From: a virus
Virus record (IMG/VR): IMGVR_UViG_3300035698_001661
Location: 1 to 26,661 of that record
Reading direction: 5' to 3' (one strand)
Length of the DNA stretch: 26,661 bases
Shown: positions 1 to 26,661 of the stretch, piece by piece
Layout: every line of letters begins with the position of its first letter
Position numbering within the stretch: position 1 is the first letter of the stretch
Position numbers and translations under genes: made by a program
The notes under the pieces: generated by a model
What the model was told of the DNA's origin: nothing
Databases searched by the model: none
What the model saw: the letters and a program-made list of their open reading frames with translations, nothing else

Positions 1-423
1 AGACTTTAACAAAATATAATCAGCTATCTCTAAAATACTAGGTTTTTTAAAAACCGTACTCTCTTGTTCTTCTTCTTTACCTTTACCTTTACCTTTACCT
101 TTACCTTGTACTTGCCCTTTACCTTTATCTTGCTGGGCTACCCCCTCGGAGGGTATAGCTAAGGGGTCATAAATTCCTAAGAAAGGGGTTTTAACTTTAG
201 TATTTTTCTGTGAATCAAGATAACCTGTGATTGAAGTTTGAATACTATACTTTTGTGATTTCCAAACAAGATTAAGCATCTTATCTTTAAAGGAAATGTC
301 CTCTATTTTAACTCTTAGAAATTGGACATCCAAAAGTGTTCTGATATATAAAGCTAGTTGAGTATCGCTTAAATCTTCTGCAACATCATCAAAGCTTTTA
401 TAAAACGTGAATTGATTTCTCAT
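1..423 (-). CDS. Possible phage replication/HTH-type protein, 3' end cut off by window edge
   Basis: The reading frame opens with ATG at 423 and stays open to base 1, giving 141 codons without a stop. The first 70 or so residues (MRNQFTFYKSFDDVAEDLSD..., then ...LALYIRTLLDVQF..., then ...YSIQTSITGYLDSQKN) resemble the N-terminal segment of phage proteins of the DUF6291/replication-organiser kind, which often precede a DNA-binding or primase-loading region; this is a resemblance only. Residues 100-120 or so form a basic linker of alternating Lys and Gly encoded by a hexanucleotide repeat, followed by a short acidic stretch (KEEEQE). Only a weak ribosome site (GAAAG) is visible. It is the last gene of the leftmost transcription unit, after the HTH_39-type gene, and a structured non-coding stretch separates them. 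It could be any DNA-binding accessory protein; replication is inferred from position. Confidence 0.6.
   Translation of the reverse strand, partial: MRNQFTFYKSFDDVAEDLSDTQLALYIRTLLDVQFLRVKIEDISFKDKMLNLVWKSQKYSIQTSITGYLDSQKNTKVKTPFLGIYDPLAIPSEGVAQQDKGKGQVQGKGKGKGKGKEEEQESTVFKKPSILEIADYILLKS
75..128 (-). repeat. Hexanucleotide repeat (CTTTAC on the plus strand) encoding a Lys-Gly linker
   Basis: Five perfect tandem copies of CTTTAC occupy 75-104, followed by degenerate copies to 128 (CTTGTA, CTTGCC, CTTTAC, CTTTAT). Being a multiple of three, copy-number change would lengthen or shorten the linker by one Lys-Gly pair without breaking the frame. Confidence 0.85.
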
Positions 424-467
424 TTTATTGCTTTCGGTATTGTTTATTTAAGGAGAGGGAGGGAAGT

Positions 468-606
468 TACCACGCTTCATCACTCTATAAGCCCTTAAAG
501 TAAGACTAGGTGACTAGGTGCGTGGTATTACCATTGGCTAGTCCTACTTTAAAAACTTGTCTTAACAATACGTTAGGCGGTTTTACTCCGCCTTGTAACG
601 TATTGT
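468..606. other. Structured non-coding region with interleaved inverted repeats
   Basis: This gap between the leftmost gene and the HTH_39-type gene holds several complementary pairs. TACCACGC (468-475) pairs with GCGTGGTA (520-527). TTAAAGTA plus GACTAG (495-509) pairs with CTAGTC plus TACTTTAA (538-552), with one mismatch. The order is A-B-A'-B', so the two helices would form a pseudoknot. GACTAGGT is repeated in tandem at 504-511 and 512-519, giving alternative partners for CTAGTC. A separate hairpin at 565-606 has an outer 11-bp stem (CAATACGTTA with TAACGTATTG plus one A-T pair) and an inner GGCGG/CCGCC stem with a 7-base loop. The T-run that follows on the minus strand is about 10 bases away, so it is not a standard terminator. 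Role unknown: an RNA control element or replication origin are both possible. Confidence 0.6.
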
Positions 607-619
607 ATCATAATTATAT

Positions 620-1012
620 TTAAAACGGATATATTTCGTAATCTTCTTCCAATTTAGCCCAAACATCAACTAAAGATAAGTTCTTGCATTCTAGTATCTC
701 TTTAACTCTATCGTGACTCATTATGTCCTCTTCCCAATTAAACTCTAGGCTGTTGCATTTAATGTGAGCTTGTATCTTTTCAGAGAATGCTTTTACCATA
801 TAATATCTTGCGTGATAACCTCCATCGTGTTCTACTTTATCTACTGCGATAACGTGTCCACCATCTCTGAGGTCTGATATTCTTGATCTTAGATTGCTTC
901 CAAACTTTAATCTTCTAGCAGCTTCTACTGTGAGTGTATTTCCATTGTTTAGGTAGTTTAATATACCACCACATTGAGAGTCTATTGCGAATGTACGTAG
1001 TTTTCCTTGCAT
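620..1012 (-). CDS. Winged-helix/HTH_39-type DNA-binding protein
   Basis: A 130-residue protein whose residues 15-72 read like the phage HTH_39 family: a helix ending ILNYLNNG, then LTVEAARRLKFG, then SRISDLRDGGH, then a short beta hairpin ending HARYYMV. The family is a small winged helix found in phage early regions, often near replication genes, and presumably binds DNA. The remaining 55 residues are acidic and not recognised. The start ATG at 1012 follows AAGGAA at a normal distance. It has its own perfect consensus promoter at 1047-1075, so it is probably an early gene, transcribed together with the leftmost gene. Regulator or replication accessory role is inferred from the fold and position. 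Confidence 0.75.
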   Translation of the reverse strand: MQGKLRTFAIDSQCGGILNYLNNGNTLTVEAARRLKFGSNLRSRISDLRDGGHVIAVDKVEHDGGYHARYYMVKAFSEKIQAHIKCNSLEFNWEEDIMSHDRVKEILECKNLSLVDVWAKLEEDYEIYPF

Positions 1013-1046
1013 AACAATTCCTTAGTATAATATTTGTCTTGCTGAA

Positions 1047-1075
1047 ATTATACCTTAAAGATTATGTTATGTCAA
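1047..1075 (-). promoter_or_regulatory. Perfect sigma70-type promoter
   Basis: On the minus strand TTGACA (1070-1075) is followed after exactly 17 bases by TATAAT (1047-1052), matching the consensus at all 12 positions. The expected start is near 1040, leaving a leader of about 28 bases that contains the AAGGAA ribosome site of the gene starting at 1012. Confidence 0.85.
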
Positions 1076-1091
1076 TAGTTATTGATAGTTA

Positions 1092-1115
1092 GGGGAAAGT
1101 AACCACACTCTCCCC
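1092..1115 (-). other. GC-rich intergenic hairpin downstream of the homing endonuclease
   Basis: GGGGA (1092-1096) pairs with TCCCC (1111-1115), and inside this AGT pairs with ACT across one mismatch, with a six-base loop. No T-run follows on either strand, so termination would be weak. It lies just upstream of the promoter at 1047-1075. Confidence 0.5.
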
Positions 1116-1156
1116 AATTTGTCGGAAAACCAATTTCTTGGAACTATTATTATAAC

Positions 1157-1822
1157 TTAAAAATTCTTAGTATGCTCTAAATTATTATTGATTATGTATT
1201 TGTCATATGCTTTTGCTGCATCTATCTTTAAGGCGTGTCTTGATATATGGATAGTCTTGCTATTAATCATTATTTGAGCAAGCCATTTATTTGTTGCTTT
1301 ACTTACTCCTCTAAATCCAGAAGTGTTGTTTTTCCTTATTTTCATTGTGTTTCTAGTTTGTATGATTTTGGAAGCCAATCTTAAATTTCCGCGTTGATAG
1401 CCTTTATTGTTATTTATTCTGTCTATTGTGTAGTTTTCTTTTCCGTAGTTTCCTAGACTCTCTACATATTTAAGCCATGTTTTAAAGTCTCTAAACTCTG
1501 CAGATATTTTTATCCCCCTTCCTCCGTAAGTTGCATAGTTTTTATCGTTAGTGTTGTTGCATCTTCGCACTTCTCCTTCCCATACAGAGTATAACTTTTT
1601 TTGCTTTCTTGCTTTATTCTTATTGTGGGGAGTGGTTCTTAGAGAAAAAGAACAGCCTATGCACTTGCTAGTATGTCCGCTTTTTATGGCGTCTGTTCTG
1701 CCTTTAAAAGGATGTTTGCATATAGGACACTCGTATAGTCCATATCTCTTTAAAAATCTTGTCGAGGGGGTTATATAAATCATTCCCAAATCTTGAATAA
1801 GTTTAGGTGTAACAGTTTTCAT
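1157..1822 (-). CDS. Free-standing HNH homing endonuclease with zinc ribbon and AP2 domain
   Basis: This 221-residue protein has three modules. Residues 32-57 form a zinc ribbon (CPIC ... CIGC). Residues 78-151 carry the phage HNH-type core: YSVWEGEVRRC, then ATYGGRGIKI, then TIDRINNNKGY and NLRLAS, the wording of endonucleases that nick or cut one target and spread by homing. Residues 168-213 are an AP2 DNA-binding domain (SGFRGVSK, then KWLAQI, then DAAKAYDKYI). No intron features are seen around it, so it looks free-standing between two HTH genes. Hairpins lie on both sides (1092-1115 and 1839-1881). The ATG at 1822 is preceded by AAAGGAA. Active-site residues appear intact, so it is probably functional. 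Such genes usually cut related phages lacking the insertion; the target here is unknown. Confidence 0.9.
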   Translation of the reverse strand: MKTVTPKLIQDLGMIYITPSTRFLKRYGLYECPICKHPFKGRTDAIKSGHTSKCIGCSFSLRTTPHNKNKARKQKKLYSVWEGEVRRCNNTNDKNYATYGGRGIKISAEFRDFKTWLKYVESLGNYGKENYTIDRINNNKGYQRGNLRLASKIIQTRNTMKIRKNNTSGFRGVSKATNKWLAQIMINSKTIHISRHALKIDAAKAYDKYIINNNLEHTKNF

Positions 1823-1838
1823 AATATTCCTTTATAGT

Positions 1839-1881
1839 TTTATAGCCATAAGATTGAGGGGAGCTACCCCTCGGCTATAAA
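1839..1881 (-). other. Bulged hairpin in the leader of the homing endonuclease
   Basis: An outer stem TTTATAGCC (1839-1847) with GGCTATAAA (1873-1881) encloses an inner six-bp stem GAGGGG (1856-1861) with CCCCTC (1867-1872), loop AGCTA, and an eight-base bulge on one side. No T-run follows, so it is more likely a leader structure controlling translation or RNA stability than a terminator. Hairpins in front of free-standing homing endonuclease genes are known to limit early expression in other phages; applying that here is inference. Confidence 0.6.
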
Positions 1882-1899
1882 GTTTCAGTCCTATTATAG

Positions 1900-2238
1900 C
1901 TAAATTATCTTTAGTAACTCTTTTACTTTAGATAGTTTGAATGCCAGTACGTGCAGATTATAGCTTTCTATGTTCTTAGTGTTCTTAGATTTTCTGTCCA
2001 TAGCTTGTCTTGATATGCCTACAAATTCTGCAAGTTCTGCTTGACTAAATTTTGAATCAATGATTAATTTAACATCAGTATTTTTTGATAATTTGTCTAA
2101 TTTAAAATTAAGCACGTCGCATTTATGGTCCACTATTGTATCTATTCTGCTGCTGTCTATTTCTTTCTTGACTTGTTCTAATGGTTTCCCTGTGAATGAA
2201 GCCAACTCTATTAAAGTCGGCTCTGTTATTTTCGTCAT
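1900..2238 (-). CDS. Helix-turn-helix protein
   Basis: A 112-residue protein with a recognisable helix-turn-helix at residues 64-85 (FSQAELAEFVGISRQAMDRK), matching the Xre-like pattern in which AELAEFVGIS is the first helix and turn. The N-terminal 60 residues contain a second helix pair (LIELASFTGKPLEQVKKEI) that may be a degenerate copy of the same fold. It is the last gene of the recombination operon and immediately precedes the homing endonuclease. The likely role is transcriptional control of phage genes. No repressor-type peptidase domain is present, so a classic CI is unlikely. Confidence 0.7.
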   Translation of the reverse strand: MTKITEPTLIELASFTGKPLEQVKKEIDSSRIDTIVDHKCDVLNFKLDKLSKNTDVKLIIDSKFSQAELAEFVGISRQAMDRKSKNTKNIESYNLHVLAFKLSKVKELLKII

Positions 2239-2240
2239 GG

Positions 2241-2450
2241 CTATCCTTGTTCAGTAAAGTCTAATAACTCTTCTTGAGTTACCACTATTACTTCTTTTGT
2301 TATGCTGTCTACTTCTACAAGAACTCCTGTATCTGCAGGAAAGCACTCATCTACTAAGCATTCTTTAATTCTTTTAGCAATTAATTCATCTGCTAATCTT
2401 GTATCATTGTTGTTGGTATCTTCTGTGTTTACGTTTATTGTTAATTTCAT
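2241..2450 (-). CDS. Hypothetical small acidic protein
   Basis: A 69-residue acidic protein that starts with beta-strand-like residues (MKLTINVNTED) and ends with VIVVTQEELLDFTEQ. I do not recognise a family. ATG at 2450 follows GGAGAACAA with good spacing. It sits two bases before the HTH gene and eight after the SSB-like gene, so it belongs to the recombination operon. The tight spacing and clear ribosome site support it as a real gene. It lacks cysteines typical of zinc binding and any membrane segment. Confidence 0.75.
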   Translation of the reverse strand: MKLTINVNTEDTNNNDTRLADELIAKRIKECLVDECFPADTGVLVEVDSITKEVIVVTQEELLDFTEQG

Positions 2451-2458
2451 TTGTTCTC

Positions 2459-2839
2459 CTAGAACGGAATTTCTTCGTCGTCAATATCTATATCAGGTAT
2501 TGTTTGACTTGGTTGTTGAGGTTGTTTATACCCACCTTGTTGTTGAGGTTGTTGATTATATGATTGTTGTTCTCCTTGTTGTATTCTGCCAGTCATAAGG
2601 GCTTCCATTACTATAAACTCTATGGTGTTGTTTCCATTATATTCGTTATCTCCAAAAAAGCCATTCAGTGTATAATCACCTCCCTCTAGCATTTTATTGT
2701 GTTTACAGTTGATAAACACTCCTTTTGTGTATGATCCATCTTGTTTTTTAGATGATATTTTTATGCCAAATCTGCACCCAGTGCTTAATGGTTTCACGTT
2801 GAATATTCTTGCGTATTCAAAACTTGCGTTACTTTTCAT
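2459..2839 (-). CDS. SSB-like single-stranded DNA-binding protein with acidic C-terminal tip
   Basis: A 126-residue protein. Residues 1-85 are beta-rich and could form a compact OB-like domain, although the usual SSB core motifs are not obvious. Residues 86-112 are a Gln/Pro/Gly-rich linker, and the chain ends DIDIDDEEIPF. An acidic stretch ending in DxxIPF is the hallmark tip by which bacterial SSB recruits recombination and replication enzymes. Together with its place among the Rad52-like, Gp157-like and NinB-like genes, this argues that it binds single-stranded DNA during recombination. The tail is the strong evidence; the DNA-binding core is inferred. The gene starts one codon after the stop of the NinB-like gene. 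Confidence 0.7.
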   Translation of the reverse strand: MKSNASFEYARIFNVKPLSTGCRFGIKISSKKQDGSYTKGVFINCKHNKMLEGGDYTLNGFFGDNEYNGNNTIEFIVMEALMTGRIQQGEQQSYNQQPQQQGGYKQPQQPSQTIPDIDIDDEEIPF

Positions 2840-3256
2840 TTATTCCCCTAAATCTTTTTTATTTGGAAATGGCGGTATCACTATTCCCTTGGTAGAAAAA
2901 GCTAAAACTATTGTGTCTATAACCTTTTCAAACTCGTTTCTTTTTAACTTGGTTGTAGACTTTTTGTCGTATAGGCTTTCCACAACTGTTTTAAAAACAT
3001 TCTCTTTAACTTTTTCCATACTCCATTCTGTTTCTGCTTTGATAATGTCCTTGATATACAAGCCACTATTATTTAAGTGACTTGCTATCTGAGTACACCA
3101 TAAATGAATGGCTGCATTTTGCTTTACTGTCCTCATGTCCATGTTTTTAACGTCTACAACATAAACTGCACCATCTTGGAACTTGTCTATTTTGTCTTTT
3201 TCATCTTGGTTGAGGGGGAGTAAACTCCCAAATTGCTTGATGAATGTAATTTTCAT
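2840..3256 (-). CDS. NinB-like recombination protein
   Basis: A 138-residue protein with the layout of the lambda NinB/Orf family: a beta-rich first 45 residues ending in the pattern MRTVKQNAAIHLWCTQIA (compare the family's RSxxQNxxxWxxL), then KAETEWSMEKVKENVFK and STTKLKRNEFEKVIDTI, and a C-terminal FSTKGIVIPPFP. NinB modulates RecA/annealase loading onto SSB-coated DNA. Identity is moderate and based on pattern rather than alignment. It overlaps the stop of the Gp157-like gene in a TAATG, so the two are translationally coupled, and is followed directly by the SSB-like gene, a natural functional partner. Confidence 0.6.
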   Translation of the reverse strand: MKITFIKQFGSLLPLNQDEKDKIDKFQDGAVYVVDVKNMDMRTVKQNAAIHLWCTQIASHLNNSGLYIKDIIKAETEWSMEKVKENVFKTVVESLYDKKSTTKLKRNEFEKVIDTIVLAFSTKGIVIPPFPNKKDLGE

Positions 3257-3759
3257 TATCTAACATTCAGAGATTTATTAGTTATGATCTTAAATCCCTC
3301 TTCTGAATAATCTACTCCACTTTCTAGTATGTCTTTCTTGATTTTCTTTTTATCCCAAGCATAAGTTACATTTATCCAATCAGTAGTTTTTTTGTCTACT
3401 TCTTCTGGAACTATTAGAGATTTCGTTTCTCTATAAAAGAATGAGAACTTTTCAGTTTTAAACTTTTCTCCACCTATTAAGATATTTTGTAACTCTTTAA
3501 GTCTAATTACATTGTTATCTATGGCTTTTTTGCGGTCTGTGAGTCTTTTGATTTCTTTATCTAGTGTATCGCTTTGACCTACCATATCTCTTTTTAAGTA
3601 CTCAATGTTTTCTAGCTTTTGAGTCTTTTTACCATCTATTTCATCTATAAGAGATTTTAAATCCTCGTCACTATTTACAAACTGTCCGTTTTCGTCAAGT
3701 TCGCTCATAAATGATTCTAAGTATTTGTACTCTTGTCCTATGTCAAATACACTTATCAT
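3256..3759 (-). CDS. Siphovirus Gp157-like protein
   Basis: A 167-residue protein with the pattern of the Gp157 family: an N-terminal helical coiled coil with regularly spaced charged residues (about 40-95, including KRLTDRKKAIDNNVIRLKEL), then the beta segment FKTEKFSFFYRETKSLIVPEE, and an end AWDKKKIKKDILESG ... GFKIITNKSLNVR. The family is linked in other phages to recombination/replication and to phage resistance; no enzymatic activity is established. It lies between the Rad52-like and NinB-like genes with ATGA and TAATG overlaps, which fits a role in the recombination module. Confidence 0.8.
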   Translation of the reverse strand: MISVFDIGQEYKYLESFMSELDENGQFVNSDEDLKSLIDEIDGKKTQKLENIEYLKRDMVGQSDTLDKEIKRLTDRKKAIDNNVIRLKELQNILIGGEKFKTEKFSFFYRETKSLIVPEEVDKKTTDWINVTYAWDKKKIKKDILESGVDYSEEGFKIITNKSLNVR

Positions 3760-4421
3760 TTTTTAGCCTTTGCAAGTTCGATTTTTCTAGTAAGTTGCTT
3801 GATTATCTTTTCACTATCATTTACACTCAATTCGTCCAACTCTTCTACTTGGTAAGCAATGTATAGCTTTTTAATATCGGCTTTTGATTGCTCTATAAGC
3901 TTCTCTATGCTCTCAATTATCTCTAGGGTTACATAGTTAGTAGGTAAAGCCCAAGATGGAAGTGTAGGTACTCTATACCAAAAGTCTTTTTTGCTTTTAG
4001 TTTGAGATTTAACATAATCTTTACTATTAGGGTTTTTCATAACACACTCTGCAAATACTGCTTCTAGTTTATATAAGTATCTTCCTATATTCCATTGAGT
4101 ACCTGCTCTTTTCATGGCTCCAGATATTCCACCTTTTACCGATTCGATATTAGTATTTGAAGCACTATCATATTTTGTTATCCATTCATCTTTGTGTTTG
4201 ATAGATATTCCACAAGATACACCACCGTCAGGACTTGGTAAGAACTCATTTTTCCAACCGAACGAGCCTACTACATCATCAAGTCTTTGCTGAATAGCTC
4301 TATTTGTTACATAAGCTAAAACCATGCACCACACGTTACCGTTTTTATCTCCGCTTCTTTGAACTCTCCACTCTATATCAAAAGGGTCGAAAGGTTCTGC
4401 TAGTTTTTTTTCTATTCTCAT
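3756..4421 (-). CDS. Rad52/Rad22-family single-strand annealing protein
   Basis: A 221-residue recombinase. Residues 15-125 carry the family signatures: the block ending AYVTNRAIQQRLDDVVGSFGW, GGVSCGISI, WITKYDSASNTNIESVKGG, and ISGAMKRAGTQWNIGRYLY. Such proteins form rings that anneal complementary single strands in phage recombination and in genome-end repair. The C-terminal 60 residues are a helical, lysine-rich tail. The ATG overlaps the preceding stop (ATGA) and is served by AAGGCGG, giving strong coupling. No 5'-3' exonuclease of the lambda Exo or RecE type is visible in the window, so the partner nuclease may lie outside or come from the host. Confidence 0.92.
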   Translation of the reverse strand: MRIEKKLAEPFDPFDIEWRVQRSGDKNGNVWCMVLAYVTNRAIQQRLDDVVGSFGWKNEFLPSPDGGVSCGISIKHKDEWITKYDSASNTNIESVKGGISGAMKRAGTQWNIGRYLYKLEAVFAECVMKNPNSKDYVKSQTKSKKDFWYRVPTLPSWALPTNYVTLEIIESIEKLIEQSKADIKKLYIAYQVEELDELSVNDSEKIIKQLTRKIELAKAKK

Positions 4422-4633
4422 AATACCGCCTTTAAATGTTCAATAATTAAATCTACACCGACTAAGCCATAATCTAAGCCCTCAATCTCTTTGACAAGTT
4501 CTTCAAGTTGTGGCACTACTTCATCGGCTAATCTTGACTCAATTAAATATTGAGCCTCTTCTAGTTGTTCTTCGCCTGATTGTTGCTTTGCTTGGTATTT
4601 ACCTAAAGCGTCTAGGTTTCCGTCTAATTCCAT
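4418..4633 (-). CDS. Hypothetical small acidic protein, first gene of the recombination operon
   Basis: The start is set at ATG 4633, giving 71 residues beginning MELDGNLDALGKY. An upstream TTG at 4669 would extend the frame, but it overlaps the -10 box of the promoter at 4661-4689 and precedes the expected transcript start; ATG 4633 has a strong AAGGAG five bases away. The protein is helical and strongly acidic (GEEQLEEAQYLIESRL, VPQLEELVKEIEGLDYG). No known family was recognised. It is the first gene after the early promoter and overlaps the Rad52-like start by four bases. Confidence 0.8.
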   Translation of the reverse strand: MELDGNLDALGKYQAKQQSGEEQLEEAQYLIESRLADEVVPQLEELVKEIEGLDYGLVGVDLIIEHLKAVL

Positions 4634-4660
4634 GATAACTCCTTTTTTTAAACATAAGGA

Positions 4661-4689
4661 ATTATACAATAAAAAGGATTAAATGTCAA
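4661..4689 (-). promoter_or_regulatory. Perfect sigma70-type promoter of the recombination operon
   Basis: On the minus strand TTGACA (4684-4689), a 17-base T-rich spacer and TATAAT (4661-4666) match the consensus at all 12 positions. The start is expected near 4654, giving a leader of about 20 bases that includes the AAGGAG site for the gene starting at 4633. It should be one of the strongest promoters in the window and drives annealase, Gp157-like, NinB-like, SSB-like and HTH genes. Confidence 0.88.
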
Positions 4690-4880
4690 TAAGTATTAAC
4701 GATTAGTTGAGAGGGCGACAGAATTGCACCCTATATATGTTTAAAAAAGAGTTTTTAGAGGTATCTGTAGGAATATTGTATCATATTTTCTTAAAAAACA
4801 TTATTTTAGTAACAGTCTTTTTATTTTTAGTAGTTACGAATTGAAACATTTTTGTAAATGGTATCTTTTTTATTAGGTGT

Positions 4881-5438
4881 CTAAACAAATACTGCTCTGT
4901 TTTTCCATCCGTTTCTGTATATTGCAAAAGATGGTTTCTGTAAGATTATATCTGCATAGTATTGTAGTTCTAATTCGTCAAACTCTAAACTAAACTCATC
5001 TACGTCTACGCAATTTAGCAAGTCTATAGTTTCTCTTCCTATAAAACCATCTACTGTTGCACCTACAACTTTTTGAGCTTTACGTATAGCTGTTCTTCTT
5101 CCAGCGTTATATCCGAAAAGGAAGATTTCGTTACATACAATTTGAGCATCTACTTCGTCAAGTTTCATTTTGTCCCAATACTCTTTTTTAATGTATCGTG
5201 CTACTTGAGTTCTAAATGGCTCGTTATAGTAAAGCATTTCACTAGCGTGTTTAATGTCTCCACCACATTCGTGCAAAGCATTAGTGACTGTGATCCATCC
5301 TATCCATCCTGGATTAGCATATTTATATATACCCGATACAGTAAAATCTCTTTCTGTTTTATTTTTGTGTAAAAAGTTTTTCGGATTACTAAATTCTAAC
5401 TTGTTAAGTAAATTTAAAGCCCTATCAAAATTGTCCAT
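4881..5438 (-). CDS. Endolysin, GH108-type muramidase with peptidoglycan-binding segment
   Basis: A 185-residue lysin. The wording around residues 15-48 (LEFSNPKNFLHKNKTERD, then GIYKYANPGWIGW) and 81-97 (RYIKKEYWDKMKLDE) is that of the secretion-activating/GH108 lysins common in Campylobacter-group prophages; Glu15 is the likely catalytic acid, at the position of the EGG motif. Residues 117-141 (RKAQKVVGATVDGFIGRETI) are the peptidoglycan-binding-3 pattern, and the end IYRNGWKNR matches the family's conserved tail. It has no signal peptide or membrane anchor, so it should need a holin for export. The start at 5438 lies inside the end of the small membrane-protein gene 5414-5572. A 190-base gap follows before the recombination promoter. 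Confidence 0.88.
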   Translation of the reverse strand: MDNFDRALNLLNKLEFSNPKNFLHKNKTERDFTVSGIYKYANPGWIGWITVTNALHECGGDIKHASEMLYYNEPFRTQVARYIKKEYWDKMKLDEVDAQIVCNEIFLFGYNAGRRTAIRKAQKVVGATVDGFIGRETIDLLNCVDVDEFSLEFDELELQYYADIILQKPSFAIYRNGWKNRAVFV

Positions 5439-5572
5439 ATAATGCCCTTATGTATTAAGTACCATATTGGTATAAGCAAACAGAGTAAAGCGTTTTTAAC
5501 CCACTTTCTCTTACGCTGAGCCTTAAATATTTCATCAAGGCTAGTTAATAAACTATCTCGTGCTTTCTTCAC
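5414..5572 (-). CDS. Small single-span membrane protein in the lysis cassette
   Basis: A 52-residue frame starting with GTG at 5572. It reads MKKARDSLLTSLDEIFKAQR, a basic stretch KRKWVKN, and then a hydrophobic segment from residue 27 to the end (ALLCLLIPIWYLIHKG, then IIWTILIGL). This resembles small accessory holins or lysis regulators, but no family is recognised. It fills the gap between the coiled-coil membrane protein and the endolysin and overlaps the endolysin start by 25 bases, as coupled lysis genes do. A 19-residue basic ORF (5553-5612) overlaps the preceding stop as ATGA and runs into this start in another frame, so translation could be passed along. The ribosome site is weak, which is the main doubt. 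Confidence 0.55.
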   Translation of the reverse strand: MKKARDSLLTSLDEIFKAQRKRKWVKNALLCLLIPIWYLIHKGIIWTILIGL

Positions 5573-5608
5573 GTATAAACTTTAGTTTCTTTTTTAATAT
5601 TTTTTTGC

Positions 5609-6028
5609 TCATAGAGATGGAATATCTAAACCAAATTTTGCTGCGATTATACCGATTGCTAACCAGCCTAAAACTTTGAATACTTCCCAAACTTTGCTAA
5701 TTATTTTATCATTCTCGCTGTTGAGTTCTTTGTTTTTGCTGTTCAGTTCGTCAATCTTAGTCATTAATCGCTTCTCTTTTTCTTCGTCTAGTTTATCCAT
5801 AACCTGGCCATGCTTTTTAATCCTATCAGCATTTCCATCTTTAATAAGATCAAGCATATCACTAAATCCTTTTTTCATTTCACCCTCGATGCCGTCCATG
5901 CGTCTAGTGCCTTTGTCGAAACGTTCTGTGAACTCTTCTTTGGCTAACTTAACATCGTCCTTGATTTCAACAATAACTGGTAGAGCTTTAACCCTATCGT
6001 TTACTTGTTCATCTGTCATATTTACCAT
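5609..6028 (-). CDS. Coiled-coil membrane protein of the lysis cassette (XhlA/spanin-like)
   Basis: A 139-residue protein with a long charged coiled coil (about residues 20-115; for example KRLMTKIDELNSKNKELNSE) followed by one C-terminal membrane segment (VLGWLAIGIIAAKFGL). This layout is seen in XhlA-like haemolysin/holin helpers and in some inverted inner-membrane lysis proteins. It lies between the 3TM holin and the endolysin. Lysis role is from context; the sequence alone shows only a membrane-anchored coiled coil. Its ATG at 6028 directly follows the holin stop. Confidence 0.65.
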   Translation of the reverse strand: MVNMTDEQVNDRVKALPVIVEIKDDVKLAKEEFTERFDKGTRRMDGIEGEMKKGFSDMLDLIKDGNADRIKKHGQVMDKLDEEKEKRLMTKIDELNSKNKELNSENDKIISKVWEVFKVLGWLAIGIIAAKFGLDIPSL

Positions 6029-6433
6029 TTAGTTGCCTTTTCCTGCATAATGTTTCATTGCTTTTTCTACACTTCTTCCTGCTACATATCCACCAAGTCC
6101 AAGCTTAAGTAAGTCCCACATATCAGAAGTTAATTCTAATACTGGTATATAAACTCCAAACAAAGCAGTAACATAGGGGACTATAATGTAGTTATTTGCA
6201 ATAATAAATACAAATACTAACATCGTAATAGGTCGCCATTGCGAAGTAATTGCGTGTTCACTCTTTGCTTCTGCTGTTATTATATCACCTTTTACCTTCA
6301 AGAAAGTAGTTTCTAGGTTTGCTAATAATCCTAAAATCTTGCCTTTATCCTCGATTGTTTCGCCTGTGATCGCTTCTCTTATAGATGTGAAAATTCCACC
6401 TACGTCTTTTAACTCAAAGTCCATTAGTGCCAT
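6029..6433 (-). CDS. Holin, GTA/3TM family
   Basis: A 134-residue protein with a soluble first half (VGGIFTSIREAITGETIEDK, then a helix with LKVKGDIITAEAKSEHAITSQ) and the family core SQWRPITMLVFVFIIANNYIIV, VTALFGVYIPVLEL, and MWDLLKLGLGGYVAGRSVEKA. The W-RP-TML and GLGGY-GRSVEK signatures are those of the three-membrane-segment holin family. It would permeabilise the inner membrane and release the endolysin. ATG at 6433 follows AAGGAAAACTA. Confidence 0.85.
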   Translation of the reverse strand: MALMDFELKDVGGIFTSIREAITGETIEDKGKILGLLANLETTFLKVKGDIITAEAKSEHAITSQWRPITMLVFVFIIANNYIIVPYVTALFGVYIPVLELTSDMWDLLKLGLGGYVAGRSVEKAMKHYAGKGN

Positions 6434-6469
6434 TAGTTTTCCTTAGTTTTAAATATATTAAGCATCTTT

Positions 6470-6643
6470 TTACTGTTCTTGCCTCCCTATAATAATGCCT
6501 TCTGGCAAAGGCCTTGGGTCGTTCCAAGTTGCTAGAAATTCGCCTTTCCCATCAGAATCGTTCTGTATCATTATCGTGCCGTCGATAAAACTTTCATCTT
6601 TAATGTCTGGATATATAGTTTTAATTAAATCATATATTGTCAT
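6470..6643 (-). CDS. Small XkdW-like phage protein
   Basis: A 57-residue gene between tailspike and holin. It starts at ATG 6643 after AAAGGAAACAG and ends with TAA at 6470. The sequence (MTIYDLIKTIYPDI, then FIDGTIMIQNDSDGKGEF, then ATWNDPRPLPEG) follows the XkdW pattern: short, with a conserved DSDGKG turn followed by a W-N-P segment. XkdW-like proteins sit next to tail-fibre or tail genes and are of unknown function; a fibre-assembly role is sometimes suggested. Here it follows the tailspike gene directly, consistent with that context. Confidence 0.75.
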   Translation of the reverse strand: MTIYDLIKTIYPDIKDESFIDGTIMIQNDSDGKGEFLATWNDPRPLPEGIIIGRQEQ

Positions 6644-6653
6644 TCTGTTTCCT

Positions 6654-8690
6654 TTAACTTTGTGAAATTAAGTCTATATTTAAATAAGTGCTTAGTTTGG
6701 TAGGTATTGAGTTAGGTACATTGGTGCATAGTACATACATATTCAGGGCAAAACCTCTTTGTAGAAACACAATAGCTGAGCCATTAACTGCATTAATTGT
6801 GCCATTGTTATATGCTATAGTATGTACTTCTGAGCCTTGCACTCTTATCTTTAATGTAGCAACTGAAGCTGGTGGTGTAAATCCTATTCCTGCACTTATT
6901 GAATAATATCCTGAAATAGGAGCGGTAAAATCAGACGTCGATACGTCAAAAGAATCACTCTTATCTATATCTTTTGACTGAAATAATATTTTAGTTTCTG
7001 TTACGTTTGCTATTGTCTGCAGCGTGCTTTGATAAGCCGATACAAAAGCAGAATCATCTAGTGGAAAAATATTGTTGTATTTCGGAGTGGCGTTAGTAGT
7101 GCTATTTAATATACATTTATTGGTAGTGATGTCTGCTACGTTGTCAATTAAATATCCTATAGCATCATCATATTGAGCGAAGGTGCTAGATATTTTATTT
7201 TTTGTGCCTGATTCTATTATTATTCCTGTTGTGACACCATTAATGCTAGTTCCGTCAATTACATTAAGTGAACTAGCCAATCTAATTCCATAAGCAAAGT
7301 TTATAATTTTATTATTTCCGATTACATTTACATTTGATGAAGATATGTAAATACCTGCTGAATTTGCAAGAAATGTTCCTGTGTTTATGTTTTCGATTTG
7401 GTTGTTCGCTATAATGTTGTCATTGCAAGAAACTGAACTTATATGTATTCCGTATGAGTTAGTGGCTTCTACATCTGTTGCTGTTTTCGTTGCAACTATA
7501 TCACAACCTATTACTTTATTTTTACCATTTGTGTCGGTAATAGCAATACCCGCATTTAGCCATCCTTCTGGATGACACTTTGAAAATGTATTAAATCCAC
7601 CTAGTGCTGCTCCTGCTGAAACCATTCCATTAAAGCCACCATCTGATAAACAATTATCAAATATATTAAATAGTCCTTCACAATAATAAGCTGCGTGTAT
7701 AGGATTAACGATTGGATCAACTATATAAGCTTCGTTTGGCATCCTAACATAACAATTTTCTACTGTCATATTTCCAGAGTTTTTAATGCCACTATAATTC
7801 TCTAATTTTATTCCGTATTCAATAGCATTTGAAGCTGTTACATTAGATATTCTTCCTGAACTATATCCTGTAATTTTTACTACATTTTTAACTATATAAC
7901 TATCAAAATAAGCAAATAAAAATAAATCTTTTAACTCCATTCTTCTTTCACCTGAAGTATCAAAAGTATCTTTTACTTCTATCATGCTATCGCCAACAAA
8001 ACCTGTAGTAATTCCTATCCATGAATTAGAAGAGTTTGAAGTATTGCCTCCCGAAACTCCTTTTAGAACATTTTGATGGTTTAGATATATTGTTCCTGAT
8101 ATGGAAAATCTGCCCTCTGGAACTTCGACTACTTGGTGTGTATCTAGTGCAGATTGAATTGCTGATAAACTATCGGTGCTCCCTTCTGTTGCTCCAAACC
8201 ACTTAATATTTACTGCTCCGCTATACTGTCTAATCCATCCTATAAAGTTAGTACCTTGATTATCGTTAGCTACTTCTGTGCTGTCATAGATAAAAGTACC
8301 TCCTCTGTTTAGGTCTTTGACAAAAGCAGCGTCTCCATCGGCAGGAGATGCGATTGCTTCCATATCTTCAATTAAGTCAACTATAGTAGGTATTGTTTCA
8401 TCAGAACTTAATTTAGTCCATTGAATAACACCGTTTTTGTTTTTAACTGTAATAGAATATGCTTGACCCACATAGACATTGGCTGCAGTTCCATTGTTTG
8501 TGATATATCCGTTTGTCGTTTTCAAAGGCTGTGCTGCAGGTATTGTTAGGCTCTCGTTCCAATAAATAGTAATTGGGCTAGTTTCTGCGTTTTTGTTTTC
8601 TTCGCCTATATAAACCAAGCCATCTTCTAGTGGGTTCCCGCTAGTGTCGTGAAAGAACGGAAATGTTGAATTTAATTTATTTGCAGACAT
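6654..8690 (-). CDS. Tailspike with P22-like head-binding domain, beta-helix and C1q-like C-terminus
   Basis: A 678-residue protein in three parts. Residues 1-100 resemble the P22 tailspike head-binding domain (FPFFHDTSGNPLEDGLVYIG, IPAAQPLKTTNGYI, NVYVGQAYSITVKNKNG). Residues 110-540 are a right-handed beta-helix of the pectate-lyase superfamily: NRGGTFIYDS, INIKWFGA-like entry and ALDTHQVVEVPEGRFSISG, then many short N-x-I-type coils (NVTASNAIEYGIKL, ENCYV, DNIIANNQIENI). Residues 555-678 look like a C1q/TNF-type jelly roll (FTAPISGYYSISAGIGF ... LKIRVQGS ... NGSAIVFLQRG). The P22 endorhamnosidase residues cannot be placed, so substrate is unknown; it should bind and perhaps cleave surface polysaccharide. 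It follows the ejection genes directly. Confidence 0.88.
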   Translation of the reverse strand: MSANKLNSTFPFFHDTSGNPLEDGLVYIGEENKNAETSPITIYWNESLTIPAAQPLKTTNGYITNNGTAANVYVGQAYSITVKNKNGVIQWTKLSSDETIPTIVDLIEDMEAIASPADGDAAFVKDLNRGGTFIYDSTEVANDNQGTNFIGWIRQYSGAVNIKWFGATEGSTDSLSAIQSALDTHQVVEVPEGRFSISGTIYLNHQNVLKGVSGGNTSNSSNSWIGITTGFVGDSMIEVKDTFDTSGERRMELKDLFLFAYFDSYIVKNVVKITGYSSGRISNVTASNAIEYGIKLENYSGIKNSGNMTVENCYVRMPNEAYIVDPIVNPIHAAYYCEGLFNIFDNCLSDGGFNGMVSAGAALGGFNTFSKCHPEGWLNAGIAITDTNGKNKVIGCDIVATKTATDVEATNSYGIHISSVSCNDNIIANNQIENINTGTFLANSAGIYISSSNVNVIGNNKIINFAYGIRLASSLNVIDGTSINGVTTGIIIESGTKNKISSTFAQYDDAIGYLIDNVADITTNKCILNSTTNATPKYNNIFPLDDSAFVSAYQSTLQTIANVTETKILFQSKDIDKSDSFDVSTSDFTAPISGYYSISAGIGFTPPASVATLKIRVQGSEVHTIAYNNGTINAVNGSAIVFLQRGFALNMYVLCTNVPNSIPTKLSTYLNIDLISQS

Positions 8691-10628
8691 TTATTTTTCC
8701 TCTTTTTCTTGTAAATTTTTAATTTCCATTATCAAAGCGCTTGTTAACGGAAGTTCTTTTGCTTTTGGTGCGTTTCCTAGTTTTATAAGCAAATTGGTGA
8801 TTGCTCTTGATTCATATATCCTGGAAAGCCCTCCAATTGTAGTCATTCCACCAATTCCGCCACCTGCGCCACCTAGCCAATCTGTTAAAATCGCTGTACC
8901 AATTAAAGGAACTGACTGCACTCCTGTTTCTGTCATAACCCCAGCTGTTCCTGCTCTTCTAGTTACGTTAAGTGCTTTTTCTAAACCTTCTATCTTTTTA
9001 AGATCGTTTCCTTTAAAAAATACTCCGGTAGATTTTTCTAATCTTTTAATATTGCTCATAAACTTCTCAGGTGTCATACTTTCAGCACCTCCAGACTTTC
9101 TATAGGCTTCATGAAGTATTGCACTCTGAGCGTTCTTTCTGCCCTCTGGTGTAAGGTTTTTATATAGTGTTTTGATTTCACTTGGCTTTTGACTAAATAA
9201 CATTCTTTTTACTAACTCTGGTGTGGCTTCACCTTTTGCTAGTGTAGATTTAAGAGTAGAATTTTTTAAGTCTCCCATCATGCTTGAAAGTCTTTTATTT
9301 GCTACTTCCCATTTAGTAACATCTTTTCTTTCTCCGTTTATTTTTATAAAATCGCCCATATCTTCTTTTAGTGAGCCATAGATTTTATTGATAGATTTAT
9401 CTGCTGTACTTTTAACACTTGCATAGTCAGGAGATTTAAACTCTGCCCCAAGCTGCTTTCTTAATAATTCAACATTAGTTAAATTTTGACCTTTTATTGA
9501 TCCTTTAAAGTCTTCTAATAATGTTATTGCAGGCTCTACGCTTTTTGTATTTAAGTCTCTAAGCATTGCTATTTCATTGTCTATCGTTGAAACAGTTTTA
9601 CTTACTGGAACTTCGCCCACTTCTCCAAGTTTTGTAATAACATCGCCCTTGAGTTTGGCATATTTTTGAACATCTGCTCCACGTTTTGCCAATAAGTTTG
9701 CCATAACATCATCTGTAGCGTCTGCAGCTTCTATTGCACCAAAGTCCCTTAAAGTTTCTCTAACTGATTCTATTCTTTGTGTTTGTTGCGCTGCTCTTTT
9801 TCCACCTGTTCCTGCAAAAGGTATTTTTTCTCCTGTTGCTTGTGCAAATTTGCCTATAAATGTTTTAGGATGAAATATATCGGAAGTCATAGGAGTAATT
9901 CCTTGAGCTTCTACTTCACCAACTAAGGCTGCTTTTGCTGAAGGTTTAGGAATTCTTGGTTTTTGTATCTTTGATATTGCTCCAAGTTCTGCTCCTATAG
10001 GTGCTATTGCCTCTAAAGGTGCTAAAGTTTCGCCTACTGCTTGGACCATTCCTTTTCCTGCTTCAGTTCTAGGCTCGTATGTTCCTGCTTGTGCGAATTT
10101 ATTGGCAGTTTCTTCAATTAGTCTAGCTCCCTCATCTGTTCCAAACTTACCGCTTCTCAGTTGATCAACAACACCTTTTAAAGTGCCTGTAATCATTCCA
10201 GCTAGTCCACCTGTTGCGCCAGTTCCTAAAGTCAAAGCTGTTTCACCTGCTCCGATAAATTGCTCGTTAAAAGTAGGGTCTTTAATTAATTTTATACTTT
10301 CTTTTCCTGGTGGTTGTTGAGGTCTTAAATATCCTACTGTTTTTATATTGGTGGGAAGAACAATTGCACCGCTTTGCACATCATCTTCTAGTTGCATTTT
10401 AGATTGTTCATCCATTCTTCCGTCTAAGTACGCTTGTATAACACCTTCAGGAATAGAACTTGCAACATTTGTCACATTAGGCTGTTTATTATCTGCTCGT
10501 AGCGTTAAGCCTTGAGGCAAAGATAAAGCACCGCTGTTTACATCAGCTTCAAAGTCTACTGATTCTTTAGGTGTCATAACTCCGCTTGTGTATGCTTGAT
10601 GTATTAGTTTGAGTTGTTCTTCGTTCAT
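8691..10628 (-). CDS. Virion ejection (internal) protein, gp16-like by position
   Basis: A 645-residue protein in the third ejection-protein slot, where P22 has gp16 (609 residues). The first 95 residues contain two copies of an IHQAY/VIQAYLDGRM ... FEADVNSGALSLP / LEDDVQSGAIVLP unit, a repeat common at the N-terminus of such proteins. Residues 125-240 are Gly/Ala-rich and mildly amphipathic (GAGETALTLGTGATGGLAGM, APLEAIAPIGAELGAI). The rest is helical with a further Gly-rich hydrophobic stretch near 575-600 (TAILTDWLGGAGGGIGGM). Such proteins are packed in the head and enter the host envelope ahead of the DNA. The specific gp16 equivalence rests on gene order and size. Confidence 0.72.
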   Translation of the reverse strand: MNEEQLKLIHQAYTSGVMTPKESVDFEADVNSGALSLPQGLTLRADNKQPNVTNVASSIPEGVIQAYLDGRMDEQSKMQLEDDVQSGAIVLPTNIKTVGYLRPQQPPGKESIKLIKDPTFNEQFIGAGETALTLGTGATGGLAGMITGTLKGVVDQLRSGKFGTDEGARLIEETANKFAQAGTYEPRTEAGKGMVQAVGETLAPLEAIAPIGAELGAISKIQKPRIPKPSAKAALVGEVEAQGITPMTSDIFHPKTFIGKFAQATGEKIPFAGTGGKRAAQQTQRIESVRETLRDFGAIEAADATDDVMANLLAKRGADVQKYAKLKGDVITKLGEVGEVPVSKTVSTIDNEIAMLRDLNTKSVEPAITLLEDFKGSIKGQNLTNVELLRKQLGAEFKSPDYASVKSTADKSINKIYGSLKEDMGDFIKINGERKDVTKWEVANKRLSSMMGDLKNSTLKSTLAKGEATPELVKRMLFSQKPSEIKTLYKNLTPEGRKNAQSAILHEAYRKSGGAESMTPEKFMSNIKRLEKSTGVFFKGNDLKKIEGLEKALNVTRRAGTAGVMTETGVQSVPLIGTAILTDWLGGAGGGIGGMTTIGGLSRIYESRAITNLLIKLGNAPKAKELPLTSALIMEIKNLQEKEEK

Positions 10629-10632
10629 ACTG

Positions 10633-11760
10633 TTACCTTGCGTATTTTAAATAGCTTTTTGTTTCTGGAGTTTCTTCTTGCTCTCCAGACACAAATACAT
10701 TATCAGGATTTAAACCGTAATTATTAACAACTTTTTCAAGTCCTCTTTTAGTTTTAATTTCTTGCTTTTGCGCTGCTTCTAAATATTTTTTAGCTAAGTT
10801 TGCAAAGTTTTTTCTTTGTGTAGGATTTAAAAATTTACCATCTTGTATTTTTTGCACTTGGTTTTTAAGTACATCTGCAAGTCCTGCTGTGTCTCTCGCT
10901 GTTGCAAACTCTGTTTCTCTTACAACACTACCAGGGTCTAACATTTTCATAAAAGAAGTTACTAAAGCAATATCTCCTGCTCCTGTACCGTCTTGGGACG
11001 AAGCAAAAAGATTTTCATATACTCTTGTGGATTCAAATAGTCCTTGAGTTTTTGCATTGTATTCTTTTCTTAGTTTTTCTTCTGCATTAAAAGCGTCTGT
11101 TCCTGTAAACTTATTAGGGTCTTCTGTTTTTGCTATTTCCATATCTAAGATAAGTTTTTTGGTTTCAGCACTTGTTTTTTCCATGTCAATTAAAGCTTTT
11201 TGCGTTTGTACTTTTGTTAGTTTGTTATCAGTTCCATATTTTACAAGTTCAGCATCTTGTTTTTTAATTTCTCCAGGAAGCAATGCTTTTGCTTTTCTTG
11301 TTTCGCTTAGTATTTTAAAAGTATCTGCAAATTTATCGACTCCCATCGTAGAGGATAAAAACAGTCCTAGACTAGTTTTAGCAGCGCTAGGGTTTTGATC
11401 TATTATACTAAGAAATGCTTTTGCTGCATCTTCGTCTTGTTTGTTTCCTGAGTTTTTAGCAGCTTCCATCTGTTTAGTTAATAAGTCTTTAGCAATCTCC
11501 ATGTTTCCACTTTCCACTGCTGCATATACTTTAGTCGCTGAGTTAAGTTTTGATTGTTGTTTGTCTGCATCTAAAATGTCAAAACTTCTTTTAAACTGCT
11601 CACTTAATTGAGGATGTTTATTCATCATATTAGTATAGTCTCGAGCGGTTGGATTTTCTAGCTCTGTAAAAGTTGTCAAGTCAGTTTGTAATGTAAGAGC
11701 AGCGGTTTTTTTTCTTTGAAGTTCTTCTGCTTGTAATTTATTAGCTGCTCCTTGGTCCAT
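10633..11760 (-). CDS. Virion ejection (internal) protein, gp20-like by position
   Basis: From ATG 11760 this is 375 residues, largely helical and charged (KLQAEELQRKKTAALTLQTD, SETRKAKALLPGEIKKQDAEL). It occupies the P22 gp20 slot between the gp7-like and gp16-like genes. GGAG lies five bases before ATG 11760. However, the same frame is open and protein-like for 34 codons further upstream (to about 11862: INGEILTAPTDYLTQRP, then GVTEGIQRGLQLGAA) with no ATG, GTG or TTG. The natural N-terminus is therefore probably upstream and reached by a frameshift, a rare ATT start, or hidden by a one-base error; see the findings. Confidence 0.72.
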   Translation of the reverse strand: MDQGAANKLQAEELQRKKTAALTLQTDLTTFTELENPTARDYTNMMNKHPQLSEQFKRSFDILDADKQQSKLNSATKVYAAVESGNMEIAKDLLTKQMEAAKNSGNKQDEDAAKAFLSIIDQNPSAAKTSLGLFLSSTMGVDKFADTFKILSETRKAKALLPGEIKKQDAELVKYGTDNKLTKVQTQKALIDMEKTSAETKKLILDMEIAKTEDPNKFTGTDAFNAEEKLRKEYNAKTQGLFESTRVYENLFASSQDGTGAGDIALVTSFMKMLDPGSVVRETEFATARDTAGLADVLKNQVQKIQDGKFLNPTQRKNFANLAKKYLEAAQKQEIKTKRGLEKVVNNYGLNPDNVFVSGEQEETPETKSYLKYAR

Positions 11761-11822
11761 TGCTGCTCCAAGTTGTAAACCTCTCTGTATTCCCTCTGTT
11801 ACTCCAGTGCTAGGTCTTTGAG

Positions 11823-12494
11823 TTAAATAGTCTGTAGGTGCCGTGAGAATTTCCCCATTAATTTTAGAGTTCCAAGCGTACCTATTGAGCTTGTTACATC
11901 TCCGATTGCTTGAGCGTTGGCTTGTCCTGCTGCTAGTGCTGACCCTGCTTGTGCTTGTCCTGCTCCAATTGCTGCATTTCCTATAATTTGCCCTGTTTGA
12001 ATACCTGCTGAGCCAACACCTGCTGCACTTGCTCGACCTAGTTGAGTTAATCCACCTAGCTTAGAGTATTGTGATTCTATTAGTTGTGATAACATCTGTG
12101 GTCTAAATTGTGCTAAGGCTGCTTGAGTGTTTCCACCCCTAAGTCCGCCTGTTGCTGCTGCATTTTGGAGGATTGCTTCTTCTCCCTGATTCACTAAGGC
12201 TTCAAATTGTGGCGATTGTTCAAGTCTTGAAATGGCTGCTTGTTGTGCTTCTGGTCCACCTTCTTCAATTCCGAGCAAGTTCATTTGCTCCATTAAAGCG
12301 CCTTCTCCTGCTTGAGTGTAAGGATTTAATATTTCCTGCATTGCGTCAAACTGTCTTCTTGACTCTGCTGCTGCTGTGTCTGCTGCTGCTGTTTGCGCTC
12401 CTGCTGCTGTTGATGCTGCACTTTTTGTCGCGCTTGAAGAAAGTACTCCACCAACAACCGCTGAGCCAACAACCGCTGTAATAATTCCTGACAT
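11823..12494 (-). CDS. Virion ejection protein of the gp7/DNA-transfer type
   Basis: A 223-residue Ala/Gly/Gln-rich protein, close to P22 gp7 in size (229). The order MSGIITAVVGSAVVGG, then FDAMQEILNPYTQAGEGAL, then QGEEAILQNAAATGGLRGGN, then ALAQFRPQMLSQLIESQYSK is the signature of a widespread podovirus ejection/DNA-transfer family. The first 20 residues could be a removable or membrane-interacting peptide. The final residues SRHLQTI look unlike the family end; they arise after a GGGGAAA run (11850-11856), where the next gene's frame becomes protein-like. Its start overlaps the cupin-SET stop in TAATG, so the two are coupled. Confidence 0.85.
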   Translation of the reverse strand: MSGIITAVVGSAVVGGVLSSSATKSAASTAAGAQTAAADTAAAESRRQFDAMQEILNPYTQAGEGALMEQMNLLGIEEGGPEAQQAAISRLEQSPQFEALVNQGEEAILQNAAATGGLRGGNTQAALAQFRPQMLSQLIESQYSKLGGLTQLGRASAAGVGSAGIQTGQIIGNAAIGAGQAQAGSALAAGQANAQAIGDVTSSIGTLGTLKLMGKFSRHLQTI

Positions 12495-13294
12495 TACGCT
12501 GCTCCTTTTAGATTTTCTCTATAGTTTAGCAATATTTCTTCATTTTTTAAAATATTTCTTTTAGATTTAATAAAAACATTTCCATTATCTTTTATAATTT
12601 CTATATTTGCAAATGGAGAGTGATTAATATATCTTCCTAAGTCTGTCTTTATTCCTTTTATGACCCCAATTCCTATAATTTCGTCTTTTTCTATTGCTCT
12701 TTTGGCAAAGAATCCGACTCCGTTAATTTCTGATTGGTCCATATACACGAAAGGGTGTTCTTTTGATGGTATGATGTTTTTATGATCTTCCATTTCTTTT
12801 TGAACTCTTTCTTCTGTGTAGTTTATTTCTTTTAATAAGTTTTGATAATCTAGTTTAGATTCTTTTATAAAGTGATTTGTTTTATCCATTGTTTCTTTTT
12901 CTGCATCTTCGCAAGTTAAAGCGCTTGTTTTATGATAAGTAGTCCAAATAGTATCTTCTAAAACATAGCCGAATTTTTTAGTTCCTGCTTGTGCTACTCT
13001 TGTGAATGGTGCTTCTATTAATGTCTCGCTATCATCCGAGAACATCATTAATTTACCTTTTGATACTGTCTCTATAAAGCTGTCAGGGTGTGCCACTCCT
13101 ATTGCTAGTGTTCCTTTAGGTATAAATATTTCTCTTACATAAATACCTTCGTGGATAAAATGTTTTACGGGGATTTCTACTTGTTCTTCTTTTAAAAATG
13201 CCATTGATAATATATCTAAAGCATATTTTTGTTTTAATAAAGGCTTGACAAAAGTTGCAATATCATCATTTGTTTTTTTCATTACTTTAGTCAT
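12494..13294 (-). CDS. Cupin-SET domain fusion protein (putative protein lysine methyltransferase)
   Basis: A 266-residue protein. Residues 40-125 read as a small cupin-like beta barrel (GIYVREIFIPKGTLAIGVAH, SKGKLMMFSDDSETL, FGYVLEDTIWTTYHKT). Residues 130-180 are a helical linker. Residues 186-261 are a SET domain: GVGFFAKRAIEKDEIIG, RYINHSPFANIEI and NEEILLNYRE, which supply the NHSPxxN cofactor/active-site loop and the C-terminal catalytic Tyr region. SET enzymes transfer methyl groups from SAM to protein lysines. Placement inside the virion cassette, coupled to an ejection gene, suggests that it modifies or accompanies a virion protein, or is injected; that is inference. It has its own extended -10 promoter. 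The cupin may bind a metal or ligand, but the metal-binding histidines are incomplete. Confidence 0.8.
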   Translation of the reverse strand: MTKVMKKTNDDIATFVKPLLKQKYALDILSMAFLKEEQVEIPVKHFIHEGIYVREIFIPKGTLAIGVAHPDSFIETVSKGKLMMFSDDSETLIEAPFTRVAQAGTKKFGYVLEDTIWTTYHKTSALTCEDAEKETMDKTNHFIKESKLDYQNLLKEINYTEERVQKEMEDHKNIIPSKEHPFVYMDQSEINGVGFFAKRAIEKDEIIGIGVIKGIKTDLGRYINHSPFANIEIIKDNGNVFIKSKRNILKNEEILLNYRENLKGAA

Positions 13295-13311
13295 TAGTGT
13301 CCTTTGTCCTT

Positions 13312-13322
13312 ATTATACCACA
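13312..13322 (-). promoter_or_regulatory. Extended -10 promoter for the cupin-SET/ejection genes
   Basis: TGTGGTATAAT on the minus strand contains the extended -10 TGnTATAAT. No good -35 is present (AATACA at 16-base spacing is only a partial match). The box overlaps the TAA stop of the preceding gene, and the transcript would start about 11 bases before the ATG at 13294, just upstream of AAAGGA. Confidence 0.55.
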
Positions 13323-13516
13323 ATTTGGCTTATTGTATTTTCTAAGTATTCCATAAACAACTCTCTTGAAATATCATTCTCTTTTATAGGAGTAGAATCA
13401 TTTACATTCTTAATAAAAACTTCATAAGATATATACTCTCCTTTTCCTCTTAGTGGGCCAACCGCTAAAACAAATCCCATATTTATTGAAAGTCCTTCTT
13501 GTGTCGTTACTATCAT
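13313..13516 (-). CDS. Hypothetical small protein in the tail region
   Basis: A 67-residue protein starting inside the stop of the preceding structural gene (TAATG). It is beta-rich in the first 35 residues (MIVTTQEGLSINMGFVLAVG, EYISYEVFIKNV) and helical at the end (ISRELFMEYLENTISQI). No family was recognised. The context is the P22-like head-to-tail/needle region, so a small virion or assembly protein is possible. Its last codons contain the -10 box for the cupin-SET gene. Confidence 0.7.
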   Translation of the reverse strand: MIVTTQEGLSINMGFVLAVGPLRGKGEYISYEVFIKNVNDSTPIKENDISRELFMEYLENTISQIVV

Positions 13517-14715
13517 TATATTTCCTCGCTGAATTCAAAGGTTACACCCACGTTTGCACTATTTCCATTTTCTCTGTGCATCGTGAACACAAACATGTCA
13601 CCAGGAGTTAGAAAAATATCTGTTCTTCCTTCAAAAAGTGCAGAAGTGGCATAACTTTGGTCTTGGTCTACTCTTGAACTAAATATTAAATTTGCTTTTG
13701 CTGTATCGAAACTCATCTCAGTTCCTACGGGAGGAACATCGTATACCATATATTCCAAAAGCCCATCTCTAAAATCTTGCCATACTTGATCGTTCTCTGT
13801 AATTGCTGAAAAATCACGTGTCGCCCATACTGCAAAAATACTTCTTTGGTCGGAATACCCTGTTGCTAATAAAGCTAAAGTGTCTCTAGTATTTATTAAT
13901 GCTCCTGCTAGCGATTTACTTCTAAGCGCAATGATTGGAACGTTTAAGCCACTTATAGCGACTTGTGCATTGTCATTTCTAACACCTATGCTTCCATAAG
14001 AGCCACCGTCTAGAGCACCCCCTTCAGAAGTAATGTCAACACACCCACATTCTATTGATACCTCGTCTCCTTGGTTTATGACTTCGAAGCCTATCGGGTT
14101 TGCAGGATTAAACATTGATAGTTCGTCTAAAGTTCCCAAATAGTCTTTTGCTGCTACTTGCTCAAGATTGATAAAAAACTTATATCCTCCGACACCTCTC
14201 CATTGCATTTGTATATCAAACACATTTCCTTTTTCAAGGTCTGTTCCATTTATTGAAGTTATCGCGGTTTTATCTTCGCTTGTAGCTCCACTAACTGTTG
14301 TTCTAACAACTGCATAAAGAAGTCCATTGTCTAACTCAAAATAAGCTCCACTGTCTTTTGTGAAAAACCCAATCTTTCTTGAGCCTAATTCATTTTTGCC
14401 AGGGAAGAAGCATGATGAAGAATATAAGTGTCCTCTATTTGGTTGATACCTTGGGTGTCTATATGTGCAAAGTCCTACAATTTGATTTAGTACAGGCGTT
14501 GCTTTCAGTATCATTTTTCCATCTACTGAAGAAGAGTTAGGGAAAGTGATTTGCTCTACATTATCAAGCAACTCTCTCCATTTGTCTTGTGGCACGTTAT
14601 AAGTAAACATTCCATGGAGAAGAGATTTATCATTAACTACTTTATTTCTACCCCAAGCGTCAAAGCCCAGTTCGTTTCTGTTTATGTTTGCAAATATTTT
14701 TCTTAGTAAACTCAT
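13516..14715 (-). CDS. Putative virion structural protein
   Basis: A 399-residue, beta-rich, cysteine-poor protein between the tail-hub group and the cupin-SET gene. Features include FDAWGRNKVVNDKSLLHGMF near the N-terminus, a jelly-roll-like central part (GLLYAVVRTTVSG, VFDIQMQWRGVGGYKFFI), and an end DIFLTPGDMFVFTMHRENG. Its position matches the P22 tail needle/accessory region, but it is not a coiled-coil needle; it may be a capsid decoration or tail protein. I do not recognise the family. Start ATG 14715 follows the preceding TAA by a few bases. Confidence 0.65.
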   Translation of the reverse strand: MSLLRKIFANINRNELGFDAWGRNKVVNDKSLLHGMFTYNVPQDKWRELLDNVEQITFPNSSSVDGKMILKATPVLNQIVGLCTYRHPRYQPNRGHLYSSSCFFPGKNELGSRKIGFFTKDSGAYFELDNGLLYAVVRTTVSGATSEDKTAITSINGTDLEKGNVFDIQMQWRGVGGYKFFINLEQVAAKDYLGTLDELSMFNPANPIGFEVINQGDEVSIECGCVDITSEGGALDGGSYGSIGVRNDNAQVAISGLNVPIIALRSKSLAGALINTRDTLALLATGYSDQRSIFAVWATRDFSAITENDQVWQDFRDGLLEYMVYDVPPVGTEMSFDTAKANLIFSSRVDQDQSYATSALFEGRTDIFLTPGDMFVFTMHRENGNSANVGVTFEFSEEI

Positions 14716-14716
14716 A

Positions 14717-15292
14717 TTAATTCCTTAAATACCAATTTGTGCCATCTGTCGAAAAGTTTAACACCTCTCCATCTAGTTGCAAGTCTTGGCTATCTTCTCC
14801 AACTACTTTTTCACTTGCAAAAGGAAGAATAGTTACTATGTTTATAGAAGTATCAATTTTAGTTATTCCCACCTCTATAGACACTCCACTTACTATGCTT
14901 AGTGCTGGGCTAGGTAACGTTATGTTAAAAGTTCCACTTGTTGCATCACATAATATTAATTGATTTCCTACTAATGCTTGATAGTTTACTGATTTATTTA
15001 TTATTGTTGTTCTTGTATTTATAAATATTGCTTCATCCAAAAGCAAGTCGGCATTGGCAAGCGAAGTTGAGGGGTCTATATAGTTTGTTCCTTCTGGAGT
15101 TATATAAGTTCCATCTGTTTCAAGTCCTGCACCTGTTTCAATTCTGTCTATTTCTGCGATTATTAGATTTATTTGTTCTTGTTCGTCTTGATCTACACTA
15201 TAAAGTTTCTCAAACTCTTTTATCATTTCGTGGTTGTTGTTAAAAATTTTAGCTAATAACTCTCTGCTTGGCGCTTTTCCTCTTCTAGGCAT
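14717..15292 (-). CDS. Putative tail-associated structural protein
   Basis: A 191-residue protein. The first 55 residues are helical and charged (RELLAKIFNNNHEMIKEFEK); a short repeat-like segment follows (SLANADLLLDEAIFINTRTT); residues 100-191 form a beta domain of the kind seen at fibre tips (LILCDATSGTFNITLPSPA, ending LNFSTDGTNWYLRN). This combination recurs next to gp10-like genes in podoviruses. Its start overlaps the end of the tail-hub gene by eight bases, implying coupling. Function, perhaps an adaptor or needle-like part, is inferred only from position. Confidence 0.65.
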   Translation of the reverse strand: MPRRGKAPSRELLAKIFNNNHEMIKEFEKLYSVDQDEQEQINLIIAEIDRIETGAGLETDGTYITPEGTNYIDPSTSLANADLLLDEAIFINTRTTIINKSVNYQALVGNQLILCDATSGTFNITLPSPALSIVSGVSIEVGITKIDTSINIVTILPFASEKVVGEDSQDLQLDGEVLNFSTDGTNWYLRN

Positions 15293-16688
15293 AAAGTTGC
15301 TCTATTTGTATTTCTAATCTTGCTATTGATAAATGAGTGTCACTTGTACCTCTAAATCTTTGTACTCTCCAATTTCTCATACTACCTTGCTGTAGCCACA
15401 CTAAGCGCTTGTTTCTCTCACCTTGCTTTCCTGCTTTAATAGGTCTTTGATTACTCCATGTGATACCATCTAGGCTGTATTGAGTCCATATTGTAGGGTC
15501 AACACCTAAAGGAACACGACCACTTAAGCATATTAATTCTATTTCGTGAAAAATTGCTCCGTTGCTGTCGTTATACATTATTGTAGTTCCAAATTCCCAC
15601 TCGACTACCTCGTCAAAATGAGATGATATATTATCTACATAACTCCCTATTTTAAAAGTTGTAGGGTCTCCAAATATCCATTTATCGTATACCCATATTA
15701 AATTTTTTGCTCTGTATTGGCTATTCCCACTCAATGAACTTGATAGTGTATGCCATACATGAGTTTGCATTGCTTGTGAAGCTGCTCCATCATATGCTAA
15801 AGTTTGTTTAGGTAAATGTATTAAAAGAAATTGGTGTGCCTTATCTACTCTTGTTTCAAGCTTAACGAGTGATAATTCGTCTTCTGTATATTCTTGTAAT
15901 ATTTGTTCTATTTCGCGTGTTGATATTTTTGTAACTGTTGAGTTGTTTCCAAGCCAAATTGCTGGAGCTTCTTCTCTTCCGCTACCTAAGAAGGCTATTG
16001 TCTCAAGAAATACTGCACAAGCATGAGTACCTATAACGCCTCTATCTATTTGCGCGCCCTCTATTCTTCTAAATGGAAAGCCCGTGCCTCCTACGTTGTC
16101 AAAAACTTCTATTGTATATCTATTAAGTGCATATGCTTCATTTCTTAGTTTTAAAAGTGCTTTGATTGGGTCTGGTGATGCTTCTGAACTTCCGTATTTT
16201 AACGGATTTACTTGTGTAGGGTCTGACAACTCAGTTATTACAATAAACTCACCATCTGTTGTCATAAAATAACCGTCTATCCATATCAGATCTAAAACTA
16301 TTCCTAAATCGGGGTCTGTTACTTGTTGAAACAAAGTTCCGTCCCAATAGAATAAATTATCATTTGAAGCTATTGCAAGTCTATCAAAAGAGTAAGCCAT
16401 TGTAACAAGTTCGGTTGTTCCTCCGACATCACCAATAGTTGTAATTACCCCTGTTGAAGATATTGATACTAACTTAGAGCCTAATACTCTATATAAAACA
16501 TTATTCCAATTAATACCGCCTCTATCTACTGCTGTACCTTCTGTAAATTCTACAAGTCCTTCCCCTGGTCTTAAATATCCCGTATTCATTCCTGTTTGTT
16601 TTGGTACGGGAATTAAATTCTTAGGGTATGAAGTTCTAAAGTCTGGTGCTTCATCTGTAAAAATTCCGTCGAGGATAGGTACTTGCAT
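15285..16688 (-). CDS. P22 gp10-like tail hub / packaged-DNA stabilisation protein
   Basis: A 467-residue beta-rich protein that closely follows the gp10 pattern (P22: 472 residues): YPKNLIPVPKQTGMNTGYLR, GGINWNNVLYRVLGSKLV, AYSFDRLAIASNDNLFYWDG, IWIDGYFMTTDG, the repeat-like RNEAYALNRYTIEVFDN, and LETRVDKAHQFLLIHLPKQT. In P22, gp10 binds below gp4 and closes the portal channel after packaging. The ATG at 16688 lies in a TAATG with the tiny Lys-rich ORF. Downstream genes are tail parts, in keeping with this identity. Confidence 0.9.
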   Translation of the reverse strand: MQVPILDGIFTDEAPDFRTSYPKNLIPVPKQTGMNTGYLRPGEGLVEFTEGTAVDRGGINWNNVLYRVLGSKLVSISSTGVITTIGDVGGTTELVTMAYSFDRLAIASNDNLFYWDGTLFQQVTDPDLGIVLDLIWIDGYFMTTDGEFIVITELSDPTQVNPLKYGSSEASPDPIKALLKLRNEAYALNRYTIEVFDNVGGTGFPFRRIEGAQIDRGVIGTHACAVFLETIAFLGSGREEAPAIWLGNNSTVTKISTREIEQILQEYTEDELSLVKLETRVDKAHQFLLIHLPKQTLAYDGAASQAMQTHVWHTLSSSLSGNSQYRAKNLIWVYDKWIFGDPTTFKIGSYVDNISSHFDEVVEWEFGTTIMYNDSNGAIFHEIELICLSGRVPLGVDPTIWTQYSLDGITWSNQRPIKAGKQGERNKRLVWLQQGSMRNWRVQRFRGTSDTHLSIARLEIQIEQLYA

Positions 16689-16744
16689 TACTTGCCTTTT
16701 TTCTTAGATTGCTTTTTTTTCTTTGGCATTTTTCCGTATGGCAT
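16688..16744 (-). CDS. Tiny lysine-rich ORF between two structural genes
   Basis: An 18-codon frame reading MPYGKMPKKKKQSKKKGK, nine of whose 18 residues are lysine. Its ATG sits in a TAATG with the stop of the preceding gene and its own TAA sits in a TAATG with the tail-hub start, so it exactly fills the gap. Small basic proteins of this kind occur beside head-completion genes in other podoviruses, where they may bind DNA or a virion partner. There is no strong separate ribosome site, so expression would depend on coupling. The A-rich run could also simply be the ribosome site region for the hub gene. Confidence 0.45.
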   Translation of the reverse strand: MPYGKMPKKKKQSKKKGK

Positions 16745-17208
16745 TACGAAACTCTATACCACGTTTTAAATGGTCCATCATATTTTAATTTAAATGAGTC
16801 GTTTGCGCTTAAAGAGGTTGGTACTCCGATAACCGCATCGACTCCGTTTTTATCTATTATTAAAGCTGTGACATCTTGTGTGCATACCACTAAAACTTCT
16901 TGCTTGTCTATGACATTTGCAAGTTGTGGCAGTGTGATAGTTAAATCTGCATATATTGCATCAGGAGTTATAATTGCCCAAGTATTTACATTGCTATCTG
17001 TAATAGCTAAATTAAAAGCTGTTGCATTTGGTGCTGAATACTGAGTTGTAAAACTGTCCTTTTTGTTATCTAAATTTAGATTTCCTTCTAGCCAATCAGT
17101 AAAAGCCGACAATGATATTTTTCTTGTATCACTGTTGCCACTGCTCCAAACTGCTAAAAGGTCACCGCCTTGGGGGTTGTCTAAAGTAGACGCTTGATTA
17201 ATTTGCAT
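16744..17208 (-). CDS. Putative head-tail/tail structural protein
   Basis: A 154-residue protein with N-terminal QASTLDNPQGGDLLAVWSSG followed by KISLSAFTDWLEGNL, a pattern widespread at the start of podovirus tail proteins, then a beta domain (YSAPNATAFNLAI, DLTITLPQLANVIDKQEVLV, FKLKYDGPFKTWYRV). It lies between the gp4-like and gp10-like genes, so it is probably part of the neck or tail. A fibre/needle-like trimer is possible, but the sequence does not settle it. Confidence 0.7.
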   Translation of the reverse strand: MQINQASTLDNPQGGDLLAVWSSGNSDTRKISLSAFTDWLEGNLNLDNKKDSFTTQYSAPNATAFNLAITDSNVNTWAIITPDAIYADLTITLPQLANVIDKQEVLVVCTQDVTALIIDKNGVDAVIGVPTSLSANDSFKLKYDGPFKTWYRVS

Positions 17209-17218
17209 ATCTTTATCC

Positions 17219-17698
17219 TTATAGCTCTAGTTGTGCATCTGGTCCGGCACTTAATGTTTGTTCATCATCTCTTATGAAAGTATCGCTGTTGTCATTTCTC
17301 CAAGGCTTGTTTCCTGCACCTCTTGGAAGTTTACCTAGTTGTATTTCATTTATCTCACTAGTATCTCTTAATAGTGCTTTAAATGAGCTATTAGCTAAAC
17401 TCTTTAACTCAGGAGAACTTATCTTTCCTAGTGGAGTTGCTAGTCTTAGCGCTAAGTTTTGATAGATTGCTTCGTTTGCTGTATCTCTTGTATTTGTTTC
17501 ATCGCTTAAGTTGCTTGATGAAGGCGAGTCTGCGAGAGGATAGCCAATACGAATACCTTTGCTATTCCATAATGCCATCATAGAATCCAATCTTCTTAAT
17601 CCTGTTTGATATTGTTCAGGCATTAGATCAAAGTTGTAGTTAGCTAATCCTAGCTCTTCAAATGCCATTTCTACAAATTCTTTTTTAGTCCATGACAT
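17219..17698 (-). CDS. P22 gp4-like head-completion / tail accessory protein
   Basis: A 159-residue protein. It follows the gp4 order: KKEFVEMAFEELGL, then LRRLDSMMALWNSKGIRIGY, then AIYQNLALRLATPLG and KALLRDTSEI, and a C-terminal tail with PRGAGNKPWRN (compare P22 gp4, with its MPTGSGN...). gp4 is the adaptor that binds the portal and provides the platform for the tail hub. P22 gp4 also has a muralytic activity; whether it is kept here cannot be judged. Place and size both fit. Confidence 0.85.
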   Translation of the reverse strand: MSWTKKEFVEMAFEELGLANYNFDLMPEQYQTGLRRLDSMMALWNSKGIRIGYPLADSPSSSNLSDETNTRDTANEAIYQNLALRLATPLGKISSPELKSLANSSFKALLRDTSEINEIQLGKLPRGAGNKPWRNDNSDTFIRDDEQTLSAGPDAQLEL

Positions 17699-17707
17699 AA
17701 TATTATC

Positions 17708-17905
17708 CTATTCCGAGGATAGAAGCGATTTTTTAGGAGGCTTTATTGCTTCTGGTGTAGTTTTATACCATCCTGCTTTTAATGTTTTCATTAAATCTGC
17801 TTCTTTTATTATAAGATAATCAAATTTTTTGCCATCAACTACAACAAATCCGCTTTCTTTGTCACAAGATTTATTTTTAGAAGGGGCTTTATATACCATT
17901 ACCAT
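17708..17905 (-). CDS. Small hypothetical protein between coat and gp4-like genes
   Basis: A 65-residue basic protein (MVMVYKAPSKNK, VVVDGKKFDYLIIKEADL, LKAGWYKTTPEAIKPPK). Short proteins of this design, with a D-Y-x(6)-D-L helix and a GWYKTTPEA motif, often sit at this spot in podoviruses; function unknown. It is the first gene after the coat terminator and has its own extended -10 promoter at 17925-17935 and an AAGGAA ribosome site. Two ATG codons (17905 and 17899) are possible starts. Confidence 0.8.
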   Translation of the reverse strand: MVMVYKAPSKNKSCDKESGFVVVDGKKFDYLIIKEADLMKTLKAGWYKTTPEAIKPPKKSLLSSE

Positions 17906-17924
17906 ATTTAATTCCTTTTTATCT

Positions 17925-17935
17925 ATTATACCATA
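17925..17935 (-). promoter_or_regulatory. Extended -10 promoter downstream of the coat terminator
   Basis: TATGGTATAAT on the minus strand includes TGnTATAAT. The -35 position falls in the terminator stem, and nothing like TTGACA is present. It would restart transcription for the neck and tail genes after most coat-gene transcripts end. The leader to ATG 17905 is about 13 bases. Confidence 0.6.
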
Positions 17936-17937
17936 TT

Positions 17938-17964
17938 AAAGAAAAAGGGGAGGTTGTCTCCCCT
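17938..17964 (-). terminator. Intrinsic terminator after the coat gene
   Basis: Read on the minus strand, AGGGGAG and CTCCCCT (17946-17964) form a seven-bp stem with loop ACAAC. A T-tract (TTTTTCTTT) follows at once, the standard intrinsic-terminator form. It lies five bases beyond the coat stop and just ahead of the next promoter, so it can lower expression of the neck genes relative to coat. Confidence 0.88.
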
Positions 17965-17969
17965 AGCTA

Positions 17970-19235
17970 TTATGCTTGTCCGAAAAGTAAAATTCCTGAC
18001 ATTTCTGGTTGTTTATTTACAACACCAAATAACACGTCCCATCTATACTTAGTCAACATAGTATTTATGTCATATTGCTTTTGCATTACAACTTCAATAC
18101 CGTTTTCGCTTGTTGCTCTAATTACTTGCGCACCTGCATCTGCTGGAACTGCATAGTTACCAGGAAGAATTTCAATTGCATCCATTTGCCAGAAAGGATT
18201 TACACTTGCTGTAGTAGTATTTAAGAAAACAATAGCAGCACCGTTTGCTGGTGTAGCTGTTACGTTTTGGTATGCGATTTCTGCATCTGTTGCGCCTTCT
18301 GCTGAAATGATTGGAGGAGAGATTTTGACTGTACCTGTTCCACCTGCACCTGTTACAATTTCAATAACGCGGAAAGTTTTTAATTGTCCTGTGTCACCTT
18401 TTGTAATATGGTGAACTGCGTTAACACCTGCTATAGTGAAAGCATCTCCTACTTTTATAGTACTTGAAGTTACTGCAATAGAAATAGTTTGGTATCTATT
18501 GTCTACGTTGTTTGTACCGTTTACTGTTGCAACTGTTGAAGCAGGAGTATAATATTGGTCTGCTGCTGCGATTGTTACAGTTGTTGCTGTTGCACCTGCT
18601 AAGCTATTTGCATAATCAAGTTTGTGAGTGTCAAATCCTGCTACTGTACCGACGTATGATTTCTCATAAGCGTTAATAGGCTTAGTATTCATTGTCTCGC
18701 GTGCTGCTAAGTTACCAGCCATCTTGTTGTAGTCACGACTTGATAAGGAAGCGTAACGATCATACATTACAACACCCTGCTCATTCATAACCGCGTCACA
18801 TTCTGCTAAATCATCATAACCTGTAGCTGCTGAAGCGATTGGAACAACTAAAGTTCCTTGTGCTGCTGCTAAATCCATAATTGCTACATTTATATCTGAA
18901 GCAAGTTTTTGAAATGCTGATTTTCCAAGTCTATTTTCTTGTAACATATCTCTTAGTTCAGTTGCAGATAATGAAGCTGTACTAAATCTTCCAAAACCTA
19001 AAGTTGCTGGAACTGATAATTGTGTTGCATCATTGAATTTACCTGTTGCATCTGTTCCTGCGTGTGATTGTGCAATATATGGTTGAGGTCTCCATATTGT
19101 ATCGTTTGCTCTTTCCATTTGCACACCATCAGTGCTATACTTTGTTACCATTTTAGATAGAACTAGTGCATCATCAAAACCTTCAATGATTTGTTCAAAT
19201 GCTACTATTTCTTCTTTACTAAATCCATTTGCCAT
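17970..19235 (-). CDS. Major capsid protein, P22 coat (gp5) type with inserted domain
   Basis: A 421-residue coat protein close to P22 gp5 (430). Matches include DTIWRPQ (45-51; P22 NTIWMP), LASDINVAIMDLAAAQGTLV (111-130), VAGFD (198-202) and NVDNRYQTISIA (243-254; P22 NVDNRFATVTL), then GDAFTIAGV and FRVIEIV. NVDNR marks the inserted domain (I-domain, about residues 220-345) that stabilises the HK97-fold subunit and guides assembly. Start ATG 19235 overlaps the scaffold stop in TAATG. A terminator follows directly. Confidence 0.93.
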   Translation of the reverse strand: MANGFSKEEIVAFEQIIEGFDDALVLSKMVTKYSTDGVQMERANDTIWRPQPYIAQSHAGTDATGKFNDATQLSVPATLGFGRFSTASLSATELRDMLQENRLGKSAFQKLASDINVAIMDLAAAQGTLVVPIASAATGYDDLAECDAVMNEQGVVMYDRYASLSSRDYNKMAGNLAARETMNTKPINAYEKSYVGTVAGFDTHKLDYANSLAGATATTVTIAAADQYYTPASTVATVNGTNNVDNRYQTISIAVTSSTIKVGDAFTIAGVNAVHHITKGDTGQLKTFRVIEIVTGAGGTGTVKISPPIISAEGATDAEIAYQNVTATPANGAAIVFLNTTTASVNPFWQMDAIEILPGNYAVPADAGAQVIRATSENGIEVVMQKQYDINTMLTKYRWDVLFGVVNKQPEMSGILLFGQA

Positions 19236-20089
19236 TATCTATCCTTATTTTTTAATTGTTTTTTATAAGCTATGACTTTTGATAAGTCTCCGCTTTTATC
19301 CGCTTCTTCTCTTAACTTGTCAAGATGCGAGTCACCAGAAGTTACTGCAACGCCACCTGCTTGAACTTTTCCTTCAGGACTTGGTGCTTTTTTTCTATTG
19401 CTAACTTTCATAGTTGTCTCCATTCTTGCGATTGCTGCTGCAAATCTTATTGGGTCTTTTATAGAAGATATTTCCTTTAACTTTGCTTCATTCTTACCTA
19501 ACGCATAGGCTACTAAAGCAGGGTTTTCTGCACTTACTAAAAGCACACCTTGTTGAGTTTCTGAAAATGATTCTCTTATCACCTCTTCAGTCTCATCAAA
19601 ATCTTTTACTTTTAACGCTTGTTTTTTTTCATTGTAATTATCTAAAGTATTCTGCCAATCTTGTTTCTCTGTTTGCTGTTTGGCTTTTTGTTTAGTTTCA
19701 ATGCCTTTAACTTGTTCTTTCTTTTCATACCACGCGTCTAACTCTTTTTCAAAAGTGTCTTCATCGTAGTCAAAGTCTATAAGTTTAGGTTTTGCCCCAA
19801 GCGTGACTTCATCACTAGGTGGACCTTTGAGTTTTTCAAGTTGTTTTCTTAACTCCTTGTTCTCTTTGGCTTGTTCCTTGTGACTCTTTCTAAGTTCCTT
19901 TACCCATTCAGGAGCATCTTTCTTTTCTTCTTCATCTTGAGGCGGTGAGTCCTCTCCAATCGTTATAACTACTTCTTCATCAACATTATTAGCAGGCTCT
20001 TGAGATTCTATCTCTTGAGTGTTCTCCGCTTTAACTTCTGTTGACTCTGGTTGAGTTCTTTGATCTTCTACCTTTTCTATTTCGCCCAT
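19235..20089 (-). CDS. Scaffolding protein
   Basis: Set to start at ATG 20089 (MGEIEKVEDQ, after AAAAGGCAAATT); an in-frame TTG at 20107 would add six residues but has no better site. 284 residues, highly charged, with long acidic N-terminal helices (EIESQEPANNVDEEVVI), a coiled-coil part (KELRKSHKEQAKENKELRKQ), and a basic C-terminal part (VSNRKKAPSPEGKVQ, KVIAYKKQLKNK). Helical, acidic-then-basic proteins between portal and coat are scaffolds in P22-like phages, where the C-terminal basic helix pair binds coat. The size is near P22 gp8 (303). Confidence 0.85.
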   Translation of the reverse strand: MGEIEKVEDQRTQPESTEVKAENTQEIESQEPANNVDEEVVITIGEDSPPQDEEEKKDAPEWVKELRKSHKEQAKENKELRKQLEKLKGPPSDEVTLGAKPKLIDFDYDEDTFEKELDAWYEKKEQVKGIETKQKAKQQTEKQDWQNTLDNYNEKKQALKVKDFDETEEVIRESFSETQQGVLLVSAENPALVAYALGKNEAKLKEISSIKDPIRFAAAIARMETTMKVSNRKKAPSPEGKVQAGGVAVTSGDSHLDKLREEADKSGDLSKVIAYKKQLKNKDR

Positions 20090-20099
20090 AATTTGCCTT

Positions 20100-22196
20100 T
20101 TACTCAATCTCGCCCGTTAAGTCGGTGGTGCGGCTACCCTCATTTAAACTCTCGTTTAATTTTTCTATTGTGTTAATCATTTGATTCTGCTCGTCTATCT
20201 CTATATTTGATAATATTTCCATTATTTCTGCTTTTGTTTTTTCTGTAGATGCTAATGACTTAATAGTATCAGCTTGTGCTTTCTTTGCAAGTTCTTCTGA
20301 CTTTGCAGCTTCAGCTTCTAAGAAATTCTCTTCTTTTGAAGGTTTGATATTTTGTGCTTCTTCTATTAATGTTTGAGCTTCATCGTCCGAAGGTTTAACT
20401 GCTCCCAATTTTAATAGTTTCTTTCTAAAGTATGGTCTAGTTTCTGACAATCCTTCGCCTTCCATATTCATCATAATTAATGCGCTTAATACTTGTTGTG
20501 TTTCAGGGTCGCTTGTTGCCATTAGTGCAGTAGTTAAGTTTTTAACTGTTGCTTGCTTCTTGCTTGAAGTCGCTGGTCCTACATCTACATTCACACCAAA
20601 TTTTGCACTGCTTAGATCGTTTTGATACTCTATTGACCCATCTTCTGCTTCAAAAGGTATTCCAAGTTTAACTATAGATGCTTTTCCTTCACCGTCAATC
20701 ACTTTCATACTTCTATCGTCTTCTACAAAAATATCTTTAGCCATACTTAGCCATACTTCACCACTTCTTTTCATAGCTTTAGCAAAGTTTGATAAATAGA
20801 TATATGTTTGCATATCTAGCTTGTCTTGGATTAACTGTATAGCTTCACCACTTATATTAGATGCTACTTTTTCCGCTGCTTGTTGATTTCCCAACACCTC
20901 GTTCATATCTTGAGATGTTATTCCAAGCAATACAGCTAATGCAGGCGGAACCATTGGAGGTTTTGTATATGCAACTGGACCTGCTGGCATATCGTTACCA
21001 TCTTTATCCGTAATAGGGTTTAGTAACATATAAGGAGAGTTTTTAATATTGTCCTGCTCCCAATGCTGTTGAACTCCTGCCACTTGTTCAGGTAAAAATA
21101 TCGGCTTTTCAACTGGGCTTAATGCGCTAATCTCTGCTAACTTAGATAATTGTATGTTTTGTAGTATTTGCGAGTCTCTTGCAAGTCTAACGTGTCCCAT
21201 AACACGCTCTACATTATCTATAAACCATCTCTTGCCATATGTTGGAATGATTGGTATATTGCTTCCTGCTATATAACTACAATCTTCTAAAATCTTAGCA
21301 CCGTTCATAATATACTTATGTATTTTCTTTTGCTTTACTGTTTTTGATTCTAGTTCTTTATAGCCTTGTGCAATCAATTTAGTTTCTAAGTCTTCATCGT
21401 TCTCAAATGCTTCTGGGTTAAATCTTTCGTCTTCACCTTGTAGCGGTTTAAATATTCTTATAACTCTATCTATTATTTCACACTCATAATATTCAGCTAT
21501 ATAAACAACATTAGGAGTATTCCAATCAAACTCTATATTAGATACTTGTTTGCTGACTGAGGTTGTATCTTCACCATATTCCTCTACATATTGCTCTCTT
21601 GACATAGCTGTGATTACATAACAATGTTTAGCATCGCTCTTGTCTTGCTTTTTAGAGTTTATATCAAAGTAAACAGAAGAGTCTGCATCATAAATAGGCT
21701 CAAAAAGTATTCTTTGTCTCTCGTCTTCATCGTTATACTCATCTTCATAACAAGCCCTTAATCTCCAAGCGCCCATTCCTCCGCCGACTGACTCTTCAAA
21801 AGCGTTATCATATGCTTCGTCTGCGTTACTGTCGTTCTCGTCTGCACGATATAAACCATCACAAGTGTTCGCTAAATCCTCATTTTCATTTCCATCTTTT
21901 GAGGTAAAGTTTACTGTTATTTTATTATTGCGTTTTTCATTTATGATTCTAATTACTGAGAGATGTATTTTATTTACTTCAATACGTGGCTTATTTTCGT
22001 AGTAGGCTTTTATATCACCTTCCCATTGAGCACCTGCAATGGTATAGAATCTTCTATCATCCAAGCATTGTTGACGTTCATTTGATAAAGCACTTTGTAT
22101 CTTGTTAAATTGTCTTATGGCTTTATTGTGAATTGTTTGTAATGCAAGTTCTTGTTTTTCTTCTTTGGCTTCATGCTCTTCATTATATTCTTTCAA
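20100..22196 (-). CDS. Portal protein, P22 gp1 type, TTG start
   Basis: A 698-residue portal (P22: 725). The start codon is TTG at 22196, after AAGGAAGGG with seven to nine bases between; no ATG, GTG or other usable start occurs in frame for the next 60 codons. Family-like parts are RRFYTIAGAQWEGDIKAYYE, RIINEKRNNKITVNF, FEESVGGGMGAWRLRACYED, FEPIYDADSSVYFD, SPVEKPIFLPEQVAGVQQHW, and QAAEKVASNISGEAIQLIQD. The C-terminal 100 residues are helical (AEAAKSEELAKKAQADTIKS), as expected for the portal barrel. It forms the 12-subunit ring at the DNA entry vertex. A promoter lies just upstream. Confidence 0.92.
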   Translation of the reverse strand: MKEYNEEHEAKEEKQELALQTIHNKAIRQFNKIQSALSNERQQCLDDRRFYTIAGAQWEGDIKAYYENKPRIEVNKIHLSVIRIINEKRNNKITVNFTSKDGNENEDLANTCDGLYRADENDSNADEAYDNAFEESVGGGMGAWRLRACYEDEYNDEDERQRILFEPIYDADSSVYFDINSKKQDKSDAKHCYVITAMSREQYVEEYGEDTTSVSKQVSNIEFDWNTPNVVYIAEYYECEIIDRVIRIFKPLQGEDERFNPEAFENDEDLETKLIAQGYKELESKTVKQKKIHKYIMNGAKILEDCSYIAGSNIPIIPTYGKRWFIDNVERVMGHVRLARDSQILQNIQLSKLAEISALSPVEKPIFLPEQVAGVQQHWEQDNIKNSPYMLLNPITDKDGNDMPAGPVAYTKPPMVPPALAVLLGITSQDMNEVLGNQQAAEKVASNISGEAIQLIQDKLDMQTYIYLSNFAKAMKRSGEVWLSMAKDIFVEDDRSMKVIDGEGKASIVKLGIPFEAEDGSIEYQNDLSSAKFGVNVDVGPATSSKKQATVKNLTTALMATSDPETQQVLSALIMMNMEGEGLSETRPYFRKKLLKLGAVKPSDDEAQTLIEEAQNIKPSKEENFLEAEAAKSEELAKKAQADTIKSLASTEKTKAEIMEILSNIEIDEQNQMINTIEKLNESLNEGSRTTDLTGEIE

Positions 22197-22223
22197 AATA
22201 AAACCCTTCCTTTAAATTGCTTA

Positions 22224-22234
22224 ATTATACCATA
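22224..22234 (-). promoter_or_regulatory. Extended -10 promoter upstream of portal
   Basis: TATGGTATAAT on the minus strand matches the box downstream of the coat gene at all 11 positions. A weak -35 (ACCACA at 18 bases) may be present. The transcript would start about 21 bases before the portal TTG. It lies in the 56-base gap after the large terminase. Confidence 0.6.
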
Positions 22235-22252
22235 AATTTATAAAAATTGTGG

Positions 22253-23692
22253 TTATCTTCTCATTGAAGGCATTGCCATACTTCCAGGAGTAACAATTAT
22301 CCTCTTTTTAATAAACTCAACCTCGTAAAACATAGCCATCATAATAGAGTCAGCCATATTTGGAGACTTAATCTTAAGCTTTTTCATCTCAGGCTTTGAA
22401 AGTATTTGTATCTTTCCTGCTCCATTTGATTTAGTAGGTATTCGGCAAAGCTCTGACCTTAAAGACTCCATTCCTTTTATTTCACTGCTGAATGACACTA
22501 ATTCGTCAGGGTTATGATATATCTTTTTAACTACTGCTTCATAAGTCTTTCTCATTCTCTCTCTAAGTAACCAATATCCTTGCGCTCTCTGATTTAAAAA
22601 TGAGTCACCATTTGTTTTTGCTTTATCTCCTATCTTTTCATATACTCTCTCTTTATGTCTTGGAGAGTTTGAGCCCTTGTACATATTTAAAGCAATTCTC
22701 TTAGGTGTGAGGGCATCATCTAACTGCTTGTTAAGTCCTACTCCCATTCCGTCACAATCCCACGTAAAAGCATCTATTTTATTTTGTATTGAATAATCTA
22801 TAGCCCAGTCACAGCCCTCATTTATGTTTCCTGTTTCCATTTCTAAAACGTCTTTGATAACTATCCCGTGTCTATATGCTAAACCTTTGGAGTCTTCGCC
22901 AATATCTGAAGGGTCGTGTGCAATTACTTCAATGCCACTTGGTTTAATTCCTAGCTTGGTATGTGCATCTATGCAAGCATCAAACCACTCAGGCTGAATG
23001 ATAGCGTTTTCTATTGAGTCATTAAATTTACCTTCCCATATGTGGTCGTACTTTGCGCGTGGCATATTCTCGTAATCCCATAGTCTTTGCTCTTCAAGTT
23101 CTTTTGGAAACCAAGGGTTGTCTCTCCAATTTAAAACTATGATTAAGTGGATATCATCTTCATAAAAACCGTCTCTATCTAAAAAGGATTGATAAGGAAC
23201 TATAAACCTTTGACTAAAGGGGTCTGCTGAACTTTGAGGATTGCCAGTAAACCAAAGCTCACTCCCTGCTGTTCTAATCGTTGGCAATAAATCTTCTAGC
23301 GTTTGATTCGATGCTGTTTGCGCTTCTTCAAACCAAGAGTATTTAAACCCTTCTGCTGATTTAACTGCACTTGAATTTCTTGCAGCTCCTTTGTATCTTG
23401 TCCCGTTTCCATTTGCAATACACTCTACTTTGTTGTCAGTTACATAAAATCTATCGCTTACTTCTAATTTATGGACTGCTTCTTTCATAAGTTTATGGAC
23501 TGAGTCTTCTATTGAGCTTTGAAACTCTCTAAGGCATAGAACGTCTGCTGATTCTGTTTCAATCTTCATTAAAAAAAGATTTCCTACCCCTGTTGATTTT
23601 CCACTTCCTCTTCCACCTATGATTATTTTAAATCTTTTGTTTATTGTTAATAGCCTTTTTAGTTTTTCAGGTATTTGTAGCTTACTTGCCAT
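22253..23692 (-). CDS. terL: Large terminase subunit
   Basis: A 479-residue terminase (P22 gp2: 499). The ATPase half has Walker A GGRGSGKS (26-33), Walker B SWFEEAQ (119-125, with catalytic Glu) and the coupling motif WFTGNPQS (147-154). The nuclease half has AHDPSDIGEDSKGLAYRHG (258-276), WDCDGMGVG (311-319) and the C-terminal acidic motif NMADSIMMAMFY, which supply the RNase-H-like acidic residues. It cuts concatemers and drives DNA through the portal. It overlaps the small terminase by 11 bases. All key residues are present. Confidence 0.95.
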   Translation of the reverse strand: MASKLQIPEKLKRLLTINKRFKIIIGGRGSGKSTGVGNLFLMKIETESADVLCLREFQSSIEDSVHKLMKEAVHKLEVSDRFYVTDNKVECIANGNGTRYKGAARNSSAVKSAEGFKYSWFEEAQTASNQTLEDLLPTIRTAGSELWFTGNPQSSADPFSQRFIVPYQSFLDRDGFYEDDIHLIIVLNWRDNPWFPKELEEQRLWDYENMPRAKYDHIWEGKFNDSIENAIIQPEWFDACIDAHTKLGIKPSGIEVIAHDPSDIGEDSKGLAYRHGIVIKDVLEMETGNINEGCDWAIDYSIQNKIDAFTWDCDGMGVGLNKQLDDALTPKRIALNMYKGSNSPRHKERVYEKIGDKAKTNGDSFLNQRAQGYWLLRERMRKTYEAVVKKIYHNPDELVSFSSEIKGMESLRSELCRIPTKSNGAGKIQILSKPEMKKLKIKSPNMADSIMMAMFYEVEFIKKRIIVTPGSMAMPSMRR

Positions 23693-24158
23693 CTATCGCC
23701 ACCACTTCAACTTCCCATTTTGTTTCTACTGTCTGAAGTGAATTTGTATTTTCTATTTTCGTAGTAGGCTCTTTACCTAAAACTGTGTCTTTATTTTTTG
23801 ATGTTATTCTACTATGTACTTCTAACTCTGGGAGGGACATATTTTCATCGAGCTTTTTATTTGCGAGTGATTGATTCTTCAAAGCTGTGTTGCTGAAGAA
23901 CAATAAATGCTTGGTTTTTTCGTTCACGACTTTTTCAATAGCGTTCACTGAATGTTCATTTCTTTTCGCTAGTTCCGTCTTATAGGCTACTCCTGCGTTC
24001 ACGACCTGTTCATCAATTTTAGTTATTCCCTTAATAGTCTTGTTTATATATCCAAGTGAAACATCATATCTTGTTGCTAGTTTTCTCTGGCTATAGTTCC
24101 CTGTTTTATGGTCTGCGACTAATAGCTTTATTTCTCTATCTGTTAAGTGCTTAGCCAT
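23682..24158 (-). CDS. Small terminase subunit / terminase-associated HTH protein
   Basis: A 158-residue protein. The N-terminus is a helix-turn-helix (LTDREIKLLVADHKTGNYSQ, then RKLATRYDVSLGYINKTIKG), followed by a helical middle and a beta-like end. It directly precedes terL, with which it overlaps by 11 bases, so the small terminase role (recognition of the packaging site) is the natural reading. It follows GGAGG with seven bases to ATG 24158, one of the best ribosome sites in the window. Confidence 0.8.
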   Translation of the reverse strand: MAKHLTDREIKLLVADHKTGNYSQRKLATRYDVSLGYINKTIKGITKIDEQVVNAGVAYKTELAKRNEHSVNAIEKVVNEKTKHLLFFSNTALKNQSLANKKLDENMSLPELEVHSRITSKNKDTVLGKEPTTKIENTNSLQTVETKWEVEVVAIDGK

Positions 24159-24351
24159 TAAAATACCTCCTTATTAAATAAGTCCTCATGTAGCTCGAAA
24201 TAAAAAACAATACTGTAGATATACTGGCTACCCATATTTGCTCGAGGTGGTTAAATAAAGGAAATATCGAGTAAACTATCAGCCATCCGATAATTATGCC
24301 TACGATTTGATTTATAAGCGTTTCTTTATGGCTCTGTGCTTTACTTTGCAT
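24151..24351 (-). CDS. Small two-span membrane protein (DUF7220-like)
   Basis: A 66-residue protein with QSKAQSHKETLINQIVGIII, a first membrane segment (IVGIIIGWLIVYSIFPLF), a second (WVASISTVLFFISSYM) and the end RTYLIRRYFN. The pattern S-x(3)-E-x(3)-N ... two spans ... S-x-R-x-Y-x-x-R-R-x-F-N is typical of a phage family often placed near the terminase genes; function unknown. It overlaps the small-terminase start by eight bases. Confidence 0.75.
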   Translation of the reverse strand: MQSKAQSHKETLINQIVGIIIGWLIVYSIFPLFNHLEQIWVASISTVLFFISSYMRTYLIRRYFNG

Positions 24352-24416
24352 TTAAACTTATCTCCATGTTTTTAAAACCTCTTATATTGCTCTTTATAGT
24401 TCCACACTTGAAACAG

Positions 24417-24719
24417 TTATTGCTTTCTATCTGTTGCCCATAAATGTCCAGCACCTTCTTTCCATCCATATAAACAAGGCTCGTGTTTCCAATGATAGTC
24501 TTGTCTTCCCATAACAAGCGAATTCTTATTCCAGATTATACACTGTCTAACATTCCATCCTATGTCGTGACATGCTCCTCTAAAGTTGTACCCCTCTGAA
24601 TCTGCGTGCCATATATAAAACACTCCCCCTTCTTTCATTACATCATTTGCATTTTGAAAAGAGTCCTTTAAAAACTGTCTAAAAGAACTGTCGTCCATTG
24701 AGTCATTCTGTATTGTCAT
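24417..24719 (-). pseudogene. Fragment of a DNA N6/N4 methyltransferase
   Basis: The 100 residues (MTIQNDSMDDSSFRQFLKDS, then MKEGGVFYIWHADSEGYNFR, then IGWNVRQCIIWNKNSLVMGR, QDYHWKHEPCLYGW and GHLWATDRKQ) match the middle of phage and prophage DNA modification methylases. The DPPY catalytic motif normally sits just upstream and is absent, as is the downstream segment with HPTMKP and the SAM-binding FxGxG motif; the frame ends at RKQ where intact proteins continue TTVWxF. Both flanks were read in all frames without finding the missing parts. It is therefore a remnant and unlikely to methylate DNA. The ribosome site is weak (AAGAAG). A domesticated fragment with another role cannot be excluded. 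Confidence 0.8.
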
Positions 24720-24769
24720 CGCTTCTTTTGTTTATTTACTCACTACGGTACACTTTCGCACTTTGGCCC

Positions 24770-24946
24770 CTAGTTTAGGAGAATTTTACTGTCTTCTTTT
24801 TGATTTTTACCCAAACTTTCTTCAAATTCAGCCATTTTGTTTAGGTGGTCCATGTCTTTTTTATTCTTTTCTAGTACTGTAATGACTACAATAACTACTA
24901 TTATAAGTAATAATGCCATAACAAGCAAGGCTATTACTTTATCCAC
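24770..24946 (-). CDS. Small membrane protein, GTG start
   Basis: A 58-residue frame from GTG 24946 to TAG at 24770. It has a membrane segment at residues 4-24 (VIALLVMALLLIIVVIVVIT) followed by a charged tail (LEKNKKDMDHLNKMAEFEES), the layout of a single-span protein with a soluble end. It overlaps the end of the preceding membrane-protein gene by 13 bases. No family is recognised. The ribosome site is weak, so coupling is likely. Spanin or anchor-like functions are guesses. Confidence 0.55.
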   Translation of the reverse strand: MDKVIALLVMALLLIIVVIVVITVLEKNKKDMDHLNKMAEFEESLGKNQKEDSKILLN

Positions 24947-25119
24947 TGTTTATTCTCTATTGCTGTGATTATGAAGTAGCCTATCATAAAAAGTGCTGCA
25001 ATTAGTTTTTCATTTTCTGGAGTTGTGAAGTTTGGAGTTATAGCTATATCGTATTTTAAAAGTGTTATTGAAACTATTTGTATAAAAAAGAATATTAACA
25101 TCCATGTGCTAGTTTTCAT
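24934..25119 (-). CDS. Small two-span membrane protein
   Basis: A 61-residue protein with two hydrophobic segments (STWMLIFFFIQIVSITLL and LIAALFMIGYFIITAI) and a short polar loop between (NFTTPENEK). ATG 25119 follows AAAAGGAAAACCT. A hairpin (25134-25149) lies in its leader. No family was recognised; it belongs to the accessory cluster upstream of the packaging genes. Confidence 0.65.
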   Translation of the reverse strand: MKTSTWMLIFFFIQIVSITLLKYDIAITPNFTTPENEKLIAALFMIGYFIITAIENKQWIK

Positions 25120-25133
25120 AGGTTTTCCTTTTA

Positions 25134-25149
25134 GGGAGATTGCTCTCCC
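25134..25149 (-). other. GC-rich hairpin in a leader
   Basis: GGGAGA (25134-25139) and TCTCCC (25144-25149) form a six-bp stem with a four-base loop. On the minus strand CTAAAAGGAAAACC follows, which is the ribosome site of the gene at 25119 and not a T-run. It may shield or position that site, or serve as a processing site. Confidence 0.5.
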
Positions 25150-25154
25150 GTAGT

Positions 25155-25490
25155 TTATCTTTTGAGGTGTCTTATTTTGACACGTATGTCTTGATCTAAA
25201 GGTACAATAACTCCACTAGCTAAAAGTCTTTGTTTAACTGTTAGTAAAATCTGCTCTTCAGATAACAAAATGTTTGCTTTGATGGTTTGAGTAAGTAAAT
25301 CATCTGTTGCTTCTTCTTGAACTTCCTCAATAGCTTCTACTACCGAAACTTCAAGTTTACCTTCTTGTTCGCCTATTAACTCTATAAGTGTATAGGTTTT
25401 GTCGCTATCTAACTCCTCACTTGTGAAAGTTACATCCAGACTTGCACTAAAAGAAATGTGCTTTTCAACTTTTACGCTCTTTATTTCCAT
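25155..25490 (-). CDS. Hypothetical accessory protein
   Basis: A 111-residue acidic protein: beta-like N-terminus (IKSVKVEKHISFSASLDVTF), an acidic centre (VVEAIEEVQEEATDD), and a basic end (PLDQDIRVKIRHLKR). No family was recognised. ATG 25490 follows AGGAGACCA, and a good promoter is present at 25520-25548, so it is likely expressed. It heads the short operon of membrane proteins that leads to the packaging genes. Confidence 0.7.
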   Translation of the reverse strand: MEIKSVKVEKHISFSASLDVTFTSEELDSDKTYTLIELIGEQEGKLEVSVVEAIEEVQEEATDDLLTQTIKANILLSEEQILLTVKQRLLASGVIVPLDQDIRVKIRHLKR

Positions 25491-25519
25491 TTGGTCTCCT
25501 TGTAAATTTGTTAAACTGT

Positions 25520-25548
25520 ATTATACTATATTTTTGTTTAGTTGCCAC
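25520..25548 (-). promoter_or_regulatory. Sigma70-type promoter for the accessory operon
   Basis: GTGGCA (25543-25548) and TATAAT (25520-25525) with 17 bases between match the consensus at 10 of 12 positions. ACCGTAGTG (25546-25554) overlaps the -35 and recurs at 24741-24749 on the same strand. Confidence 0.6.
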
Positions 25549-25574
25549 TACGGTGTGTTTTGGCATTTATTGAC

Positions 25575-25823
25575 CTATTCTTGGGCTTCTTGAAATTTGT
25601 TACACCCGAAATCTGCAAATATTGTGTACGTTGAGCTAATTATTGTTTGAGTAAAACATAAAGAATCATGGTTTGTGCATTTAAATTCGCCCTCGTCATA
25701 TTCCCCTAAGTGGCTACAATGTCCGCAGTTTCTTGAGTTAAAATACTCTTCTGCCATTTCAAACATAGCGTCCCCATTATCATAACAAGCAGGCATATTT
25801 TCTATTAGTTCTTCTTTAGTCAT
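25575..25823 (-). CDS. Cysteine-rich, probably zinc-binding small phage protein
   Basis: An 82-residue protein with a helical N-terminus (MTKEELIENMPACYDNGDAM) and cysteines at 33, 36, 49, 56 and 74 (CGHC ... KCT ... SLC ... DFGCNKF). The CxxC ... C ... C ... DFGCNKFE order is common in small phage proteins of unknown function and suggests a metal site. The ATG at 25823 follows AAAGGAAAA and has a promoter immediately upstream. Confidence 0.7.
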   Translation of the reverse strand: MTKEELIENMPACYDNGDAMFEMAEEYFNSRNCGHCSHLGEYDEGEFKCTNHDSLCFTQTIISSTYTIFADFGCNKFQEAQE

Positions 25824-25841
25824 CTGGTTTTCCTTTCTTTT

Positions 25842-25871
25842 ATTATACCATAAACTCCCTAAATTTAGGGA
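25842..25871 (-). promoter_or_regulatory. Extended -10 promoter with a perfect palindrome over the -35 site
   Basis: TATGGTATAAT (25842-25852) repeats the box at portal and after coat. The expected -35 position (25865-25870) lies within TCCCTAAATTTAGGGA (25856-25871), a perfect 16-base palindrome, which is a plausible operator. The palindrome begins two bases after the stop of the zinc-ribbon remnant, so it might also end that transcript, but no T-run follows. Confidence 0.55.
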
Positions 25872-25872
25872 C

Positions 25873-26099
25873 TTAAACGCTGTCTCTCCAAGGCTTATTG
25901 TTGCTAAATCTTTTCAGTTCTGCCTTGCAAGAATCGCACCTTAGTGTTCTAATATTCTATAAACTAGCTTTGTAAACTCTTGGTTGCAATCATCACATAT
26001 TCACTTTTCTTCTTTGTAATTAGTGTCAATTCTTCCTTCACTCTTTTTATCTGCGTATCTGTTCAGTCTGTATATTTGATCTAAGTTTTCTGTACTCAC
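25873..26099 (-). pseudogene. Broken small zinc-ribbon gene
   Basis: From GTG 26099 a 32-residue frame (MSTENLDQIYRLNRYADKKS, GRIDTNYKEEK) ends at TGA 26001-26003. The same frame continues ICDDCNQEFTKLVYRILEH to TAA 25941-25943, and the -1 frame then reads RCDSCKAELKRFSNNKPWRD and ends at 25873. Joined, this is a coherent protein with two CxxC pairs (CDDC and CDSC), i.e. a zinc ribbon. One nonsense and one frameshift change would have inactivated it. The GTG overlaps the preceding stop as GTGA. The first 32 codons could still be made as a short peptide. Confidence 0.55.
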
Positions 26100-26191
26100 T
26101 TTGTCATGCTTTCGATTACAATACATAAACAAATTAAGAAGCCAATTACAACTGCTGTTAAATATACTCTCTGAAAAAACTTATAAATCAT
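26096..26191 (-). CDS. 31-residue single-span membrane peptide
   Basis: ATG 26191 follows AGGAG by seven bases, a strong ribosome site. The peptide is MIYKFFQRVY, then LTAVVIGFLICLCIVIE, then SMTK: a basic start and one membrane segment. No family was recognised. Its stop overlaps the start of the zinc-ribbon remnant. Confidence 0.6.
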   Translation of the reverse strand: MIYKFFQRVYLTAVVIGFLICLCIVIESMTK

Positions 26192-26263
26192 TTTACTACT
26201 CCTATTAAAAGCCATATCCATAAGCCAAGTATGCTGTAAATCATAAATACGTCTAAAAGCCCA

Positions 26264-26488
26264 CTATTCGTTGAAATATTCAGAAACATCGTAGTCCTTG
26301 TCGACCATTAGCGTGTATGCAGTGTTTTCGTCACAAACTACTGAGTAATTTACAAACTCAGGATTTCCCATCAGGTTGAAGCTTAAATCTATTTGCTCTT
26401 TTTCGTAGTCTGTGAAATTGAACTCTAGTTCTAGTTTTGAGCGTGTGTTGTCTGCGTCGTGATACTCTGGTATTTTATTTACTTGCAT
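26264..26488 (-). CDS. Hypothetical accessory protein
   Basis: Set to ATG 26488 (MQVNKIPEYHDADN), which has GGAG at five bases; an upstream in-frame GTG at 26506 lies inside the preceding gene and lacks a better site. 74 residues, acidic, with a beta pattern (SKLELEFNFTDYEKEQI, VNYSVVCDENTAYTLMV). No family recognised. Part of the accessory cluster at the right edge. Confidence 0.65.
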   Translation of the reverse strand: MQVNKIPEYHDADNTRSKLELEFNFTDYEKEQIDLSFNLMGNPEFVNYSVVCDENTAYTLMVDKDYDVSEYFNE

Positions 26489-26661
26489 TCTTGCTCCATT
26501 ACCCACTCACACGCTTTAAATATTGCTTCTGGCTCTGTGTCTGCAATACAGTTAAAGTATGGTTCTTCAGAATAATCTTTATATACTACTGCATAACTTC
26601 CACCACTGTTTATATATGATTCTATATAATGAGATGAGTTTTTATATGCCCACTCTTTCAT
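26479..26661 (-). CDS. Hypothetical protein at the window edge
   Basis: A 60-residue frame whose ATG coincides with the last three bases of the window, so the true start may lie beyond the edge. The alternation of strands and helix (SGGSYAVVYKDYSEEPYFNC, then EAIFKACEWVMEQECK) resembles small alpha-beta-alpha sandwich phage proteins, but the match is weak. Its stop lies a few bases inside the next gene's upstream region. Confidence 0.6.
   Translation of the reverse strand: MKEWAYKNSSHYIESYINSGGSYAVVYKDYSEEPYFNCIADTEPEAIFKACEWVMEQECK

Follow-up and report, generated by a model that had tools for sequence, protein, structure and literature searches.

The window analyzed here (the whole stretch of 26,661 nucleotides of viral DNA) carries on its minus strand a gene whose product consists, from N- to C-terminus, of a cupin barrel, a helical linker and a SET domain (Table 1). 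The gene lies directly 5' of the first ejection gene and heads the ejection cassette, in agreement with the late, virion-clustered location that a first-pass annotation of the sequence had proposed. The adjacent ORF encodes a gp7-like ejection protein (Pfam P22_gp7, E 4.9e-9; phrog_598, E 3.9e-37), and the TAATG coupling between the two genes, also claimed in the annotation, was found as a stop/start overlap. The next gene was phrog_598 (DNA ejection) in 42 of 45 fusion loci, usually overlapping the fusion gene, and phages including PH1 and P26218 have their fusion at this site too, showing that synteny at this locus is strict.

Table 1. Features of the cupin-SET locus and related elements. 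Positions are those of the window, except for the conserved leader, given as locus:position.
Feature	Position	Strand	Basis or context
Cupin-SET fusion gene, 266 aa	12494..13294	-	ORF call, Pfam, PHROGs, AF2 model, structure comparison
Cupin (double-stranded beta-helix) domain, residues 38-138	12881..13183	-	PHROGs homology, AF2 model, structure match
Helical linker, residues 141-175	12770..12874	-	AF2 model; stays with SET in cupin-less SET proteins
SET domain (residues 176-262); SET-I insert and Cys-rich post-SET both absent	12509..12769	-	Pfam, model
Predicted SAM-binding loop, SET motif GxGxF at residues 192-196	12707..12721	-	Sequence, homologue alignment
SET motif NHSPFAN, residues 224-230	12605..12625	-	Homologue alignment
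Predicted catalytic Tyr258 of NY motif	12521..12523	-	Homologue alignment
gp7-like DNA ejection protein gene, 223 aa	11823..12494	-	Pfam P22_gp7, phrog_598
Second ejection-cassette gene, 375 aa, P22 gene 20 position	10633..11760	-	phrog_13634
Third ejection-cassette gene, 645 aa, P22 gene 16 position	8691..10628	-	phrog_770 DNA transfer protein
TAATG stop/start overlap, fusion to gp7-like gene	12492..12496	-	Sequence
Extended -10 promoter-like site TGGTATAAT, 18 nt 5' of fusion start codon	13312..13320	-	Sequence
Lysine-rich 18-aa ORF MPYGKMPKKKKQSKKKGK	16688..16744	-	TAATG at both ends; between 154-aa ORF and gp10-like gene
Conserved leader GCTGAG...CCAGCAGC	L042:7881, L087:7919, L255:2440, L267:1295, L294:2475, L227:1559, L300:3930, L319:8147 and others		

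The fusion gene had also been assigned an extended -10 promoter of its own. Four copies of TGGTATAAT occur in the window, each 18-28 nt before a gene start: that of the fusion gene and three others (17925-17933, 22224-22232 and 25842-25850, all on the minus strand), which precede a 65-aa ORF, the portal gene and ORF 25575-25823. Since these three further copies also sit 19-28 nt before starts, a promoter before the fusion gene is plausible, and from their sequence and placement all four sites are probably extended -10 promoters. The signal was weak 5' of SET homologues, where an extended -10 was present in 15 of 60 against 7.7 expected. A terminator-like hairpin (17946-17964) was observed ahead of the TGGTATAAT-led 65-aa ORF.

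Domains of the fusion protein

Structure prediction, named in the first-pass annotation as a check on both domains, gave a confident AF2 model (mean pLDDT 89.5, pTM 0.77; input, the window protein and 62 IMG/VR relatives) in which both the cupin and the SET domain were matched. The N-terminal barrel described there as cupin-like aligned with cupins, best with HP0902 (5j4g; VIA Z 11.7) and with many others at Z of at least 10. The cupin metal motif (HxH...E / H) is not kept: only His69 of motif 1 is found in the window protein, and the ligands are unconserved in homologues. Many cupins have lost this motif.

The SET assignment was borne out by Pfam SET (PF00856; E 1.7e-7; score 32 bits, curated cut-off 22.4), which matched 57 of 63 proteins scanned, the other six being cupin-only controls, and by the model, in which residues 169-266 aligned with an EZH2-type SET domain (Z 10.1, 90 residues aligned, rmsd 2.6) and residues 177-260 with that of MLL3 (Z 9.9, 34% identity). 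The whole SET core was aligned in these comparisons, which at the level of alignment are compatible with the C-terminal pseudoknot topology. The motifs reported earlier as intact were recovered as GVGFFA (192-197), NHSPFAN and LLNYRE with Tyr258. In an alignment of the best 80 of at least 582 IMG/VR relatives, giving 71 distinct rows including the window and nearly all full fusions, Asn224 and His225 were kept in 70 of the 71 rows and Tyr258 in 69, the remaining rows being gaps; the GxG, NHS and Tyr motifs were nearly invariant.

Compared with MLL/KMT2, EZH2 and PBCV-1 vSET, the window protein shares the core fold and the SAM-binding and catalytic motifs but lacks the SET-I insert and the Cys-rich pre- and post-SET flanks, and is fused to a cupin. 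The spacing from GxGxF to NHS is 27 residues as against 61 in MLL3, about 35 residues fewer. Judged by these features the domain is miniaturized, an atypical member of the SET family rather than a non-member, since SET-I is variable within the family. The insert normally helps to form the peptide/substrate groove. Cupin and SET are encoded by two distinct, overlapping genes in Paraburkholderia ferrariae, and two further assemblies carry linker and SET with no cupin nearby. Because the linker stays with SET even where the cupin is absent, linker or cupin may provide the surface that binds the substrate. The modeled fold and the motifs point to a probable protein-lysine methyltransferase, its activity being predicted.

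Distribution and selection of the fusion

Over its full length the protein matched phrog_34170 (E 1.2e-43), a family of unknown function. The cupin-linker-SET order, the place before gp7 and the motifs are common to this family, to gp30 of Rhodoferax phage P26218 and to ANY29560 of Pseudoalteromonas phage PH1; identity is only about 28-31%, and the window copy differs in being shorter and in lacking His 67 and 73, common in the cupins of the family. Using tblastn, the fusion was found in phages PH1, P26218 and zth2-2 and in Manatee Spring podoviruses. This SET type occurred in only 8 of 50,697 phage records, always within the cupin-SET fusion, and no close relatives of the window, itself a fragment, were found in the phage collection. 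At least 582 IMG/VR contigs encode a relative, indicating that the fusion is carried by hundreds of environmental podophages. Genome assemblies with the fusion were mainly from Proteobacteria; some were metagenome bins assigned to other phyla. A search of predicted viral protein structures returned a 263-aa 'SET domain containing protein' of an uncultured Caudovirales record (34% identity). The domain fusion is thus well supported and not unique to this phage.

From 20 independent close pairs, dN/dS was estimated at about 0.08 in the SET half and about 0.05 in the cupin half, showing purifying selection on both; the SET domain is an authentic module under selection. Its inheritance is partly modular. 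In the locus pairs L062/L072 and L065/L071 the SET halves were about 70% identical, whereas the cupin half and gp7 were at least 95% identical, a modular exchange of the SET part. Breakpoints were found on both sides of SET, and SET and gp7 often stay together with later genes swapped; SET is sometimes exchanged alone, so co-inheritance with the ejection genes is not strict.

The gene position 5' of the ejection genes

The gene directly 5' of the first ejection gene is gene 13 in T7 and gene 14 in P22, and promoter phi13 precedes gene 13 of T7 as the putative promoter in the window precedes the fusion gene. To our knowledge the roles of these two genes are obscure, their products bearing no label beyond head morphogenesis or internal virion protein. 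The model of T7 gp13 (pLDDT 93.7) is predicted to have a GNAT acetyltransferase fold: all of the 50 VIA matches listed were acetyltransferase-fold proteins, the best reaching Z 12.1 with 127 of 138 residues aligned. An acetyl-CoA loop of gp13 is not conserved in the alignment, and the GNAT fold is therefore no proof of enzyme activity.

P22 gp14 can be linked to GNATs through intermediates by profile comparison. Proteins from this position in three loci (L250, L278 and L282) aligned with the P22 gp14 family (hhalign probability 91.6, E 8e-7) and matched both phrog_651, which is that family (about 1e-11), and the acetyltransferase family phrog_1249 (about 1e-6); those of L278 and L282 also matched Pfam Acetyltransf_4, weakly. 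Direct profile comparisons of P22 gp14 with the cupin and of T7 gp13 with P22 gp14 gave no match, and a sequence search for solved structures of gp13/gp14 relatives gave none that was convincing. Membership of both proteins in the wider GNAT superfamily may already have been noted in domain-clan databases. A canonical GNAT stands at this position in locus L294, and the corresponding gene of phage PfAn1 is annotated as an acetyltransferase.

The gene before gp7 was scored in 80 loci with a gp7 like that of the window: 54 occupants were helical, 11 were cupins, 11 P22-gp14/GNAT-like, one a canonical GNAT and three cupin-SET fusions. The commonest occupant in relatives is phrog_21390 (loci L218-L296, for example L272:2559-3008), of about 150 aa, with the motifs FDDxADGD and YVWRAGYYD and no Pfam match; 'helical' is here a guess from its sequence.

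Cupins of phrog_12032 and phrog_24280 (BPP-1 Bbp23, Vibrio phages, Sphaerotilus R1) are homologous to the N-terminal domain of the fusion and mostly share its pre-ejection place, but have no SET. Cupin-only homologues stand at that place in P22-like phages and before the first internal virion protein gene in T7-like phages; in Alteromonas phage R8W the cupin precedes the connector gene. Bordetella phage BPP-1 has both types of occupant, GNAT and cupin, side by side. Its gene order is an exception (L013:9468-10387): unlike the arrangement in the window, the bbp23 cupin gene follows and is overlapped by the bbp24 GNAT gene, and both lie 5' of the portal region.

In part of the loci a conserved leader, GCTGAG...CCAGCAGC, lies about 50 nt 5' of the gene at this position, whatever the fold of the occupant. 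Thirty distinct copies were found there and eight elsewhere in 5.2 Mb (both strands), and two of these eight (L319 and L020) are also leaders of this position. A -10-like sequence precedes the leader in several loci, a small hairpin with little covariation is predicted, and an Rfam search with the leader gave no match.

The position is thus common to GNAT-related proteins and cupin-SET fusions. The fold of the fusion is unlike that of GNATs, and with no homology between cupin or SET and T7 gp13 or P22 gp14 it is a positional analogue only; by analogy, the occupants may do equivalent jobs. A broader proposal, which we consider rather unlikely as a whole, is that short-tailed phages keep a protein-modification position at the head of the ejection cassette, in which GNAT-type proteins (T7 gp13, P22 gp14), cupins, cupin-SET fusions and helical proteins swap behind a shared promoter or leader, and where ejection proteins would be prepared for packing, portal passage or membrane insertion by having amines acetylated or methylated, the cupin-SET protein being the lysine-methylating version. 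Against a position for enzymes, gp13 may have its GNAT fold without being catalytic, and the helical phrog_21390 has no assigned activity. In the literature searched, neither a mini-SET domain without SET-I nor a gene of this kind filling the T7 gene 13 / P22 gene 14 position had been described, and the papers searched, which cover few of the subscription journals, included none on SET or cupin-SET proteins of phages.

Possible roles and substrates

We tentatively favor, as a reading that falls somewhat short of probable, a protein-lysine methyltransferase, non-structural or minor in the virion, that would act at the assembly stage of a P22-like podophage and serve the ejection apparatus. The cupin domain would probably dock or oligomerize, holding the protein at the ejection or tail machinery, and the mini-SET domain would use SAM to methylate lysines of that machinery or of a co-assembled factor, late in infection, during assembly and before injection. 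The position shared with T7 gene 13 and P22 gene 14 favors such an assembly-stage action. In the virion proteome of the T7-like phage phiPsa17, gp14, gp15 and gp16 are listed and gp13 is not (PMC4517105), which by analogy suggests that proteins of this position need not be virion components. Points against this reading are the missing SET-I, which could mean inactivity or a SAM sensor, and the exchange of the SET half beside a nearly identical cupin and gp7.

An independently exchanged SET half is what would be expected if its targets keep changing, as in an injected or early effector that rides in the virion and whose methylation target at infection would be a host protein, in the envelope or ribosome, RNA polymerase or a defense factor. 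Viral SET proteins acting on host histones are known, an example being PBCV-1 vSET (PDB 1n3j), which was among the matches, and the gene is within the ejection cassette and coupled to it. We nevertheless regard an effector as unlikely, since most effectors are not fixed in one structural-gene position across phage groups and the counterpart in this position is missing from the phiPsa17 virion list.

A non-catalytic role, in which SET and cupin serve an assembly chaperone as structural or binding modules and any SAM binding is vestigial or regulatory, seems improbable to a similar degree. The absence of SET-I and post-SET, the unconserved cupin metal ligands, the many phages with a cupin alone and the example of T7 gp13, which retains a GNAT fold around an unconserved acetyl-CoA loop, are in its favor, but a scaffold would not be expected to keep the catalytic Asn-His, the Tyr and the GxG loop almost perfectly, and SET also occurs as a separate gene. 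A short tail fiber or adhesin with a SET appendix, suggested by what PHROGs and GenBank call the cupin half (phrog_12032, E 2e-32, 'short tail fiber protein'; phrog_24280 'tail fiber adhesin'), is very unlikely, because the fold is a small cupin, fiber repeats, a trimerization domain and a receptor-binding domain are all absent, a separate 678-aa protein occupies the tailspike position, and the name comes from annotation only, no paper giving a structural or proteomic source for it having been found in the literature searched.

For the favored methyltransferase reading, candidate substrates were sought among the ejection proteins. No target lysine was conserved across the gp7-, gp20- and gp16-like proteins of SET phages, which counts against that reading, and gp7 cannot be a universal substrate, since two of the 52 distinct gp7 sequences lack lysine altogether. 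A lysine near residue 24 of gp7 was rejected as SET-specific, being common to most gp7-like proteins whatever the occupant of the preceding position. The first-pass annotation had also named the lysine-rich product MPYGKMPKKKKQSKKKGK as a possible SET substrate. The ORF is real, yet it recurred neither in SET loci nor in IMG/VR, and with nothing in either set tying it to SET it was rejected as a substrate. It is a plausible small ORF, unique so far, and the TAATG at both ends suggests that it is possibly translated.

The occurrence of a motif-intact putative methyltransferase at the T7 gene 13 / P22 gene 14 position, together with a GNAT fold or ancestry there, raises the idea that ejection proteins or their partners are chemically modified before injection. 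If true, this would, as far as we know, give SET lysine methylation its first defined role in a bacteriophage; the interest of the locus lies in the miniature SET domain and in the comparison of its position with T7 gp13 and P22 gp14.

Three other features of the minus strand of the window were observed. A perfect sigma-70 consensus (TTGACA-17-TATAAT, 12/12) is found at 4661-4689, near the upstream end of an 83-aa ORF (4418-4669). By eye, a 221-aa ORF (1157-1822) resembles an HNH/AP2-type homing endonuclease, and two overlapping short ORFs (24341-24719) resemble part of a DNA methyltransferase that may be truncated or frameshifted.
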